Positions 1-64,000 of a DNA stretch of 64,000 nt are shown piece by piece. The notes under the pieces were generated by a model, which saw only the letters and a list, made by a program, of their open reading frames with translations, was not told the origin of the DNA and made no database searches. Numbering within the stretch: position 1 is the first letter of the stretch; each line of letters starts with the position of its first letter. The position numbers and the translations under genes are program-made. The stretch comes from Microbacterium sp. Root61 (GTDB taxonomy: Bacteria > Actinomycetota > Actinomycetes > Actinomycetales > Microbacteriaceae): assembly GCF_001427525.1 (NCBI RefSeq), contig NZ_LMGU01000001.1, positions 3,440,902 through 3,504,901 of the forward strand, in the 5' to 3' direction.

Positions 1-24
1 AGCGCGGTCGGGCAGGATGGAAGC

Positions 25-468
25 GTGACAGCGCGATACGTCAAACCGACCGGGATGGATGCCGTGTTCAACGGCGCCGTCGGATGGTTCACGAAGCTCG
101 GCCTCCCGCTCGCGGGCAGCCGGGTGCTGTCGGTGCAGGGACGAACGAGCGGTGAATGGCGCTCCACGCCGGTCAATCCGATCCGGATCGGCGGCGAGCG
201 GTACCTCGTCTCGCCGCGCGGGCACACGCAATGGGTGCGCAACATCCGGGTGTCCGGCGCTGGAAGGCTCGCCAGCGGGCGGCGGGTCGAGGAGTTCCGC
301 GTCGAAGAGGTCGCCGACGGCCAAAAGCCCCCGATCCTGCGCGCCTACCTGAAGGCCTGGGCGTGGGAGGTCGGCCGGTTCTTCGAGAACGTCGACAAGG
401 ACTCGCCCGACGAGCGGCTGCGCGAGATCGCCCCGGACTTCCCGGTGTTCCGGATCATCACGACATGA
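25..468 (+). CDS. DUF385-type deazaflavin-dependent nitroreductase family protein
   Basis: A 147-residue protein of the F420/deazaflavin-dependent nitroreductase-like (DUF385) split beta-barrel type. The features used are the early GRTSGEWRSTPVNP stretch, the RYLVSPRGHTQWVRNIR block that normally contacts the cofactor, and the small one-domain size. Members reduce quinones or nitro compounds with F420H2 or a flavin; the substrate here cannot be read. The GTG start follows an AGGA-like stretch and lies close to the window edge, so the true promoter may be outside. Its TGA overlaps the ATG of the next gene (ATGA), so the two are probably translated together, although no shared pathway is obvious. 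The family call is fairly firm and the reaction is inferred. Confidence 0.8.
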   Translation: MTARYVKPTGMDAVFNGAVGWFTKLGLPLAGSRVLSVQGRTSGEWRSTPVNPIRIGGERYLVSPRGHTQWVRNIRVSGAGRLASGRRVEEFRVEEVADGQKPPILRAYLKAWAWEVGRFFENVDKDSPDERLREIAPDFPVFRIITT

Positions 469-1856
469 CCGCGTTCCCCGACGCCGAGTACGTCATCCTC
501 TCCAGCCGCCTCATCCCGGATCTGGACGGCGGCTATACCTTCGCCACGCTCGCACGCGCGCGACAGATGGCCGCGGCCGGCGTCGCGGACGGGCGCGGCC
601 CCCTGCTGCTCACCGTCGATCCCGGCTCGGCCGCCGACCACGCGCAGCACCGCGCCGTCTTCGCCGAGCGCGAGCTCGTCGTGGACCCGACCCGCATGCG
701 CAACCTGTTCGACGAGGCGGCCGACCCGCATGGCGGGGCGGCCGCCTGGCTGCGTGCTGCGGCGAGCCCGGGCGAACCGGATCCGGCGCTGCAGTACCGG
801 GAGATCGCGGATGCCGCGGGGCGGCCGTTCGTTTCGCTGCCGGTGATCGCGAACGACCCCGACTGGCACATCAGCATGGCGCCCGTGGTCGTGCACGCGG
901 CAGACGGCTCGAGCATCGGCATCCTGGACGGCTTCGGCGCGCTCTACCGCGCCTGGCTGGACCACGTCGTCGCGGGTCTGCGCAACGGGCAGCCCACCCG
1001 GCAGGTCGTGGTGCTGTGCGAGTCACGCCAGCTCGGAGAGCTGTTCGTCGGCTGGGACGACGCGCATGCGCGGCTCGTGCACGCCATCCACACGATCCAC
1101 CTCGAGGCGCCGTACACGCCGGATGCCCCGGTCAACGCGCTGTGGGACCGCTGGTTCTCCGTCGCAGACCGGTTCGACGCCGTGCTGTGGCCGACCGCCG
1201 CGCAGCGCGACGACGTGCGGCAGCGCTTCGGCGGCTCGGACGTGCACGTCGTGGTGCCGCAGGCGGTCACCGCCCCGGCATCCGTCGTGCCGGCGCGCCG
1301 TCGCGCGAGGGGCCGCGTCGTGATGCTCAACCGGCTCGCCCCCGGCAAGCGCATCGACCAGGCGATCCGCGCCTTCGCCGGCGTAGTCGAGGCCGTGCCC
1401 GAGGCCACCCTCGACATCTACGGCGAGGGAGCCCTGCGCCCCGCGCTGCAGGAGCTCATCGACGACAGCGGACTCGCCGAGCACGTGACGCTGCCCGGAG
1501 CGACGCATCAGCCCGGCGCGGTGCTGGATGAGGCATCCGTCTTCCTGTCCACCTCCGCGTACGAGGGACAGGGGCTGTCCATCGCCGAAGCGCTCGCGCA
1601 CGGCTGCCCGGTGGTGTCTTACGACGTGCGATACGGTCCCCGAGAAGCCCTGGCCGGCGGCGGGGGAGTGCTCGTGCCCGACGGAGACGAGGCGGCCCTG
1701 ACCGCGGCGCTCGTCCGCGTGCTGAGCGACCCGGAGGAGCACGAGCGACTCGCGGTCGCGGCATCCGCGTCGGCGCAGCGACTCGATCCCGTGCGGGTGA
1801 TGGATGCCTTGGCCGCCGCGGTGAGCGACGCGCTCGCCCGGCCCACCCGGCGCTGA
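465..1856 (+). CDS. GT4-family glycosyltransferase, TagE-like
   Basis: A 463-residue GT-B retaining glycosyltransferase. The C-terminal half carries the donor-binding pattern: NRLAPGKRIDQAI, then LDIYGEGALRPALQ, then STSAYEGQGLSIAEALAHG, then a YGPREAL element. That last element resembles the one seen in poly(glycerol-phosphate) alpha-glucosyltransferases (TagE/GtfA group), so decoration of wall teichoic acid or another envelope polymer is a reasonable inference, not proven. The open frame extends upstream to 156, but that part overlaps the previous gene in another frame. The ATG at 465 forms an ATGA overlap and is the better start. No signal peptide is seen, so it is probably a cytosolic enzyme. 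Confidence 0.82.
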   Translation: MTAFPDAEYVILSSRLIPDLDGGYTFATLARARQMAAAGVADGRGPLLLTVDPGSAADHAQHRAVFAERELVVDPTRMRNLFDEAADPHGGAAAWLRAAASPGEPDPALQYREIADAAGRPFVSLPVIANDPDWHISMAPVVVHAADGSSIGILDGFGALYRAWLDHVVAGLRNGQPTRQVVVLCESRQLGELFVGWDDAHARLVHAIHTIHLEAPYTPDAPVNALWDRWFSVADRFDAVLWPTAAQRDDVRQRFGGSDVHVVVPQAVTAPASVVPARRRARGRVVMLNRLAPGKRIDQAIRAFAGVVEAVPEATLDIYGEGALRPALQELIDDSGLAEHVTLPGATHQPGAVLDEASVFLSTSAYEGQGLSIAEALAHGCPVVSYDVRYGPREALAGGGGVLVPDGDEAALTAALVRVLSDPEEHERLAVAASASAQRLDPVRVMDALAAAVSDALARPTRR

Positions 1857-1863
1857 ATCCGGG

Positions 1864-3456
1864 CTACAGCGCGCCGGTGGCCGCGGTCTCGCGGACCGTC
1901 GTGGTGCCGTCGAACACGAGCAGCCGGTCGGCGAGCTTGTCGACGAAGAACCGGTCGTGGCTGACCACGACGACCGCGCCGGGGAAGTGCGTGAGCGCGC
2001 GCTCCATGACCTGGGTGCTGGTGATGTCGAGGTGGTTGGTCGGCTCATCGAGGATGATCACGCCGGCGCCCGACAGCAGGCACTGGGCGATGGCGACGCG
2101 GGCGCGCTGACCTCCGGAGAGGGTGCCGATGCGCTGGCGGAGGTCGTCCTCGCTGAACTGCAGCATCGCGAGGAATCGGCCCACGCTCTTCTTCGTGGCG
2201 GTGAACGCGAGCGAGTCGGGGTAGGCGTTGACGGCGTGGCCGACGGTGTCGTTCAGGTCCAGCTCGGCGTAGACCTGGTTGTACGAGATGAACCGCACGC
2301 CCTTCGCCCAGCGCACGATCCCGGCATCCGCGTCGGTGTCACCGGTGAGGATGTCCAGCAGCGTGGACTTGCCCGAGCCGTTGGAGCCGAGCACGGCGAC
2401 CCGGTCGCCGCGGTGCAGGCTGAAGGTCAGGTTCTCGAACAGTGGTGCGCCGCCGAACCCCTTGCCCAGACCCTCGACGGTGAGGAGGTCGTTGCTCACG
2501 CGAAGCCCTTCGTAGATGCCGGTGATGATCTGGTCGATCGGGCGCGGCGCCTGCTTCTTCTTGATGTCGGCGAGGCGGCGGGCGACGGCGTTCGACGGGT
2601 TGCGCGCGGCCTCGCGGCGGGCGGTGCTCGCGGCCTGCTCGTAGGCGAGCAGCTCCTCTTCGTGCGCGAACTGACGCTCGAGCATCTTCAGGCGCGACTG
2701 CTTGGCCTGCACGTAGTCGGAGTAGTTGCCCTCGTAGTCCTGCAGGCGGTAGTTCTCGATCTCGACGATGCGGCTGACGACGCCGTCGAGGAACTGCCGG
2801 TCGTGCGAGACGACGAGCACGGCGCCGGTGAAGTTCTGCAGCCAGCCCTCGATCCACTTGACGCCGTCGAGGTCGAGGAAGTTGGTCGGCTCGTCCAGCA
2901 GCAGGACGTCGGGCTGCTGGATCAGGAGCTGCGCGAGCGCTGCACGGTTGCGCCAGCCGCCGGACAGCCGCCCGACCGGGAGAGCGCGTCGGTCGTCGTC
3001 GAAGCCGAGGCGGGTGAGGACGGTGTCGATGGTGTTCTCGTACGTCCACGCGCCGAGCCGGTCCATCCGCTCGAGCAGGTCGCCCTGTTCGGCGAGCAGG
3101 CGCGTCATCGCCTTGTCGTCCATCGGCTCGGCGAACAGGAGGCCGATCTCGTCGAGGCGGGCCTGGGTCTGGTGCACGTCGGCGAAGTGCGCGGCGAGGA
3201 TCTCGGAGATGCTCTGCTCGCCGTCGAGCTCGGAGAACTGCGAGAAGTAGCCGATCGTCGTGCCGAGGGTGACCTCGACGGTGCCGGATGTCGGCTCCTG
3301 CCGCTGCAGGATCAGCTCGAGCAGCGTGGACTTGCCTGTGCCGTTCTTGCCGATGAGACCGATGCGGTCGCCCTGGCGGAGCTTGAGGAAGGCCTCGCGC
3401 ACCACGGGGCGTCCCTCGAACTCCATCGTGACGTCGTTCACGCGGATCAAGCTCAC
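1864..3456 (-). CDS. ABC-F family ATP-binding protein
   Basis: A 530-residue protein with two ABC ATPase domains and no membrane segments, the ABC-F (Uup/EttA/antibiotic-resistance) layout. The first domain has Walker A around residues 36-43 (GKNGTGKS), a signature LSGGWRNR and Walker B LLLDEPTNFLD. The second has GSNGSGKS, LSGGQRAR and IILDEPTNHLD. A charged linker of about 80 residues joins them. Such proteins act on the ribosome, as translation factors or in ribosome protection; which one cannot be told here. The frame is open to 3507, but the GTG at 3456 has a GGAG site eight bases upstream and starts the usual SLIRVNDV sequence, so I use it. It converges with the glycosyltransferase gene, only seven bases apart. 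Confidence 0.93.
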   Translation of the reverse strand: MSLIRVNDVTMEFEGRPVVREAFLKLRQGDRIGLIGKNGTGKSTLLELILQRQEPTSGTVEVTLGTTIGYFSQFSELDGEQSISEILAAHFADVHQTQARLDEIGLLFAEPMDDKAMTRLLAEQGDLLERMDRLGAWTYENTIDTVLTRLGFDDDRRALPVGRLSGGWRNRAALAQLLIQQPDVLLLDEPTNFLDLDGVKWIEGWLQNFTGAVLVVSHDRQFLDGVVSRIVEIENYRLQDYEGNYSDYVQAKQSRLKMLERQFAHEEELLAYEQAASTARREAARNPSNAVARRLADIKKKQAPRPIDQIITGIYEGLRVSNDLLTVEGLGKGFGGAPLFENLTFSLHRGDRVAVLGSNGSGKSTLLDILTGDTDADAGIVRWAKGVRFISYNQVYAELDLNDTVGHAVNAYPDSLAFTATKKSVGRFLAMLQFSEDDLRQRIGTLSGGQRARVAIAQCLLSGAGVIILDEPTNHLDITSTQVMERALTHFPGAVVVVSHDRFFVDKLADRLLVFDGTTTVRETAATGAL

Positions 3457-3619
3457 GGAGTTCTCCAGTTCGGGTGAGGGGCGCGCATCGCGCCGGCTCT
3501 CGCCCACCTGAGCCGATCGACGGGCGGGCCGCGCGGCCGCTTCCAGCCTAACCGGGCGTGCATGTGAAGCCGCCCGCCTGGCGGGTCACGCGCCGCGCGG
3601 GCGCTCAGCCCTGCTCAGG

Positions 3620-3644
3620 GCGGATCCGCCGAAGGCAGATCCGC
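3620..3644. promoter_or_regulatory. Candidate PopR/ClgR-type operator upstream of the clpP pair
   Basis: A 25-base inverted repeat with one mismatch: arms of 11 bases (3620-3630 and 3634-3644) around a GAA spacer. Its core reads TCCGCC-GAA-GGCAGA. From memory, the Streptomyces PopR sites upstream of clpP3-clpP4 are TCTGCC-N3-GGCAGA, so this differs at one base. It sits 35 bases before the clpP start. The match is seen; binding by the regulator at 4939-5295 is inferred. Confidence 0.55.
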
Positions 3645-3679
3645 GCGCCGACCGGCGGGCGCCACGGCACGCTGAAGAC

Positions 3680-4303
3680 ATGACACAAGAAGCCCAGGCG
3701 CCGATGTTCGGCGCCACCGCGCGCAAGGAACTCTTCCACCAGCGGGTGCTCGTGCTCGACGGGCCGCTCAATGATGACAACGGCACGCTGCTCGCAACGC
3801 AGCTGCTCGCACTGGCGGCAGAGGACGAGGCATCCGACATCGCGCTATGGATCCATTCGCCGGGTGGTTCCGTGCCGGCGATGCTCGCGATCCGCGACGT
3901 GATGCGCCTGATCCCCAACGACGTCTCGACCCTCGTTCTGGGCATCGCCTACAGCGCCGGGCAGTTCCTGCTGTCGGCGGGCACGAAGGGCAAACGGCGC
4001 GCACTGCCGCACGCGCGCGTGCTGATGCACCAGGGGTCGGCGGGCATCGGCGGCTCGGCCGTCGAGATCGAGGCGCAGGCCGACGATCTGCGCCATCTGC
4101 GCGACACCGTCATGGGGTTGATCGCGGATGACACCGGGCAGCCTGTCGATCGCGTCTTCGAGGATTCACTGCACGACCGCTGGTACACCGCTCGTGAAGC
4201 GATCGACTACGGCTTCATCGACGGAGTCGTGGCGCACTTCGACGAGGTCCGTCCGCCGCGTCGTGCGCGATTCGGATTGGGCGTCGGGGAGGTGGCGGCA
4301 TGA
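3680..4303 (+). CDS. clpP: ATP-dependent Clp protease proteolytic subunit, complete triad
   Basis: A 207-residue ClpP-fold serine peptidase. The triad is complete by spacing: Ser92 (in GIAYSAGQ), His117 (LMHQ) and Asp166 (HDRWYT), with the same 25- and 49-residue intervals as E. coli ClpP. The substrate-groove SPGGSV strand is also present. The protein should assemble into heptameric rings with the next gene product and work with ClpX/ClpC-type unfoldases; none is in this window. Its stop overlaps the next ATG. With the regulator gene 36 bases downstream on the other strand, the set resembles the clpP3-clpP4-popR locus of Streptomyces and not the housekeeping clpP1P2-clpX locus. The fold is certain; the paralogue number is inferred. 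Confidence 0.93.
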   Translation: MTQEAQAPMFGATARKELFHQRVLVLDGPLNDDNGTLLATQLLALAAEDEASDIALWIHSPGGSVPAMLAIRDVMRLIPNDVSTLVLGIAYSAGQFLLSAGTKGKRRALPHARVLMHQGSAGIGGSAVEIEAQADDLRHLRDTVMGLIADDTGQPVDRVFEDSLHDRWYTAREAIDYGFIDGVVAHFDEVRPPRRARFGLGVGEVAA

Positions 4304-4902
4304 GCTCGTACACGATTCCCAATGTCATCGCGCAGCATCCGCGGGGCGAGCGGGTCATGGACGTCTACTCGCAGCTGCTGTCAGAGCGCGTCGTCTACCT
4401 CGGCACGGGCATCGATGCGGGGGTCGCGAATGCGCTCATCGCCCAGCTGCTGCATCTGGAATCCGACAACCCCGATCGTGATGTGCAGCTGTACATCAAC
4501 TGCGACGGCGGCGATCCGAGTGCCGCGCTCGCGATCTACGACACGATGCGTTTCATCAGGCCGCGGGTCGCGACGACGTGTGTCGGGCAGGCGATCGGGG
4601 TCGGCGCCGTGTTGCTGACAGCCGGGGCAGACGGTGCCCGCGCTGCGTTGCCTCATGCCCGGATCGTGCTGCATCAGCCCGCGGCGCAGACTCGCGGCGC
4701 GATTCCCGACCTGATCCTTGCCGCCGACGAGGTGGTGCGCGTGCGGTCTGACATCGAAGAGATCCTCACGCGGCATACGGGTCAGGATGCTGCACGCCTC
4801 CGCGCCGACACCGATCGTGACCGGGTCTTCACCGCGACGGCCGCCCGCGAGTACGGCCTCATCGACTCGGTCCTGGATGTGCGTGAAGCCGCGCGCGGGT
4901 GA
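4300..4902 (+). CDS. clpP: ClpP paralogue lacking the catalytic serine
   Basis: A 200-residue ClpP homologue, co-translated with the upstream clpP through an ATGA overlap. The normal nucleophile motif GQAASMGA is here GQAIGVGA, so position 100 is Gly (codon GGG). His125 (VLHQ) and Asp174 (RDRVFT) are retained at the correct spacing. The oligomerisation helices and the YGLIDSVL strand are intact, so this looks like a structural ring partner and not a decayed gene. It probably supplies the docking face or allosteric control to mixed rings with the active subunit, as in other actinobacterial hetero-ClpP complexes. The missing Ser is read directly from the DNA; the role is inferred. Confidence 0.9.
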   Translation: MSSYTIPNVIAQHPRGERVMDVYSQLLSERVVYLGTGIDAGVANALIAQLLHLESDNPDRDVQLYINCDGGDPSAALAIYDTMRFIRPRVATTCVGQAIGVGAVLLTAGADGARAALPHARIVLHQPAAQTRGAIPDLILAADEVVRVRSDIEEILTRHTGQDAARLRADTDRDRVFTATAAREYGLIDSVLDVREAARG

Positions 4903-4938
4903 GTCGGGCCGAGGGCGGGGGAGACGCGCTGAGCGCGG

Positions 4939-5295
4939 TCAGGCGGCGAGGGCCAGGCTTGCGCGGTTCGTCGCGGTACGCGCGGGGATCGCGGCGGCGG
5001 AGCGCAGCTCTTCGGCGACACCGGACGCGAGCTCGATGAGCGTCGCCTCAAGTGCGCCGGCGACAGCGGCGATCATTTCACTCGACGGCTCTTTCAGTCC
5101 TCGTTCGATTTCCGACAAGTACTGAGGCGAGACGCCGGCGCGCTCGGCCGTCTCGGTGAGGGTCTCGCCGCGATCGTGGCGGCGGCGGCGGAGCTGATCC
5201 CCCAGCAGGTCTCTCCACAGTGGCTCGGGACCGCGCGAAGAGGGTCGCACCCGGGTCCGGTCGGAGCGAGCGGGAAGCGGGATGATCTCGGCCAT
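4939..5295 (-). CDS. PopR/ClgR-like XRE regulator with a Leu-Ala-Ala tail
   Basis: A 118-residue DNA-binding protein. A Cro/XRE helix-turn-helix spans roughly residues 30-90 (LGDQLRRRRHDRGETLTET, then AGVSPQYLSEIERGLKEPSSE), which is the ClgR/PopR signature. The protein ends in ...SLALAA. In Streptomyces, PopR needs its two C-terminal alanines to be degraded by ClpP, and LAA is also the end of the SsrA tag, so this is likely an unstable regulator destroyed by the protease it controls. It is convergent with the clpP pair, 36 bases from its end. The palindrome at 3620-3644 is its probable target. The HTH family is firm; the identity as PopR is inferred from context and tail. Confidence 0.82.
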   Translation of the reverse strand: MAEIIPLPARSDRTRVRPSSRGPEPLWRDLLGDQLRRRRHDRGETLTETAERAGVSPQYLSEIERGLKEPSSEMIAAVAGALEATLIELASGVAEELRSAAAIPARTATNRASLALAA

Positions 5296-5389
5296 GCTTC
5301 ACGATAAGGCCGTGATGTCGCGGCATCCCAGTACTTCCGCTCACGGCAGAACGGCCCCGTCGCGACCGGTCAGGCTGAGCCGCGCCCGT

Positions 5390-6622
5390 TCACTCCCGCC
5401 CGGGCCACTCCTTGCCGGCCCAAGGATCGTAGTCGGCGACCAGGTCGCCCTGTTCCGGGCGCTGCGCCTCCGGGACGTGCTGCAGATTCACGCGTACGCG
5501 GTACCAGAGCGAGCTCGACCCGCGCATCCCGTCGACGAGCACATCGGCGGGATGCAGCAGCTCCACGACCTCCGGATGCTGCGCCTTCCACATCTCGAGC
5601 GCCTCGACGGCCTCCGGCTTGGTCTTGGTGCGGGCCACCTCGATGAGCGGCATCGTCGAGGCCCGTCGCCCGGACCCGTCACCCGCGCGCGGTGGCATCC
5701 CGGAGGGCCCGAGCTGTTCCGCCAGGGCGAGCAGCCCATCGAGCGAGCCGACGGCGTCGTCGATCCCGGCGTGCGGATCGCCGCGGTCGGCGAACCGCGC
5801 GGGCACCGTCAGGACAGTGAACTCCTCCGGTCGACGCACCCGAACTTCGTCCCACTCCAGCGGGGTCGAGACGCGGGCATCGGCGAGCGGCCGGATCGAA
5901 TACGCGGATGCCACGGTGCGGTCCTTCGCGTTCTGGTTGAAGTCGACGAACACGCTCTCGCCGCGCTCTTCCTTCCACCACCGCGCCGTCGCGAGTCCGG
6001 GGGCGCGGTTCTCGACCTCGCGCGCCAGGGCCTCGGCCGCCAGCCGCACCTGGTGAAAGTCCCACTCCGGCGCGATCCGCACCAGGATGTGCAGCCCCCG
6101 CGACCCGCTGGTTTTGGGCCAGCCGACCAGGCCGTGGTCATCCAGCACCTCGCGGGCGACCATCGCGACGTCGACGATCTGCGACCATTCCACGCCCGGC
6201 ATCGGATCGAGATCGACGCGCAGCTCGTCGGGATGGTCGAGGTCTTCGGCCCGCACCGGGTGCGGGTTGAGGTCGAGGCATCCGAGGTTGACGACCCAGG
6301 CGAGCCCCGCAGCATTCCGGATCACCGCTTCTTCGGCAGAGGTTCCGCGGGCGTAATGCAGGGTAGCGGTGTCGATGTAGTCGGGGTGGTTCTCGGGCAC
6401 GCGCTTCTGGAAGAAGGCCTCCTGGTCGATGCCCTTCACGAACCGCTTGAGCACCATCGGGCGTCCCGCGGCCCCGCGCAGCGCGCCCGCGGCCACCGCG
6501 AGGTAGTACTGCACGACGTCCAGCTTCGTGAGCCCCGGCTCCGGGAACACGATCTTGTCCGGGCTCGAGACCCGCACCTCGACGCCGTCGACCTCGATGG
6601 TGGTGTCCTTGCGCGCGGCCAT
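5390..6622 (-). CDS. ligD: LigD-type primase/polymerase domain protein
   Basis: A 410-residue protein of the archaeo-eukaryotic primase type found as the PolDom of LigD. The two metal-binding Asp are Asp137 and Asp139 (RVDLDPMPG). Further family blocks are the TSGSRGLHILVRI stretch, the WWKEERGESVFVDFNQNAKDRT block and the SIRPL...TPLEWDE region. It is longer than a bare polymerase domain (about 300 residues): residues 300-410 form a separate tail rich in charged and hydrophobic residues. It fills in or primes ends during non-homologous end joining or related repair. No ligase or Ku gene is adjacent; a second PolDom and a ligase lie 55 kb away. The start at 6622 is the usual ATG of this type. 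Confidence 0.88.
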   Translation of the reverse strand: MAARKDTTIEVDGVEVRVSSPDKIVFPEPGLTKLDVVQYYLAVAAGALRGAAGRPMVLKRFVKGIDQEAFFQKRVPENHPDYIDTATLHYARGTSAEEAVIRNAAGLAWVVNLGCLDLNPHPVRAEDLDHPDELRVDLDPMPGVEWSQIVDVAMVAREVLDDHGLVGWPKTSGSRGLHILVRIAPEWDFHQVRLAAEALAREVENRAPGLATARWWKEERGESVFVDFNQNAKDRTVASAYSIRPLADARVSTPLEWDEVRVRRPEEFTVLTVPARFADRGDPHAGIDDAVGSLDGLLALAEQLGPSGMPPRAGDGSGRRASTMPLIEVARTKTKPEAVEALEMWKAQHPEVVELLHPADVLVDGMRGSSSLWYRVRVNLQHVPEAQRPEQGDLVADYDPWAGKEWPGRE

Positions 6623-6680
6623 GGACCCACGCTAGCGACGAGCGGATGCCGCGGCCAGGGTCGCGGCATCCGTCGACGAC

Positions 6681-6712
6681 GAAGGGCCGCCTCGAAAACG
6701 AGACGGCCCTTC
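6681..6712 (-). terminator. Hairpin terminator after the Bax-inhibitor-1 gene
   Basis: Fourteen-base arms (6681-6694 and 6699-6712) with one mismatch around an AAAA loop (TTTT on the minus strand). It begins 14 bases past the stop of the minus-strand gene that ends at 6726. There is no long T run, which is usual for high-GC actinobacteria. Confidence 0.7.
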
Positions 6713-6725
6713 GAAAACCAGACTG

Positions 6726-7640
6726 CTAGTTACTGCGCGCGATCGCGAGGATGCGCAGGATCTCGACGTACAGCCAGATCACCGTGACCATGATGCCGAA
6801 GGCGCCGAGCCACGCGAACTGACGCGGTGCGCCGTTGCGCACGCCCTGCTGCACGTTGTCGAAGTCGAGCACGAGGGAGTACGCGGCCATGATGACCACG
6901 AGCACACCGATGATGAGTCCCAGCGGGATGCCGAAGATCTTCTGGCTGTGCAGACCGAAGGCCAGGTCGGCCGGGATCACGTTGGTCCACATGAGGATCA
7001 GGTTGAGCAGCGAGAAGACCAGGTAGCCGATCATCGCGATCATGAAGATCTTGGTCGCCTTCTTCGACGCGCGCACCTTGCCGCTGGCGAACAGGGCGAG
7101 GGTGACGCCGACGACGGCGAGGGTCGCGAGGGTCGCCTGCATGACGATGCCGGGGTAGATGAACTCGAAGAAGGCGGAGATTCCGCCGACGAACAGACCC
7201 TGGAACGCGGCGTACGCGAAGATCGGCGCGGCGCGGACCTTCTTGCGCGAGGTGAAGATGACGACCATCGCAAGGACGAAGCCGCCCAGTCCGCCGATGA
7301 GCCACGGGGCAATCGACGGGTTCAGGTTGGTCGGGGTCACCGGCGCCAGCGTCCAGATCCAGCCGACGACCGCGGTCACCAGCATGATCGCGAACAGTCC
7401 GACGGTCTTCCAGACGGTGTCCTCGACCGTCATGCGGCCGGTTTCGATCGCACCGGCGGGAGGAGCGGCGAACGCGCCCTCGAGCTGTGCGTTGGCGGCG
7501 GCGTCCACGCCCTGCTGCTGTGCGGCGGCGACCTGCGTCTGCGTGCCGAATGCGGGGGGCGGCGTGTTCGTCGGATAGGCCTGACCGGCCTTCGGGTCCT
7601 GGAACGCCGGGTTGTTGAATGCGGGGTTGTTGAGGGCCAC
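6726..7640 (-). CDS. Bax inhibitor-1/YccA family integral membrane protein
   Basis: A 304-residue protein. The first 90 residues are soluble, Pro/Gln/Ala-rich and start with the NNPAFNNPAF repeat typical of actinobacterial members. Seven predicted membrane spans follow, from about residue 100 to the end, closing with a conserved LYVEILRILAIARSN stretch. The family covers stress-linked, often calcium- or proton-leak, membrane proteins; the bacterial role is not settled. Two GTG codons compete for the start. The one at 7640 lies 10 bases after a GGAG and begins directly with the ALNNPAF motif; the one at 7649 sits almost on top of the GGAG. I chose 7640. A hairpin terminator follows the gene. 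Confidence 0.88.
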   Translation of the reverse strand: MALNNPAFNNPAFQDPKAGQAYPTNTPPPAFGTQTQVAAAQQQGVDAAANAQLEGAFAAPPAGAIETGRMTVEDTVWKTVGLFAIMLVTAVVGWIWTLAPVTPTNLNPSIAPWLIGGLGGFVLAMVVIFTSRKKVRAAPIFAYAAFQGLFVGGISAFFEFIYPGIVMQATLATLAVVGVTLALFASGKVRASKKATKIFMIAMIGYLVFSLLNLILMWTNVIPADLAFGLHSQKIFGIPLGLIIGVLVVIMAAYSLVLDFDNVQQGVRNGAPRQFAWLGAFGIMVTVIWLYVEILRILAIARSN

Positions 7641-7772
7641 TGCTCTCACACTCCAATAGGGTCGACAGCCTGGTGCTGTATATCAACGATAGCCGACCAG
7701 ACCCGCGCGATTGCAGGCGGCGCCTGGGAGAGGTCTTAGAGCCTCACTGTCGGTCGCGGGTAGCCTGAGACG

Positions 7773-8783
7773 ATGCCTCGCCCGCACCCCCTCGTCATCG
7801 GACACCGCGGTGCGCCCGGCTACCGTCCGGAGCACTCCCGGTCGTCGTACGACCTCGCGCTGGAGATGGGCGCCGATGCGGTCGAGCCCGACATCGTCGT
7901 CTCCCGTGACGGCGTGCTCGTCGTGCGACACGAGAACGAGATCTCCGGCACCACCGATGTCGCCGATCGCCCCGAATTCGCGGACCGTCGCGCGACCAAG
8001 ACGGTCGACGGCACGCAGATCACCGGATGGTTCACCGAGGACTTCACGTGGCCGGAGCTGTCGACGCTCCGGTGCCGCGAACGGGTGCCCGCGCTGCGTG
8101 CTTCCAGTGCGACCTTCGACGACGAGCAGCCCGTCCTGCGGCTGCGCGATGTGCTGGACCTGGTCCGCGCCGCCTCGCTGGAGCGGGGGCGCGAGCTCGG
8201 CGTGGTGCTCGAGATCAAGCACGCGACGTACTTCCAGACCCTGGGGTGGGATGTCGCGGCACTGGTGGACACCGAGCTTCGCGCTGCAGGATGGGCGAAC
8301 GGCGAGCTGCCGCTCACGATCGAGGCGTTCGAGTCGACGGTGCTGCGACAGCTGAAGGAACGCGGCATCCGCGGTTCGTACATCTATCTGCTGGAGGCGG
8401 CGGGGCGCCCGTTCGACCTCGCCTCGGCTCACGGCAAGGCGGCGCTCACGTACCGGCAGACGGCGGCGCCCGCCGGGCTCGACGCGCTCACCGGAGTCGT
8501 GGACGGCATCAGCGTCGACAAACGGATGATCCTCGCGCCCGACAAGCTGGGGCGCCTCACCGGGCCGTCGACAGTGGTCGATGACGCCCACGAGCGCGGG
8601 CTGCGGGTGTTCACCTGGACGTGCCGGCCCGAGAACAAGTTCCTCATCGGGCAGTTCCGCGGCAAAGGCGGACCGGCCGCATTCGGCGACTACGAGTCCG
8701 AGTGGACGGTGATCCGGGATGCCGGGGTCGACGGTGTGTTCGTCGACCACCCCGACCTCGGGGTCGCGTTCTTCCGGGGCTGA
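7773..8783 (+). CDS. Glycerophosphodiester phosphodiesterase family protein
   Basis: A 336-residue GDPD-fold enzyme. It opens with the family motif GHRGAPGYRPEHS, followed by EPDIVVSRDGVLVVRHENEI, which supplies the metal-binding Glu and Asp and the second His. It ends with the DGVFVDHPDLG strand. The enzyme cleaves deacylated phospholipids or teichoic-acid-like glycerophosphodiesters to an alcohol and glycerol 3-phosphate. No signal peptide is visible, so it is probably cytoplasmic. A TAGCCT element at 7761-7766 lies six bases before the ATG with no Shine-Dalgarno sequence, so the mRNA is probably leaderless. It stands alone; the nearest functional relative is the phosphodiesterase-containing importer operon at 26.5-32.7 kb. 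Confidence 0.9.
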   Translation: MPRPHPLVIGHRGAPGYRPEHSRSSYDLALEMGADAVEPDIVVSRDGVLVVRHENEISGTTDVADRPEFADRRATKTVDGTQITGWFTEDFTWPELSTLRCRERVPALRASSATFDDEQPVLRLRDVLDLVRAASLERGRELGVVLEIKHATYFQTLGWDVAALVDTELRAAGWANGELPLTIEAFESTVLRQLKERGIRGSYIYLLEAAGRPFDLASAHGKAALTYRQTAAPAGLDALTGVVDGISVDKRMILAPDKLGRLTGPSTVVDDAHERGLRVFTWTCRPENKFLIGQFRGKGGPAAFGDYESEWTVIRDAGVDGVFVDHPDLGVAFFRG

Positions 8784-8961
8784 CAGCCGCGGACTTCACC
8801 TCAAAGAGGCTGCAAGAACCCCTCTTGTGTCACCCCGCGCCCAGGAGGACACTGAACACCGCGTTGTCTGCAGCTCCGGGTTTCACAGACTGCGTGGGTC
8901 GGTCGGATCGACCGCGCTCAGGAAAGCGGTGCCCTTACGGCCGCTGCGTGAGGGGCGTGAC

Positions 8962-10347
8962 GTGGATGCAACTGACCTCGCTCGACTTCAGTTCGCGTCG
9001 ACGAGCATCTACCACTTCCTCTTCGTGCCCGTCACGATCGGCCTGGCCCTGCTCATCGCGATCGTCCATACCCAGTGGTACCGCTCGAAAGAGATCAGGT
9101 ACGAGCGGCTCACACGATTCTTCGGCACGCTGCTCCTGATCAATGTCGCGGTCGGTGTCGTCACCGGGTTGGTGCAGGAGTTCCAGTTCGGGATGAACTG
9201 GTCCGCCTACTCCGTCTTCGTCGGCGACGTCTTCGGCGCGCCGCTGGCTATGGAGGGCCTCGCCGCGTTCTTCCTCGAGTCCACCTTCCTCGGCCTCTGG
9301 GTGTTCGGGTGGAAGGTGCTGCCCCGAGGCATCCATCTCCTGTCGGCATGGCTCGTGGCGGCAGGGGCCATGCTGTCGGCCGCGTTCATCATGGCCGCGA
9401 ACTCGTGGATGCAGCATCCGGTCGGCTACACGACGGATGCCGTGACGGGGCGCGCGGTGCTGACCTCGATCGGCGACTTGTTCACGAATCCGGTGTTCGT
9501 CTGGGGGTACATCCATGTGATCCTCGCCTCCCTGGTGACCGGTGCCGTCGTGATGCTCGCCGTATCGGCGTGGCAGCTCCGGAGGGGAAAGGGTGCGTTC
9601 AAGACCTCGGCCGTGCTGTCGCTCGTCGTCCTGCTCCCGGCCTCGGCGCTGGCGCTCGGCGTCGGGAGCCACCTCGGCGTCCTTGAGACGACCTACCAGC
9701 CCATGAAGATCGCCGCCGCTGAAGGCCAGTGGGAGACGTGTCAGCCCTGCTCGTTCTCGCTCATCCAGATCGGCGGTTTCACGAGTTCGGACGAGGAGCC
9801 GGTGAAGATCCTGCAGGTCCCGCATCTGCTGTCACTGCTGGCGACCGGCACGTGGGACGGCGAGGTGGTCGGCCTCAACGAGCTGCAGGCGCAAGACGAG
9901 GCGCAATTCGGAGAGGGGGACTACGTGCCCGATGTCGCCATCCAGTACTGGTCGATGCGGGTGATGGCCTATCTCGGCACCCTCTTCTTCCTCTTCTCGG
10001 CATGGGGCGTGTGGCTGGCCGTACGACGAAAGCTGCCGTCGGCCCGCACCTTCCTCTTCGTCGCGACGTGGGCCGTTCCCCTGCTGTTCGTGATGAACAC
10101 TGCGGGGTGGATGCTCACCGAGAGCGGGCGGCAGCCGTGGATCGTGCAAGGGCTCATGAAGACCGCAGACGGTGTCTCGGCGACTGTCTCGTCCACCGAG
10201 ATCCTGCTGAGTATCAGCGCGTTCACCGCGATCTACCTGCTACTGATCGTCCTCGACGCGACCCTCATCATGCGATTCGCGCGGCGCGATCTGGACGCCC
10301 CCGAGCCGGCGAGCCAAGACCGCGGCGCCCCAGCGCTGACCTACTGA
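8962..10347 (+). CDS. cydA: Cytochrome bd quinol oxidase subunit I
   Basis: A 461-residue subunit that oxidises quinol and carries the three haems of cytochrome bd. Visible features are His18 (STSIYHFLFVP) as a haem ligand, the LAMEGLAAFFLESTFLGLWVFGW helix, WMQHPVGY, a GYIHVILASL helix and a short Q-loop around TYQPMKIAAAEGQWETCQ. Its length fits the short-Q-loop class of Gram-positive bacteria. The open frame runs back to 8719 inside the previous gene, but the GTG at 8962 has an AGGGG site seven bases upstream and gives the normal N-terminus. It starts a run with cydB, zwf, GH15, GMC and epimerase genes; no cydDC is present. The 178 bases before it must hold the promoter; I could not assign one firmly. 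Confidence 0.96.
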   Translation: MDATDLARLQFASTSIYHFLFVPVTIGLALLIAIVHTQWYRSKEIRYERLTRFFGTLLLINVAVGVVTGLVQEFQFGMNWSAYSVFVGDVFGAPLAMEGLAAFFLESTFLGLWVFGWKVLPRGIHLLSAWLVAAGAMLSAAFIMAANSWMQHPVGYTTDAVTGRAVLTSIGDLFTNPVFVWGYIHVILASLVTGAVVMLAVSAWQLRRGKGAFKTSAVLSLVVLLPASALALGVGSHLGVLETTYQPMKIAAAEGQWETCQPCSFSLIQIGGFTSSDEEPVKILQVPHLLSLLATGTWDGEVVGLNELQAQDEAQFGEGDYVPDVAIQYWSMRVMAYLGTLFFLFSAWGVWLAVRRKLPSARTFLFVATWAVPLLFVMNTAGWMLTESGRQPWIVQGLMKTADGVSATVSSTEILLSISAFTAIYLLLIVLDATLIMRFARRDLDAPEPASQDRGAPALTY

Positions 10348-10367
10348 AGACCAGCTGAGGAGGAACC

Positions 10368-11429
10368 ATGGATCTGGCCACCGTCTGGTTCGTCATCGTC
10401 GCGGTGTTCTGGACGGGCTTCTTCGTGCTCGAGGGATTCGACTTCGGAGTGGGCGCGCTCCATGCGCTGATCGGGAGATCCGAGACGGAGCGCAGACACG
10501 CGATCGGCACGATCGCACCGTTCTGGGACGGGAACGAGGTGTGGCTGGTGGTCGGCACGGCGGCGATCTTCGCTGCATTCCCCGCCTGGTTTGCGACCTG
10601 GTTCTCGGCGCTCTACCTCGGGATCGTGCTGCTGCTGCTCGCGCTCATGCTGCGCGGGGTGGCGCTGGAGTGGCGAGGCAAAGGCGAAGGACACTCTTGG
10701 CGCGGTGCGTGGACCGCTGCGCTCGCGACCGGGAGCATTCTCGCGCCCCTGGTGCTGGGGGTCGCCCTCGGCGACCTCCTCGCCGGGCTGCCCATCGACG
10801 AGCATGGCGCGTTCACCGGTCGCGTGTGGAGCCTGTTCACCGGGTTCGGAGTATGGACCGGACTCACCCTGGTCGCGCTGTGCTTGATGCACGGCGCGAC
10901 GTTCCTCGCGGTGCGAACGACCGGTGATCTCCGCGCCCGCTCGCAGCAATGGGGACGGACACTCGGCATCGTCGCGCTCGTGATGGTCGCGGTTTTCGCG
11001 GTGTGGACCGTTCTGATCGCTCAGCCCGGTTGGCTGTCCTATCTGCTGCTCGCCGTCGCGCTGCTCGCGGTCGCGGCGTCGCTGTACGCGGCGCGGCGAG
11101 GCAGCGAGAAGGGCGCATTCGTCGCGACCGCGGTCGCCATCGCGGCGACGGTGGGTTCGTTGTTCGCGAGTCTCTTCCCCGATGTGCTGGTCTCGAGCAC
11201 GAGCAGCGCGAACAGCCTGACCGTTGCGGGTAGCGCGTCGAGCGTATACGCGCTCACCGTGATGTCCGTTGTCGCGGCCGTCTTCTTCCCCGTGGTGCTG
11301 CTCTATCAGGGGTACACGTATGTCGTCCTTCGCAGACGCGTCGGCGGCGCGTCCGCCTCGGCGCCCTCAGACCATGGGCCGAAGTCGATGGACGAGCCCA
11401 ATCTCGATCGAACATGGAGGCCCCAATGA
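10368..11429 (+). CDS. cydB: Cytochrome bd quinol oxidase subunit II
   Basis: A 353-residue membrane subunit, the partner of CydA. It starts with the conserved FWTGFFVLEGFDFGVGAL helix and has the FWDGNEVWLVVGTAAIFAAFP segment that is diagnostic for CydB, plus seven further spans. The ATG follows a strong GAGGAGG site, 20 bases after cydA. Its stop overlaps the ATG of zwf (ATGA), so the oxidase is translationally linked to a glucose-6-phosphate dehydrogenase, which is not the usual cydABDC order. The C-terminal 30 residues are hydrophilic and poorly conserved. No CydX-like peptide gene was seen in the overlap. Confidence 0.95.
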   Translation: MDLATVWFVIVAVFWTGFFVLEGFDFGVGALHALIGRSETERRHAIGTIAPFWDGNEVWLVVGTAAIFAAFPAWFATWFSALYLGIVLLLLALMLRGVALEWRGKGEGHSWRGAWTAALATGSILAPLVLGVALGDLLAGLPIDEHGAFTGRVWSLFTGFGVWTGLTLVALCLMHGATFLAVRTTGDLRARSQQWGRTLGIVALVMVAVFAVWTVLIAQPGWLSYLLLAVALLAVAASLYAARRGSEKGAFVATAVAIAATVGSLFASLFPDVLVSSTSSANSLTVAGSASSVYALTVMSVVAAVFFPVVLLYQGYTYVVLRRRVGGASASAPSDHGPKSMDEPNLDRTWRPQ

Positions 11430-12886
11430 CCGCATCGACCGCATCCGCAACGCCGCAGGACACCGACAAGTGGTCCGCCGCGGCCGACGTCCTTGTGGTG
11501 TTCGGCATCACGGGCGACCTTGCCAGGGTGATGACGTTCCGCTCGCTGTACCGGTTGGAGTCGCGTGGACTCCTGGAATGCCCCATTGTCGGCGTCGCCG
11601 TCGATGACTGGACTCTTGAGCGACTCGTGCAGCGAGCGAGGGACTCGATCGTCGCCACGGGCGAACCCCTGGACGAGGAGGTCTTCGGACGCTTCGTCGG
11701 GCGCCTCGCGTATGTGCAGGGGGATTTCGGTGACGCGGCGACGTACCAGCGCGTGGGCGAGGCGATCAGCGGGGCGCAGCATCCCGTGTTCTATCTCGAG
11801 ATTCCGCCGTTCCTCTTCGGAAGGGTCGCCCAGGGGCTGTCGGAGGCCGGGCTCACCGCCGCGGGCCGCGTCGTCGTCGAGAAGCCGTTCGGGCACGATC
11901 TCGCGTCTGCGAAGGCGCTCGCCGCGGAACTGCACGAGTATCTCGATGAAGCGCAGCTGTACCGCATCGATCACTACCTCGGAAAGATGGGCTACGAGGA
12001 GATCCTCTATCTCCGTTTCGCGAACACGGTCCTGGAGCCGCTGTGGAACCGCACTTACGTGGAGTGCGTGGAGATCACGATGGCGGAGGACTTCGGCGTC
12101 GAGGATCGCGGTCACTTCTACGACCCCGTCGGCGCCCTGCGGGACGTGGTGGTGAATCACCTCATGCAGATTGTGGCGGCGGCGGCGATGGAGCCGCCGT
12201 CGGCGCACGGGCAGGAGGCGCTTCGCGACGCGGCGGTCACATTGTTCCGAGCGGTGAAGACGGCCGACCCCGCCCACTACGTTCGAGGTCAGTACGACGG
12301 CTACCAGGACATCCCGGGTGTCGCCGCGGGTTCGACCACGGAGACGTACGCGGCGCTCAGGCTGGAGATCGACAACTGGCGCTGGCAGGGCGTGCCGTTC
12401 TACATCAGGACGGGCAAGCGGCTTCCGGCCACTCAGACCGAACTGCGCGTCGTGTTTCGGGAACCGCCGCCCGTCCACCTCGGGCTGGGCAGCGGCGAGG
12501 ATCGGCGACCCGTGCGCGACGAGTTCGTGGTCAAGCTCGACCCGTCCACGGGAGCACGGCTCGTCGTCGACGCCCACCGCGCTGACGGCAAGGGCCCGCG
12601 GGCCGTCACCCTCGACGCGGAGTTCGCCGATGAGGGCGGTGAGGGTGCCACCCCGTATGAAGTGCTCCTGCACGCCGCGATCGTCGGCGATTCGGGTCGC
12701 TTCAAGCGCCAGGACGTGGTGGAGGAGAACTGGCGCATCGTGCAGCCGCTGATCGATGACCCTCCGCCCGTGCACCCGTATGCGCAGGGCACGTGGGGTC
12801 CGGCGATCGCGGCGACCCTTGTCGCCGGCCACGGCGGCTGGCAGGGTCCGTGGATCGTCGAGCCCCCGACGGAGGTCGTGCCGTGA
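11426..12886 (+). CDS. zwf: Glucose-6-phosphate dehydrogenase
   Basis: A 486-residue enzyme oxidising glucose 6-phosphate to 6-phosphogluconolactone, the entry to the pentose phosphate pathway. The coenzyme site reads FGITGDLARVM, a variant of the usual GxxGDLA(K/R)RK. Substrate and catalytic residues are in VVVEKPFGHDL and RIDHYLGKMGYEEI; VPFYIRTGKRL is also present. The ATG at 11426 has a GGAGG site and overlaps the cydB stop; an in-frame ATG 12 bases upstream is less well placed. The usual actinobacterial partners (tal, opcA, pgl) are absent, so this is probably a second, specialised copy tied to the bd-oxidase run. The coenzyme preference cannot be read safely. Confidence 0.93.
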   Translation: MTASTASATPQDTDKWSAAADVLVVFGITGDLARVMTFRSLYRLESRGLLECPIVGVAVDDWTLERLVQRARDSIVATGEPLDEEVFGRFVGRLAYVQGDFGDAATYQRVGEAISGAQHPVFYLEIPPFLFGRVAQGLSEAGLTAAGRVVVEKPFGHDLASAKALAAELHEYLDEAQLYRIDHYLGKMGYEEILYLRFANTVLEPLWNRTYVECVEITMAEDFGVEDRGHFYDPVGALRDVVVNHLMQIVAAAAMEPPSAHGQEALRDAAVTLFRAVKTADPAHYVRGQYDGYQDIPGVAAGSTTETYAALRLEIDNWRWQGVPFYIRTGKRLPATQTELRVVFREPPPVHLGLGSGEDRRPVRDEFVVKLDPSTGARLVVDAHRADGKGPRAVTLDAEFADEGGEGATPYEVLLHAAIVGDSGRFKRQDVVEENWRIVQPLIDDPPPVHPYAQGTWGPAIAATLVAGHGGWQGPWIVEPPTEVVP

Positions 12887-14745
12887 GTCTGCAGAGGTCC
12901 CCCTTCCCACCGATCGCCGACTATGCGTTCCTGTCCAACTGTCATACCGGCGCCCTGGTCGCGCCCGATGGCTCGGTCGACTGGCTCTGCGTGCCCGCGT
13001 TCGACTCGCCCAGCACGTTCGGCAATCTGCTGGACCGAGGGGCGGGATCGTTCCGGTTCGGTCCGTACGGCATCAACGTCCCCACCCAGCGGTCCTACGT
13101 TCCGGGTACCAACGTCCTCACCACCACGTGGCACACCCCGGGGGGCTGGCTGCTGGTGCACGATGCCCTCACGATGGGACCGCGCACGGGACCCGACCGC
13201 GTCACGCCGCACACGAGGCCGCCCGCCGACGACGACGCCGACCATGTCCTTGTGCGACTCGTGGAGTGCCTCGAAGGCACGGTCGAGGTCGAACTGGTGT
13301 GCGAGCCGGCGTTCGACTACGGAAGAGAGCCGGCCAAGTGGTCGTTGGTCGATGAGGACTGGCACGCGGCCGACGCCACAGGTGCAGGCCAGACCGTCCG
13401 GCTGAGCACCAGCATGTCGATCGGGGTCGAGGGCAGCTCGGCGCGAGCGCGTCACACACTGTCAGCGGGGGAGAAGGCGTTCTGCGCACTCTCCTGGGCG
13501 GAGGGCCTCGTCTCCCCTGCGGATGTCGATGACGCGTCCGAGCGGATCGCGCGGACGGTCCGGTTCTGGCGCAGATGGCTCGCGCGCGCACGCATCCCCG
13601 ATCATTCGCTGCGGCATCCGCTCGAGCGCTCCGCACTCACGATCAAAGGTCTGACCTACATGCCGACCGGCGCCACGGTCGCTGCGTTGACCACCTCGCT
13701 TCCTGAGACACCCGGCGGCGAACGCAACTGGGACTACCGCTACACGTGGATGCGCGACACCACGTTCACCCTGCAGGCGCTGCATTTCCTCAACCTGGAC
13801 TGGGAGGCGGACGAGTTCATGCAGTTCGTCGCCGACCTCGAGCCCAATGAGGACGGCGGACTGCAGATCATGTACGGAATCGACGGACGCCGCGACCTGA
13901 CCGAATCGACCCGCGATGAGCTCTCCGGCTACGAAGGCGCCCAGCCCGTCCGCATCGGAAACGGAGCGTTCGACCAGCGGCAGAACGATGTGTACGGCGC
14001 GGTGCTCGACTCGCTCCTGCTGCACACGCGCCGCAACCAGCACCTCCCTCGACGGCTGTGGCCGCTCGTCAAGTCCCAGGCCGAGAACGCGCTGGCGTCC
14101 TGGCGCGAACCGGACCAGGGCATCTGGGAGGCCCGTGGCGCACCGCAGCACTACGTGTCGTCCAAGCTCATGGGCTGGGTGGCACTGGATCGCGCTGCGA
14201 AGATCGCCGGGATCCGTGGAGACGAGGTGCTGGAGAAGACCTGGGCGGACGCTGCGGACGAGATTCGTGCGGACATCCTCGCCCACGGCGTCAGCGATCG
14301 CGGTGTGCTGCGTCAGCACTACGACACGGACGCGCTGGATGCCTCGACCCTCCTCGCCGCGATCTTCGGGTTCCTGCCCGGCAGCGACGAACGGATGAAG
14401 AACACGGTCGAAGCGATCTCGGCCGAGCTCACCGAGCACGGCTTCGTGCTGCGGTACGTGACGGGAGAGACGGATGACGGGCTCTCGGGCAAGGAGGGCA
14501 CGTTCCTGATCTGCTCCTTCTGGCTGGTCTCTGCGCTCTCGATCGTCGGGGAGCGCAAGCGGGCCACCGATCTGCTCGAGCGATTGCTGCGGATCGCCTC
14601 GCCGCTCGGCCTCTACGCCGAGGAGTTCGAGGTCGACCGCTCGCGTCACCTCGGGAACTTCCCGCAGGCCTTTTCCCACCTCGCGCTCATCGAGGCCTCG
14701 GCCCGGATCATCCTGGCCGACCGACTCGAAGAGCTGTCGCTGTAG
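12883..14745 (+). CDS. GH15 family trehalase/glucoamylase
   Basis: A 620-residue glycoside hydrolase of family 15. It begins with the typical PIADYAFLSNCHTGALVAPDGSVDWLCVP block of the bacterial trehalase-like subgroup. An N-terminal beta domain (to about 270) is followed by an (alpha/alpha)6 barrel with NWDYRYTWMRDTTFTLQAL, GNGAFDQRQNDVYG and KEGTFLICSFWLVSAL, which should contain the two catalytic Glu. It would release beta-glucose from trehalose or short alpha-glucans. No signal peptide is seen, so it acts inside the cell. The GTG start overlaps the zwf stop and follows a GGAGG site. Trehalase is likelier than glucoamylase by analogy with mycobacterial members; the substrate is inferred. 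Confidence 0.9.
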   Translation: MSLQRSPFPPIADYAFLSNCHTGALVAPDGSVDWLCVPAFDSPSTFGNLLDRGAGSFRFGPYGINVPTQRSYVPGTNVLTTTWHTPGGWLLVHDALTMGPRTGPDRVTPHTRPPADDDADHVLVRLVECLEGTVEVELVCEPAFDYGREPAKWSLVDEDWHAADATGAGQTVRLSTSMSIGVEGSSARARHTLSAGEKAFCALSWAEGLVSPADVDDASERIARTVRFWRRWLARARIPDHSLRHPLERSALTIKGLTYMPTGATVAALTTSLPETPGGERNWDYRYTWMRDTTFTLQALHFLNLDWEADEFMQFVADLEPNEDGGLQIMYGIDGRRDLTESTRDELSGYEGAQPVRIGNGAFDQRQNDVYGAVLDSLLLHTRRNQHLPRRLWPLVKSQAENALASWREPDQGIWEARGAPQHYVSSKLMGWVALDRAAKIAGIRGDEVLEKTWADAADEIRADILAHGVSDRGVLRQHYDTDALDASTLLAAIFGFLPGSDERMKNTVEAISAELTEHGFVLRYVTGETDDGLSGKEGTFLICSFWLVSALSIVGERKRATDLLERLLRIASPLGLYAEEFEVDRSRHLGNFPQAFSHLALIEASARIILADRLEELSL

Positions 14746-14778
14746 CGGCGCCTGCCGCCGACCCTTGAGGAGACACTC

Positions 14779-16326
14779 ATGAACGACGAATACGACGTCA
14801 TCATCGTGGGATCCGGCGCCGGGGGAGGAACCCTGGCGCATCGGCTGGCACCCTCGGGGAAACGGGTGCTGATCCTCGAACGGGGGGATTGGCTGACCCG
14901 GGAGATCGAGAACTGGGATGCCACCGCAGTGTTCGTCGAGAACCGTTACGTCTCGAAGGACACGTGGAGCGACAAAGACGGCAAACGGTTCCAACCTCAG
15001 GTCCACTATTTCGTGGGGGGAGCCACCAAGTTCTACGGCGCTGCGCTGTACCGGTTGCGAGAGCAGGACTTCGGCGAGCTCGCCCATCATGGCGGGGTAT
15101 CACCGGCGTGGCCGATCGGCTACGACGAGTTCGGGCCCTATTACGACCAGGCCGAGGCGCTGTATCAGGTGCACGGCATCCGAGGAGAGGATCCGACAGA
15201 CCCGCCGGGCGCGCCCTACCCATATCCACCGGTGTCGCACGAGCCCCGGATCCAAGAGCTGTTCGACGATCTCGCACGCGCGGGACTGCACCCGTTCCAT
15301 TCGCCGAACGGAATCATGCTCGACGAGAAGGATCCCGCGTTCAGCCCCTGCATCCGCTCGGCCACGTGCGACGGATTTCCGTGCCTCCTGCATGCGAAAT
15401 CCGATGCCGACGTGATCGCTGTCCGGCCTGCAATAGCTCACCAGAACGTCACGCTCGTGCGCAACGCGAACGTCCGCAAGCTTGAGACCGATCCCGCCGG
15501 CCGCACCATCACGGCAGTGATCGCAGACGTCGACGGTGACGAGCAGAGGTTCTCCGGTGCGATCGTCGTGGTCTCGGCCGGCGCGGCGAATTCGGCGAAG
15601 CTTCTGCTCGCGAGCGCCAACGACAGGCATCCCGGCGGTCTCGCGAACGGTTCGGACCAGGTGGGACGCAACTACCTCTTCCACAACAGCCGGGCGTTCC
15701 TCGCACTCTCGCTGGAGAAGAACGAAACCCGTTTCCAGAAGACCCTGGGCCTGAACGACTGGTATCTGGGCGACGAGGACTTCGACTACCCGATGGGCAA
15801 CGTGCAGATGGTGGGGAAGTCGTCCCCGCCGATGTACCGGGGCGAACAGCACATCGCCAAGCTCGCCCCCCTCTTCACGCTCGAGGAGATGGCGGAGCAC
15901 GCAGTCGACTTCTGGTTGTCGACGGAGGACCTGCCCGACCCGGACAATCGTGTCACGCTGGGCACGGACGGCAACGTCGTGCTCAGCTACGCGCCCAACA
16001 ACCGGGAGCCCCTCGAGCAGCTGTACCGGCGAGTGAAGAAGCACCTCAGCCACCTGGGCATGCATCCTCACCACCTGATCCCGCGGGATGCGTACATGAA
16101 GAACGACATTCCCATCGCGGGCTGCGCCCACCAGGCGGGCACGGTGCGTTTCGGGAATGACCCGGCGACATCCGTGCTGGATGCCTCGTGCAAGGCGCAC
16201 GAGGTGGACAACCTGTATGTGGTCGACACCAGCTTCTTCCCCAGCATCGGCGCGGTGAATCCCGCCCTCACGGCGATGGCGAACGCGCTGCGCGTGGGTG
16301 ACCATCTGCTGGCGCGGCTCGGTTGA
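14779..16326 (+). CDS. GMC family FAD-dependent sugar/alcohol oxidoreductase
   Basis: A 515-residue flavoprotein of the glucose-methanol-choline family. The FAD dinucleotide motif is VIIVGSGAGGGTLAHRL at the N-terminus. The C-terminal catalytic pair is visible as the His in GCAHQAGTVRFG and the Asn in GAVNPALTAMANALR. Overall it resembles pyranose-oxidase or bacterial GMC sugar dehydrogenases more than choline dehydrogenase. It lacks a Tat signal, so it is cytoplasmic. It follows the GH15 gene by 33 bases with a TTGAGGAG site and precedes the epimerase gene by one base. A sugar substrate, perhaps glucose released by the GH15 enzyme, is a context-based inference. The electron acceptor (oxygen or quinone) is unknown. 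Confidence 0.9.
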   Translation: MNDEYDVIIVGSGAGGGTLAHRLAPSGKRVLILERGDWLTREIENWDATAVFVENRYVSKDTWSDKDGKRFQPQVHYFVGGATKFYGAALYRLREQDFGELAHHGGVSPAWPIGYDEFGPYYDQAEALYQVHGIRGEDPTDPPGAPYPYPPVSHEPRIQELFDDLARAGLHPFHSPNGIMLDEKDPAFSPCIRSATCDGFPCLLHAKSDADVIAVRPAIAHQNVTLVRNANVRKLETDPAGRTITAVIADVDGDEQRFSGAIVVVSAGAANSAKLLLASANDRHPGGLANGSDQVGRNYLFHNSRAFLALSLEKNETRFQKTLGLNDWYLGDEDFDYPMGNVQMVGKSSPPMYRGEQHIAKLAPLFTLEEMAEHAVDFWLSTEDLPDPDNRVTLGTDGNVVLSYAPNNREPLEQLYRRVKKHLSHLGMHPHHLIPRDAYMKNDIPIAGCAHQAGTVRFGNDPATSVLDASCKAHEVDNLYVVDTSFFPSIGAVNPALTAMANALRVGDHLLARLG

Positions 16327-16327
16327 G

Positions 16328-17269
16328 ATGGCAGAGCCCTCGAGAGCGCCGCGGTTCCCGTCAGGAGCGCAGTACGGCATCGCCTGGGGGAGCTGGCAGG
16401 CGCAGGTCAGCCAAGTGGGAGCGACCCTGCGTGCTCTCACGGCGGGCGGCGTCGATGTGATCGACGGTTTCGCGGCGGATGAACGAGCGACAGACGGGAG
16501 AGGGCAGGTGCTGGCGCCCTGGCCGAACCGCCTCACCGACGGCCGATACCGCTACGGCGGGCACGAGTGCCAGGCTGCGCTGAACGAGCCGAGCAGGCAC
16601 ACGGCCATCCACGGGCTCGTGCGCTGGTTGGATTGGACTCCGGTCGCTCAGGGGCCGGATCGGGTCACGTTGGCTTGTGCCTTGCGCCCGCAGCCCGGAT
16701 ACGAATGGCAGCTGGATCTGCAGCTCACCTACATGCTGAACCACGAGGGCCTGACGGTGACCCTGAGTGCCGTCAATGCGGACCGCGAGCCGGCCCCGTT
16801 CGGTGCGGGGTTTCATCCGTATCTCACGCTCGGCACCAGGGTCGACGAGCTGGAGCTCACCCTGCCCGTGACGACATTCCTCGATCCGGATACACCGGCT
16901 GCGACGCCGAACATGGTGCCGGTGGCGGGTACCCCGCGTGACTTCACTCGGGCCGAGCGGATCGGGTCGCAACGGCTGGATACGGCATTCGGCGGACTGA
17001 CGCGTCACGGCGATGGTCGCGCCGTAGCGCGCATCCGCGCTCCGGAGAGCGGGCACGCGCTCGAGCTCTGGGTCGACGAGGGGTATCGCTACCTCATGGT
17101 CTATACCGCCGACGCGGTGACGCGGGCCGAACGCCGCCGCACCGCGCTTGCAGTCGAACCGATGACCTGCCCACCCGATGCCTTTCGCAGCGGCCTGGAC
17201 CTGATCGAGCTGCCTCCGGGTGCGACATGGCGCGGAACCTGGGGGCTGAGGGTTGTCGAACCGCGCTGA
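16328..17269 (+). CDS. Aldose 1-epimerase family protein
   Basis: A 313-residue galactose-mutarotase-fold protein. Conserved elements are APWPNRLTDGRY, the His of AIHGLVRWLDW, FGAGFHPYLTLG with the second catalytic His, and the late YLMVYTAD plus AVEPMTCPPDAF block with the catalytic Glu. It would interconvert the alpha and beta anomers of an aldose. The start at 16328 is one base after the GMC stop, so the two are almost certainly co-transcribed. In this operon the enzyme could turn beta-glucose from the GH15 hydrolase into the anomer that the next enzyme accepts. It ends the run; the gene beyond is convergent. Confidence 0.88.
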   Translation: MAEPSRAPRFPSGAQYGIAWGSWQAQVSQVGATLRALTAGGVDVIDGFAADERATDGRGQVLAPWPNRLTDGRYRYGGHECQAALNEPSRHTAIHGLVRWLDWTPVAQGPDRVTLACALRPQPGYEWQLDLQLTYMLNHEGLTVTLSAVNADREPAPFGAGFHPYLTLGTRVDELELTLPVTTFLDPDTPAATPNMVPVAGTPRDFTRAERIGSQRLDTAFGGLTRHGDGRAVARIRAPESGHALELWVDEGYRYLMVYTADAVTRAERRRTALAVEPMTCPPDAFRSGLDLIELPPGATWRGTWGLRVVEPR

Positions 17270-17298
17270 TCGGCCTTCGGCGTGAGCTCGAGTCTTCG

Positions 17299-18153
17299 TC
17301 AGGGTGAACGTGGTGACGAGTGGGTTGCGGCGGACCGCTGCCAGACCCGACCCGTACGGGTGAGGTACACGACTCGACCGGCTGTCAAGGCGACGAGGAG
17401 GACGCACGCCAGCACCAGCAACCACCCGATGTAGGTGAACGCCATGCCGAGCACGCCGAACCGGTTCGCTGCGTCTGCGAGCAGCGGCGGGAGGAAAAGG
17501 CGGCCGAACACCCCCGCGACGGCGAACCCGATCCCGGCGAGCACCGCACCGGGCAGGAGCTCTCGCAGGCTGATGCGTCGGTTCATCACGATCCACCCGG
17601 CGATCCACCACAGGGCGCCCCATGCCGCGACTTCAGCGATGAACTCGAGCACCACCACCGGGCCGTCACCTCGAAGGGCGATGCGCGTCGTGACAACCAA
17701 GGCGAGCCCTACGATCACCGCGACGAGCGCCGCCACCCACCGCCACGCAAACCTGATTCGGGTCGTCGGCGTGCGCCAGATCGTGCGGAGGCTTCGTTCG
17801 AGGGCGCGGGCGAACGACGTGGCGGCGATGATGAGGAGCACAACGCCGAACACGCCTGTCGCGCGCAGCTCCTGGGCTCCGCCAGGAAGGGACTTGTCGA
17901 GGATTTCGGCGGACGGGACGTCCAGGCCGAGATGCTCGGCGATGATCGGACCGGATTGCGGGTCCAGCTCTGCGCGCAAGGCGCCCGCGACGATCAGGAT
18001 CGGCAGGACCGATGTGAAGACATGCGCAGCAAGGGTCATGCCTCGATCGATGAGCTGAAGGCTGCCGAGTTCGCGGGCCACGCGCAAGATGAATCGCCCC
18101 GACGCAGACTTGGCACCGATCCGCGCCATTCGATTCACTGTCCACCGAGCCAT
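17299..18153 (-). CDS. YihY/BrkB family membrane protein
   Basis: A 284-residue integral membrane protein with six predicted spans. Family hallmarks are the amphipathic N-terminal helix with DRGMTLAAHVFTSVLPILIV, the SFARALERSLRTIWRTP loop, and the last two spans separated by FGVLGMAFTYIGWLL. Members were once called ribonuclease BN or virulence factor BrkB; the true activity (possibly lipid transport or envelope integrity) is unresolved. Of two nearby starts, the ATG at 18153 lies five bases after a GAGG and is preferred over the GTG at 18159. It is convergent with the epimerase gene. Its C-terminal tail is short and basic/serine-rich. Confidence 0.85.
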   Translation of the reverse strand: MARWTVNRMARIGAKSASGRFILRVARELGSLQLIDRGMTLAAHVFTSVLPILIVAGALRAELDPQSGPIIAEHLGLDVPSAEILDKSLPGGAQELRATGVFGVVLLIIAATSFARALERSLRTIWRTPTTRIRFAWRWVAALVAVIVGLALVVTTRIALRGDGPVVVLEFIAEVAAWGALWWIAGWIVMNRRISLRELLPGAVLAGIGFAVAGVFGRLFLPPLLADAANRFGVLGMAFTYIGWLLVLACVLLVALTAGRVVYLTRTGRVWQRSAATHSSPRSP

Positions 18154-18266
18154 GCGCACCTCGCGAAGCGTGGGTGATCGGGGCCGACGTCGCCCGGTCG
18201 GTCCGAGGGTACACCGGTGCGAGCCGTCAGGTTCTCGGCCAGCGCGTCGGCCTCCGCGCCGCCTGC

Positions 18267-18305
18267 CCTCCGGGCCGTGTCCTTTGACAGGACAGGGCCC
18301 GGAGG
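18267..18305 (-). terminator. Strong hairpin downstream of the secreted repeat protein gene
   Basis: Ten-base perfect outer arms (CCTCCGGGCC at 18267-18276 and its complement at 18296-18305) enclose a second inner stem (TGTCCT/AGGACA). It lies about 107 bases past the stop of the minus-strand gene ending at 18412 and before the promoter region of the BrkB gene. It is probably a terminator for the former. Confidence 0.6.
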
Positions 18306-18411
18306 ACCCGATTCGTCGCGCCGGCGACGACGGAATGGTCCTGGCGCGTCGACAACCGCCGTCCTCAAACGCCGCTATGCGCGGGCGGCGCCGGCGGAAC
18401 AGGGTGAGCGG

Positions 18412-19197
18412 TCAGATCAGCGCCGCGCACTGTCCGGTGGCGTTGCCGCCGACCACGTTGACGCTGCCGGGCACGAAGCCTCCCGATACGCCGGGCGTCA
18501 GCCCGGTGCAGATCAGATTCCCTCGGACCGTGTTGCGAACGATGTAGACGCCGGGGGCACCAGGGTGAGAGTCACTCAGCGCGATGTCCGTCAGCTTCGC
18601 GTTCCCGCCAATGGTGTTGAAGAGAGCGCCCAGCCACTCCGTGCGCTGCCCGCTGATCGTGAGGTTGCCGGTGAGCGTGTTGTTCTTGATAGACCACGGG
18701 ATGTCGGAGCCTCCGCCGGACAGGGTGACGTTGCCGCGGATGGTGACTCCGTTGAGCATCACAGCGACGGCGCCGGTCACCGAGACGTTTCCCATGACGC
18801 TGATCGTGGAGTGCCCCTCCGGCTGCTGGGCGCACTCGTGTGCGGAGTTGCCCGTGTACGACGGTGGCTGGCATCCCAGACCGAGGAAGGATCCCCGCGC
18901 GCCGTTGACGTTGCCGCTGATGGTGACGGTCGACGGCGCGCTTTGCGCATCGAGCATCGCCCCGGCGGCGACGTTCACGCTGCCGAGCACGGTGATCACG
19001 GCATCGGTCGATACCGTGCATGGGCCGTTGACGGCCACGCTGGCGTAGGTGCCCGAAGGAATGTCACCTCCGCTGCACGTGTACGCCTTCGGTGCCGCGC
19101 CGCTGGACACGGCAGCCATCGCCGATCCTCCCGAGAGCACCAATGCTCCCGCGACGGCAAGAGTTCCCAGGACCCTGAGCCGCATCGTTGTTTTCAT
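18412..19197 (-). CDS. Secreted repeat protein, probable beta-helix
   Basis: A 261-residue exported protein of unknown function. A classic Sec signal peptide occupies about residues 1-29 (basic start, hydrophobic core, SAMA cut site). The mature part is a run of imperfect strands with a recurring G-N-(V/L)-x-(V/L/I) unit: SGNVNG, MGNVSV, RGNVTL, TGNLTI, GGNAKL, RGNLIC, GGNATG. Such spacing suggests a right-handed beta-helix or bactofilin-like coil. Cys occur in at least two spaced pairs and could form disulfides. The ATG at 19197 has an AAGGGCGAGG site upstream; the longer frame back to 19266 has no ribosome site. A hairpin follows the gene. No enzyme motif is visible. Confidence 0.75.
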   Translation of the reverse strand: MKTTMRLRVLGTLAVAGALVLSGGSAMAAVSSGAAPKAYTCSGGDIPSGTYASVAVNGPCTVSTDAVITVLGSVNVAAGAMLDAQSAPSTVTISGNVNGARGSFLGLGCQPPSYTGNSAHECAQQPEGHSTISVMGNVSVTGAVAVMLNGVTIRGNVTLSGGGSDIPWSIKNNTLTGNLTISGQRTEWLGALFNTIGGNAKLTDIALSDSHPGAPGVYIVRNTVRGNLICTGLTPGVSGGFVPGSVNVVGGNATGQCAALI

Positions 19198-19329
19198 GAA
19201 CCTCGCCCTTCTCTCATGGCACCCCACCGCCGATTTGGTGCCTGGTCTACACCCGAAGCACGCCACCGCGCCAGGGAGGGGGCGGCATCGGTCGATGGAT
19301 GATGTCTCCCGTGCTGGCGCGAGGATCGC

Positions 19330-20073
19330 TCAGAGCAAGGGATGCCTCCGCCTCAGGATCACGCGCTGTACCAGCGTCCAGGCGACGGTCACGGTGAGAT
19401 AAAGCGTGGCCGCGAGGGGCACGAACATCGCGAAGACCGCCGTGGAGAACTGGAGTGCGCCGACGAGCCTCGTGGTGGCGATTCCGGTCAGGCCTGCGGC
19501 ATCCACGGCCAAGACAGGAGGACGGAAGGCCCGTCGCGTCACTTCGGCGACCACCGCGATGGCGACCAGCAGCACACCGAAAACGGCCACGGTGGCGAGT
19601 GTGACGGTGCCGCCGGCCACCGCGCCGACCAGGCTGGTCCCCAGCGTCACGCCGAAGAGCTGCTCGCCGAGGAGCGTATTGGCCGTTCCGCCGATGATCG
19701 GATGCAAGAACAGGGCATAGACGACGCCCACGACCGGGGCTTGGATCAGCAGCGGCAGGCAGCCGGCGAGGGGCGACGCGTTCTCGTTCGCGTAGAGCCT
19801 CATCGTTTCGCGCTGCAACCGCTCAGGGTCGCCCTTGTGCCGCTGCTGCAGCGCCCGCAGCTGCGGGGCCAGGCGGCTGCGCGTCTGCTCGGCTTTCGCC
19901 TGTGCGATCCCGACGGGTATGAGCGCGCTGCGCACGATGATCGTGAGCAGAACGACGGATGCCGCGGCCGCAGAGGCGCCGGCCAAAGGTTCGAGCAGGG
20001 TGGCGAGCCACATGAGGAAGGAGTAGGCCGCGTTGAGGATCGCGGCGATCGGGGGAAAGGCGTACAGGTCCAT
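19330..20073 (-). CDS. yidC: YidC/Oxa1-type membrane protein insertase, second copy
   Basis: A 247-residue Oxa1-superfamily insertase with five spans and no large periplasmic domain. The functional Arg of the hydrophilic groove is in TIIVRSALIPVGIAQAKAEQ, followed by the coiled-coil hairpin LRALQQRHKGDPERLQRE and SPLAGCLPLLIQAPVVGVVYAL. It is short and lies away from the rnpA-yidC-jag locus context expected near the origin, so it is probably an accessory copy. The ATG at 20073 starts MDLYAFPPI; its ribosome site is weak. The small membrane-protein gene just upstream on the same strand (20171-20461) often accompanies this type of YidC in Microbacteriaceae, from memory, and may be co-transcribed. 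Confidence 0.88.
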   Translation of the reverse strand: MDLYAFPPIAAILNAAYSFLMWLATLLEPLAGASAAAASVVLLTIIVRSALIPVGIAQAKAEQTRSRLAPQLRALQQRHKGDPERLQRETMRLYANENASPLAGCLPLLIQAPVVGVVYALFLHPIIGGTANTLLGEQLFGVTLGTSLVGAVAGGTVTLATVAVFGVLLVAIAVVAEVTRRAFRPPVLAVDAAGLTGIATTRLVGALQFSTAVFAMFVPLAATLYLTVTVAWTLVQRVILRRRHPLL

Positions 20074-20170
20074 GGGTGTCCATTCGTCGATGTCGGTGGC
20101 GGCAGGCAGCCGCGACGACACCGAGGGACACGAAGGAGCGCCCCGCTACAGCGGGGCAGGTGTCACCGGG

Positions 20171-20461
20171 CTACGCGGCTGAAGCCGCGAGACCGGGAGC
20201 GCGTGGACGCGGGTGGCCCGGGGCATCCGGATCACTCTGCGCGAGCAGCGTGGAGACGTCGATCGCCCGCCGCGGGTGCGGCGATGATCCGATCGCCGAC
20301 GCCGGCAGTTCGACGGCGCAGAGCGCGAGGGCGAGGAGGGCGACGGTGGCGAGTGCAGCGGCGGCCAACGCCAGTGCCGTCGATTCGGTCGCGGTGGTGG
20401 CGCCGAGAACGCTCGGGAGAAGGCGCAGGAGTGTGCCGGCTGACTCGAGCACACGCACCAC
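20171..20461 (-). CDS. Small membrane protein, DUF6412-like, partner of the YidC copy
   Basis: A 96-residue protein with one or two hydrophobic helices (about residues 25-50, LALAAAALATVALLALAL). It has a conserved-looking C-terminal tail RRAIDVSTLLAQSDPDAPGHPRPRAPG. I recognise the SDPDAPG...RPRAPG tail as typical of the DUF6412 proteins encoded next to YidC-like insertases in actinobacteria. The start is uncertain: GTG codons at 20461 and 20452 are both possible, with a GAGG immediately upstream. A function in insertase support or regulation is only a guess from gene order. The 97 bases to the next minus-strand gene contain no clear terminator. Confidence 0.62.
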   Translation of the reverse strand: MVRVLESAGTLLRLLPSVLGATTATESTALALAAAALATVALLALALCAVELPASAIGSSPHPRRAIDVSTLLAQSDPDAPGHPRPRAPGLAASAA

Positions 20462-20535
20462 CTCATTCCCTGTGGACGATTCACGCTAACACCGCGCCGA
20501 CCCGCGAGGTGTTCAGCCCTGTGGAGGCACGCGCT

Positions 20536-20578
20536 AGCAACCGAAGTTGCTCACGCGGGCCAAGCAACGTAGGTTGCT
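20536..20578 (+). promoter_or_regulatory. Promoter with -35 and -10 embedded in two operator palindromes
   Basis: Two 16-base perfect-arm palindromes of the form AGCAAC-N4-GTTGCT lie at 20536-20551 and 20563-20578, centres 27 bases apart. A -35 TTGCTC (20547-20552) and a -10 TAGGTT (20570-20575) are spaced by 17 bases, and each overlaps one palindrome. The ATG of the HTH gene is at 20582, six bases after the -10, so transcription is probably leaderless. This is the layout of a self-repressed promoter. Confidence 0.75.
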
Positions 20579-20581
20579 TGT

Positions 20582-20827
20582 ATGACCGGTCCGAATCTCG
20601 CCGCGGTGGCGGCGAACACGGACGATCCGCGAGTGGGCCTGCGTGCGATCGTCTCGCTGCGTGCCCTCGCCGACGCCCTGGAGCTCCGGCAGGTCGAGGC
20701 CGCGCTGCGCGCAGGAATGAGCTGGCTCGAGATCGCGGATGCGCTCGGCGTGACGCGTCAGGCCGTCCACAAGAAGTACGCCAAACGCATCGATCCCACG
20801 ATCCCCGTCCCCAGGAGAACGCCATGA
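20582..20827 (+). CDS. Small HTH DNA-binding protein, probable autorepressor
   Basis: An 81-residue protein that is little more than a helix-turn-helix: LRALADALELRQVEAALRAGMSWLEIADALGVTRQAVHKKYAKR. The recognition helix is TRQAVHKKYAK. It starts at an ATG with no Shine-Dalgarno site, six bases after the -10 of a promoter embedded in two palindromes, so it most likely binds those sites as a dimer. Its stop overlaps the ATG of the ClpN-SRPBCC gene, so the two form a unit. I know this HTH-plus-ClpN pairing from other actinobacteria but not its inducer. DNA binding is a strong inference. Confidence 0.85.
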   Translation: MTGPNLAAVAANTDDPRVGLRAIVSLRALADALELRQVEAALRAGMSWLEIADALGVTRQAVHKKYAKRIDPTIPVPRRTP

Positions 20828-21822
20828 CTTCCTTCCTGACAGCCGCAGCGACGATGCAGACTCTGTCGCTTGCCGCGATGGAGGAGGCCTCGCGGCGCGG
20901 TCAACGCGATGCCGATCTGGAGCACCTGTTCCTCGCCCTCGTCATCAGCGATCGGGCCGCCGGCCAGGCGCTCCGCTCGGCCGGAATCACCCTCGATCGG
21001 GCACGCGACGCCGTCGAGGCGCTGCACGCGGCGCAGCTGGAGAGCATCGGTATCGCCCCGGGAGAACCTCTTGCCGGCCCCATCGTGTTCCACGAGACCA
21101 GTGGGTATGAGTGGACTCCTCGCGCCATGAAGGTTCTGCAGCGCGCGGGTCGGAAGCGCGGAGGGGACGCGTCGGACGTGCTCCGGGAGCTGCTGATCGA
21201 GCCGAGCGGCCTCGTCGACGACCTGCTGCAGCGGCTCGGCACGTCGAGGGCCGAGGTGTCGGCCGCTCTCGCCGACCAAGACCGTCCCGAGGCGCCTTCG
21301 AAACCGGACCCTCGGTGGTCGCGCGGCGCGGTCGTCAGTCGTGCGGAAGCCTTCGTCCCCGCGGACATCGAAGAGGTGTGGGCGCTGCTTGCCGATCCCG
21401 CTCGTATGCCGGAATGGAACCCCGCCGTGGGGTCGGTCGCCGCACGTGCGAACGGTGACGGGCTGGAATCAACCTACGGACCCACCTGGTGGGCTTTCGT
21501 CCGCACTCACCGCCCGGACGGCAAGGAGCTGCGCGTCAAGGAGCAGTACCGGAGGCGCCTCGTGACGCTCGTCACAGTCGAGCAGTCGCGTCGTATCGCC
21601 TGGCGCACAACCTTCCCGGACGCGAAGCGGGCGAATGCCCACCTCCTGGAGATCGAACTCGTCCCGACCGTCGGCGGGACACAACTGCAGCTGGTCGACT
21701 CCTGGACGCGACGGGGCGGATGGCGAACGATCGCCCTGTGGCCGCTCCGCCCGATCCAGCGATTCCTCACCTGGGTCACACTGTTTCAGACGGCTGCCGG
21801 GATCAGCCGCGCGTTCCGCTGA
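20824..21822 (+). CDS. Clp N-domain protein fused to an SRPBCC domain
   Basis: A 332-residue two-domain protein. Residues 1-155 are a double Clp-N repeat: ASRRGQRDADLEHLFLALVISDRAAGQALRSAG, then TPRAMKVLQRAGRKRGGDASDVLRELL. This is the substrate/adaptor-binding fold of ClpA/ClpC N-termini, but no AAA+ domain follows. After a proline-rich linker, residues 175-332 form an SRPBCC/AHSA1-like ligand-binding barrel (VPADIEEVWALLADPARMPEWNP...). The gene is co-translated with the HTH gene via ATGA. It could sense a hydrophobic ligand and pass substrates or a signal to a Clp machine, or serve as the sensor for the repressor; both ideas are inference. The domain calls are firm and the fusion is unusual. 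Confidence 0.88.
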   Translation: MTSFLTAAATMQTLSLAAMEEASRRGQRDADLEHLFLALVISDRAAGQALRSAGITLDRARDAVEALHAAQLESIGIAPGEPLAGPIVFHETSGYEWTPRAMKVLQRAGRKRGGDASDVLRELLIEPSGLVDDLLQRLGTSRAEVSAALADQDRPEAPSKPDPRWSRGAVVSRAEAFVPADIEEVWALLADPARMPEWNPAVGSVAARANGDGLESTYGPTWWAFVRTHRPDGKELRVKEQYRRRLVTLVTVEQSRRIAWRTTFPDAKRANAHLLEIELVPTVGGTQLQLVDSWTRRGGWRTIALWPLRPIQRFLTWVTLFQTAAGISRAFR

Positions 21823-21839
21823 AGTTCACGCGACCGGCG

Positions 21840-22480
21840 TCATGCCCGGCGTGCGAGCACGAATCCCTGGGCATGCTGCTCATCTGACCGCGCGGCGCGA
21901 TCGAGGCGGGTGTCGACGGCGAACCCGGACGAGGTGAGCGCAGCGGCGACGTACGGCGTGTGGTGCAGGAACGCGCGCAGTTCCACGTCGTGCCCGTAAG
22001 GACGCGAGGGGATGCGGCCACCGATGCCCACCTGGTAGCCCAGCAGCACGAGCCCACCGGACGGAGGACCCGGAAGAACTCGGAGAACGCGGCGTCGAGG
22101 TCGTGCGGGGGCGTGTGGATGATCGAGTACCAGGCGAGGACGCCATCGAACTGTGCGTCATCCACAGGGAGCCGCGCGAGTTCGCCCTCCAGGAGGACGG
22201 TATCCGGATGCGCGGCGCGCGCCCGGTCGAGCATCGCGGGGGAGAGGTCGACGCCGGTGACCGTGAGGTCGCCACCCAGGGAATGCAGATGCCCGATCAT
22301 CCGGCCGGTGCCGCACCCCGCATCCAGGACCGCCGCCGGGCCGCCGAGCTGTTGCACGAAGTGGCCGATCATCGCGAGATCGAGGTCGGCTTCGTACCGG
22401 GTGTCGGGCAGCAGCTGCGCGTATTTCGCGGCGACCACGTCGTACGCGTCGCGGGTCTGAGCGGTGAGGGCGTCGTCCAC
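21840..22480 (-). pseudogene. SAM-dependent class I methyltransferase with a -1 frameshift
   Basis: The first ~140 residues form a clear methyltransferase: VLDAGCGTGRMIGHL (motif I), TVTGVDLSPAMLDRAR, then DGVLAWYSIIHT and FFRVLRP. At about 22054-22060 the frame breaks. The continuing frame gives nonsense to 21803, while the neighbouring frame carries the expected continuation LLGYQVGIGGRIPSRPYGHD...VLARRA, ending at 21840. Adding one G in the CCGGTGGG stretch would restore RPGGLVLLGYQ. The cause is either a recent one-base deletion or a sequencing error in a GC run. If intact the protein would have about 212 residues. The substrate is unknown. No operon partner is evident. Confidence 0.8.
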
Positions 22481-22591
22481 AGCTCGACCCTAGCCACCGG
22501 CTGAGACTGCTCGGCGACGTTCATGCCGACATCACCGATCCGCGCAGGTCCCGTCGGAGGAGGCGGGGAGCCCCGAGTCTCGCCGAACTGA

Positions 22592-22643
22592 GAATCGGCG
22601 CCGCGTCTGAGAATCACGTGATTCTCGCGCGCGACGCCGATTC
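22592..22643. repeat. 52-base nested inverted repeat around an 18-base palindrome
   Basis: Outer arms GAATCGGCG (22592-22600) and its complement (22635-22643) enclose a perfect 18-base palindrome GAGAATCACGTGATTCTC (22609-22626); the segments between pair only partly. It lies between two minus-strand genes, 25 bases past the QorB-like stop and upstream of the methyltransferase start. It could be a terminator, a protein-binding site or a cruciform. No T tract follows. Confidence 0.7.
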
Positions 22644-22667
22644 CCGGTGCAGAAGCGGGGTGTCGGG

Positions 22668-23522
22668 TCAGGCGATCGCGCGCAGTCCGTCGACGAGCGG
22701 CGTGGTCGGGCGGCCGATCAGTCGCGCCAGCGTGCCGTCGGTGTCGGCCAGGGCGCCGCCGCGGATGCCGGCATCCAGCGCCGTCACGAACCCGGCGGTC
22801 CCGGCATCCAGGCCCGCCGCTTCCAGCGCTGCCCCGTGCTCCTCAGAGGAGAGCGCGACATACTCCACCGGGCGACCGGTGACCTCGGTGAGCGCGACCG
22901 CGAGGTCGTCGTATGCCCAGGCGACGTCGCCGCCGAGCTCATAGACCTGCCCGATGTGGCCGTCCTCGAGGAGGACCACGGCCGCCGCTTCGGCGAAGTC
23001 GGCGCGGTTGGCCGACGCGACGCGACCCGCGCCGACGCTGGCGGCGACGGTGCCCGTCTCGGCCGCGCGGGCGACGTCTGCGGCGTAGTTCTCGGTGTAC
23101 CAGTTGTTGCGCAGGATCACGGCGGGAAGGCCCGCGGCGGCGATGGCCTCCTCGGTGGCCTTGTGCTCGGGCGCGAGTACGAGATCGCTGGTCGTCGCCT
23201 TCGGGGCGCTGGTGTAGACGAACTTGGCCACGCCTGCGGCTTTGGCGGCGTCGATCACGGCCTGGTGCTGCGCGGCGCGACGGCCGACCTCGGAGCCGGA
23301 GACGAGGAGGACGGCGTCGACGCCCTCGACAGCGGCGGCGATCGTCGCGGGGTCGTTGTAGTCGAGCGCGACGACGCGGATGCCGCGATCGGCGAGGTCG
23401 GCGGCCTTCGGCACATCGCGGGCACCGGCCACGATGGACTGCGGCTCGGCGCCGCGCGCGAGGAGGCTGTCGATGACGAGGCGGCCGAGCTGACCGGTGG
23501 CACCGGTGACGAGAGTGGTCAT
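22668..23522 (-). CDS. QorB-like NmrA/SDR-type NAD(P)H quinone reductase
   Basis: A 284-residue atypical short-chain dehydrogenase of the NmrA/QorB group. The Rossmann motif is TLVTGATGQLGRLVIDSLL at the very N-terminus. VDAVLLVSGSEVGRRAAQHQAVIDAAKAAGVAKFVYTSAP and LRNNWYTENY follow in the family order. Members reduce quinones with NADPH or bind NADP as sensors. The gene is divergent from an HxlR regulator, the same pairing as qorR-qorB and ytfG-ytfH. The ATG at 23522 follows an AAAGGA site. Regulation by the neighbour is very likely. The specific acceptor is inferred from the family. Confidence 0.88.
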   Translation of the reverse strand: MTTLVTGATGQLGRLVIDSLLARGAEPQSIVAGARDVPKAADLADRGIRVVALDYNDPATIAAAVEGVDAVLLVSGSEVGRRAAQHQAVIDAAKAAGVAKFVYTSAPKATTSDLVLAPEHKATEEAIAAAGLPAVILRNNWYTENYAADVARAAETGTVAASVGAGRVASANRADFAEAAAVVLLEDGHIGQVYELGGDVAWAYDDLAVALTEVTGRPVEYVALSSEEHGAALEAAGLDAGTAGFVTALDAGIRGGALADTDGTLARLIGRPTTPLVDGLRAIA

Positions 23523-23618
23523 GAGGAGTCCTTTCCTGGACGGATCACTCCACACAACCTCCGGTCGGCTCATAAACCTTCCCAACCGGCGATACCCACT
23601 TTGTCGTAAGGTACCCAC

Positions 23619-23981
23619 ATGAAGGTGAGTTTTGCGCAGATCAAGGCATCGTCGACAGGCGCCTTCACCGAGGGATGCCCCACCCGGGTCGTCCTCGACC
23701 ACATCATGAGCAAGTGGGGCGTGCTCGTCCTCGCCTCGCTGTCCGACGGCACGCGGCGCTGGGGCGAGCTGCGCCGCGAAATCGACGGCATCAGCGAGAA
23801 GATGCTCGCGTCGACCCTGCGCACGCTCACGGCGGACGGTCTCGTGCATCGCGAGTCGTTCCCGACGGTGCCGCCGCACGTCGAGTACAGCCTCACTCCG
23901 CTGGGTCGCGACCTCATGGAACGGATGCTGCCGCTCGTCGAGTGGGTTGCCGACAACTCCGACCGGATGCTGGCCGACTGA
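23619..23981 (+). CDS. HxlR family transcriptional regulator
   Basis: A 120-residue winged-helix protein. HxlR features are a single Cys near the N-terminus (GCPTRVVLDHIMSKWGVLVLASLSDG), the RRWGELRREIDGISEKMLASTLRTLTADGLVHRE recognition region and the EYSLTPLGRDLM wing. Cys20 may be a redox sensor, as in QorR and YodB. It is divergent from the QorB-like gene. A TAAGGT -10-like element (23607-23612) is six bases before the ATG, so it may be leaderless. Two TACCCAC direct repeats (23593-23599 and 23612-23618) in the shared 96-base gap are candidate operator halves. Repression of the reductase under non-stress conditions is the expected role. Confidence 0.88.
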   Translation: MKVSFAQIKASSTGAFTEGCPTRVVLDHIMSKWGVLVLASLSDGTRRWGELRREIDGISEKMLASTLRTLTADGLVHRESFPTVPPHVEYSLTPLGRDLMERMLPLVEWVADNSDRMLAD

Positions 23982-24048
23982 CGTTTGGCTGACGGGCGGC
24001 GTTCCTGGCACAGTGATTCAATCGGTGTTTGCCCAGTCGGAGGTCTAC

Positions 24049-25482
24049 GTGTCGGAAGTCGGTAAGTCAGGACTGTCTCCAGAAGGCTTCTCCGCGGCGG
24101 TCGCGTCGCTGAGCTCCCCGGATGCGGTCGCGTCTCCCTTCGGAGAGCTGCGTTTCTTCGACGGGGTGCCACTGCCGGAGACGGTGGCGTCGGCGTACGA
24201 CGCGCTCGATCTGATGCGTGGGATCGAGGTGTTCCTCAACTCGGTGCCGGGCGCATCGTTGGTCGCGTTTCGACGAGGCCTGCGGGATGCCGGAGTCGAC
24301 TCGCCGAGGGTCATCGGAATCACCGATCCGCGCGCGAACTCGGGATCTCTCGCTCTGACCCCGAACACGGAGACCACCTACGGCACGACCATGCTGGATC
24401 TGCGGGCATGGGGCCCGACCGTCATCGAAGCGCCGCCGGAGTCGTTGTGCGTGGTGGATGACTTCTGGTTCCGATACGTGGCAGACATGGGCATTGCGGG
24501 GCCCGACCGCGGCGCCGGCGGAAAGTACCTGTTCCTCCCGCCCGGATACGACGGCGAGATCCCCGAGGGCTACTTCGTCTTCCGTTCGCCCACGTTCACG
24601 AACTTCGTCGTGCTCCGGGCGCTGGGAGGCGTGCCGGCGATGAAGACCACCAGGATCTATCCGCTGGCCGAAGCATCCGCACCCGAGCCGAACACGTTCG
24701 TGAATCTGGCCGAGCGCGTGGTGAACACTGTCCACGCCAACGACTTCACGTTCTTCGAAGAGGTCGCCGACCTCGTCGAGGAAGAGCCGACGGACGCACT
24801 CGATGCCGAACGCGCCGGCCAGCTCGCCGCGATCGGCATCGTGGCCGGGCAGCCGTTCGCCCCCGATGACCGACTCCGGCGGATCCTCGAGCAGGCCGCC
24901 TTCATCGGGGCCGGGATCGCGCGCGTGCTCGCCTATGCCCCTCGGGATCCGGAAGCTTCGTTGTACGGGTCGTGGCTGAACGCGTTCGTGGGCGGCGACT
25001 ACGAGTTCCTCCGCAACGGCGCACGCCTGCTGGACGCGCGCACACAGTTCCACTACATCGCGACGGTGATCACGCCGGCCATGGCGCATGCCCAGATCGG
25101 CGCCGGATCTGCATACGCCTACACGGTGCGGGATGCGAACGGCGACATCCTGGACGGCGCGAGGAACTATCGGTTCCACGTCGACCCGAATCCGCCGGCG
25201 AAGAACTTCTGGGCGGTCGACGTGTACGACACGCAGACGCGCTCGCTCATCGTCGTGCCCTCCAGGCCCTCGCCCGCGGTGGCGAGCAACGACGGCGCGG
25301 TCCAGGCGAACGACGACGGATCCTACGATCTCTACTTCGGTCCCACGGCGCCCGAAGGGAAAGAAGCGAACTGGGTCGAGACCGTGCCCGGCAAGGCATG
25401 GTTCCCGATGTTCCGCGCCTATGGGCCACTCGAGGCGTGGTTCGATCAGACGTGGCGGCTCAACGAGTTCGAGCCGATCTAG
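24049..25482 (+). CDS. DUF1254/DUF1214 domain protein
   Basis: A 477-residue protein with an N-terminal DUF1254 domain (about 30-160, including TPNTETTYGTTMLDLRAWGP) and a C-terminal DUF1214 domain (about 350-470, with FHVDPNPPAKNFWAVDVYDTQTRSLI and DGSYDLYFGPTAPEGKEANWVETVPGKAWF). No signal peptide is present. These two domains always travel together and are widespread, but the biochemical role is not established. The GTG at 24049 has a perfectly spaced GGAGG five bases upstream; the frame runs further back without a ribosome site and overlaps the HxlR gene. It is a single gene between two regulators. Confidence 0.85.
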   Translation: MSEVGKSGLSPEGFSAAVASLSSPDAVASPFGELRFFDGVPLPETVASAYDALDLMRGIEVFLNSVPGASLVAFRRGLRDAGVDSPRVIGITDPRANSGSLALTPNTETTYGTTMLDLRAWGPTVIEAPPESLCVVDDFWFRYVADMGIAGPDRGAGGKYLFLPPGYDGEIPEGYFVFRSPTFTNFVVLRALGGVPAMKTTRIYPLAEASAPEPNTFVNLAERVVNTVHANDFTFFEEVADLVEEEPTDALDAERAGQLAAIGIVAGQPFAPDDRLRRILEQAAFIGAGIARVLAYAPRDPEASLYGSWLNAFVGGDYEFLRNGARLLDARTQFHYIATVITPAMAHAQIGAGSAYAYTVRDANGDILDGARNYRFHVDPNPPAKNFWAVDVYDTQTRSLIVVPSRPSPAVASNDGAVQANDDGSYDLYFGPTAPEGKEANWVETVPGKAWFPMFRAYGPLEAWFDQTWRLNEFEPI

Positions 25483-25538
25483 GGGAGCGCCACCACCCCG
25501 TTCACCTTCCGCTCCCGGACACGTGGTAGACCCGAGCC

Positions 25539-26420
25539 ATGAAAGAACGAATCGCCGAGCCGCCCGTCGGTGGAACGATCGATCACATCCTCTCGGTGCT
25601 GCCGTCGCTGGTGCCCAGCGCGCAGCGGGCGGCGCGCATCTGCGCCGAGCGACCGGAGGACGTCGTCGACATGTCGGGGGCGGACCTCGCCGAAGCGGCC
25701 GGAACCTCCGCCGCATCCGTGAGCCGCATGAGCCAGGCGCTCGGGTTCCGCAGCTTCCAGCACCTGCGTCTCCTGCTCGTGCGGGATCTGGGTGCTGCGG
25801 CCCGGCGTGAGGCGAACCCGGCGGGCGGGACCGAGGGCTGGCTGCACACCCTGGCCGACGGCGCCGCCGGCGTCCTGCAGACCTCTCTCGCGTCGGTGGA
25901 TCCGGCGGTGTTCGATGCCGCCGCAGACGCGATCGCCGCGGCATCCCGCGTGCTCGTCGCCGGCACCGGCGGCTCCGCTCCGGCGGCTCAGGCCGCCGCG
26001 TTCGGCTTCGTGATGAACGGCCGCCCGTGCGAGGCGCCCAGCGACGGCGTCGTCCAGCAGCTCACCGCGCGCGTCCTCGGCCCGAACGACGTCTGCCTGG
26101 TCGTCAGCTCGAGCGGCGGCAACGGGGTGACCCTCGCGGTGGCCGCCGCCGCCGCGGAGGCCGGGGCCACCGTGATCGGCGTCACGAGCTTCGCGCGGGC
26201 CCCGCTGGCCGAGCATGCGACCCACCTCCTGATCGCCGGCGCGCGCTTCCAGGCGTGGGACCGGGGGATGGCGGGCAGCGTGCTGGTGCAGCATCTGCTG
26301 CTCTCGGCCCTGCAGATGGCGGTCGCGGAGCGGATGAAGGATGCCGCGGAGCACGCGCAGGCCGCAGTCCGCGACGAGGTCGTCGGACTGGTCGCGGAGG
26401 ACCGTGCCGGGGGTCGGTGA
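25539..26420 (+). CDS. MurR/RpiR family transcriptional regulator
   Basis: A 293-residue regulator with an N-terminal HTH_6 domain (residues 15-85, DLAEAAGTSAASVSRMSQALGFRSFQHLRLLL) and a C-terminal SIS domain (about 125-260, VLVAGTGGSAPAAQAAAF and CLVVSSSGGNGVTLAVAAAA) that normally binds a phosphorylated sugar. A TAGACC element (25527-25532) six bases before the ATG and no ribosome site suggest a leaderless mRNA. It lies directly before the importer operon at 26.5-32.7 kb, in the same direction, and probably controls it in response to a sugar or polyol phosphate. The effector is not identifiable. Confidence 0.9.
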   Translation: MKERIAEPPVGGTIDHILSVLPSLVPSAQRAARICAERPEDVVDMSGADLAEAAGTSAASVSRMSQALGFRSFQHLRLLLVRDLGAAARREANPAGGTEGWLHTLADGAAGVLQTSLASVDPAVFDAAADAIAAASRVLVAGTGGSAPAAQAAAFGFVMNGRPCEAPSDGVVQQLTARVLGPNDVCLVVSSSGGNGVTLAVAAAAAEAGATVIGVTSFARAPLAEHATHLLIAGARFQAWDRGMAGSVLVQHLLLSALQMAVAERMKDAAEHAQAAVRDEVVGLVAEDRAGGR

Positions 26421-26488
26421 CGACGTTTCCCTGGCAACCGCGTTCCGTTGAGGCGCAGTTTCCTTGCAATTCACTTCCACATCGTTGA

Positions 26489-26551
26489 ATCGCTTCGCAA
26501 GCGGATTTCACGGGATCGCCCCGCTAAGTAAGTCGCTTGCGGAAAGCGACT
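26489..26551. promoter_or_regulatory. Two related inverted repeats before the importer operon
   Basis: The first repeat is ATCGCTT-CG-CAAGCGGAT-like with CGCTT/AAGCG arms (26489-26506). The second has perfect eight-base arms AGTCGCTT and AAGCGACT (26531-26538 and 26544-26551) around GCGGA and touches the ATG at 26553, covering the ribosome-binding GGAAAG. Both share the CGCTT...AAGCG core. Upstream, GTTTCC...GCAA is repeated near 26425 and 26458. These are good candidates for RpiR-type or other repressor sites. Confidence 0.55.
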
Positions 26552-26552
26552 C

Positions 26553-27686
<1,134 letters not shown>

Positions 27687-27723
27687 CATCTCCCACCCTC
27701 AACACACCTGGAGAACACCGCAC

Positions 27724-29067
27724 ATGAACACCCGTATTCGTCGCGCCGGGATCGCCTCCCTCGCGATCCTCGGCGTCGCCCTCGCCGGCTGCGCGAGCGC
27801 CACCGCGAGCCCCGGCGCCGCCGGTTCGCTCACCGAGCTCGCCGACGACCAGAAGGTCGAGATCGTCTTCGAGTCGTACAACCTCGCGAACGTCGGCACG
27901 TGGTCCGACGCCATCAACGCCCTCCTCGACGAGTTCATGGAGGAGAACCCGAACATCACGGTCGTCGGCCAGCCCAGCGCGTCGGCCAGCACCGCGGCCA
28001 GCGTGCAGCAGCAGGTCCTCGCCGGCGCGGCTCCCGACGTCGCACAGCTGACCTTCAACGAGCTCGACTTCGCCGCCACCACCCTCGGCGCGCAGAACCT
28101 CACGACCCTCATCGGCGAGGAGGGCCTCGCCGAGCAGTTCGGCGGCGAGTACCCCGTCCACGAGCGTGCGAAGGTGCTCTCCGACTGGGAGGGCGCGACC
28201 TACGGCCTGCCGTACGTGTTCTCGACGCCGATCCTGTGGATCAACGAGGACCTGTTCGAAGCTGCCGGTCTCGACCCGGCGACGGTCGATCTGTCGACGT
28301 GGGATGCCGTGGCCGCTGCCGCGGAGACGATCACGGCGAGCAGCGGCACGCCGTCGATGAGTGTCTCCTGCGTCAACACCGGCGGCAACTGGTGCATGCA
28401 GGGGCTGTTCCTCTCCAACGGCGCGCAGGTGCTGAGCGAAGACCGCAGCACCATCGGGTTCGGCTCGGACGCCGCGGTCGACACCGTGCAGACGTTCCGC
28501 GACATGTTCGACGGCGGCATCCTCACCAACGAGGACACCACGACGCAGTACGAGGCATTCGCCCAGGGCAAGACGGCGATCCACATCAACACCTCGGCGC
28601 TGCAGGGCGCGTTCATGGGCGGTGCGCAGGCCGGCGGCTGGACGCTCGACGCCCGCACGCTGCCCGCCTTCGGCGACAAGCCCGTCGTCCCGACCAACTC
28701 GGGCTCGATGCTCGCGATGTTCGCCACGGACCCCGCCAAGCAGGCGGCATCCTGGGCGCTCATGCAGTGGATGACGAGCCCCCGCGCGTACGAGGTCATC
28801 TCGACGCAGATCGGCTACCTGCCGCTGCGCACCACGATGACCGAGGGTGACGGCCCGCTCGCCGAATGGGTGGCGCAGAACCCGCTCGTGGTGCCGAACC
28901 TCACCCAGCTCGACGCGCTGCAGCCGTGGGTCTCCTACCCGGGCGACAGCTACGCGCAGGTCGACCAGGTGCTGGCCACGGCGATCGAGGAGTCGGTCTT
29001 CTACGGCGCCGATGTCTCGGCGACCATGACGGCCGCGGCCGAGCGCGCGCAGGGACTCATCGAATGA
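27724..29067 (+). CDS. Extracellular solute-binding lipoprotein (family 1)
   Basis: A 447-residue binding protein. The lipobox is Leu20-Ala-Gly-Cys23, so the mature protein is anchored by lipid at Cys23. The rest has the family 1 layout: an early VEIVFESYN strand, AAPDVAQLTFNELDF, TYGLPYVFSTPILWINEDLFEAAGLDP in the hinge/ligand region, and TNSGSMLAMFATDPAKQAASWALMQWMTSP near the end. It delivers solute to the two permeases encoded downstream. The ATG at 27724 follows a GGAGA site. Its stop overlaps the ATG of the phosphatase gene. The ligand cannot be read from sequence; the neighbouring hydrolases point to a phosphorylated compound. Confidence 0.92.
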   Translation: MNTRIRRAGIASLAILGVALAGCASATASPGAAGSLTELADDQKVEIVFESYNLANVGTWSDAINALLDEFMEENPNITVVGQPSASASTAASVQQQVLAGAAPDVAQLTFNELDFAATTLGAQNLTTLIGEEGLAEQFGGEYPVHERAKVLSDWEGATYGLPYVFSTPILWINEDLFEAAGLDPATVDLSTWDAVAAAAETITASSGTPSMSVSCVNTGGNWCMQGLFLSNGAQVLSEDRSTIGFGSDAAVDTVQTFRDMFDGGILTNEDTTTQYEAFAQGKTAIHINTSALQGAFMGGAQAGGWTLDARTLPAFGDKPVVPTNSGSMLAMFATDPAKQAASWALMQWMTSPRAYEVISTQIGYLPLRTTMTEGDGPLAEWVAQNPLVVPNLTQLDALQPWVSYPGDSYAQVDQVLATAIEESVFYGADVSATMTAAAERAQGLIE

Positions 29068-29825
29068 GCATCGACCTGACGGATGCCGCGACCCCGGTCC
29101 GGCGGCACGAACTGCCCGGGCTCTACAACCTCCGCGACACCGGTGGCTATGCCGCAGCGGATGGCGCCTCCCGGTGGGGGAGACTGTTCCGCTCCGACGC
29201 CCTGCACAAGATCGACGAGGCCGGACAGGCGCGACTGGTCGAGCTGGGCATCGCCCACGTCGTCGACCTGCGCGGCACCGATGAGCGTCGGGGCGCGCCC
29301 AGCCGACTCGACAACGTCGGCGCCACCGTGCATCATCTCCCCGTCTTCGACGATGCGGCACCGGTCACCCAGGCCGGAGGCAACATCGGTCTGGTGCCCG
29401 TCTACGACCACATCGTCGACGAGCGCGGCGCCCACCTCGCCGCCGCCATCCGGGTGATCGCGACGGCGGCGGATGACGAAGCCGTCCTCGTGCACTGCAC
29501 GGCAGGCAAGGACCGCACCGGCCTGGTCGTGGCATTCGCGCTGCGTGCCGCCGGTGTCGATCGGGACGAGATCGTGGCCGACTACGCCGCGACCGAGGAG
29601 AACCTGCGCGGCGAATGGGCCGACGGGATGCTGCGCGGATTCGAGGCGAGCGGGCACGAGCTGAGCCCGGAGATCGTCGAACTCGTCACCGCGAGCCCCG
29701 CGGCCGTCATGGACGACCTGCTCCAGCGCATCGATCTCGAGTACGGCTCGATGCGCGCGTACCTGCTCGCCCAGGGGCTGACTCCCGCGGAGCTCGACCT
29801 GCTCACCGCCGCACTCGTCGACTGA
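29064..29825 (+). CDS. Tyrosine-phosphatase-like phosphatase (CX5R)
   Basis: A 253-residue phosphatase of the bacterial DSP/IphP (Y_phosphatase3) type. The P-loop is His144-Cys145-T-A-G-K-D-Arg151, with VDLRGTDERRGAPS ahead of it and the GLYNLRDTGGY N-terminal motif typical of the group. The mechanism goes through a phospho-cysteine. It has no signal peptide and is translated from an ATGA overlap with the binding-protein gene, so it is tied to the importer. It may remove phosphate from an imported organophosphate (some family members act on phosphoinositides or sugar phosphates) and need not dephosphorylate a protein. The family is firm; the substrate is inferred. Confidence 0.9.
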   Translation: MSIDLTDAATPVRRHELPGLYNLRDTGGYAAADGASRWGRLFRSDALHKIDEAGQARLVELGIAHVVDLRGTDERRGAPSRLDNVGATVHHLPVFDDAAPVTQAGGNIGLVPVYDHIVDERGAHLAAAIRVIATAADDEAVLVHCTAGKDRTGLVVAFALRAAGVDRDEIVADYAATEENLRGEWADGMLRGFEASGHELSPEIVELVTASPAAVMDDLLQRIDLEYGSMRAYLLAQGLTPAELDLLTAALVD

Positions 29826-29850
29826 CACACCGACACGACAAGGAAAGAAA

Positions 29851-30756
29851 ATGAACCAGATTCCCGGACAGTACTCGGCCCCCGAGCACTTCATCCTGCA
29901 CCTCTCCGACACCCACTTCGTGGGCGACGGCGACCTCCTGCACGACAGCATCGACTCCGACAAGAACCTCGCCGAGCTGTTCGCCGGATTCGAGAACTCG
30001 AACGCGAAGCCCGAGGCGATCATCTTCACCGGCGACCTCGCCGACACCGGGCGTCCGGACGCCTACGAGCGCCTCCGGGCGATCGTGGAGCCGGCCGCCG
30101 CGCGGCTCGGCGCCGAGGTCATCTGGGTCATGGGCAACCACGACGAGCGGGTCGCGTTCCGCCGCGGCCTGCTGGACGAGGAGCGCGACCAGTCCGAGCC
30201 CGTCGATCGCGTGTTCGACATCAACGGCTTGCGCATCATCGCGCTGGACTCAACGGTTCCCGGCCACCACCACGGCGAACTCACCGAGGCTCAGCTGGAG
30301 TGGCTCGCCCGCGAGCTCGAGGTGCCCGCACCGGATGGCACGCTCATCGCGCTGCACCACCCGCCGGTGCCGAGCCCGCTCGGTCTGATGTCGCTGGTCG
30401 AGCTGAAGGACCAGGACCGCTTCGCTCAGGTGATCGAGGGGACCGATGTCCGCGGCATCCTCGGTGGACACCTGCACTACTCGACGCACAGCATGTTCGC
30501 CGGCATCCCCGTGTCGGTCGCGTCGGCCACCTGCTACACGCAGGACCTGACGGTCCAGTACCCGGGTGCGCGTGGTCAGGATGGCGCGCAGTCGTACAAC
30601 CTCGTGCACGTGTACGGCGACCGCGTGCTGCACTCGGTCGTTCCGATCGGCAGCTTCCCGACCGTCTACGAGATGACGCCCGAGATGCTCGAGAAGTTCA
30701 TGGCGATGAGCGCCGATGAGCAGCTCGCCGCCGTCAACGCGTCCGTCCAGGAGTAG
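29851..30756 (+). CDS. CpdA/GpdQ-like metallophosphoesterase
   Basis: A 301-residue calcineurin-like phosphoesterase with every metal motif intact: LSDTHF, FTGDLADTG, VMGNHDER, ALHHPP and GGHLHYS. It is closest in layout to the CpdA/GpdQ class of phosphodiesterases that hydrolyse 3',5'-cyclic AMP or glycerophosphodiesters with a dimetal site. It sits between the phosphatase and the permeases, 25 bases after the former with an AAGGAAAG site. In this setting a glycerophosphodiester or similar imported diester is a more natural substrate than cAMP, but that is inference. Cytoplasmic, with no signal peptide. Confidence 0.9.
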   Translation: MNQIPGQYSAPEHFILHLSDTHFVGDGDLLHDSIDSDKNLAELFAGFENSNAKPEAIIFTGDLADTGRPDAYERLRAIVEPAAARLGAEVIWVMGNHDERVAFRRGLLDEERDQSEPVDRVFDINGLRIIALDSTVPGHHHGELTEAQLEWLARELEVPAPDGTLIALHHPPVPSPLGLMSLVELKDQDRFAQVIEGTDVRGILGGHLHYSTHSMFAGIPVSVASATCYTQDLTVQYPGARGQDGAQSYNLVHVYGDRVLHSVVPIGSFPTVYEMTPEMLEKFMAMSADEQLAAVNASVQE

Positions 30757-30765
30757 GTCAGCCCG

Positions 30766-31743
30766 ATGTTCGTCGCCGTCACACCCCCACCCACGCGATC
30801 AACCGCTGCCGCGGGGCAGACGGCGCCTGCGACCCCGGATCCGACGCCTCGCAAGCGGCGTCGGTTCCGGGGCCAGGACCTCGTCCCGTATCTCTACGTG
30901 CTGCCGGGCGTCGTGCTCCTCATCACCTGGACCTACAGCCCGCTCGCGCAGACCTTCGGTCTCTCGTTCTACGACTGGAACCTGCTGCCCACGAGCCCCA
31001 AGACCTTCGTCGGTCTGCAGAACTACGGCGAGGTGATCGCGCTGCCCGAGATGCACACCGCCATCCTCAACACCGTCATCTACATCGCGGCGTTCTTCGT
31101 GTTCTCCCTGGTGCTGCCGATCGCCATCGCGCTGATGGCGCGACAGGCGCGCGGACGCTTGCGCACCTTCTACCAGGCGCTCATCTTCGTGCCGTTCCTG
31201 ATCACCCCGGTCGCGACCAGCGCCGTGTGGCGTTGGCTCTTCGCCGAGCAGGGCGCGATCGCCACTGTGCTCGGGGGCATGGGCATCGACATGCCCAACG
31301 TCTTCCGGGATGCGGACCTCGCCATCTGGGCGGTGATCGTGATCGTGGGCTGGCAGATGCTCGGGTTCGGCGTGCTCGTCGTCGCGGCGGGCTTCGCCGG
31401 AATCAGTCCGGAGTACGGTCAGGCGGCCTCGCTCGACGGGGCCGGAACAGGCACCATCACGCGCAAGATCACGCTGCCACTGCTGTCGCCGACGATCGTG
31501 TTCCTCGCCCTGATGACGATCCTGCTCGCGGCGCAGTGGACGTATCCGATCATCGACCTGCTCACCCAGGGCGGACCCACGAACTCGACGACCAACATCT
31601 ACTACCTGCTCTACCAGTTCGGCTTCCAGAACTTCGATGCCGGCATCTCTTCGGCGGCGGGCGTCATCTTCTTCCTCGGCTTCGGGCTGATCGCGTTCAT
31701 CTTCCTGGAGCTGCAGGACCGCCTCAGCTTCTACGACAACTAG
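30766..31743 (+). CDS. CUT1 ABC importer permease, MalF-like
   Basis: A 325-residue permease. After a 40-residue Pro/Arg-rich cytoplasmic tail come six spans beginning LVPYLYVLPGVVLLITWTY. The EAA coupling loop is AASLDGAGTGTITRKITLPLLSPTI. It pairs with the next gene as the transmembrane heterodimer and with the ATPase at 26553. The start is nine bases after the phosphoesterase stop; a ribosome site is weak (AGGTCAG), suggesting translational coupling. It belongs to the carbohydrate/glycerol-phosphate group of permeases. Confidence 0.9.
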   Translation: MFVAVTPPPTRSTAAAGQTAPATPDPTPRKRRRFRGQDLVPYLYVLPGVVLLITWTYSPLAQTFGLSFYDWNLLPTSPKTFVGLQNYGEVIALPEMHTAILNTVIYIAAFFVFSLVLPIAIALMARQARGRLRTFYQALIFVPFLITPVATSAVWRWLFAEQGAIATVLGGMGIDMPNVFRDADLAIWAVIVIVGWQMLGFGVLVVAAGFAGISPEYGQAASLDGAGTGTITRKITLPLLSPTIVFLALMTILLAAQWTYPIIDLLTQGGPTNSTTNIYYLLYQFGFQNFDAGISSAAGVIFFLGFGLIAFIFLELQDRLSFYDN

Positions 31744-31753
31744 GAATCGGATC

Positions 31754-32650
31754 ATGGCATTCGTCACCGTCACGGCACCGGCCGTCGCATCCGGCACGCT
31801 CAACCGCGTGCAGTCCAAGGCCGAGGATCTCGCGGTGGCCTCGCGCACCCGCAGCGGCGTGATCGTCGGCCACGTCATCCTGATCGCGCTCGCGCTGTTC
31901 AGCGTCTTCCCCGTGTACTGGATGTTCGCCACCGCGCTGCGGGCGCCGGAGAACGCGCTCGACCAGACCCTGCTGCCGTGGCCGATCAGCTTCGAGAACT
32001 TCGCCTACGTGTGGGACACGATCCCGATGGGCAACATGCTGCTCAACACATTCGTGATGTCGCTGATCCTCGCGGGCGCGCAGCTCTTCATCGCCATCCT
32101 CGCCGCCTACGGGTTCGCGGTCTGGGACTTCGTCGGCAGCAAGCTGCTGATGTTCCTGTTCATCGGATCGTGGCTCGTGCCGTTCCAGGTCACGATGATC
32201 CCGAACTACATCCTGGTGTCGCAGATGGGCCTGCTCGGCACGATCGGCGGCGTCGTCGTGCCGCAGCTGGCGGGTGCGTTCGCGGTTCTGCTGATGGTGC
32301 AGCACATGCGGGCGTTCCCGCGGGAGCTGCTCGAAGCGGCGCAGCTCGACGGCCGATCCAGCTGGTCGACGCTGTGGACGGTGGTCGTGCCCAACATGAA
32401 GCCGGCGCTCGCCGCCCTCGGGATCATGGCCTTCATCTCGGCCTGGAACGAGTACCTCTGGCCGACGCTGATCATGCGCCAGGGCGACGCGCTCGTGCAG
32501 GTCGGCGTGCGCAGCTTTCTCTCGGCCGAGGGCAACAACTGGGGTGCGACGATGGCGGCGGCGGGCATGGCCTGCATCCCGGTGCTGCTGATCTACATCT
32601 TCCTGCAGCGCTACGTCGTGGATGCCTTCGTCCGGTCGGGCCTGAAGTAA
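31754..32650 (+). CDS. CUT1 ABC importer permease, MalG-like
   Basis: A 298-residue permease with six spans. The first is VIVGHVILIALALFSVFPVYWMFATAL, and the EAA loop is ELLEAAQLDGRSSWSTLWTVVVPNMKPAL. It ends at the typical LQRYVVDAFVRSGLK. It is the last gene of the importer operon; a long GC hairpin follows. Spacing to the upstream permease is ten bases. With the ATPase, lipoprotein and first permease it makes a full importer, and all components needed are present. Confidence 0.92.
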   Translation: MAFVTVTAPAVASGTLNRVQSKAEDLAVASRTRSGVIVGHVILIALALFSVFPVYWMFATALRAPENALDQTLLPWPISFENFAYVWDTIPMGNMLLNTFVMSLILAGAQLFIAILAAYGFAVWDFVGSKLLMFLFIGSWLVPFQVTMIPNYILVSQMGLLGTIGGVVVPQLAGAFAVLLMVQHMRAFPRELLEAAQLDGRSSWSTLWTVVVPNMKPALAALGIMAFISAWNEYLWPTLIMRQGDALVQVGVRSFLSAEGNNWGATMAAAGMACIPVLLIYIFLQRYVVDAFVRSGLK

Positions 32651-32660
32651 GGCGGACGCG

Positions 32661-32696
32661 AGCCGCCCCGGGAGTCGGTGGCGACCCGGGGCGGCT
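32661..32696 (+). terminator. Terminator hairpin of the importer operon
   Basis: Twelve-base perfect arms (AGCCGCCCCGGG at 32661-32672 and its complement at 32685-32696) with a 12-base loop, starting 11 bases after the last stop codon. It has no T run, as expected for this group. Confidence 0.78.
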
Positions 32697-32732
32697 TGCC
32701 GCGGTACCGACCCGACTGTCAGGATGCGACGT

Positions 32733-33407
32733 GTGACCCCGATCGACGAGTCTGGAGAATTGGCCACTCTGCGGGAACGTGCGTATGGACCGGGCGGCGG
32801 CATCACGCCCGCCGAGTTGTCGCGACTGCAGGAGCTCGAGGGTGCGCCCGATGGTTCGCCGGTGCTTGTCGAGGAGGGCGTCGGGGAAGCGGAGGACGAG
32901 AGGGTGGTGGATGACGCACCCGCACCGTCACCGCCTGATCCGATCGCCGTACCGCCGCGACGCCGTGGCCGCACGCTGCTGATCGCTGGGGCGTGCACCG
33001 TCGTCGCCGCAGCGATCGGCTTCGGAGCCGGTGCGCTGTTGACGGCGGCGAATGCCGATGACCTGATCGAGGCTGCGGATGTCGACGCGATGCCGGATCA
33101 GCTGCAGGAAGCCCAGCAGCGGGCCGCGACGCAGGCAGAGTGGGATGACGGTTCCCTCCGCCTTCTGGGGGCCGTGAACTCCTCGACGGTGTGGGCCGGC
33201 ACGACCAACGACGGACAGATGACGTGTGTCGTGCTGGATGTCGGGACTTCCCTCTCGCCCAACTGCGAGGGTACGGAGAAGGTGCGTTCCTACGGCCTCC
33301 GCGGTGGGATCATCCTCGTGAGCGAGGAAGGGGGCGACGTCGACGAGCCGTTCGGCTACGACGCCAATCCGTACCGGTACCCCCACGTGACGTTCACCAC
33401 GAAGTAG
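32733..33407 (+). CDS. Single-span membrane protein with RAYGP N-terminal motif
   Basis: A 224-residue protein of unknown function. The N-terminal cytoplasmic part has the motif LRERAYGPGGGITPAELSRLQELE, then an acidic/proline linker, one membrane span at about residues 82-104, and an extracellular domain with a Cys pair (MTCVVLDVG...NCEG). It shares the RAYGP...RLQELE module and overall layout with the gene at 40009-40803, so the two are paralogues. The GTG at 32733 lies eight bases after an AGGA and gives an N-terminus similar to the paralogue; the ATG at 32724 is the alternative. The distal domain may sense an external signal; nothing more can be said. Confidence 0.72.
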   Translation: MTPIDESGELATLRERAYGPGGGITPAELSRLQELEGAPDGSPVLVEEGVGEAEDERVVDDAPAPSPPDPIAVPPRRRGRTLLIAGACTVVAAAIGFGAGALLTAANADDLIEAADVDAMPDQLQEAQQRAATQAEWDDGSLRLLGAVNSSTVWAGTTNDGQMTCVVLDVGTSLSPNCEGTEKVRSYGLRGGIILVSEEGGDVDEPFGYDANPYRYPHVTFTTK

Positions 33408-33645
33408 TGCGGTATGCCCCCTCAGCCGTGAGCGCGGCGACCGCCGGCCGCCTCGTCAACGATCTGGGCGATGCGAGCAGCGCGTGTGGCGTCTCGAGCG
33501 GCACTGACGATCTGCCACAGCATCTGCTTGCGTGCGCTGGGCGGAAAGTCGTCCCGCACCGTTTGTTCATCACGGACACGATCACGTCCATTCGCGCGAG
33601 CGGAACCCTAGGGTTGAACGACCACTCCACCACGGAAGGCTCAGC

Positions 33646-34425
33646 ATGCGCGTGACACCCCGGGCTTGGATCGGCTTCGCGATCTGGGCCGGCTACGTCC
33701 TTGTCATCATCAGCGTCACTCTGCTCAGCGGTGTCCCGTACCCAGACATCGGCACATCCGCAGAATCAACGTGGCGGGGTGCCGTCTTGGATCTCGCCGT
33801 CGGCGGGGCCCTTCTGGCGATCCTCGCAACCGTGCTCGGGTGGTGGCGTCCAGCCCTGTTCGAGCGCACGCGGGCCCACCACAAGTGGCCGATCTTCGTG
33901 CCGATCATCATGTTCATCGCGGCCATCATGAACATCTTCAATACGGACTGGGCGCAGTTCGATGCATCCTTCCTCCTCTCACTCCTCGCACTAGGAGTGC
34001 TGGTCGGATTCAGCGAGGAGCTGATGGCGCGCGGCCTCGTGCTCACCTCCTTCCGCGCACGGTTCGCCGAAGGATGGGCGTGGTTCCTTTCCAGCCTCTT
34101 GTTCGGTCTCATGCACCTGGCGAACGCCGTTCTCGGCGCACCGTTGCTCGCGTCACTCGCGCAGGCCGGTCTCGCATTCGCATCCGGTACCGCGTTCTAC
34201 ATCGTGCGCCGCGTCACTGGATCCTTGGTCTGGGCGATGTTGCTGCACGGCCTCTGGGACGTCTCCGTATTCGCCGTCGGGCACGCACCCGTCTCGGCCG
34301 CACTCGGATCGATCCTCGGGCCCGTTGTCGGAATCCTCGCGCTCGCCGTCGTCTACTGGGTCATCAAGGGCGCCGACGAACGACCCGTCACGACCACTCC
34401 GACCGCCAACCCGGCCGTCGCATAG
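33646..34425 (+). CDS. CPBP family intramembrane metalloprotease
   Basis: A 259-residue membrane protein of the CPBP/Abi (Rce1-like) family with about seven spans. The active-site motif EExxxR is at Glu124-Glu125-x3-Arg129 (FSEELMARG). The second motif FGLMHLAN and third HGLWDVSVF supply the catalytic His and Asp-like positions. Members cleave prenylated or small membrane peptides, or protect against bacteriocins. The ATG at 33646 has a GGAAGG site. The gene stands alone, with 238 bases upstream that show no other gene. No bacteriocin gene is visible nearby. Confidence 0.85.
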   Translation: MRVTPRAWIGFAIWAGYVLVIISVTLLSGVPYPDIGTSAESTWRGAVLDLAVGGALLAILATVLGWWRPALFERTRAHHKWPIFVPIIMFIAAIMNIFNTDWAQFDASFLLSLLALGVLVGFSEELMARGLVLTSFRARFAEGWAWFLSSLLFGLMHLANAVLGAPLLASLAQAGLAFASGTAFYIVRRVTGSLVWAMLLHGLWDVSVFAVGHAPVSAALGSILGPVVGILALAVVYWVIKGADERPVTTTPTANPAVA

Positions 34426-34515
34426 TCCTTCTCGTCGAGGACGGGTTCGGCAGGAAGCGGGGCCATCGGTACGGGCTCACTCACAGAGAACCCGCGTCAA
34501 CTCGGTCGAGGCGAT

Positions 34516-35076
34516 CTACGGTCTCGTCTCACTGAGGCGCGTGGGCAGCACCTCGGTCAGGGCCGTTGCAAGGCTGGAGAACCTCGATTCTTCCAGAGGG
34601 CGCCGAACGAGCGCGTTCTCGCGCACAGGAACGAATCCAGCGCAAGCCAGCTGCTCCCGTGCCATCCATCTGATCCATAGCCGCGGAAACAGTCGGTCGG
34701 TGTCAGCGCGAACATCGGCGGCGACTGCGTTGTCGGCACCAAGACTGAATATGCGCGTCGGCGTCGCTTCGACTTTCAGTGGGCGGCCGCCGAATGGACG
34801 CTGCAGCTCCCAGATCTCCACACACCCGTCACGAACGACAACTCCCACCCAGGAGAGTGGCCCTTCATGAGGGAACCGTCGCTGAGCAAGGAGGCCCGGT
34901 GCGGCGAACGAGCCTTCCGTGAGCAGCCCGACCGCGGCGGTGTCGCGAGAGCCTTGTGCGGTCATCGCCAACCACAACGTCCGCCTCCATCGACGAGCTC
35001 GTAGGTGGAGAGCCGAGAAGATGAGCGCCGTCAGCAGACCCACGGCGGCAGCAACAACCAGGCTCCCCGTCTGCAT
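34516..35076 (-). CDS. Hypothetical single-span membrane protein
   Basis: A 186-residue protein that I do not recognise. It begins with a membrane span (residues 6-24, LVVAAAVGLLTALIFSAL) followed by a basic stretch (RARRWRR), so the rest is probably cytoplasmic. The remainder is a mixed alpha/beta domain with VVVRDGCVEIWELQRPFGGRPLKVEATPTRIFSLG, which looks like a compact beta-sheet. The ATG at 35076 has a strong GGAGGGGAAAG site; the frame continues to 35289 without one. Base composition is a little less GC-skewed than in its neighbours. The 320 bases to the next gene (35077-35396) hold only the divergent promoters as far as I can see. Confidence 0.65.
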   Translation of the reverse strand: MQTGSLVVAAAVGLLTALIFSALHLRARRWRRTLWLAMTAQGSRDTAAVGLLTEGSFAAPGLLAQRRFPHEGPLSWVGVVVRDGCVEIWELQRPFGGRPLKVEATPTRIFSLGADNAVAADVRADTDRLFPRLWIRWMAREQLACAGFVPVRENALVRRPLEESRFSSLATALTEVLPTRLSETRP

Positions 35077-35396
35077 CTTTCCCCTCCCCGCAGCGGTCTC
35101 GCCAGTACGTCGCTCCGTGGACGACTGGATGCCAACACTATCCGTGGCAGATCCTCTGGGGGAGTCGCAGCCGGCTCGCCATCCAAGAACCATGCCCCGC
35201 CCATAGGCGTCCGAATGGCGCCCTTGGGGCGGTCCTCCTGAATGCGGTATCGCTGGGCGGCTTGGGTGCGCCAGGAACGAATGAAGCACTGATCACTCTG
35301 TGGGAACGTCTTACCTAGGCCGAGGAAGATTCAGGAAGGCTCGCAAGGATACTCAATCGTTGCTCCGCCGCGGTCGAAGCTCGGTAGCGTGATCTT

Positions 35397-35900
35397 GTGT
35401 CTCAGCCCGATGCATTGGCCGCGGTCCTTGTTGCTGGGTGGTTTCCCGATCCGACCGGGCGCTTCGACCTGCGTTGGTGGGATGGTCGAGCTTGGTCCGA
35501 CCACGTCTACGGATCGCACGGCTATGCGTCTGATTCCGTTTCCCAGACGTCCGCTGGGAGTAGAGGAAACAGGGGGCGCCTTGTTCCGGGGATTGTCCTG
35601 CTCGCGGTCTCTGCTCTGCCGACTGCGGTAGCGGGCCTCCTGCTGTGGTTTGCGGTGGTGATTGCGCTCAGCAACCCGATCGAGGGGATGGCGACGTTCT
35701 CGGCCTGGTTCATGAGCGTGCTGGCCAGCGTGTTCGCCGCAGTGCTCGCGGTCGTGGCGATTGCCGTGACGCAGGAGGAAACGGTCCCCGTCCGCGCACG
35801 CCGGACGGTGCTCGGTCTAGGCCTCGGAGTGATCGTGATCAACGCAGCTCTCGTGGCGGGACCGATCGTGGTCACGCTCGTAGGCGGCACCATCGAGTAG
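35397..35900 (+). CDS. DUF2510 domain membrane protein
   Basis: A 167-residue protein. An N-terminal DUF2510 module (AGWFPDPTGRFDLRWWDGRAWSDHV, a WW-like small fold common in actinobacterial envelope proteins) is followed by three hydrophobic spans (about 63-88, 95-122 and 140-163). The GTG start lies six bases after a TAGCGT element (35385-35390) with no ribosome site, a leaderless arrangement. DUF2510 is believed to mediate interactions at the membrane. No specific role can be assigned. Confidence 0.8.
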   Translation: MSQPDALAAVLVAGWFPDPTGRFDLRWWDGRAWSDHVYGSHGYASDSVSQTSAGSRGNRGRLVPGIVLLAVSALPTAVAGLLLWFAVVIALSNPIEGMATFSAWFMSVLASVFAAVLAVVAIAVTQEETVPVRARRTVLGLGLGVIVINAALVAGPIVVTLVGGTIE

Positions 35901-35935
35901 CGAGATGCCCGCGCTGTAGTGATCTCGATCCCGGT

Positions 35936-36463
35936 TCACTGCCCCGCAGGCTGGGCGGAAGGGATGTGCGCGCCGATGCTGTCGGGCAGCTCCCGCTTGC
36001 GCTCCGGGCGCCAGAAGTCGGTCAGATAGACGATCTTGCCCATCGGGTCGCCCATCCAGAGGTTGTCGAAACCTGGCGGCGTGGTGAAGTACATGTAGAA
36101 GGTGCTCTTGCCGATGTAGACGAGCGCGAACACGGTCTTCACGTTCCAGTTTGGACTGTCTCCCTCGGGTTCGAACCGAAGATAGACGGGGCTCTTCATG
36201 ATGTTCACGGTGTCGATCGCGAATCCCACCCGTGGGTCGTTGAACTCTGGCCATTCGACGCGCACCTGCGGACTCGGCAGGTCAGGCTCCTTCGGACCGC
36301 GCCCGAGCACATACTCGCGCCATGAGCCGCGCTCGTAGTCGTCGGCTTCGCTGTCAAGCCGGAACTCCCTACCACCCAAGCCCAGATAGACCCTGCCGTC
36401 GGTACCCGCGTTCTCGACGTCCCCCGTGATGATCTGCACGAGGATTCCTGTGATCGCCGACAT
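35936..36463 (-). CDS. PLAT-like single-domain protein
   Basis: A 175-residue protein without signal or membrane segments. The start, VQIITGDVENAGTDGRVYLGLGGREFRLDSE...YERGSWREYVLG, follows the PLAT/LH2 pattern (V.TGD..gAGTD..V.l.l.G...L......f..G). That is a beta-sandwich known for binding lipids or protein partners and usually found attached to enzymes; here it stands alone with a 60-residue extension containing Trp/Tyr-rich strands. The ATG at 36463 follows a GGAGA site. It may respond to membranes or hydrophobic ligands, but no function should be assigned. Recognition is by pattern only. Confidence 0.6.
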   Translation of the reverse strand: MSAITGILVQIITGDVENAGTDGRVYLGLGGREFRLDSEADDYERGSWREYVLGRGPKEPDLPSPQVRVEWPEFNDPRVGFAIDTVNIMKSPVYLRFEPEGDSPNWNVKTVFALVYIGKSTFYMYFTTPPGFDNLWMGDPMGKIVYLTDFWRPERKRELPDSIGAHIPSAQPAGQ

Positions 36464-36570
36464 GACACTCTCCGTCCCTTGAGCCGGCATAGTGGTCGGC
36501 TGTTCGGAAGGGAGGAGCAGCAGGGGAGGGATGCTGATACCTCTGTGGGAGGCGATCCGTGCGTTGGGGG

Positions 36571-37512
36571 CTAGCCGAGCAGCGCCACACCGAAACCGGC
36601 CACGACAGCACGCAGTTCAGTGAGGTAACGCTGCGCCTGCTCGGTGAGTGGGATCACGGAATGGCCGATCCAACCGATCTCGATGCGTTCGTCGACGTCG
36701 AGCGGGATGGCGACGATCGCGGGATCGAGGTCGTCGCTGATGATGCCCGTCGAGATCGTGTAGCCGTCGAGTCCGATCATGAGGTTGAAGATGGTAGCGC
36801 GGTCGGAAACCCGGATCTCCTGCGGGCTCGAGAGGGTGGAGAGGATCTCCTCGGCGAAATAGAACGAGTTGTTCGCCCCCTGATCGAAGGTCAGCCGCGG
36901 CACGTCGGCGAGATCGGCGAGGGTGACACGATCTCGAGAGGCGAGTGGGTTCTTCCGGGAGATGAAGATGTGCGGCTCAGCGAGGAAGAGCGGGCGGAAC
37001 GTGAGCCCGGAGTCGCGGAGCAGTTTGTCGATGACGTTCCGGTTGAAGTCATTGCGATAAAGGATGCCGAGCTCGCTGCGGAGCGTCCGGACATCCTCGA
37101 TGATGTCCCATGTCCGCGTCTCACGCAGCGAGAACTCGTATTCGGCCGCGCCACTGCTCTTCACCATCCGGACGAACGCGTCGACGACGAACGAGTAGTG
37201 CTGCGCCGACACTCCGAGCAGGCGTCGCGACGGCGGCCGGCCGAGATAGCGCTGCTCTAGGAGCGCCACCTGCTCGGTGACCTGCCGCGCATACCCCAGA
37301 AACTCTGCACCGTCGGCGGTGAGCGTCACCCCGCGTGCCGAGCGGAGGAGGAGGGCGTGGCCCACCCGGGTCTCGAGGTCCTTCATCGCTGCCGACATGG
37401 TCGGCTGGGAGACATAGAGCAGGTCTGCCGCGGCGCTGATCGACCCCTCCGCGGCGACCTCGATGAAGTAGTGGAGCTGTTGCAGTGTGATCCCGCCTGA
37501 TCCCCGAGCCAT
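36571..37512 (-). CDS. LysR family regulator divergent from mesX-mesD
   Basis: A 313-residue LTTR. The winged HTH is at residues 8-65 (ITLQQLHYFIEVAAEGSISAAADLLYVSQPTMSAAMKDLE), followed by the linker helix and two alpha/beta co-inducer subdomains. It is divergently arranged with mesX and shares a 124-base gap that contains a T-N11-A palindrome overlapping its own start codon. It is therefore very likely the activator of the methionine synthase pair and an autorepressor. The co-inducer could be homocysteine or a sulfur signal by analogy with MetR/CysB; this is inference. The ATG is used as start because the HTH follows at normal distance. Confidence 0.88.
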   Translation of the reverse strand: MARGSGGITLQQLHYFIEVAAEGSISAAADLLYVSQPTMSAAMKDLETRVGHALLLRSARGVTLTADGAEFLGYARQVTEQVALLEQRYLGRPPSRRLLGVSAQHYSFVVDAFVRMVKSSGAAEYEFSLRETRTWDIIEDVRTLRSELGILYRNDFNRNVIDKLLRDSGLTFRPLFLAEPHIFISRKNPLASRDRVTLADLADVPRLTFDQGANNSFYFAEEILSTLSSPQEIRVSDRATIFNLMIGLDGYTISTGIISDDLDPAIVAIPLDVDERIEIGWIGHSVIPLTEQAQRYLTELRAVVAGFGVALLG

Positions 37513-37525
37513 AGGCAGAGCCTAT
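37511..37525. promoter_or_regulatory. LysR-type binding palindrome ATAGGC-AGA-GCCTAT
   Basis: A perfect 15-base inverted repeat that obeys the LTTR T-N11-A rule (T37512 to A37524). It overlaps the ATG of the LysR gene, as expected for autoregulation. Weaker elements follow toward mesX: CTAT-N8-ATAG (37522-37537) and a direct repeat ATAGTC at 37534-37539 and 37555-37560, 21 bases apart, which may be the activation half-sites. Confidence 0.6.
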
Positions 37526-37636
37526 ATCAAGGCATAGTCAGGTCGAGTTACCCGATAGTCGCACTGCGCCTGCACGATGGCTGTACAGACTTCCGCAAGG
37601 CCGAGCCCGGCCGATCAGCCACCAGATTGGCCACTC

Positions 37637-38629
37637 ATGGCGAACGAGTTCACGTTCAACATCACCACTACCCGCTTCGACGAGGACTACGCACCGTCTG
37701 ACAGCTCTCGGATCACCACGAACTTCGCGAATCTGGCCCGAGGCGAGCACCGTCAGCAGAACCTCCGCAACGCCCTGGCGATGATCGACCGCCGATTCAA
37801 CGAGCTTGCGCACGGAGACAACCCGAACAGGGACCGCTACGGCGTGGAGCTCGAAATCGTCTCGGTCGAACTGGAGTTCACCGCGGGAGGCGAGGATCAG
37901 GAGTTCCCGCTTCTCGAGGTGCTCGACATTCAGATCGTCGACAGGCGGACCGGCGAACGCAGCCACGGGATCGTAGGGAACAACTTCTCGTCGTATGTCC
38001 GCGATTTCGACTTCAGCGTGCTGCTACCGGCCGCCACCGAGGCGGCGGGGAAGTTCACCGTTCCCGATGACTTCGGCGATCTGCACGGCAAGCTGTTCCA
38101 GCACTTCCTCGATTCTCCGGCGTACCAGGAGCGGTTCCTGACGTCGCCCGTGATCTGCATCAGTGTTTCGACGAGCAAGACCTACACCCGCACCGAGACC
38201 CGCCACCCGGTCCTCGGTGTCGAGTATCAGCAGGATGACTACTCCCTGACCGACGAGTACTTCGGGCGGATGGGGCTGCAGGTGCGATACTTCATGCCAC
38301 CCGGCGGCGTCGCGCCGCTCGCGTTCTACTTCCGCGGTGATCTGCTGGGCGACTACTCCGATCTGCAGCTCAGCGGGACGATCAGCACGATGGAGACGTT
38401 CCAGAAGATCTACCGCCCGGAGATCTACAACGCGAACTCGGCCGCACCGAGTGTCTACCGACCGAGCCTGGAGCAGCAGGACTACTCGCGCACGCAGATC
38501 GCCTACGACCGCGTCGAGCGCAATCAGCTGGCGACGAAGCAGGGGAAGTACACGGAGGAACACTTCATGAAGCCCCACAAGAAGGTCCTGGAGCAGTGGG
38601 CCGCCACCTACCCCACGCCCGTCCGATGA
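37637..38629 (+). CDS. mesX: MesX (DUF1852), partner of methionine synthase MesD
   Basis: A 330-residue DUF1852 protein. The N-terminus FTFNITTTRFDEDY...SRITTNFANLARGE and the block RNALAMIDRRFNELAH...DRYGVELEIVSVELEF match what I remember of MesX. It is required, together with oxygen, for the folate-independent methionine synthase MesD in aerobic bacteria, and is annotated as a putative oxygenase. The frame is open to 37577, but known MesX proteins start at the equivalent of the ATG at 37637; the ribosome site is poor for either choice. mesD follows after 20 bases. Identity is firm by family and gene order. The chemistry of MesX is not settled. Confidence 0.9.
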   Translation: MANEFTFNITTTRFDEDYAPSDSSRITTNFANLARGEHRQQNLRNALAMIDRRFNELAHGDNPNRDRYGVELEIVSVELEFTAGGEDQEFPLLEVLDIQIVDRRTGERSHGIVGNNFSSYVRDFDFSVLLPAATEAAGKFTVPDDFGDLHGKLFQHFLDSPAYQERFLTSPVICISVSTSKTYTRTETRHPVLGVEYQQDDYSLTDEYFGRMGLQVRYFMPPGGVAPLAFYFRGDLLGDYSDLQLSGTISTMETFQKIYRPEIYNANSAAPSVYRPSLEQQDYSRTQIAYDRVERNQLATKQGKYTEEHFMKPHKKVLEQWAATYPTPVR

Positions 38630-38649
38630 CCAGCGGAGAATCGTCGATC

Positions 38650-39687
38650 ATGAACTCGCTCCTGCCCACCTCCATCGTCGGCAGTCTGCCGAAGCCGTCG
38701 TGGCTCGCCGAGCCGGAGACCCTCTGGTCTCCGTGGAAGCTGGAGGGTGATGCGTTGGTCGAGGGAAAGCAGGATGCGCTCCGCATCGCAGTCCAAGAGC
38801 AGCGCCGGCGCGGCATCGACATCATCAGTGACGGGGAGCAGACCCGCCAGCACTTCGTCACGACGTTCATCGAGCACCTCAGCGGCGTCGACTTCGAGCA
38901 GCGCGAGACGGTTCGAATCCGCAACCGGTATGACGCGAGCGTGCCGACCGTCGTCGGTGCCGTGAGCCGCGAGCAGTCCGTGTTCGTCGAGGACGCGAAA
39001 TTCCTCCGCCAGCAGACCGATCAGCCGATCAAGTGGGCACTCCCGGGTCCGATGACGATGATCGACACGCTTTACGACCGGCACTACAAGAGCCGCGAGA
39101 AGCTGGCGTGGGAGTTCGCGACGATCCTCAATGAGGAGGCGAAGGAGCTCGAGGCTGCGGGAGTCGACATCATCCAGTTCGACGAGCCCTCGTTCAACGT
39201 CTTCTTCGATGAGGTGCAGGACTGGGGGGTGGCGACCCTGGAAAGAGCGGCAGAGGGACTGCGCGCGGAAACCGTCGTGCACATCTGCTACGGCTACGGG
39301 ATCAAGGCGAACACCGACTGGAAGGCAACCCTCGGGGCGGAGTGGCGGCAGTACGAGCAGACGTTCCCGCTTCTGCAGCGCTCCATCATCGACACCGTCT
39401 CGCTGGAGTCTCAGCACTCCCATGTTCCGATGGACCTCATCGAGCTCATTCGTGGCAAGAAGGTCATGCTCGGGGCGATCGACGTGGCGAGCGAGACGAT
39501 CGAGACCCCGGCGGAGGTCGCCGACACCCTCCGCAACGCGCTCAGGTTCGTCGACGCGGACAAGCTCATCCCGAGCACGAACTGCGGCATGGCGCCGCTG
39601 CCTCGTGACGTCGCACTCGGGAAGCTGAGCGCGCTCAGTGCGGGCGCGGACATCGTTCGCGAGGAGATCGCGGCCGCACAGCGCTGA
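38650..39687 (+). CDS. mesD: MesD, folate-independent methionine synthase (core MetE)
   Basis: A 345-residue MetE C-terminal-domain-like enzyme lacking the N-terminal folate-binding half of MetE. Zn/homocysteine-site residues are visible: FDEPSFNVFF, VVHICYGYG (His, Cys) and STNCGMAPL (Cys). The start MNSLLPTSIVGSLPKPSWLAEPETLWSPWKL matches MesD proteins. It methylates homocysteine without methyltetrahydrofolate; the methyl donor is not known to me for certain. The ATG at 38650 with a GGAGA site is preferred; an ATG at 38626 overlapping the mesX stop is also possible. It is paired with mesX and controlled by the divergent LysR gene. It may have entered by transfer, as the flanks look accessory. 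Confidence 0.9.
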   Translation: MNSLLPTSIVGSLPKPSWLAEPETLWSPWKLEGDALVEGKQDALRIAVQEQRRRGIDIISDGEQTRQHFVTTFIEHLSGVDFEQRETVRIRNRYDASVPTVVGAVSREQSVFVEDAKFLRQQTDQPIKWALPGPMTMIDTLYDRHYKSREKLAWEFATILNEEAKELEAAGVDIIQFDEPSFNVFFDEVQDWGVATLERAAEGLRAETVVHICYGYGIKANTDWKATLGAEWRQYEQTFPLLQRSIIDTVSLESQHSHVPMDLIELIRGKKVMLGAIDVASETIETPAEVADTLRNALRFVDADKLIPSTNCGMAPLPRDVALGKLSALSAGADIVREEIAAAQR

Positions 39688-39865
39688 CGATGCGCCTCCT
39701 TGCGCGGGCACGGGGTAGCGAAGCTGGCCACGCATCCGATCGACTCGGCCAGCATCGAAGAGAGCCGCCAGGCCCTATCGTCAGGACTGCAGTCCCATGC
39801 TGTTCCGGGGGAAAGCCGCCGTCGACCCCATTGAAAACACTGGGATCGCGGCCCCTTCAACATAG

Positions 39866-39938
39866 ACGCGACGGCGGGAGTCGAACCCACACAACTGCCG
39901 GGTATGAACCGGAGCCCGGGACCACCCGGATCGCCGCG
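39866..39938 (-). tRNA. tRNA-like sequence, anticodon CAT (Met), atypical
   Basis: On the minus strand a 73-base cloverleaf can be drawn. The acceptor arms CGCGGCG and CGTCGCG give seven pairs with one G-T. The D-like stem is CCGG/CCGG with a six-base loop. An anticodon loop TTCATAC gives anticodon CAT, and a perfect T-arm GTGGG-TTCGACT-CCCGC follows. Oddities are AT instead of T-A/G at positions 8-9, no GG in the D-loop, a bulge in the anticodon stem and no encoded CCA. It might be an unusual tRNA-Met, a tRNA remnant or an integration-site relic. The remaining ~250 bases between mesD and 40009 show no gene. Confidence 0.45.
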
Positions 39939-40008
39939 ATGACTCGACGCTAACCGGGGGCGGTGACATCCGCACAACGAGTTGCCGAACGTTTCGTGAT
40001 GCGACGGT

Positions 40009-40803
40009 TCATGACGACGGCGCCACCTCGGCGCGGAGGACGACGACGTCGTGCTCCTCGAGCACGAACTGGAACGCCGTCCCGATCGGGAAGACCTCGC
40101 GGAGCTCAGCCGGTGAGTCGGCGGTCACGATGAACTCGGCGCTCGCCGGGAAGGGGCCGGCGCCGCACCCGACGTACATCGGACCGGAGATGGCGTCCGA
40201 GTCGGAGTCGATCGCGGGGGTGGGCACGACGTAGAGGCAGGAATCGTTGGCGGAGGCCGGCATCCAGCTCGCTCCGGTGATCGACACGGGAGTGAGGCCG
40301 TAGAAGTCGGCATGCACGCTGCCCTCGACATCCTGCTGGCCGCCGATGAACCCCGGCAGCGCCTTGCCCGGGATGGCTCCGAGCACCGCCACCTCCAACG
40401 GGTCGGCCTGCACTCGCCGCGTCACGGCCCACGAGACCAACGAGGCCACCACGATCGCGACCACCAGGGAGGCGATCCACGCGGCGGCCACCCGGCGCGG
40501 GCTCCACCACGTCGAGCGCGTATCGTCGGAGGGAGTCGCGTCTGCGGGGGCAGGCTCCTCCTCCGCAAGCCCGGGCTGCGACGCCTCTGGCTCGACAGCA
40601 TCCGGCTCTCCTGAATCGACGCCGACCGGAGCAACAGCCGCCGGTACTTCCTCGACGTCCAGCACCGCAGGCTGCGAGGCCGCCTCCAGCTCCTGCAGCC
40701 GGCGCAGCGCATCGCGGTCGTCGGCGATATCCGCCTCGGGGCCGTAAGCCCTGGCACGCAGCGCCCGGAGCTCTTCGGCAGTCTGCTCGTCCATGGGGAC
40801 CAT
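40009..40803 (-). CDS. Single-span membrane protein with RAYGP motif (paralogue)
   Basis: A 264-residue protein, paralogous in layout to the one at 32733-33407. The N-terminal module LRALRARAYGPEADIADDRDALRRLQELE is followed by a long acidic Pro/Ala linker, one span at about residues 122-145 (AAWIASLVVAIVVASLVSWAV) and an extracellular C-terminal domain with a Cys pair (SCLYVVPTP...YVGCG). It has no signal peptide and no recognised domain. The ATG at 40803 has an AGGA eight bases upstream; the next ATG at 40794 is possible. The gene runs toward the tRNA-like locus. The function is unknown. The shared N-terminal motif may be a docking segment. Confidence 0.7.
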   Translation of the reverse strand: MVPMDEQTAEELRALRARAYGPEADIADDRDALRRLQELEAASQPAVLDVEEVPAAVAPVGVDSGEPDAVEPEASQPGLAEEEPAPADATPSDDTRSTWWSPRRVAAAWIASLVVAIVVASLVSWAVTRRVQADPLEVAVLGAIPGKALPGFIGGQQDVEGSVHADFYGLTPVSITGASWMPASANDSCLYVVPTPAIDSDSDAISGPMYVGCGAGPFPASAEFIVTADSPAELREVFPIGTAFQFVLEEHDVVVLRAEVAPSS

Positions 40804-40843
40804 CTTGGATCCTGGATGCCCCCTCCGCACGGGCGGTTCGGAA

Positions 40844-41836
40844 TCAGGCGGACCGGCGGTCCGGCGGAGGCGGGGCATCCAGTGCTCGCACCATGCGCGA
40901 CAGGATCTCGCGCAGTTCGGTGCGGTCCGGATCGGCGAGGTCGGTCGTGAACTCGACGCCCTCCGGGATGTACGACAGCCCGTACATCGTCTCGCGGATG
41001 TCGCGACCGCCGATCGGCCATCGGGTGCGATCGGCGTCCTCGGCTTCGGAGCCCTGCGACCACTCGCCGAAGTGCTCGCGCATGGCGGCGATCGGCAGCT
41101 CCATCACGACATCGGTCGCGACCGCCCGAGGGGTCCACGAAGCCACCCCCAGGAAGAGCTCGTCCACCTCTTCAGGGGTCAACGCGCGGGGCTCGAAGAG
41201 CACGCGGGTGTGGAACACCTCGGTCAGCCGATCGACACGGAACGTACGCCAGTCCTCCCGGTCGAGGTCCCAGCACAGCAGATACCAGTGCCGGTCGGCG
41301 GGCGCGAGAGTGTGAGGTTCGACCCGGCGTGTGGTCGTGGCATCCGCTCCCGAGGTGTACGTGAAACGGATGCGCTCGTGATCGCGGATCGCCAGGGCGA
41401 GGTCGCCGAGGATGTCGGGGGACACCGCGCTGCCGCGCCCGACGCCGATCGGCTGAACCACTTCGGCCAGCGCGGCGACGCGTCGTCGCAAATCCGCGGG
41501 GAGTACCTGTTCGAGCTTCGCCAACGCAGTCAGCGTCGTCTCGGGGCCGCCCACGAGCCGCTGGGTCGCCGCGGCACGCAGCCCGATCGCCATCGCGACG
41601 GCTTCCTCATCGGTCAACAGCAGCGGAGGCACAGCGGTGCCCGCTTCGAGTCGATACCCTCCCGCGACCCCGGGTGCGGACTCGATGCGGTAGCCCAGCT
41701 CGCGCAGCCGCTCGACGTCGCGGCGCACCGTGCGCTCGGTGACCCCGAGTCGGACGGCGAGCTCCGAGCCGGGCCAGTGACGGTGCGTCTGCAGCAGGTT
41801 CAGGAGCGAGAGCGCACGCGTCGTGGTGTCGGACAT
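40844..41836 (-). CDS. YafY/PafC-type HTH-WYL transcriptional regulator
   Basis: A 330-residue regulator. An N-terminal HTH_11 (residues 5-60, SLLNLLQTHRHWPGSELAVRLGVTERTVRRDVERLRELGYRI) is followed by the conserved GVAGGYRL hinge, a WYL-type domain (about 135-230, with IRFTYTSGADATTTRRVEPHTLAPADRHWYLLCWD) and a WCX-like C-terminus. Such proteins act as sensors of nucleic-acid or other ligands. It is upstream of and divergent from the cyclase-like gene, 160 bases apart. A specific target is not identifiable. It is separated from the RAYGP gene by 40 bases on the same strand. Confidence 0.88.
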   Translation of the reverse strand: MSDTTTRALSLLNLLQTHRHWPGSELAVRLGVTERTVRRDVERLRELGYRIESAPGVAGGYRLEAGTAVPPLLLTDEEAVAMAIGLRAAATQRLVGGPETTLTALAKLEQVLPADLRRRVAALAEVVQPIGVGRGSAVSPDILGDLALAIRDHERIRFTYTSGADATTTRRVEPHTLAPADRHWYLLCWDLDREDWRTFRVDRLTEVFHTRVLFEPRALTPEEVDELFLGVASWTPRAVATDVVMELPIAAMREHFGEWSQGSEAEDADRTRWPIGGRDIRETMYGLSYIPEGVEFTTDLADPDRTELREILSRMVRALDAPPPPDRRSA

Positions 41837-41996
41837 GTGTCGATTCTGGCGTGATATCAGGACCGTTCATGTCCGCGATCGGCGGGCGCGATCCCGGATC
41901 CCGGAGGAATACCCCAGGAAGACAGCCATTTGGGGGGCAGCGCTCCCGGTGCAGTTGTGGCTAGAGTGACGAACGAGTCGACCAAAGGGGCAGTTA

Positions 41997-44150
41997 GTGC
42001 CAGACGCAGACACGACGACGATCGAGCCTGCGCTCGTATCCTCGCCTCCGAAACGACCTCGCCGCGCCGGGCTCAGCATCCAATCGAAGCTGCTCATCAT
42101 GCTGCTGGGTGTGAGTCTGGTCTCCTCGCTGATCGTCGGAGCCATCGGCTTCGTGAGCGGTCGCCAATCGCTGCAGGCGGCGGCTATCGATCAGCTCACG
42201 ACGATCCGCGAGCTGCGAGCGTATGAGATCGAAAGCGTGATGGCCGGGATGCAGCGTGGCGTCACGCTCGATTCGCGCAACTTGAGCGCGCAGACCGCTT
42301 CCAAGGCGCTCAACGCCGGCTGGGACGAACTGCAGACGCGGGAGCTGACTCCCGACCAGGCAGCGGAGCTCGAGTCGTACTACGTCGACACCTTCATTCC
42401 TGATCTCGAGGCGCGCACCGGCGACGAGTACGGCGACACGGCCTTCATCCCCGAGTCCAACGCCGGCCGCTGGGCGCAGTACCACTTCACCGCGCAGATG
42501 TCGGACTTCGATACGGCGCTCGTGACCAACGACGGAAACGACGGCACGCCGTACTCGGCGGCTGCGGAGCAGTACGGCGACTACCTCACCCGTCTCGTGC
42601 AGACCGTGGGCTATGAAGACCTGTTGATGATGAATCTCGACGGCGACGTCGTCTACTCCGCGTACAAGGGCGTGGACCTCGGCACGAACCTCAACACGGG
42701 ACCGTACCGTGACAGCCTCCTCGCCGACGCGTATCGCGCGACGATCGCGACCAACTCGGTTAACTCCCTTCAGACCACCGACTTCGAACGGTGGACACCG
42801 TCGCTCGGGATGCCGACGCTCTGGGTCGTGTCGCCGGTCGGCAATGACTCCGGCATCACCGGCGTCATGGCCGCGCAGATCCCGATCGCCGCTATCAACA
42901 ACACGATGACCGGTTCGGATCAGTGGAAGCAGCAGGGCCTCGGCAACACGGGTGAGGTGTATCTCGCCGGTCGCGACGGACTGATGCGCAGCAGCTCCCG
43001 CGAGCTCATCCAGCATCCGGACACCTACGCGAAGAAGGTCGTCGCCGACGGGACCTCGCCCACCACCGCCGAGCGGATCATGGAGGTGAACGGCACCGTC
43101 CTGCTGCAGCCCGTGGACAAGTACTCGGCGCAGCAGGCGATCCTCGGCAAGACCGGAACGTCGATCTCGCAGGACTACATCGGCGGTGAGAGCATCACGG
43201 CCTACACGCCGCTCCAGATCGACGGCCTGGATTGGGTGGCCGTCGCCCGCATCGAATCAGGCGAGGCATTCGCCCCGGTGACCGACTTCACGCGCAACCT
43301 CGTGCTCTCGATGGTCGCCATCCTCCTCGGCGTGAGCCTGCTCTCCCTCGTGCTGGCGCAGGTGTTCACGCGGCCGGTCAAACAGCTCGTGGATGCGGTG
43401 CGGCGCGTCGCCGGGGGCGACCTCGCGGTGCAGGTGCCGCAGGGCTCACGGGACGAGTTCGGCGACCTGGGCGTGGCCTTCAACGACATGGCCGCCAGCC
43501 TGCGCCTGAAACAGGACCTCATCGACGATCAACGCGTCGAGAACGAGAAGCTGATGCACACCCTCATGCCGGAAACCGTTGCGGAGCGGTATCGGCAAGG
43601 CGAGGAGACCATCGCCGAAGACCACCAGAACGTGTCGGTCGTCTTCGCCGAGCTTGTCGGGTTCGACGAGTTCGCCGATGCGCTGACCAGCGACCAGGAG
43701 ATCGCGCAGCTCAACATCCTGATGCGCGGGTTCGACGAGGCCGCGACCAAGACCGGGGTGGAGAAGGTCCGCAGCCTCCGCGGCGGCTACCTCGCCAGCT
43801 CCGGACTCATCGTGCCGCGGGTGGACAACGTGCGGCGCGCGGTCGATTTCGCCCGCGAGATGCGCGCGGTCGTGCAGCGCTTCAACTCGCAGAACGGCAC
43901 ATCGCTCGACCTTCGCGCCGGCGTCGACACCGGCACGGTGACGAGCGGCCTGGTCGCGCGGACGAGTCTCGCCTACGACCTGTGGGGGGATGCCGTGAGC
44001 CTCGCCTACCGGGTCCGCTCGGTGACCGGCCAGCCGGGCATCTTCGTGAGCCAGTCGGTGCGTGACCGTATGCAGGACTCGGTCGTGTTCGCCGAAGCCG
44101 GCACGGTCGAGCTGCAGGGCAAGACCCAGACGGTGTGGCGGGTCGAGTAG
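41997..44150 (+). CDS. Membrane class III cyclase homologue, degenerate active site
   Basis: A 717-residue receptor-type protein. It has span 1 (about 27-50), a large extracellular dCache-like sensor (50-430), span 2 (432-457), HAMP (458-510), and a class III nucleotidyl cyclase domain (543-717). Aligned without gaps to mycobacterial Rv1625c, the first metal Asp is Glu552, the second metal Asp is Gly596 (GGY for GDAY) and the purine-selecting Lys is Arg592. The transition-state Asn is Ser668; Asp661 and Arg672 remain. Cyclase activity is therefore unlikely. The GTG start follows AAAGGGG. The gene is two bases from an MscS channel gene with a cNMP-binding domain, so it probably signals to that channel, perhaps by contact. 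The sensor ligand is unknown. Confidence 0.9.
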   Translation: MPDADTTTIEPALVSSPPKRPRRAGLSIQSKLLIMLLGVSLVSSLIVGAIGFVSGRQSLQAAAIDQLTTIRELRAYEIESVMAGMQRGVTLDSRNLSAQTASKALNAGWDELQTRELTPDQAAELESYYVDTFIPDLEARTGDEYGDTAFIPESNAGRWAQYHFTAQMSDFDTALVTNDGNDGTPYSAAAEQYGDYLTRLVQTVGYEDLLMMNLDGDVVYSAYKGVDLGTNLNTGPYRDSLLADAYRATIATNSVNSLQTTDFERWTPSLGMPTLWVVSPVGNDSGITGVMAAQIPIAAINNTMTGSDQWKQQGLGNTGEVYLAGRDGLMRSSSRELIQHPDTYAKKVVADGTSPTTAERIMEVNGTVLLQPVDKYSAQQAILGKTGTSISQDYIGGESITAYTPLQIDGLDWVAVARIESGEAFAPVTDFTRNLVLSMVAILLGVSLLSLVLAQVFTRPVKQLVDAVRRVAGGDLAVQVPQGSRDEFGDLGVAFNDMAASLRLKQDLIDDQRVENEKLMHTLMPETVAERYRQGEETIAEDHQNVSVVFAELVGFDEFADALTSDQEIAQLNILMRGFDEAATKTGVEKVRSLRGGYLASSGLIVPRVDNVRRAVDFAREMRAVVQRFNSQNGTSLDLRAGVDTGTVTSGLVARTSLAYDLWGDAVSLAYRVRSVTGQPGIFVSQSVRDRMQDSVVFAEAGTVELQGKTQTVWRVE

Positions 44151-44152
44151 CC

Positions 44153-45574
44153 ATGGAGATCCTGTCCGAAGCGTGGCTCTGGTGGGCGCTCGCGATCGCC
44201 ATCGGGGTTCCGATCCTCCTCGTCGTTCTGACTGAGCTGATCGGCGCGATGACCCGGCGGGGCAATCCCGCGGCCGGGCCACTGCGGCTGCTGCGCAACT
44301 GGGTGATCCCGTTCGCCGCGCTCTTCGCGCTGCTCGCCTTCGCCCTCCGCTCGGACGCCGACAACGTCTGGCCCCGCGTCGTGGCGACGATCCTCGGGTT
44401 CCTCGTCATCCTGCTGCTGCTCAGCGCCTTCAATGTGGCACTCTTCGCCAACGCGAAGGAGGGATCGTGGCGCAAGCGGATTCCTTCGATCTTCGTGGAG
44501 ATCGCCCGACTCGTCCTGGTGGTCGTCGGCCTGGCGCTGCTGTTCAGCTGGGTGTGGGAGGCGGATGTCGGTGGCCTGATCGCTGCGCTGGGCGTCACAT
44601 CGATCGTGATCGGCCTCGCCCTGCAGAACGCGGTCGGTGGCGTGATCTCCGGTCTGCTCCTCCTGTTCGAGCAGCCGTTCAAGATCGGCGACTGGCTGGA
44701 TATCGGCAGCGTGCAGGGGCGCGTGATCGAGGTGAACTGGCGCGCTGTGCACATCGACACGGGGTCGGGCATCCAGATCGTCCCGAACTCGACGCTGTCC
44801 GGCGCATCCTTCACCAACATGAGTCAGCCCGACGGTCCCTTCTTCACGTCGACGTCGCTCAAGTTCACGACCGACGATCCGCCGCACGAGGTCATCGCGC
44901 TCCTGATCGAGGTCGCCGATTCGCTGCCGATGCGGGCGAGGGGTGAGCGCGCGTCCGCGGACTACCTGGGCGCCGGCGCGTACTCGGTGACCCTGCCCGT
45001 GCAGGGCCCGGCCGTGGTGCAACAGGCGATGAGCCTGTATCTCGCGTGGCTCTGGTACGCCGCACGCCGGCGCGGGCTCGCGCTCGACGGAGACTCGACC
45101 GACCCGATCGCCGAGCCGGGGCGCCTCGAACGTGCCGTCGATGTGGTCGGGCCGACCCTCCATCTCGGCGACGGCGAGCGGGAGGCAGTGCTCGCGACCG
45201 CGCGCCTCGAGCGGTTCGGGATGGGCGAGGTCGTCCTGCGGTCCGGTGTGGTGCCCTCCGAGATCCTGTTCATCGCCGAAGGATCGGTCCGCGTCGCGGT
45301 CGAGGCCGGCGGTGGCCGGATCGACTTCGGCGTCGCGGAGGTGGGCGACTACATCGGTCAGACGGCCCTGACGCGTGAGCCGACGCTCACCGTGGCGGTC
45401 GCCGCGACGGTCACGACCGTGCTCATCGTGCCGTTGGAGACGATTGACGCCCTCGTGCGCGCACGCCCGCTGCTCGCCCGCGAGATCGGCGAGTCGATCG
45501 AGTTGAAGCGCAAGCTCGCTGCCGAGGCGCTCGCCGCGGCAGGGATCGTGCGCGGCTCGCTCGGCGGCGGCTGA
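44153..45574 (+). CDS. MscS-type channel with a degenerate cyclic-nucleotide-binding domain
   Basis: A 473-residue protein of the bCNG type. Three to four N-terminal spans are followed by the MscS pore region (about 135-190, LGVTSIVIGLALQNAVGGVISGLLLLFEQPFKIGDWLDIG) and beta/alpha-beta MscS domains (190-300). A CNB domain follows (about 330-450, ERFGMGEVVLRSGVVPSEILFIAEGSVRVAV). In the phosphate-binding cassette the essential Glu (CAP Glu72) is Gln403, and the Arg (CAP Arg82) is Thr413 at the same ten-residue spacing, so cNMP binding is doubtful. It is co-transcribed with the cyclase homologue. It probably gates ion or osmolyte flow in response to the partner or tension. The start chosen gives MEILSEAWLW. 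Confidence 0.92.
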   Translation: MEILSEAWLWWALAIAIGVPILLVVLTELIGAMTRRGNPAAGPLRLLRNWVIPFAALFALLAFALRSDADNVWPRVVATILGFLVILLLLSAFNVALFANAKEGSWRKRIPSIFVEIARLVLVVVGLALLFSWVWEADVGGLIAALGVTSIVIGLALQNAVGGVISGLLLLFEQPFKIGDWLDIGSVQGRVIEVNWRAVHIDTGSGIQIVPNSTLSGASFTNMSQPDGPFFTSTSLKFTTDDPPHEVIALLIEVADSLPMRARGERASADYLGAGAYSVTLPVQGPAVVQQAMSLYLAWLWYAARRRGLALDGDSTDPIAEPGRLERAVDVVGPTLHLGDGEREAVLATARLERFGMGEVVLRSGVVPSEILFIAEGSVRVAVEAGGGRIDFGVAEVGDYIGQTALTREPTLTVAVAATVTTVLIVPLETIDALVRARPLLAREIGESIELKRKLAAEALAAAGIVRGSLGGG

Positions 45575-45590
45575 CCCGAAGGCCTGCCTG

Positions 45591-45932
45591 TCAGCGAGCG
45601 GATGCCTCGGCATGGCGCTGCGCGCGTCGGGCGAGTCCGACCAGCCCGGTGACCAGGGCCAGTCCGCCGATCGCGAGGATCGAGTAGGAGACCGTCGAGA
45701 GCGCGGTCAGGCTCGTCAGCCAATCGCCGACCGCCGCGCCGCGGTCGGGATCGATGACGATCCAGAACGCGCCGGCCGCGATCGCGCCCAGGACGATGCC
45801 CCAGATGACGGCGGCCCACCGGATCCGGGGGCGGGGGAGCGGCTCGGGTACTACCGGTGCCGTCGACCATGTGGTCGCGGCATCCGGGATCTCGAGTGTA
45901 GGGGTGGTGTCGAACGTGTCGGGGGTGTCCAT
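45591..45932 (-). CDS. Small two-span membrane protein
   Basis: A 113-residue protein with a Thr/Pro-rich cytoplasmic start and two spans (about 40-60, WAAVIWGIVLGAIAAGAFWIVI, and 79-103, SYSILAIGGLALVTGLVGLA). The C-terminus is basic. It is directly downstream of the PspC gene on the same strand. The ATG at 45932 has a GAGG seven bases upstream, and a GTG at 45944 would overlap the PspC stop. Either way it looks co-transcribed with the PspC gene and is probably an accessory component of that envelope-stress unit. It is not recognised as a named family. Confidence 0.72.
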   Translation of the reverse strand: MDTPDTFDTTPTLEIPDAATTWSTAPVVPEPLPRPRIRWAAVIWGIVLGAIAAGAFWIVIDPDRGAAVGDWLTSLTALSTVSYSILAIGGLALVTGLVGLARRAQRHAEASAR

Positions 45933-45940
45933 GTCGTGCC

Positions 45941-47524
45941 TCACTGCTCGTAGATGATGACGTGCACGTTGCCGGCCTGCTCGATGGTGATCGGCACCGT
46001 CGTCAGCGATTCGTCGCCGCGCCGATTCGGCATCTGCCAGCTGTAGCTGCGCAGCCCGTCCTCGAGTCGATCGGGGGCGACGTCGCCGTCGCTGATCGCT
46101 GCGCCGTCGTTGAAGTCGACACGCGTGAACGAGACGGTCCCGCTGTTGGCGAGCCTCGCATCCAGGTCGAGCTCGGTGCCGGGCCAGACCTCGATCGTGG
46201 TCGGCCCGGTGCCCTTGCGCAGCACGATGGCTCCCGTCGTGATGTTCTCATCGCTCAGGGGTGAGATCGAGATCGACGTGTCGCCGAACGGCTGGATGAA
46301 TCGCTGGTCCGCCGTGCTCACCGTCGACAGGGATGCGCCGGGCCACAGCAGCGTGCTGGTCGTCGTCGTCACGCCGGTGATCACACCCACGCCGAGGAAG
46401 AGGATGGTGACGAACGCGAGGAAGCCGCTGCGCCGACGGAGCAGGCCGACCACGACCATCCCGGTTGCGCAGACGATCGCCGCGGCCAGGAGCCCGGCCG
46501 TCGCGGCGCTCACGACCCCGGCGGGCTCCGCCACGACGAGCGTCGTCAGGGCGCCCGTGATCAGTGCTGTTCCGACGATGGCGAGGACGGCCACAGCACT
46601 GGCCCGCGGTTTGGTCGCGCGTCGTACGCGACGGCGCTCGGCCGACTCCGCGGCGAAGGCGGCGCTGGCTGTCTCGCGTTCACGGCGGGACTGCTCGCGT
46701 GCCGCGGCATCCGCATCCGCCTGCTGGCGACGCCACGCCTCGTGCTCCACCCGCCATGCCTCGTGCCGGACCCGCCAGGCCGCGAGCTCGTCGGCCGAGG
46801 CGTCCGTGGGAGCGGCCACGGGCGCGGACGGCTCGGCCACCGGCAGCGGTGCAGCGACCGGCACGGATTCGGCGACCCAGGCAGCCGCGGGGCCCGCTTC
46901 GGTGTCGGGGAACGGCCCCGGGGCGGCGGGGTCCGCGGAAGCCGTCTGCGGATCCAACACAGTCCCGCCCCGGGGGGTCTTGGCGGCGCGCACCACGAGC
47001 CACACGACGAGGCCGATCGCGCCGAGCACGGCCAGCACCGTGAACAAGGTGTTGAGGACCGCGATCGGCCCGGACACCGCCCATCCCATCGTGCTCCACG
47101 CACCGTCGCCCATGTATTGGAACGGCCATCCGAGTACCGCCCACATCCAGGGCACGACCGGCACGAAGCTGACGAGGGCCATGATCGCGATCGCGACGAG
47201 CGACGGCTCGAACACGCCGCGGCCGAGCTGCTGCAGCGGGATCCGGCCGTTCAGGTCCGGCAGCAGTGCCCAGGCGATCGCGTAGATCAGCAGTGCGGGG
47301 AAGCCGATGAGGGCCGCCACCACGAAGATGCCCCGCACGATGAGGGGGTCGATTCCGATGCGCGCGGCGATCCCGCTGCACACACCGCCGAGCCAGCCGC
47401 GGGTGCGGGGGATGCCCAGGCTCCGGATCCACGCGAAGAAGCGGTTCTCGGGGTGCGGCATCCCCGCCGGCGCCGAGGGCGGCGGACCGGGGTCGGTGAG
47501 AAACGGGGACGTCGTATCGGTCAT
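45941..47524 (-). CDS. PspC domain membrane protein with C-terminal toastrack-like domain
   Basis: A 527-residue protein. The PspC domain is at about residues 28-90 (LGIPRTRGWLGGVCSGIAARIGIDPLIVRGIFVVAALIG), followed by spans near 100-190 and an Ala/Pro-rich linker with an Arg/Glu-rich coiled coil (EAWRVEHEAWRRQQADADAAAREQ). Three further spans (330-395) lead to an extracellular beta-rich tail (FIQPFGDTSISISPLSDENITTGAIVLRKG...) of LiaF/toastrack type. The ATG at 47524 is the sensible start, although the frame stays open far upstream. It is divergent from a PspC-histidine kinase gene and should act as membrane-damage sensor or modulator of it. The domain order is seen; the signalling role is inferred. 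Confidence 0.88.
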   Translation of the reverse strand: MTDTTSPFLTDPGPPPSAPAGMPHPENRFFAWIRSLGIPRTRGWLGGVCSGIAARIGIDPLIVRGIFVVAALIGFPALLIYAIAWALLPDLNGRIPLQQLGRGVFEPSLVAIAIMALVSFVPVVPWMWAVLGWPFQYMGDGAWSTMGWAVSGPIAVLNTLFTVLAVLGAIGLVVWLVVRAAKTPRGGTVLDPQTASADPAAPGPFPDTEAGPAAAWVAESVPVAAPLPVAEPSAPVAAPTDASADELAAWRVRHEAWRVEHEAWRRQQADADAAAREQSRRERETASAAFAAESAERRRVRRATKPRASAVAVLAIVGTALITGALTTLVVAEPAGVVSAATAGLLAAAIVCATGMVVVGLLRRRSGFLAFVTILFLGVGVITGVTTTTSTLLWPGASLSTVSTADQRFIQPFGDTSISISPLSDENITTGAIVLRKGTGPTTIEVWPGTELDLDARLANSGTVSFTRVDFNDGAAISDGDVAPDRLEDGLRSYSWQMPNRRGDESLTTVPITIEQAGNVHVIIYEQ

Positions 47525-47561
47525 GGATCCAGCCTGGCGGCGCCGCTCGAGCGTCGCTATG

Positions 47562-47589
47562 GGGTGAAACCCTGATCCGTCCCTGATCC
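47562..47589. promoter_or_regulatory. Candidate response-regulator site between divergent PspC genes
   Basis: The 114-base divergent gap contains GGGT-GAA-ACCC (47562-47572) running into two direct copies of CCTGATCC (47571-47578 and 47582-47589), 11 bases apart, one helical turn. Such phased repeats suit a dimeric LuxR-type regulator, and the one encoded at 48852 is the obvious candidate. Confidence 0.5.
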
Positions 47590-47638
47590 TGAGCCCCGTC
47601 CCCCCTGGTCGGGGGAGCGAGGGTGATTGGATGTGAGC

Positions 47639-48859
47639 ATGACGACCACCGCCGACGCCGTAGCCGTCGCGCCCGATGCCGAGCGGATGCCGCGCCCCGC
47701 GCTGCGGCGTCCGCGTGCGGTGCTCGTCACCGGCGTGGCGGAGGGGCTGGCCGCGCACCTGCGCTGGTCGCGGCCCGCGGTGCGCGCCCTCTTCGTCGTG
47801 CTGAGCTTCTTCTGGGGCGCGGGCGTCCTGCTCTACCTCTGGTTCTGGGCGCTGATGCCGGTCGTCGAGTCCGACCCGACCGTCGCCGTCGACCAGCCGA
47901 CCACCCATCGCGCGCCCGTCGCCTGGATTCTCGCCACGGTCGCCGCGATCAGCGCCGTGGTCATGTTCGGAGCGATCGGAATCGACAGCGGCGATTCGCC
48001 GTCGTGGCTCGCCGCGAACGTCGTCACGGTCTCGTGCGCCGTCGGCGCCGGCCTGTGGGCCACGCTCATCGACCGGCGTGATCCCTCGCGGGGGCTGCGG
48101 CACGAGCGGGCGATCCGCGTCGTCGTGACCATCGTCCTGGCGGTGGTCCTCCTGGCCCTGTTGACGAGCTTCCGCGGCGCCCCCTGGCTGGCCTTCTTCG
48201 CCGCCATCTTCACCCTGCTCGGCATCGCGGCCGTCTACTCCTCCACCTTGATCGACAAGCTGCGCGACCTGTCGCGCGAGCGGGTGCGCCGCATCCGCGA
48301 GGAGCAGCGCAGCGAGATGGCCGCCCATCTGCACGACTCCGTGCTGCAGACGCTCGCGCTCATCCAGAACCGTGCCGGGGCGTCGAGCGAGGTCGCCCGC
48401 CTCGCCCGCGCGCAGGAGCGCGAACTGCGCAGCTGGCTCTTCGACGGCGACACTCCCGCCGACAGCGACCTGGCCACCGACCTCCGTGACTACGCGGCCG
48501 CCCTCGAGCTGGACTATCCCGTGCACATCGAGGTCGTCTCGGCCGGCACCTCCACCGAGCGGGCGAGCGGCGAGGTGGCCGCAGCCGCCCGCGAGGCGAT
48601 GCTCAACGCCTCCCGCCATGCCGGCGGCGAGGTATCCGTGTACATCGAAGGCGCCGGTGCCACGGTCGATGTATACGTGCGCGATCGGGGTCCGGGCTTC
48701 GATCTCGCCGAGGTGCCGGGCGACCGACTCGGGGTGCGGCAGTCGATCATCGGACGGATGCGGCGGGTCGGCGGGTCGGCGACGGTCGGCCCCGGCGTGG
48801 GCGGCGCCGGCACGCAGGTCCACCTGCGATTCGAGCGAGCGGACGGCGCACATGGGTGA
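47639..48859 (+). CDS. PspC-domain sensor histidine kinase
   Basis: A 406-residue kinase. An N-terminal PspC domain (residues 25-78, ALRRPRAVLVTGVAEGLAAHLRWSRPAVRALFVVLSFFWGAG) lies before five further spans to about residue 205. The HisKA_3 dimerisation helix has the phospho-acceptor His232 (AAHLHDSVLQTLALIQN). The HATPase domain follows, with EAMLNASRHAGG (N-box) and VRDRGPGFDLAEV (G1). It is a LiaS/NarX-class kinase that senses envelope stress through PspC rather than a loop. The start is uncertain within 12 bases (GTG 47633 or ATG 47639). It overlaps the response-regulator gene by eight bases and forms a two-component system with it. Confidence 0.92.
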   Translation: MTTTADAVAVAPDAERMPRPALRRPRAVLVTGVAEGLAAHLRWSRPAVRALFVVLSFFWGAGVLLYLWFWALMPVVESDPTVAVDQPTTHRAPVAWILATVAAISAVVMFGAIGIDSGDSPSWLAANVVTVSCAVGAGLWATLIDRRDPSRGLRHERAIRVVVTIVLAVVLLALLTSFRGAPWLAFFAAIFTLLGIAAVYSSTLIDKLRDLSRERVRRIREEQRSEMAAHLHDSVLQTLALIQNRAGASSEVARLARAQERELRSWLFDGDTPADSDLATDLRDYAAALELDYPVHIEVVSAGTSTERASGEVAAAAREAMLNASRHAGGEVSVYIEGAGATVDVYVRDRGPGFDLAEVPGDRLGVRQSIIGRMRRVGGSATVGPGVGGAGTQVHLRFERADGAHG

Positions 48860-49517
48860 TCTGGTGCGCGTGGTGATCGTCGACGATCACTCCATCTTCC
48901 GCTCCGGCCTGCGCGCCGACCTGGATGCGTCGGTGCAGGTCGTCGCGGAGGCGGAGGACGTGGCATCCGCCGTCCGCATGATCGAGGAGCATCAGCCCGA
49001 CGTCGTGCTGCTGGATGTGCATCTTCCGGGTGCGGAGGGCGCCGCCCCCACGGGAGGCGAGGCCGTACTCCGGGCCACGGGAGCCCGCGCGCCGCAGACC
49101 CGCTTCCTCGCGCTCAGCGTCTCGGATGCCGCAGAAGACGTCGTGCGCGTCATCCGCGCCGGGGCGCGCGGCTACATCACGAAGGGCTCCTCTGGTGCGG
49201 ACGTGAGCCGCGCCGTGCACGCGGTCGCCGGCGGCGATGCCGTGTTCTCGCCGCGGCTGGCGGGCTTCGTGCTCGATGCCTTCGGCGCGGTCGCGGGGGA
49301 GACGGCCGTCGCCACCGACGAGCTGGACCGCCTGTCGGCGCGCGAGCAGGAGGTCATGCGGCTGATCGCCCGCGGATACTCCTACAAGGAGGTGGCCGCC
49401 GATCTCTTCATCTCGATCAAGACCGTTGAGACGCACGTGTCGGCGGTGCTGCGCAAGCTTCAGCTGTCCTCCCGCCACGAGCTCACCGCCTGGGCCACCG
49501 CGCGGCGGCTGCTGTAG
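48852..49517 (+). CDS. NarL/LuxR-type response regulator
   Basis: A 221-residue response regulator. The receiver domain has the acidic pocket Asp11-Asp12, phospho-acceptor Asp55 (VVLLDVHLPG), a Ser/Thr switch in LALSVSDAAED and the Lys of YITKGSSG. It contains a small insertion after the Asp55 loop (AEGAAPTGGEAV), seen in this actinobacterial subgroup. The C-terminal LuxR HTH is LSAREQEVMRLIARGYSYKEVAADLFISIKTVETHVSAVLRKL. It is co-translated with the PspC kinase (eight-base overlap). It should control the divergent PspC operon and its own, through the phased repeats in their shared gap. Confidence 0.94.
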   Translation: MGDLVRVVIVDDHSIFRSGLRADLDASVQVVAEAEDVASAVRMIEEHQPDVVLLDVHLPGAEGAAPTGGEAVLRATGARAPQTRFLALSVSDAAEDVVRVIRAGARGYITKGSSGADVSRAVHAVAGGDAVFSPRLAGFVLDAFGAVAGETAVATDELDRLSAREQEVMRLIARGYSYKEVAADLFISIKTVETHVSAVLRKLQLSSRHELTAWATARRLL

Positions 49518-49643
49518 CCGAGGGGCATCCGGAGGCCGACGAGATCATCCGCTCCGGGTGAGGGGTCCCGCCCAGTCGCGCACTACGGTTTCGGTCAGGA
49601 CGCTCCCGACGCCGATCGGCGGAGCGCAGACGAGAGGCACCCC

Positions 49644-50297
49644 ATGAGCGACGACCAGACGCAGCCGATGACTCCCCAGACCGCGCCGGTCGAGCCGCCC
49701 AAGTCCAAAGGCATCGGTCTCGCGGCCATCATCTGGACCGGTGTCGGTGTGGTTCTGCTGTCGTTCGTCGCCTCCTTCCTCGGTGCCTCGCTGGCGCGGT
49801 CCATGGACGAGGCCGAACCTGTAGCGTCCGTCGCGTCGACGCCCACGCCTTCGGCGGAGATCGACTACGAAGCCGCCCTGGAGGAGATCCTGCCGGCGGG
49901 GGCCGCGGTGCGGGCGGGCTCGGGCGTTCCTGAAGCGGGCAAGGGCTACGCCGGAGAGGTGTACATCGACATCTCGACGAGCGACGTGTACGTCTTCCGG
50001 GACAGCGAGTGGGTGCTCGCCGGCAACATCCGCCAGTCCGCGGCCGCCAACCTCACCGGGGCGACCGGTGAGGCCGGGGCCGCAGGTGCTCCGGGTGCGT
50101 CGGGTGCTCCGGGTGCCTCAGGTGCACCGGGCGAGGCGGGCACGCAGCTGAGCCTCGGCGTCGGAGCGCCGGAGTCGGAGACCTGCCAATCGGACGGCGA
50201 TGTCTACATCGACACGACGCTGCTGCAGTTCTACGAATGCACCGCGGGCGAGTGGACGCTGTTCGGGCCGACGCCCACACCGACCCCCGAGCCCTGA
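49644..50297 (+). CDS. Membrane-anchored protein with a collagen-like segment
   Basis: A 217-residue protein. A hydrophilic Pro-rich start is followed by one span (about 24-50), then an extracellular part. Residues 139-166 are about nine Gly-X-Y triplets (GATGEAGAAGAPGAS...). Each flank carries a similar ~28-residue unit: AGEVYIDISTSDVYVFRDSEWVLAG before and DGDVYIDTTLLQFYECTAGEWTLFG after. The duplicated units look like small beta modules that cap or trimerise the collagen-like rod. The ATG has a GAGAGG site. It is not in an operon with the kinase pair. The function is unknown; surface display or adhesion is plausible. Confidence 0.8.
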   Translation: MSDDQTQPMTPQTAPVEPPKSKGIGLAAIIWTGVGVVLLSFVASFLGASLARSMDEAEPVASVASTPTPSAEIDYEAALEEILPAGAAVRAGSGVPEAGKGYAGEVYIDISTSDVYVFRDSEWVLAGNIRQSAAANLTGATGEAGAAGAPGASGAPGASGAPGEAGTQLSLGVGAPESETCQSDGDVYIDTTLLQFYECTAGEWTLFGPTPTPTPEP

Positions 50298-50339
50298 GGT
50301 GTGACGGAGGCGGGCCGCGCGCTCCACTAACGTTGCACC

Positions 50340-53300
50340 ATGGCGACGGCGACACGGCGGGGAGTTCTCGCCGTCGCGACCGCCCTCGTGCTGATCGCCT
50401 TGAGCGTCGGGCTCGGAGTCGTCGTCAGCGATGCACTCGGCATCACCGCCGAACCGGCCGAGACGATGGGCGAACCCGCGGCGGTCGTTCCCGCGGTGGC
50501 GCCCGCCGTCGCCCCGCCCCGCTTCACCACCGTCGAGGTGCCCACGGGCCCGCGATACGACGTGGCACTCGAAGAGCTGATGGATGCCACGGCCGCCGCC
50601 CCGGCGCGTGCGGGCGAGGCATCCCTGACCGTCGTCGTCGGCGAGGGCGCCGCGGCGGACGAGGCGTATTCCTTGACCGGCACGTCGACCGCGCTGCGCA
50701 TCGATGCCGCGGGCGAAGCCGGAGCCGTGCGCGGCATCTACGACCTCGCCGCCGCTGTGCGCGGCGGTCGCTCGATCACCGAGTCGCTCGGCGCCGAGGT
50801 CACCTCGCGTCTCCCGTTCCGCATGGTCGACCTCGGCGCCGTCGGCGTGGACCCCGACCCGGCGGAGTGGGAGGACGGTACCGACTACTCGCACGCGTCG
50901 AAGGCGTTCACCGACGTCCTGCTGCCCGAAGCCCCGTACATCGATCAAGCCGCGCTCGCCGACGCGTATGCGGACTTCGACGAGTTCGTCCGGCACTCCC
51001 TCGCGAACGGGTACAACGCCCTGGCCTGGCCCGGATTCGTCGAGTACACGACGTTCGCGGATGCGCCGGACGGCCCGGTGTACCCCGAAGGCGACGACCA
51101 CACCGCCAAGGCACTCGCCCTGCGCGAGGCCTTCGGTCCGTTCTGGGACCGCGCCGACGAGCTCGGCATGAAGGTGTTCCTGCGCACCGACATGCTCACC
51201 CTGACCACCCCGCTCCAGCAGTACCTCGAGAACCGGTTCGGGTCGCTCGACACAGAGAACCCCGAGCTCTGGGATGTCTACGCCTCTGGTCTGGACGAGC
51301 TCTACGCGGCGGAGCCCGCGCTCGACGGCGTGCTCATCCGCATCGGCGAGGCCGGCCGGGTGTACGACGTCGAGGGCTGGGACTACTACTCGGCGCTGGC
51401 CGTCACCAGCGTCGATGCCGTGCGGACCATGCTCACCACGCTCACGGCTCAGGCCGAGGCATCCGATCGCGAAGTGATCTTCCGCACGTGGAGCGTCGGC
51501 GTCGGCGCGGTCGGCGACATGCACACCAGCGCCGCGTCGTACGAGGCCGTGCTCGGCGGCATCGACTCTCCGGCGCTCATCGTGTCGACCAAATACACGC
51601 TCGGCGACTTCTACAGCTGGCTGCCGCTGAACGACACTCTGGAGCAGGGCGACCAGCGCCGCATCGTCGAATTCCAGTCGCGGCGCGAGTTCGAGGCGTT
51701 CGGGTCGTTCCCGAACGACCTGGGGTCGCAGTACAAGTGGGCGATCCAGGAGCTGCTCGCGGCGAACCCGAAGATCGAGGGCATCTGGACCTGGACCCAG
51801 GACGGCGGTCCATGGCGGGCCGGACCCATGACCCTGTACCTCAAGGCCGGGTTCTGGCAGCTGTACGAACTCGACACGCAGATCGCGGCATCCCTCGCCC
51901 GCAACCCGGACACGGACGTCGAGCAGGTCACCCTCGACTGGGCGCGGGAGTGGTTCTCGGATGACCCGGCCACGGTGTCGGCGATCCTCGAGGCGATGGC
52001 CCTGTCGCGCTCGGCGATCGAGCAGGGGCTCTACATCCAGCCGTACGCCGACCAGCGGGTGGCCGCGATCGGTCTCGAGCCGCCGCCGATGATGTGGATC
52101 TTCGAGTGGGACATCCTCACCGGCGACTCCGCCGCACTCGACGTGATCTACGCGATCGCGCGGGACCGGCTGGACGAGGCGATCGCCGGTGGCGAGCAGG
52201 CCGTCGCGGACGCCGAGCGCATGCGGGACCTCGTCACCTCGACGGATGCCGCGGCCTGGCACGACCCGCAGATGCGCGACGCGTTCGTCCAGACCATGGA
52301 CTACGAGGTCGACGTGCTGCGCATGCTCTCCTCGTACCGTGCCATGGTGCTGCACCAGGCGCAGTGGCATGACACCCTCTCCACCGCCGCGCACGATGCC
52401 TGGGCGTCCGACCGCGCGGAGTTCGAGAAGCTCGCGGCTGCCCACCTGGAGACCTACCAGGGCAACATCGACTACCCGGCGTGGAATCTCACCGCGGCCG
52501 AACTCGGCGTGCAGCGTGCCGACCGCGACCTGGCGATGGCCTGGATCGCGCGCGTGCTGCTCGTGCTCGCGCTGGCCTGGGTCTTCATCGGCATCCTCGC
52601 CGCCCGCACGCGACTGGTGCGCCGCCCCGGCGCCGCCGCGGCCAGGGCGTCGTGGCTCGCCTCGACGCGCCCCTGGCGCGCGCGGGAGTCCACGCTCGGC
52701 ATGATGCTGCTGGACCGCTGGCTGCTGCTGATCGTTCCGGCGGGCCTGCTGGTCATCACGCGCGCCGTGCAGACCTCCTTCCTCGCGCCCGTGCAGCTGG
52801 CCGTCGTCCTCAGCGCCTGGGTCGTGTTCGCCCTCGTCGCCCGCTTCTTCGCATGGGGGCGTTCGCCGTGGCCGCTCATCGCCGCGGTCGGCGGTGTCGT
52901 CATGCTGCGCTGCATCCTGGTGCTCGCTGCCCTGTCGTTCACCGGCCCCGGAGGGTACTGGTTCGCGTTCTGGACCGACCCGGTCCGCCGCACGCTCTAC
53001 ATCGCCGTCGCGTTCGCCCTCTTCATCTGGGTGTTCGTCGCCGCCGGATGGGCGATGGCCGCGCAGATCGGCGCTCGTCGAGCGACGGGTGCAGTGCTCG
53101 CGGCTGTCGGCGCCGGGCTTGCGGTGCCGGCCACGGTCGTCGCCGCCATCGGACTGGAGACCGCGCTCACCGCCTGGAACGACCAGCTCGGGCTGCTGCC
53201 GTGGGGTCTCGCGCGCATCCTCGGCATCACGGTGTACCTCGACATCCCGGCGTCCACCGCCTGGTACGCGGCAGCCTTCGGCGCCCTGCTCGCCATCGTC

Positions 53301-53360
53301 GGCACGCTCCTCGCGCTGCCGCGGCGACGCCGCGCGACCGTTCCCTCCGCCACGGAGTGA
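50340..53360 (+). CDS. GH67-like glycosidase domain fused to a multi-span membrane domain
   Basis: A 1006-residue protein. After an N-terminal span (about 8-32) comes an alpha/beta GH20b-like domain with AGEAGAVRGIYDLAAAVRGG (to about 155), then a probable TIM barrel (160-560). The barrel has LIRIGEAG, RRIVEFQSRREFEAFG and NPKIEGIWTWTQDGGPW, which resemble alpha-glucuronidase GH67 blocks. A helical region (580-725) leads to about seven membrane spans (730-995). Catalytic acids cannot be fixed by eye. I know no named family with this layout. It should act on an extracellular glycan or envelope polymer while the membrane part transports, anchors or signals. The start follows the collagen-like gene by 42 bases with little ribosome site. 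Confidence 0.72.
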   Translation: MATATRRGVLAVATALVLIALSVGLGVVVSDALGITAEPAETMGEPAAVVPAVAPAVAPPRFTTVEVPTGPRYDVALEELMDATAAAPARAGEASLTVVVGEGAAADEAYSLTGTSTALRIDAAGEAGAVRGIYDLAAAVRGGRSITESLGAEVTSRLPFRMVDLGAVGVDPDPAEWEDGTDYSHASKAFTDVLLPEAPYIDQAALADAYADFDEFVRHSLANGYNALAWPGFVEYTTFADAPDGPVYPEGDDHTAKALALREAFGPFWDRADELGMKVFLRTDMLTLTTPLQQYLENRFGSLDTENPELWDVYASGLDELYAAEPALDGVLIRIGEAGRVYDVEGWDYYSALAVTSVDAVRTMLTTLTAQAEASDREVIFRTWSVGVGAVGDMHTSAASYEAVLGGIDSPALIVSTKYTLGDFYSWLPLNDTLEQGDQRRIVEFQSRREFEAFGSFPNDLGSQYKWAIQELLAANPKIEGIWTWTQDGGPWRAGPMTLYLKAGFWQLYELDTQIAASLARNPDTDVEQVTLDWAREWFSDDPATVSAILEAMALSRSAIEQGLYIQPYADQRVAAIGLEPPPMMWIFEWDILTGDSAALDVIYAIARDRLDEAIAGGEQAVADAERMRDLVTSTDAAAWHDPQMRDAFVQTMDYEVDVLRMLSSYRAMVLHQAQWHDTLSTAAHDAWASDRAEFEKLAAAHLETYQGNIDYPAWNLTAAELGVQRADRDLAMAWIARVLLVLALAWVFIGILAARTRLVRRPGAAAARASWLASTRPWRARESTLGMMLLDRWLLLIVPAGLLVITRAVQTSFLAPVQLAVVLSAWVVFALVARFFAWGRSPWPLIAAVGGVVMLRCILVLAALSFTGPGGYWFAFWTDPVRRTLYIAVAFALFIWVFVAAGWAMAAQIGARRATGAVLAAVGAGLAVPATVVAAIGLETALTAWNDQLGLLPWGLARILGITVYLDIPASTAWYAAAFGALLAIVGTLLALPRRRRATVPSATE

Positions 53361-53516
53361 GCCACGGGCCCACCCGGCCCGGATATGCGCGATGAGGCAT
53401 GGATGGACGGCGGTTGACCGTTCTGATTTGTGATATTCCCACAAGATTCCATAGCCGACTCACAGGTTGGCAGTAGCCTCCGGACGATCTCGACAACGAC
53501 GTACGAGGAGGATGCA

Positions 53517-55583
53517 GTGAACCCCCAGATCCACATCCGCACCACACATCAGCGCCGATGGCGCGTCATCGGCGGCTTTCTCGCCGTCGCCACGGCCGTC
53601 GCGCTGGTGATCGCTCCCCAGCTCCCCGCGGGCGCGGTCGCCGCCGAACCGGCGAACGACCTGGACGGTACATGCGCCATCCTGCGCACCGGAAGCGGCG
53701 CCTCCACGCACGTCACGCGCGGCAGCGTCGGCTACGGCACGCGGGGGAGCGCGGCATCCGCCGTCCCCATCCGCTTCGAAGCCACCGACCTCGGGCGCTA
53801 CCGGCTCATCGACGCGCGCGGCGGCCAGCTCTACATGAGCGTGCTCGGCACCGTCATGCCGGGCAGCAGCTACGGAACGCGGGCGGATTGGACCATCACC
53901 AAGACCGGCGCGAACTACAGCATCTCCTCGACCCTCACCGGGCAGGGCACCCGCAGCCTCCTGGGCGGGTGGGTCGCCGGCAGCGGCTCGGTCACGCTGA
54001 CCCCCGCCACCGGGTGCGCGAACGCGGCGGATGTCGCGACCGGCGTCTCGGGAACGCCTGAGCCCGCGGTCAACGCCGACGGGACACTGAACGGGTTCAT
54101 CGACGCGCACGCGCACATCACCGCCGCGAAGGCGTTCGGCGGCGGGCTGCGCTGCGGCACGCCGTTCGCGGAAGGCGGCGTCGAGGTCGCCCTCGCCGGC
54201 TGCCTCTCGCACTCCGCACTCGGCCTCGGCGGCTACGGCGGCGCGCTCATCGCGGGCACCGACCCGTTCATGAATCCCAAGGGATGGCCGACGTTCGAGG
54301 ACTGGCCGACCCCGACCACTCTGCTGCACGAGCAGGCGTACTTCCGCGGCATCCAGCGGGCGTGGGAATCGGGCGAGCGCGTGCACAACGCGCTCCTCGT
54401 CGCCAACCGCGTGATCTGCGAGATCTACCCCGACCGGGTGACCAGCTGCAACGAGATGGACCAGCTGCGGCTGCAGGCGCAGTACCTGCGCGACATGCAG
54501 GACTACGTCGACGCGCAGTCGGGCGGACCGGGCATGGGCTGGTTCCGCATCGCCGCCACCCCCGAGGATGTGCGGGCCATCGCCGCCCAGGGCAAGCTCG
54601 CCGTGATCGTCGGCGCGGAGAACTCCGAGCTGTTCGGATGCCGCGAGATCAACGACGTCGCGCAGTGCACGACCGCCGACATCGACGCCGGGCTCGACGA
54701 ACTGCAGTCGTTCGGGGTGAGCGGGCTGTATCCCGTGCACAAGTTCGACAACGCCTTCGGCGGCACGCGATTCGACTCGGGCGCGCAGGGCGCGGCGGTG
54801 AACATCGGCAACCGGATCAGCACGGGCCACTTCTGGCAGGCCGAGAGTTGCGAGGGCGCGACCGACAACGAGCAGCCGCTGCGCAGCGACGAGATCGCGG
54901 CGCTGCTGAAGACCGTCACGGGCCTGCCGCACGGCACGGTCGCGCCGGTCTACCCGCAGGGCGGCGTGTGCAACATCCGCGGATTGACCGAGCTCGGCGG
55001 CTACCTGATCGACCAGATGATGGATCGCGGCATGGTCATCAACATCGACCACATGGGCATCAAGACGGCCGATGCGGTGCTCGATCAGACCGAGGCGGCC
55101 GGCTACTCCGGCGTCGCGACGACCCACTCCTGGTCGGACACGAGCATCATCGCGCGGATCGCCGACGCGGGCGGATTCGTCGCGAGCTACGCCAACTCGG
55201 CGGAACCCCAGGCCGGTCGCGGGGGCTTCCTCAACGACTGGCGTGACAACAGCGCGGCGATGAGCCCGGGATCGGTCACCGGCTACGGTTTCGGCACCGA
55301 CGTCAACGGCCTCGGAAACCAGGCGGCGGCTCGTTCCAACTCGGCCGAATTGCCGCTGGTCTACCCGTTCACGGCTCTCAATGGCGCGACCGTCGACCGG
55401 GAGATGGTCGGTCAGCGCACGTACGACCTGAACACCGATGGCATGGCCAACTACGGCCTGCTCGCCGACTGGACGGCCGATGTCGTGCTGGCGGCCGGTG
55501 CCGACGGGCCCGCGCTGAAGGAGCTGCTGATGAACAGCGCCGAGGCGTACACCCGGATGTGGGAGGCCGCCCGCGTCTGGTGA
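53517..55583 (+). CDS. Secreted M19/amidohydrolase-type metallohydrolase
   Basis: A 688-residue secreted protein. The signal peptide is at residues 1-42 (RRWRVIGGFLAVATAVALVIAPQLPAGAVAA). A beta-rich N-terminal domain (50-185) has a fascin/ricin-like look. The hydrolase domain follows (195-688) with metal motifs FIDAHAHIT, GLYPVHKFDNAFGGT, MVINIDHMGIK, ATTHSWSD and YGFGTDVNG. These fit the membrane dipeptidase (M19)/amidohydrolase superfamily. The GTG at 53517 has a strong GAGGAGG site. A TTGTG-N7-CACAA inverted repeat (53428-53444) upstream is a possible operator. Substrate unknown; a dipeptide or other amide in the medium or wall is likely. Confidence 0.85.
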   Translation: MNPQIHIRTTHQRRWRVIGGFLAVATAVALVIAPQLPAGAVAAEPANDLDGTCAILRTGSGASTHVTRGSVGYGTRGSAASAVPIRFEATDLGRYRLIDARGGQLYMSVLGTVMPGSSYGTRADWTITKTGANYSISSTLTGQGTRSLLGGWVAGSGSVTLTPATGCANAADVATGVSGTPEPAVNADGTLNGFIDAHAHITAAKAFGGGLRCGTPFAEGGVEVALAGCLSHSALGLGGYGGALIAGTDPFMNPKGWPTFEDWPTPTTLLHEQAYFRGIQRAWESGERVHNALLVANRVICEIYPDRVTSCNEMDQLRLQAQYLRDMQDYVDAQSGGPGMGWFRIAATPEDVRAIAAQGKLAVIVGAENSELFGCREINDVAQCTTADIDAGLDELQSFGVSGLYPVHKFDNAFGGTRFDSGAQGAAVNIGNRISTGHFWQAESCEGATDNEQPLRSDEIAALLKTVTGLPHGTVAPVYPQGGVCNIRGLTELGGYLIDQMMDRGMVINIDHMGIKTADAVLDQTEAAGYSGVATTHSWSDTSIIARIADAGGFVASYANSAEPQAGRGGFLNDWRDNSAAMSPGSVTGYGFGTDVNGLGNQAAARSNSAELPLVYPFTALNGATVDREMVGQRTYDLNTDGMANYGLLADWTADVVLAAGADGPALKELLMNSAEAYTRMWEAARVW

Positions 55584-55635
55584 CCGACGGGCGCGGAGCC
55601 CGGTGCCGCTGCGTCAGCGCAGCGGCGGCCGGGCT

Positions 55636-56046
55636 TCACACCCGCGGTGCGGCCGTCCCGAACGCCCCGGCGCCGGTCGTGGGGACGATGTCCTTGCCGA
55701 GGGGCATGAGCGAGATGGGCACAAGCTTGAAGTCGGCGATGCCGAGCGGGATCCCGATGATGGTGATGCACAGCGCGATGCCCGAGACGATGTGCGCGAG
55801 CGCCAGCCACCAGCCCGCGAGGATCACCCAGACCACGTTGCCGAGGAACGATCCGACTCCGGCGGTCGGCTTCGAGACGATCGTGCGGCCGAACGGCCAG
55901 AGCGAATAGAGCCCGATCCGGAACGAGGCGATTCCCCACGGGATCGTGAGGATCAGGATGCAGAGCAGGACTCCCACGGCCATGTAGCCGACGAAGAGCC
56001 AGAAGCCGGCGAGGATCAGCCAGATGACGTTGAGAACGGTGCGCAC
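55636..56046 (-). CDS. YccF domain membrane protein
   Basis: A 136-residue membrane protein built of two YccF repeats: VLNVIWLILAGFWLFVGYMAVGVLLCILILTIPWGIASFRIGLYSLWPFG, then FLGNVVWVILAGWWLALAHIVSGIALCITIIGIPLGIADFKL. Each has two spans joined by an IPxGIAxF loop. The function is not established. It may be a small transport-associated protein. The GTG at 56046 is chosen because it gives the normal VRTVLNVIW start; the frame itself stays open for 2.4 kb upstream as an antisense shadow of the helicase gene. It is convergent with the M19 gene, 52 bases away. Confidence 0.86.
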   Translation of the reverse strand: MRTVLNVIWLILAGFWLFVGYMAVGVLLCILILTIPWGIASFRIGLYSLWPFGRTIVSKPTAGVGSFLGNVVWVILAGWWLALAHIVSGIALCITIIGIPLGIADFKLVPISLMPLGKDIVPTTGAGAFGTAAPRV

Positions 56047-56124
56047 GAGCCCATTCTGTCGGCTCGCGCTGGGAGAGCCCCGGTCCGTGACCGTGTCGGG
56101 TCCGACGCCTAGACTTGACAGGCC

Positions 56125-58584
56125 ATGACCGACGCATCCAGACCATTGATCGTGAGCGGAGCCCGTGGCCCGCAGGTCGGCGCGTCCGCAGCTTCCGCGC
56201 GCCCCGACGAAGACCTCCTCGAGGGGCTCAACCCCCACCAGCGCGAGGCCGTGATCTACCGTGGTCAAGCGCTGTTGATCGTCGCCGGCGCCGGCTCGGG
56301 AAAGACGAGCGTGCTCACGCGCCGCGTCGCCAGTCTGTTGCGCACCAAAGACGCCTGGCCGAGCCAGATCCTCGCCATCACGTTCACCAACAAGGCGGCC
56401 GGCGAGATGCGCGAGCGCGTCACCCAGCTGATCGGCGATCACGCCCAGGGCATGTGGATCTCCACGTTCCACTCCGCGTGCGTCCGCATCCTGCGCCGCG
56501 AGGCCGATCAGTTCGGCTTCACCAAGTCGTTCACGATCTACGACTCCGGTGACACGCGGGCCCTCATCAAGCGCCTGGTCAAGGAACGCGAGGCGGATGC
56601 CTTCGGCCTGACGCCCGGCGCCGTGATGGGCAAGATCTCCAAGCTCAAGAACGAGCTGTCGGATGCCGAGTCCTACGCCCGCACGGCGAACATGGAAGAC
56701 CCGGCCGAACGGGTCTTCGTCGAGGTGTTCGGCGACTACCAGCGCGCACTGCAGAAGGCGAACGCGTTCGACTTCGACGACCTCATCGGGCAGACGGTGT
56801 TCCTGTTCCGTGCGTTCCCGCACGTCGCCGACGCCTACCGTCGCCGCTTCAAGCACATCCTGGTCGACGAGTATCAGGACACCAACCACGCCCAGTACGC
56901 CCTGATCCGCGAGTTGACGCGCCCGGTGGGTTCCGACGCGAAGCCGTTCGAGGCATCCGGCGGCATGATGATCTTCGAAGCCGAGCCCGAGCCGGGGGAT
57001 GCGGCATCCCTCACCGTCGTCGGCGACTCCGATCAGTCGATCTACGCGTTCCGCGGCGCAGACATCCGCAACATCACCGAGTTCGAGCGCGACTATCCGG
57101 GCGCGAAGGTGGTGCTGCTCGAGCAGAACTACCGCTCGTCGCAGAACATCCTGTCGGCGGCCAACGCCGTCATCGGCAACAACTTCGACCGCAAAGACAA
57201 GAAGCTGTGGACCGACGTCGGTCCCGGCGAGAAGATCATCGGCTTCACCGGGTACTCGCAGCACGATGAGGCGCAGTTCATCGCCGATGAGATCGAGGTG
57301 CTGCGCCGTGCCGGCGTCGACTACTCGCAGATCGCCGTGTTCTACCGCACAAACTCGCAGTCCCGCGCGCTGGAAGAGATCTTCATCCGCTCCGCGATCC
57401 CGTACAAGATCATGGGCGGCACGAAGTTCTACGAGCGCGCCGAGATCAAGGACGCGATGGCGTACCTGAGCGCGGTGGTGAACCCGGCCGACGAGATGGC
57501 GGTGCGCCGCATCCTCAACCGGCCGCGGCGGGGGATCGGCGATGTGACCGAGTCCGCGATCGCGCGCTATGCGGCCGACGAGCAGATCACGTTCCGGGAC
57601 GCGCTCGCCAACTCCTCGGCGCTCGGCGTCGGCCCCAAGATCCAGGCCGCGATCGCCGAGCTGGATGCGGTGCTCGCCGAGGCGACCGACATCCTGCTCC
57701 CCGCCTCCGGTGAGATCCCGCCGCCGACCTCGGTGGCCGAGGGCTTGACCCTGTTGCTGCAGAAGAGCGGCTACATGACCGCGCTGCGACGAAGCAAGGA
57801 CCCGCAGGACGAAGCGCGGCTGGAGAACCTCGACGAGCTCATCGCCGTCACGCGCGAGTTCGCCCGCAACAACCCGGACGGCACGGTCATCGACTTCCTC
57901 ACCGAGGTCTCGCTGGTCTCGGATGCGGACGACCTCGAGGATGCCTCGGGCTCGGTGTCGCTGATGACCCTGCACACCGCGAAGGGCCTCGAGTACGACG
58001 CGGTGTTCCTGACCGGTGTCGAGGAGGACCTGATTCCGCACCGGATCTCGGCGGGGGAGCCGGGCGGTCCGCAGGAGGAGCGCCGGCTGTTCTACGTCGG
58101 CATCACCCGCGCCCGCAAGCGGCTCTACCTGTCGCTGGCGATGACGCGCGCGCAGTTCGGCGAGGTGTCGGTCGCGATGCCCAGCCGCTTCCTGCAGGAG
58201 ATCCCGGCCGAGCTCATCGACTGGCGACAGTCGCCCGGCGACGTCAATTCGCGCGGCGGAACGCAGTCCCGCGCGTTGAACGCGCGCCGCCCCGGCGGCC
58301 AGGGCGGCGGTCCGCGCGCCATCGAAGGCAACCGTCGCTTCGGCGACGCCCTCGTGCCCAAGTCGACCTCGCTCGACCGCTTCCCGAACCGGATCCCTGC
58401 GCGGGTCCGCGACAACGGCGACATGGTGTTGGCCTCGGGCGACCGCATCCGTCATGAGGACTTCGGCGAGGGCAAGGTCGACGCCGTCACCGGCGAGGGT
58501 GCCAAGCGCGTCGCGCACGTCCGCTTCGACAAGGCCGGCGCCAAGAAGCTGCTCATCAAGATCGCTCCGATCGAGAAGATCTGA
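56125..58584 (+). CDS. pcrA: ATP-dependent DNA helicase PcrA/UvrD
   Basis: An 819-residue superfamily 1A helicase. Motif Ia/Walker A is VAGAGSGKTSVLTRR, followed by ITFTNKAAGEMRERV, Walker B LVDEYQDTN, GDSDQSIYAFRGAD (motif III), EQNYRSSQNIL (IV), TLHTAKGLEYDAVFL (V) and EERRLFYVGITRARKRLYLS (VI). The C-terminal ~70 residues form the Tudor-like RNA-polymerase-interacting domain (IRHEDFGEGKVDAVTGEGAKRVAHVRFD). It unwinds 3'-5' in nucleotide excision repair, replication restart and transcription-repair conflict. A short insertion of ~25 acidic residues precedes motif III. A GTGACC-N17-TAGACT promoter ends nine bases before the ATG, so the mRNA is probably leaderless. Confidence 0.97.
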   Translation: MTDASRPLIVSGARGPQVGASAASARPDEDLLEGLNPHQREAVIYRGQALLIVAGAGSGKTSVLTRRVASLLRTKDAWPSQILAITFTNKAAGEMRERVTQLIGDHAQGMWISTFHSACVRILRREADQFGFTKSFTIYDSGDTRALIKRLVKEREADAFGLTPGAVMGKISKLKNELSDAESYARTANMEDPAERVFVEVFGDYQRALQKANAFDFDDLIGQTVFLFRAFPHVADAYRRRFKHILVDEYQDTNHAQYALIRELTRPVGSDAKPFEASGGMMIFEAEPEPGDAASLTVVGDSDQSIYAFRGADIRNITEFERDYPGAKVVLLEQNYRSSQNILSAANAVIGNNFDRKDKKLWTDVGPGEKIIGFTGYSQHDEAQFIADEIEVLRRAGVDYSQIAVFYRTNSQSRALEEIFIRSAIPYKIMGGTKFYERAEIKDAMAYLSAVVNPADEMAVRRILNRPRRGIGDVTESAIARYAADEQITFRDALANSSALGVGPKIQAAIAELDAVLAEATDILLPASGEIPPPTSVAEGLTLLLQKSGYMTALRRSKDPQDEARLENLDELIAVTREFARNNPDGTVIDFLTEVSLVSDADDLEDASGSVSLMTLHTAKGLEYDAVFLTGVEEDLIPHRISAGEPGGPQEERRLFYVGITRARKRLYLSLAMTRAQFGEVSVAMPSRFLQEIPAELIDWRQSPGDVNSRGGTQSRALNARRPGGQGGGPRAIEGNRRFGDALVPKSTSLDRFPNRIPARVRDNGDMVLASGDRIRHEDFGEGKVDAVTGEGAKRVAHVRFDKAGAKKLLIKIAPIEKI

Positions 58585-58645
58585 CCCGGCGAGCGGCAGC
58601 TCGCGGGCCGGGAATCGGCATCACGACGTCGGCGTTCACCATACG

Positions 58646-58714
58646 GTCGGATGCCGGGAGTCGATCTGATCCGACTGTGTGGCTATCTCCGACGCCGCGG
58701 TTGCCGCGGCGTGG
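58646..58714. repeat. 69-base direct repeat, copy 1
   Basis: It begins GTCGGATGCCGGGAGTCG and ends GCGGCGTGG. It is 67/69 identical to the copy starting 104 bases later. Each copy contains GTCGGAT...ATCCGAC inverted arms around 16 bases and a GATCTGATC centre. It lies in the 263-base gap between pcrA and the SseB gene. No protein frame is supported here. Confidence 0.9.
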
Positions 58715-58749
58715 GCCGCCGGCTTCACGATGTCGGATTTCGCCGCGGT

Positions 58750-58818
58750 GTCGGATGCCGGGAGTCGATCTGATCCGACTGTGTGGCTATCTCCGACGAA
58801 GCGGTTGCCGCGGCGTGG
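58750..58818. repeat. 69-base direct repeat, copy 2
   Basis: The second copy, differing from copy 1 only at two adjacent bases (CC to AA at 58799-58800). Its end is 17 bases upstream of the TAGGCT -10-like element of the SseB gene, so it may act on that promoter. The two copies are separated by 35 bases that also contain similar GCCGCGG words. Confidence 0.9.
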
Positions 58819-58847
58819 CCTCCGCCCGCCGGTATTAGGCTCGCGGG

Positions 58848-59897
58848 GTGGCACTCTTCTCCCGCAAACGGTCCGATCCGACCACGACACCCGGCGACGC
58901 CGAGCCGGTGACGACGCCGGACAAGGCCGCTGCCGCGCCCGTCGCCGCGCCGGATGAAGTGGACACCGCGACGCCGGACCCGGCGCAGCCCGCAGCCGAG
59001 GCATCCGTCGGGATCTCGGTCTCGGCCTTCCGAGGCGTCGGCGCCACCGCGGTACCGCCGGCACCCGCCGCCGCGCCCGCCCCGACTCCGCCGGCGGAAT
59101 CGCCCGCACCCACCGAGACGGTGCCGGGATTGCGCGACAACGTGCTGCTGCGCGACGCGTTGGCCGGACTGTCGGAGCCGCCTGTGCCGCAGGAGATCCT
59201 CACCGTCGTCCGCCAGTTGCTTCAGGGACAGGTGTACCTGCGGGTCAAGGGTGATGTGCGCGCGGTGCTCGCCGAGGGCAAGGAACCCGCCCTCGCCGTG
59301 GCCACCCAGGGCGACCAGCAGTTCGTGCTCATCTACAGCGGGGGTGCGGCGCTGCAGGCGAGCGTCCTCAGCGACGGGATCACCGACACGACCGCGATGG
59401 GCCAGCCGGCACTCACCGTGCTGCGCCGCGTACTGAGTCAGCCCTACGCCGGCGTCATCCTGGACCACACCTCGCCGCCGGCACGACTCACCCTCACGCG
59501 CGACCTGCTGCAGCGCGCGGTGGATGACGCTCCCACGGGGCCGTCTATCAAGGCGATGCTCGCCGCCACCCGTTCGGCCGACACCGCCGCCCGGATCGTG
59601 GCTGCGATTCCCGAAGCGCCGCTGTGGATCGCCGCCAACCGCGCCGGCGACGGGGAGCAGCTCGGCATCGCAGAGGCACGGACGCCGGACGGCGCCCGGT
59701 ACCTCGAGCTGTTCACGCACCCGCTCGAGATCGTCGCGCTGGGTCGCGGCGACCGGCCCGTGCCGATCACCGTCGCGCAGCTTGCGGCGGCGCTGCACTC
59801 CGATGCCGACCTCGACGGTGTGCTGCTGGACCCGGCGGGTCCCTGGATCCGGCTGTCGCGCGCAGACCTCGCGCCCGTGATCGCCCTCGCCGGCTGA
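58848..59897 (+). CDS. SseB family protein
   Basis: A 349-residue protein. The first ~90 residues are low-complexity (Ala/Pro/Thr/Glu rich) and probably disordered. Residues 95-225 form an SseB N-terminal-like domain (VYLRVKGDVRAVLAEGKEPALAVATQGDQQFVLIYSGGAAL). The rest is a second, related alpha/beta domain (LWIAANRAGDGEQLGIAEARTPDGARYLELFTHPLEI). The family was named for serine-sensitivity enhancement in E. coli, but the molecular role is not clear. A GTG start lies six bases after TAGGCT (58836-58841) with no ribosome site. It stands alone downstream of a tandem repeat. Confidence 0.8.
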   Translation: MALFSRKRSDPTTTPGDAEPVTTPDKAAAAPVAAPDEVDTATPDPAQPAAEASVGISVSAFRGVGATAVPPAPAAAPAPTPPAESPAPTETVPGLRDNVLLRDALAGLSEPPVPQEILTVVRQLLQGQVYLRVKGDVRAVLAEGKEPALAVATQGDQQFVLIYSGGAALQASVLSDGITDTTAMGQPALTVLRRVLSQPYAGVILDHTSPPARLTLTRDLLQRAVDDAPTGPSIKAMLAATRSADTAARIVAAIPEAPLWIAANRAGDGEQLGIAEARTPDGARYLELFTHPLEIVALGRGDRPVPITVAQLAAALHSDADLDGVLLDPAGPWIRLSRADLAPVIALAG

Positions 59898-59969
59898 CGC
59901 GTCCGGGGCGACGTACCCGGTGGGGGTTGACCCGGCCGGTGCTCCGTTCTACCCTTTAGTCAACTTATT

Positions 59970-59981
59970 GGTTTATAAACC
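59970..59981. promoter_or_regulatory. Palindrome GGTTTATAAACC upstream of the arsR-type gene
   Basis: A perfect 12-base AT-rich palindrome in a GC-rich background, 24 bases before the chosen GTG start and touching an alternative ATG at 59982. The TATAAA inside it could be the -10 itself. It is the probable operator of the adjacent ArsR-type regulator. Confidence 0.55.
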
Positions 59982-60005
59982 ATGAGCCTGAACAAAGGAA
60001 CACAC

Positions 60006-60350
60006 GTGAGCGCCGATGCCGCACCCGACGCCGACCTCGACCGCGCGTTCGCCGCGTTGGCCGACCCGGTCCGTCGTGCGATCATCGCCCGGTTGAGCCG
60101 CGGTCCGGCGACGCTGAGCGAGCTCGCCGAGCCGTTCGAGATCAGCCTGCAGGGCGTCTCCAAGCACATTCGCGTGCTCGAAGACGCGGGGCTGGTCTGG
60201 AGGACGCGCGATGCGCAGCGTCGCCCGGTCCACCTGGACGCGGCCGCGCTCGAGGCGCTCACCTCCTGGATCGACCGCTACCGGCTCGAAGCCGAATCGG
60301 CGTACCGCCGACTCGACGCCGTTCTGGCAGCAGCACCACCATCCGTATGA
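60006..60350 (+). CDS. ArsR family regulator of the SRPBCC/reductase operon
   Basis: A 114-residue winged-helix protein: FAALADPVRRAIIARLSRGPATLSELAEPFEISLQGVSKHIRVLEDAGLVWRTRDAQRRPVHLD. It has no Cys metal site and belongs to the ArsR subgroup that is encoded with AHSA1/SRPBCC proteins. The GTG at 60006 has an AAAGGA site; an ATG at 59982 has none. It is followed by an SRPBCC gene and a reductase gene in one operon. A palindrome GGTTTATAAACC upstream should be its operator. The inducer is unknown. Autoregulation of the whole operon is expected. Confidence 0.88.
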   Translation: MSADAAPDADLDRAFAALADPVRRAIIARLSRGPATLSELAEPFEISLQGVSKHIRVLEDAGLVWRTRDAQRRPVHLDAAALEALTSWIDRYRLEAESAYRRLDAVLAAAPPSV

Positions 60351-60378
60351 CCACGCACACATCGAAGGAGAAGGAATC

Positions 60379-60855
60379 ATGAGCAACCCCGTCGTCATCG
60401 ACGCGACCCCCGGGCAGGCCTTCGCCGACATCTCGCGCGAGTTCGAGGCATCCCCCGCCGCCGTCTTCCGTGCGCACGCCGATCCTGAGCTGTTCGCCGT
60501 CTGGATCGGTCCGCGCGGCCTCGCGACGAACATCACGCAGTGGGACTTCCGGACCGGCGGCGGCTACCGCTACGAGCAGAGCGATACAGACGGCAGCTAC
60601 GCGTTCCGCGGCGTCTTCCACACGGTGCGCGAGAACGAGCTGATCATCCAGACGTTCGAGTACGAGGGCGCGCCGGATGAGATCAGCCTCGACGTGATGC
60701 GCTTCGAGGAGCTGCCCGGTGGCCGTTGCCGGATCGTCGACCACGCGGTGTTCGGCTCCATAGAGGCACTCGAGGAGATGGTCGCGCAGGGTATGGAGTT
60801 CGGCATCAACGAGGGCTACGAGAAGCTCGACGAGATGCTCGCCGCGGGATCATGA
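60379..60855 (+). CDS. SRPBCC/AHSA1 family protein
   Basis: A 158-residue START-like barrel: ISREFEASPAAVFRAHADPELFAVWIGPRGLATNITQWDFRTGGGYRYEQ...AFRGVFHTVRENELIIQTFEYEG. This is the common ArsR-partner AHSA1 type. It binds an unknown hydrophobic ligand. The ATG at 60379 has a GAAGGAGAAGG site 28 bases after the arsR stop, and the stop overlaps the ATG of the reductase gene. The conserved pairing suggests it senses or handles the operon's inducer, but no biochemical role has been shown for close relatives that I can cite. Confidence 0.9.
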   Translation: MSNPVVIDATPGQAFADISREFEASPAAVFRAHADPELFAVWIGPRGLATNITQWDFRTGGGYRYEQSDTDGSYAFRGVFHTVRENELIIQTFEYEGAPDEISLDVMRFEELPGGRCRIVDHAVFGSIEALEEMVAQGMEFGINEGYEKLDEMLAAGS

Positions 60856-61451
60856 GCGGACCGGTCATCGCGGCGGCGTCGATGTCCCTCGACGGCTTCG
60901 TCGCCTACGAGAACAACGACCCCGGCGCGCTGTTCGACTGGTACCAGGCGGGCGATATCGAGATCATCAACGCCGGCGATCTCGAGCCGTTCCACCTCAC
61001 ACCGGAGAGCGCGGACTACTGGCGATCCTGGACGAACGGGGTCGGATGCCTCGTGGTCGGGCGACTGCTCTTCGACATCACAGACGGCTGGAAGGGCGAG
61101 CATCCGCTCGGCGTTCCCTTCGTCGTCGTGACGCACGAGGCACCCACGGACTGGGTGCACGGCTCGACCGGGAACGCGCATTTCGTGACGACAGGCATCG
61201 CCGATGCGATCGCCCTGGCGAAGGAGATCGCCGGGCAATCGATCGTGGGTGTCGCCGCCGGAACGATCGCCGGGCAGGCGCTCGCTGCGGGGCTGCTGGA
61301 TGAGGTGGCCATCGATCTCGTGCCGATCGTGATGGGCGAGGGGCACCCGTTCTTCGCCGGGATCGCGCCGGAGGTCGTGCGTCTGGGCGATCCGACGACC
61401 GTCATCCCGGCTCGGCGCGTGACGCACCTGCGATTCCCGGTCCTGCGCTGA
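60852..61451 (+). CDS. DHFR/RibD C-terminal-like reductase
   Basis: A 199-residue protein of the RibD_C/dihydrofolate-reductase-like family. Its start, VIAAASMSLDGFVAYENNDPGALFDWY, is the family hallmark. It then has CLVVGRLLFDITDGW (the NADP-binding strand), VGVAAGTIAGQALAAGLLDEVAIDLVPIVMGEGHPFF and a short C-terminal strand. It is probably an NADPH-dependent reductase of a pteridine-like or unrelated small molecule. It is translated from an ATGA overlap with the SRPBCC gene. It is the last gene of the ArsR operon. Confidence 0.88.
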   Translation: MSGPVIAAASMSLDGFVAYENNDPGALFDWYQAGDIEIINAGDLEPFHLTPESADYWRSWTNGVGCLVVGRLLFDITDGWKGEHPLGVPFVVVTHEAPTDWVHGSTGNAHFVTTGIADAIALAKEIAGQSIVGVAAGTIAGQALAAGLLDEVAIDLVPIVMGEGHPFFAGIAPEVVRLGDPTTVIPARRVTHLRFPVLR

Positions 61452-61495
61452 TCCGGGGGTGTCGGAGGGTCGCACCTCGCCCCTAGGGTCGAAAC

Positions 61496-62524
61496 ATGGC
61501 GAGCGAGTTCATCATGCTGACCGTGCCCGGGCCCGACGGCGATCGCGAGGTGCGGCTCTCCAGCCCCAACCGGGTGCTGTGGCCGGAGCTCGGCATCACC
61601 AAGCACGAGCTCGCCGAATATCTACTCGCGGTCGCGACCCCGTTCCTCGCGGCCAACGGCAATCGGCCGGTGTCCCTGGAGCGCTTCCCGGAGGCCGTCG
61701 GCGGCGAGAGCTTCTTCTCCAAGAACCCGCCGAAAGGCACTCCCGCCTACGTCGAAGCGGTGACCGTCGCGTACAACAGCGGGCGGAAGCATCCGCAGCT
61801 CGTGCTCACGGAGCCCGCCGCCATCGTGTGGGCCGCGCAGATGAACACGATCGTTTTCCATCCGTGGGCCTCGCTCGCGAGCAACACCGACAACCCGGTC
61901 GAGCTGCGCATCGACCTGGATCCGCAGCCGGGCACCGACTTCGGCGACGCGATCCGGGCCGCGCACGGGCTGCGGGCGGTGCTGCGCGAGGCCGGGCTCG
62001 AGGCATGGGTCAAGACCAGCGGCAACCGCGGCATCCACGTCTTCTGCCCGATCGAGCCGACGCACGAGTTCCTCGAGGTCCGGCATGCGGTGATCGCGGC
62101 GGCGCGCGAGCTGGAACGCCGGATGCCGGATGCCGTGACCACGAACTGGTGGAAGGAAGAGCGCGGCGAGCGGATCTTCGTCGACTTCAACCAGGCCAAT
62201 CGCGATCGCACGATGGCCGGCGCCTACAGCCCGCGGGCGCTGCCGACAGCGACCGTGGCGACCCCGGTCGCGTGGGATGAACTGGATGCGGTGGAACCGG
62301 CGGCCTTCACCGTCCGGACGGTGCCCGAGCGTCTGGCCGAGATCGGCGACCCCTGGGCCGCGTTCGCCGAGAAGCCCGGACGCATCGACACGCTCCTGCA
62401 GTGGTGGGAGCGCGACGTGTCGAACGGGCTCGGCGAACTGCCGTTCCCGCCCGAGTTCCCGAAGATGCCGGGGGAGCCGCCCCGCGTGCAGCCGAGCCGC
62501 ATCAATCCCGAGAACTGGGCCTGA
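61496..62524 (+). CDS. ligD: LigD-type primase/polymerase domain protein (second copy)
   Basis: A 342-residue stand-alone PolDom. The metal-binding pair is Asp140 and Asp142 (ELRIDLDPQPG). Other blocks are SSPNRVLWPELGITKHELAEYLLAV, KTSGNRGIHVFCPI, WWKEERGERIFVDFNQANRDRTMAGAYSPR and TPVAWDEL. It is of normal length for the domain, shorter than the copy at 5390-6622. A TAGGGT element (61484-61489) lies six bases before the ATG and suggests leaderless expression. It is convergent with the LigD-type ligase gene only 13 bases away, so the end-joining functions are split across separate genes at this locus. It adds ribo- or deoxynucleotides at broken ends. Confidence 0.93.
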   Translation: MASEFIMLTVPGPDGDREVRLSSPNRVLWPELGITKHELAEYLLAVATPFLAANGNRPVSLERFPEAVGGESFFSKNPPKGTPAYVEAVTVAYNSGRKHPQLVLTEPAAIVWAAQMNTIVFHPWASLASNTDNPVELRIDLDPQPGTDFGDAIRAAHGLRAVLREAGLEAWVKTSGNRGIHVFCPIEPTHEFLEVRHAVIAAARELERRMPDAVTTNWWKEERGERIFVDFNQANRDRTMAGAYSPRALPTATVATPVAWDELDAVEPAAFTVRTVPERLAEIGDPWAAFAEKPGRIDTLLQWWERDVSNGLGELPFPPEFPKMPGEPPRVQPSRINPENWA

Positions 62525-62537
62525 CGCAGCGTCCGGC

Positions 62538-63584
62538 TCAGACCAGGACGGCGCCGACGTCGAACGCGGACACCGTCTCGAGCTGGTCGTAGGTGCAGGA
62601 CGACGGTTCCCGGTCGGGGCGCCAGCGCTCGAACTGCACGGTGTGCCGGAAGCGGTACCCCTCGAGCTGGTCGTAGCGCACCTCGAGAACGCGCTCGGGG
62701 CGCAGCTTCACGAACGACGAATCGCGCCCGGCCGCGGAGAAGCGCGACTTCTCGCCTTCTCCGGTCATCGCTTCGCCCGATTCGTCCGTCTGCACGAGCG
62801 GCGCGAGTTCGGTGACGAGCTCGAGCCGGCGCGCGTCGCTCCACGCGGAGACCGCGCCGACATTGTGCAGCTGTCCCTCGGAGTTGTAGAGCCCGACCAG
62901 GAGTGAGCCGACACCCGCGCCACTCTTGTGGATCCGGTACCCGAGCGCGACGACATCCGCCGTCCGCGCGTGCTTGATCTTGAACATCGTGCGCTTGTTC
63001 GGCGTATAGGGCTGGGCGAGGGGTTTGGCCACGACCCCATCGAGGCCGGCACCCTCGAACTCGATCAGCCACTGGCGCGCGAGATCGGGGTCGGTCGTCG
63101 TGCGTGTGACGTGGATGGGGTGGGGGAGGGCCGAGAGCAGGTCGACCAGCTGGGCCCGGCGCAACTCGAACGGTTCGGACTGCAGGTCGCGGTCTCCGCG
63201 GGCGAGCAGGTCGAATGCGATGAACATCGCGGGCGTTTCGACGGCGAGTTTGGCGACACGGGATGCCGCGGGGTGGATGCGCTGCGTCAGCGATTCCCAA
63301 TCGAGGCGCTGGGCGCCCGGTTCGCCGCGTGGCACCGCGATCTCGCCGTCGATGAGGCACGGTTCGGGCAGCAGCCGCTGGAACGCCTCGACGAGCTCGG
63401 GGAAGTACCGCGTCAGCGGCTTCGCTCCACGGCTACCGATCTCGAGGTCCTGCCCGTCCCAGGAGACGAGTCCGCGGAATCCGTCCCACTTCGGTTCGTA
63501 GCTCAGACCCCCCGGAGTCTTGGCAGGATCCGGGATGCCGGGCACGGCCTTGGCGAGCATCGGAGCGGGAATCTCATAGGGCAT
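62538..63584 (-). CDS. LigD-type ATP-dependent DNA ligase
   Basis: A 348-residue ligase with the AMP-accepting Lys32 in the KxDG motif (YEPKWDGFRG). The remaining nucleotidyltransferase motifs are visible: LIDGEIAVP (motif III-like), FIAFDLLARGDRDL, GLDGVVAKPLAQPYTPNKRTMFKIKHARTADVV (motifs IV-V). An OB-fold C-terminus (YRIHKSGAGVGSLLVGLYN) is also present. It seals nicks or ends using ATP. It lacks polymerase and nuclease domains. The ATG at 63584 has an AGGATGGGG site. It is convergent with the PolDom gene. No Ku gene is within the window. LigC-like or split-LigD roles are both possible. Confidence 0.93.
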   Translation of the reverse strand: MPYEIPAPMLAKAVPGIPDPAKTPGGLSYEPKWDGFRGLVSWDGQDLEIGSRGAKPLTRYFPELVEAFQRLLPEPCLIDGEIAVPRGEPGAQRLDWESLTQRIHPAASRVAKLAVETPAMFIAFDLLARGDRDLQSEPFELRRAQLVDLLSALPHPIHVTRTTTDPDLARQWLIEFEGAGLDGVVAKPLAQPYTPNKRTMFKIKHARTADVVALGYRIHKSGAGVGSLLVGLYNSEGQLHNVGAVSAWSDARRLELVTELAPLVQTDESGEAMTGEGEKSRFSAAGRDSSFVKLRPERVLEVRYDQLEGYRFRHTVQFERWRPDREPSSCTYDQLETVSAFDVGAVLV

Positions 63585-63651
63585 ATCCCCATCCTGGCGC
63601 GGGGTCCGCGGCCGCGCGAGAGGTGCGACACGCCCGGGGTGTGCATCCGAT

Positions 63652-63680
63652 TTGCGAGGTGGTCGGGATCCACGTAAATT
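63652..63680 (+). promoter_or_regulatory. Putative rrn promoter P1
   Basis: A -35 TTGCGA (63652-63657) and a -10 TAAATT (63675-63680) separated by 17 bases, in the gap between the ligase gene and the rRNA leader. It lies about 280 bases before the conserved 16S leader. Confidence 0.6.
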
Positions 63681-63876
63681 CTTACTTGTTCGCCCCACAG
63701 GGATGCGGAGAGGCCGAGAGCCTCACCCCCCTCAAGCGGAAAACAACCTCCTCTTCTGTCCTGCAGCTTCGGCTGAGACGCGGAAGGTCTGCGGCCCTCG
63801 GGTCGCGGTGGAGGACTGCCTCCTCGGAGCGGTTCCGGACTTCGGTCTGGAGCGTTTCGGTTCGGGTTTCGTCGAT

Positions 63877-63905
63877 TTGACGGGCACGGACAGCGGGGCT
63901 AAGAT
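63877..63905 (+). promoter_or_regulatory. Putative rrn promoter P2
   Basis: A -35 TTGACG (63877-63882) and a -10 TAAGAT (63900-63905) separated by 17 bases: the best promoter by consensus in the window. It is about 60 bases before the conserved leader hairpin. Confidence 0.75.
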
Positions 63906-64000
63906 AGAGAAGTTGCCCTGCGGGTGGAGCTGAGAAGCCGAACAGCAGGAGCATCCGATCCTTGAGAACTCAACAGCGTGCACTTGTCAAATGCCAAAAA
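63906..64000 (+). other. 5' leader of a 16S-23S-5S rRNA operon
   Basis: The end of the window carries the string CTTGAGAACTCAACAGCG and then GCACTTGTCAAATGCC, which I recognise as the leader just upstream of 16S rRNA in Microbacteriaceae and other actinobacteria. It includes the TTGAG-AA-CTCAA hairpin at 63962-63973. The 16S gene itself should start just beyond the right edge. The 416 bases from 63585 hold only promoters and leader, with no protein gene. Confidence 0.8.

Follow-up and report, generated by a model that had tools for sequence, protein, structure and literature searches.

Does a receptor with a class III cyclase fold still signal through cyclic nucleotide (cNMP) to the MscS-type channel encoded next to it, when both proteins have lost residues of the nucleotide chemistry? 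This question was raised by two genes located within a window of 64,000 nucleotides (C1:3440902-3504901) of the 4.02-Mb Microbacterium sp. Root61 genome. The genes lie on the same strand, the cyclase gene upstream, and the predicted gap of 2 bases between them was borne out by their coordinates (44150/44153). A second, 46%-identical pair is located at C1:3325200-3328738 of the same genome. The features of the locus, with residue tallies over the family described below, are as follows.

41997..44150, forward strand: dCache-HAMP-pseudo-cyclase receptor gene (717 aa, GTG start; AF2 mean pLDDT 83.7)
42171..43286, forward strand: extracellular dCache sensor region (~residues 59-430; AF2 pLDDT mostly 87-97)
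43353..43505, forward strand: HAMP domain (residues 453-503; Pfam 2.2e-16, 60.4 bits)
43614..44129, forward strand: class III cyclase-fold domain without metal Asp and purine Lys (residues 540-711)
43650..43652, forward strand: Glu552, first metal Asp place (E 69, D 44 of 113 family cyclases)
43770..43772, forward strand: Arg592, purine-specifying Lys place (R 112, H 1 of 113; Lys 0)
43782..43784, forward strand: Gly596, second metal Asp place (G64 E18 N13 Q10 S4 T2 A1 R1 of 113; Asp 0)
43977..44012, forward strand: Asp661-Arg672 stretch (Asp661 and Arg672 kept; Ser668 at the transition-state Asn place)
44153..45574, forward strand: MscS-type channel gene with C-terminal CNB-fold domain (473 aa, ATG; AF2 mean pLDDT 81.0)
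44171..44671, forward strand: five predicted TM helices, 7-36, 41-66, 72-98, 112-135 and pore 139-173 (AF2 secondary structure)
44630..44824, forward strand: MscS beta domain (160-224; Pfam PF00924, MS_channel_2nd, 1.2e-19, 70.6 bits)
45170..45538, forward strand: CNB-fold domain without cNMP Glu and Arg (residues 340-462)
45359..45361, forward strand: Gln403, CNB Glu place (Q73 L22 H12 S2 V2 I1 of 112 channels; E 0)
45374..45385, forward strand: Arg408-Thr411 (Arg408 family-specific; Thr411 at the canonical Arg place by SthK alignment)

The cyclase homology fold was present in the 717-aa receptor (Pfam Guanylate_cyc, 3.6e-30). The HAMP domain is preceded by a TM helix (helix 426-472 in the AF2 model), and the Pfam dCache_1 match was weak (residues 205-359, 2e-9, 37.8 bits), under its 45-bit cut-off. 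The catalytic and CNB positions are given their textbook names (metal Asp, purine Lys, Asn/Arg, CNB Glu/Arg). All six cyclase residues named in the original prediction were found at the numbers claimed. An active class III cyclase has two metal Asp, a purine Lys with an Asp and a transition-state Asn with an Arg; the window cyclase has Glu552 and Gly596 at the metal places, Arg592 with Asp661, and Ser668 with Arg672. The MscS pore helix and beta domain and the C-terminal CNB fold typical of bCNG / MscS-CNB channels were all recognised in the neighbouring protein (Pfam cNMP_binding, 5.5e-9), with PF21088 slightly below its cut-off (22.7 against 23.1 bits) and low AF2 confidence (50-57) at residues 141-170. 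The Glu and Arg that hold cNMP in such channels are replaced by Gln403 and Thr411. Gln403 had been predicted, and the loss of the Arg also stands, with its position moved from Thr413 to Thr411 by SthK alignment. None of the 112 family channels has Arg at 411 or 413. Elsewhere in the loop Arg occurs at 410 in 40, at 412 in four and at 414 in 17, so the loop alignment is doubtful for these members; the window is unaffected, and the claim of loss stands because its residues 409-432 contain no Arg at all. Modelling predicts that the folds of both the cyclase domain and the CNB domain are kept.

A channel search of 118 genomes, Root61 included, gave matches above 100 bits in 22 genomes, and a cyclase was directly upstream of the channel at all 23 loci from these. 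The named-genome scan (best 80 of 464 relatives kept) extended the family over the Microbacteriaceae, plus Ruaniaceae, Nocardioidaceae and Mycobacteriaceae, the last including the pair of Mycolicibacterium komossense (L134), and 16 of 396 genomes in a phylum sample matched, three being of the triple type described below. Searches starting from the cyclase gave the predicted pairing at every locus examined. A 394-genome class sample yielded 34 full-length matches of at least 681 bits (next best 163), from which the channel adjoined the cyclase in 30/30 loci. A PF00211 search of 119 Microbacterium genomes matched in 40, and 30/30 loci from its 37 matches above 100 bits belonged to the pair family with an adjoining channel, one being cut at a contig end; the locus check covered these strong matches, outside which lay 19 weaker ones (at most 67 bits). 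The junction between the genes fell between -8 and +14 bases in 113 of the 116 loci with both, the exceptions being L126, which has a frameshift, and the triple loci L154 and L156, where the downstream of two cyclases was measured. An apparent cyclase-channel fusion at L126 (Leifsonia aquatica, 1234-aa frame) was rejected as this frameshift, the cyclase end lying in another frame than in L130. A wider conserved operon was likewise rejected: within flanks of a few kb, a WYL regulator was the only window neighbour recurring in related stretches (8 loci, two of which duplicate others).

Family tallies comprise 113 cyclases and 112 channels, the window and eight duplicates included; eight genomes occur in two collections and recur in the junction and loop-motif counts too, and without repeats the cyclase tally of 105 rows gives the same picture. 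L064 (a contig without the cyclase) and the cut channels of L055 and L131 were not countable, L128 (broken frames) and L154-L156 (triples) stand outside the tallies, and L126 was tallied and then dropped from the dN/dS, tree, distance and branch-rate analyses, the last of which also omitted the incomplete L160, L094 and L080. As predicted, relatives share the pattern of loss, with second metal Asp, Lys and CNB Glu kept in none. Because it is common to the whole sampled family, the pattern is not due to chance. Loss of the first metal Asp holds for the window and not for the family, where Glu marks one sub-clade and Asp is present in 42/95 non-redundant members. Asp661 was found in 113/113 cyclases and Arg408 in 107/112 channels, while position 668 read N65 S44 T3 D1 and position 672 R96 Q14 A2 K1.

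Control cyclases were drawn from 45 weaker places of the class search, giving 20 loci with 21 cyclase domains, and no MscS-CNB channel was found near them within the stretches examined. They retained the second metal Asp in 21/21 domains, the first in 20/21 (one frame is cut there), and Lys and Asn each in 20/21. The pair family formed one clade (SH-aLRT 99) in a tree with these controls made by a quick method, so the contrast between intact and dead cyclases amounts to a single event rather than several independent ones. A set of 10 plasmid-borne MscS-CNB channels with no matching cyclase nearby kept the CNB Glu in 8/10 and the Arg in 1/10. Only the Glu loss therefore looks tied to the pair, and the predicted tie fails for the Arg, which 9/10 of these cyclase-less channels also lack.

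Only the pair family, triple operons and one contig-end fragment were present among the CNB-reaching matches listed for the 396-genome phylum sample, in which 4 candidates were scored per genome; no intact ancestral cyclase-channel pair was seen among them. The triple operons (L154-L156, three genomes of other families in the phylum) represent a second design, in which a single channel has a dCache-HAMP cyclase on either side. None of these six cyclases has the first metal Asp, and none of the three channels the CNB Glu. The upstream cyclases had Lys and Asp661 in 3/3, and two of them (L155, L156) also had the second metal Asp; those downstream had neither Lys nor Asp661, and one of them (L155) carries an Asp at its second metal site. 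The upstream and downstream sets cluster (SH-aLRT 84) and stand weakly beside the pair family (SH-aLRT 76) on long branches.

The pseudo-cyclase and CNB domains were under purifying selection (dN/dS, 26 close independent pairs), and the pore and beta domain was the most constrained part (dN/dS 0.051). All-pairs dN/dS values were discarded because distant pairs were saturated. The claim that both partners lack nucleotide-chemistry residues and keep their folds agrees with the tallies, the predicted folds and this selection. The check proposed with the prediction, whether the losses co-vary among neighbours, gave no signal. On a 95-row tree, from which near-copies had been removed, the letter changed once at the first metal position, 18 times at 668, six times at 672 and 14 times at CNB 403, and independent-pair tests gave no signal of joint change between 552, 668 or 672 and CNB 403. 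The decisive losses are early ones, fixed at the base of the family, and leave no variation in which a joint change could show; the remaining positions drift.

Branch lengths were compared with the tree kept fixed (89 pairs, 170 branches). The cyclase was coupled to the partner CNB (r 0.80; partial 0.36, bootstrap 0.22-0.49), to channel TM1-4 (r 0.76, partial 0.30) and to its own HAMP (r 0.69, partial 0.20); with the dCache of the same protein there was almost no coupling once the shared component was removed (partial 0.00 and 0.06). With 75 columns per domain the cyclase partials were CNB 0.28, HAMP 0.19, alpha/beta 0.18, TM1-4 0.17 and pore 0.16, and distance-based partials were CNB 0.45, HAMP 0.37, TM1-4 0.37 and dCache 0.14. 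The CNB ranked top on end branches (0.45), and TM1-4 on inner branches (0.39 against 0.30 for CNB). The coupling between cyclase and CNB fits contact or a shared task, and shared relaxation may also explain it.

Possible sources of messenger were sought in the Root61 genome, where PF00211 matched only the two pair cyclases and PF01295 gave no match. PF00027 gave four matches, the two channels and places in frames of 543 aa and 573 aa, and the latter two places retain a Glu in the motif. By eye, the 543-aa frame appeared to be fused to a reductase-like part. Judged by these profiles, the genome appears to hold no obvious messenger. One match to PF01928 (CYTH-domain) was found; class IV cyclases have the CYTH fold, and this match is a point against the explanation favoured below.

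The paired losses, together with retention of the pair in many relatives, suggest that the sensor controls the channel without the usual messenger. What was computed is the family-wide residue losses, the predicted folds, purifying selection, tight linkage and the coupled rates of the two dead domains; the receptor presumably lacks cyclase activity and the channel presumably does not bind cNMP. A classical cNMP relay is very improbable for this pair, and what most likely took its place is direct coupling. On balance, we favour a fixed receptor-channel module, in which a non-catalytic cyclase-fold output sets an MscS-type channel by protein contact. The extracellular dCache domain would sense a small molecule, and the TM helices and HAMP would pass a conformational change to the cytoplasmic cyclase-fold domain. 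This domain, no longer making cyclic nucleotide, would act as a non-catalytic output module and, by contact, alter either the open probability of the neighbouring channel or its tension threshold, most likely via the channel CNB-fold domain, which would no longer need cNMP. Here the physical contact, the ligand, the direction of the signal and the effect on gating are what we infer. A more specific version is plausible, if somewhat less than an even prospect: a two-protein ligand-gated channel of the MscS family, with signalling from dCache through HAMP to a dead cyclase docked on a dead CNB, with two receptors on either side of one channel elsewhere in the phylum, and an ancestral messenger relay turned into a direct-contact complex. 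Points against contact are the coupling of TM1-4 to the cyclase, which nearly equals that of the CNB (partial 0.30 against 0.36) and exceeds it on inner branches, and the distance-based HAMP partial (0.37 against 0.45 for CNB). The single tree split behind the comparison of intact and dead cyclases, and the Arg loss shared with cyclase-less channels, also weaken the favoured explanation. MscS is a heptamer, and a symmetry mismatch between dimeric receptor and heptameric channel also counts against it, as does the persistence of some catalytic residues (Asp661 113/113, Arg672 96/113) against the favoured explanation as a whole.

Those residues bear on a rather unlikely alternative, that both dead domains still bind ligands, the pseudo-cyclase being ATP/GTP-sensing or allosteric and the CNB re-tuned to another ligand; the pair would then integrate an outside and an inside ligand, the cyclase being no source of messenger. 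Its support comes from Asp661 (113/113), Arg592 (112/113) and Arg672 (96/113), from the CNB fold predicted to be kept, and from the family motif of the CNB loop around G-Q-T-A-L-T-R-E, with Arg408 in 107/112, which indicates that the region of the pocket has been conserved and has not decayed. However, in mammalian cyclases C1 domains of poor catalytic capacity also keep the equivalent of Asp661, no candidate ligand is at hand, and two separate ligands, though compatible with cyclase-CNB rate coupling, do not predict it.

That coupling also argues against another reading, in which the channel works like bCNG or as a plain valve gated by tension, the genes are merely co-transcribed and the pseudo-cyclase acts on something else. 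The strong constraint on pore and beta domain (dN/dS 0.051), the plasmid MscS-CNB channels without an adjoining cyclase and the variable wider gene context are in keeping with such a channel. We nevertheless regard it as improbable: the pair stays linked across many genomic backgrounds, and the CNB-reaching phylum matches listed (396 genomes) were the pair family, triples and one contig-end fragment. Least probable, with only a slight chance, is a classical relay in which cNMP comes from residual activity, with Glu552 binding the metal, or from heterodimers with an intact cyclase, and a diverged CNB responds. In EPAC-type CNBs a Gln replaces the Glu and cAMP is still bound, and the first Asp (44/113), Asn (65/113) and Arg (96/113) are kept in part of the family; yet neither the second metal Asp nor the Lys occurs in any of the 113, the Root61 genome has no other PF00211 partner, and the window CNB has neither Glu nor Arg.

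For a direct-contact module the closest precedent in way of working is provided by KCNH/EAG channels, in which a CNB-homology domain unresponsive to cNMP is contacted by a sensor domain; they differ in an unrelated pore and in having PAS instead of a pseudo-cyclase. Pseudo-enzymes that have become adaptors in signalling are familiar among kinases but, to our knowledge, little known among cyclases. If the favoured reading is true, the pair offers a clean example of a soluble-messenger relay becoming wired (Microbacteriaceae, Mycobacteriaceae and neighbours) and an outside chemical input for an MscS-type channel. The labels adenylate cyclase and cNMP-binding protein are probably wrong for these genes. 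The closest solved catalytic domains by sequence and fold include those of the Rv1625c-type mammalian-like adenylyl cyclases, from which the window cyclase differs by its lost catalytic residues and its dCache-HAMP sensor; the sampled outside cyclases keep the catalytic residues.

The original prediction knew of no description of such a system, and a literature search, which was a thin check, found none for the pseudo-cyclase/MscS-CNB pair; however, pieces of it are in print (PMC4822843, PMC11205783). The bCNG channels, cited in the reference list of PMC4560390, share with the window channel an MscS core and C-terminal CNB fold, whereas the window channel has lost the CNB Glu and Arg and is fixed to a pseudo-cyclase receptor. 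A dCache domain is reported for the adenylate cyclase Rv2435c of Mycobacterium tuberculosis (PMC4822843), which is counted among cyclases (PMC3961136, PMC3938503), Rv2434c is described as a membrane protein and assigned to cAMP signalling (PMC11205783), and a 2004 survey names both (PMC2447327). With consecutive locus tags and the dCache reported for Rv2435c, these two genes resemble the window pair, and they presumably belong to the pair family.

The genome from which the window derives holds a further cyclase-channel pair, and residue comparison was extended to this pair and to three triple operons (L154-L156, from genomes G147, G200 and G420) in which an MscS-CNB channel lies between two dCache-HAMP cyclases.

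G000 C1:3325200-3328738 (locus L033), second, paralogous cyclase-channel pair
L155:4953-10833, example of the triple operon, one dCache-HAMP cyclase preceding the MscS-CNB channel and the other following it
L126:2712-6416, cyclase and channel in one frame, with a frameshift close to the end of the cyclase gene

In the L033 cyclase, Asp at the first metal position and the transition-state Asn were retained, the second Asp and the Lys being gone, and the L033 channel was without the CNB Glu. In the triple operons the pattern of degeneration differed among the cyclases. The L126 cyclase reads on into the channel frame because of its frameshift.

The following further genes lie in the window.

40844-41836, WYL/HTH regulator, divergent, upstream of the pair
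45941-49517, PspC-domain gene, PspC-type sensor kinase-like gene and LuxR-type response regulator, adjoining the pair
49644-50297, gene for a protein in which a hydrophobic segment and collagen-like repeats (G-A-x-G-A-x-G) were recognized by eye

A WYL/HTH regulator was close to the pair in eight related loci, two of which duplicate others. The sequences of the 45941-49517 set suggest an envelope-stress-like module, the second gene resembling a PspC-type sensor kinase on visual inspection; among the related stretches, fetched with flanks of a few kb, a PspC match was found in a single locus, L117.

A pair ∼80% identical to that of the window was carried by a record titled Planococcus sp. (JASDDH010000011.1, L056); the record may be mistitled, or its contig may be of foreign origin.
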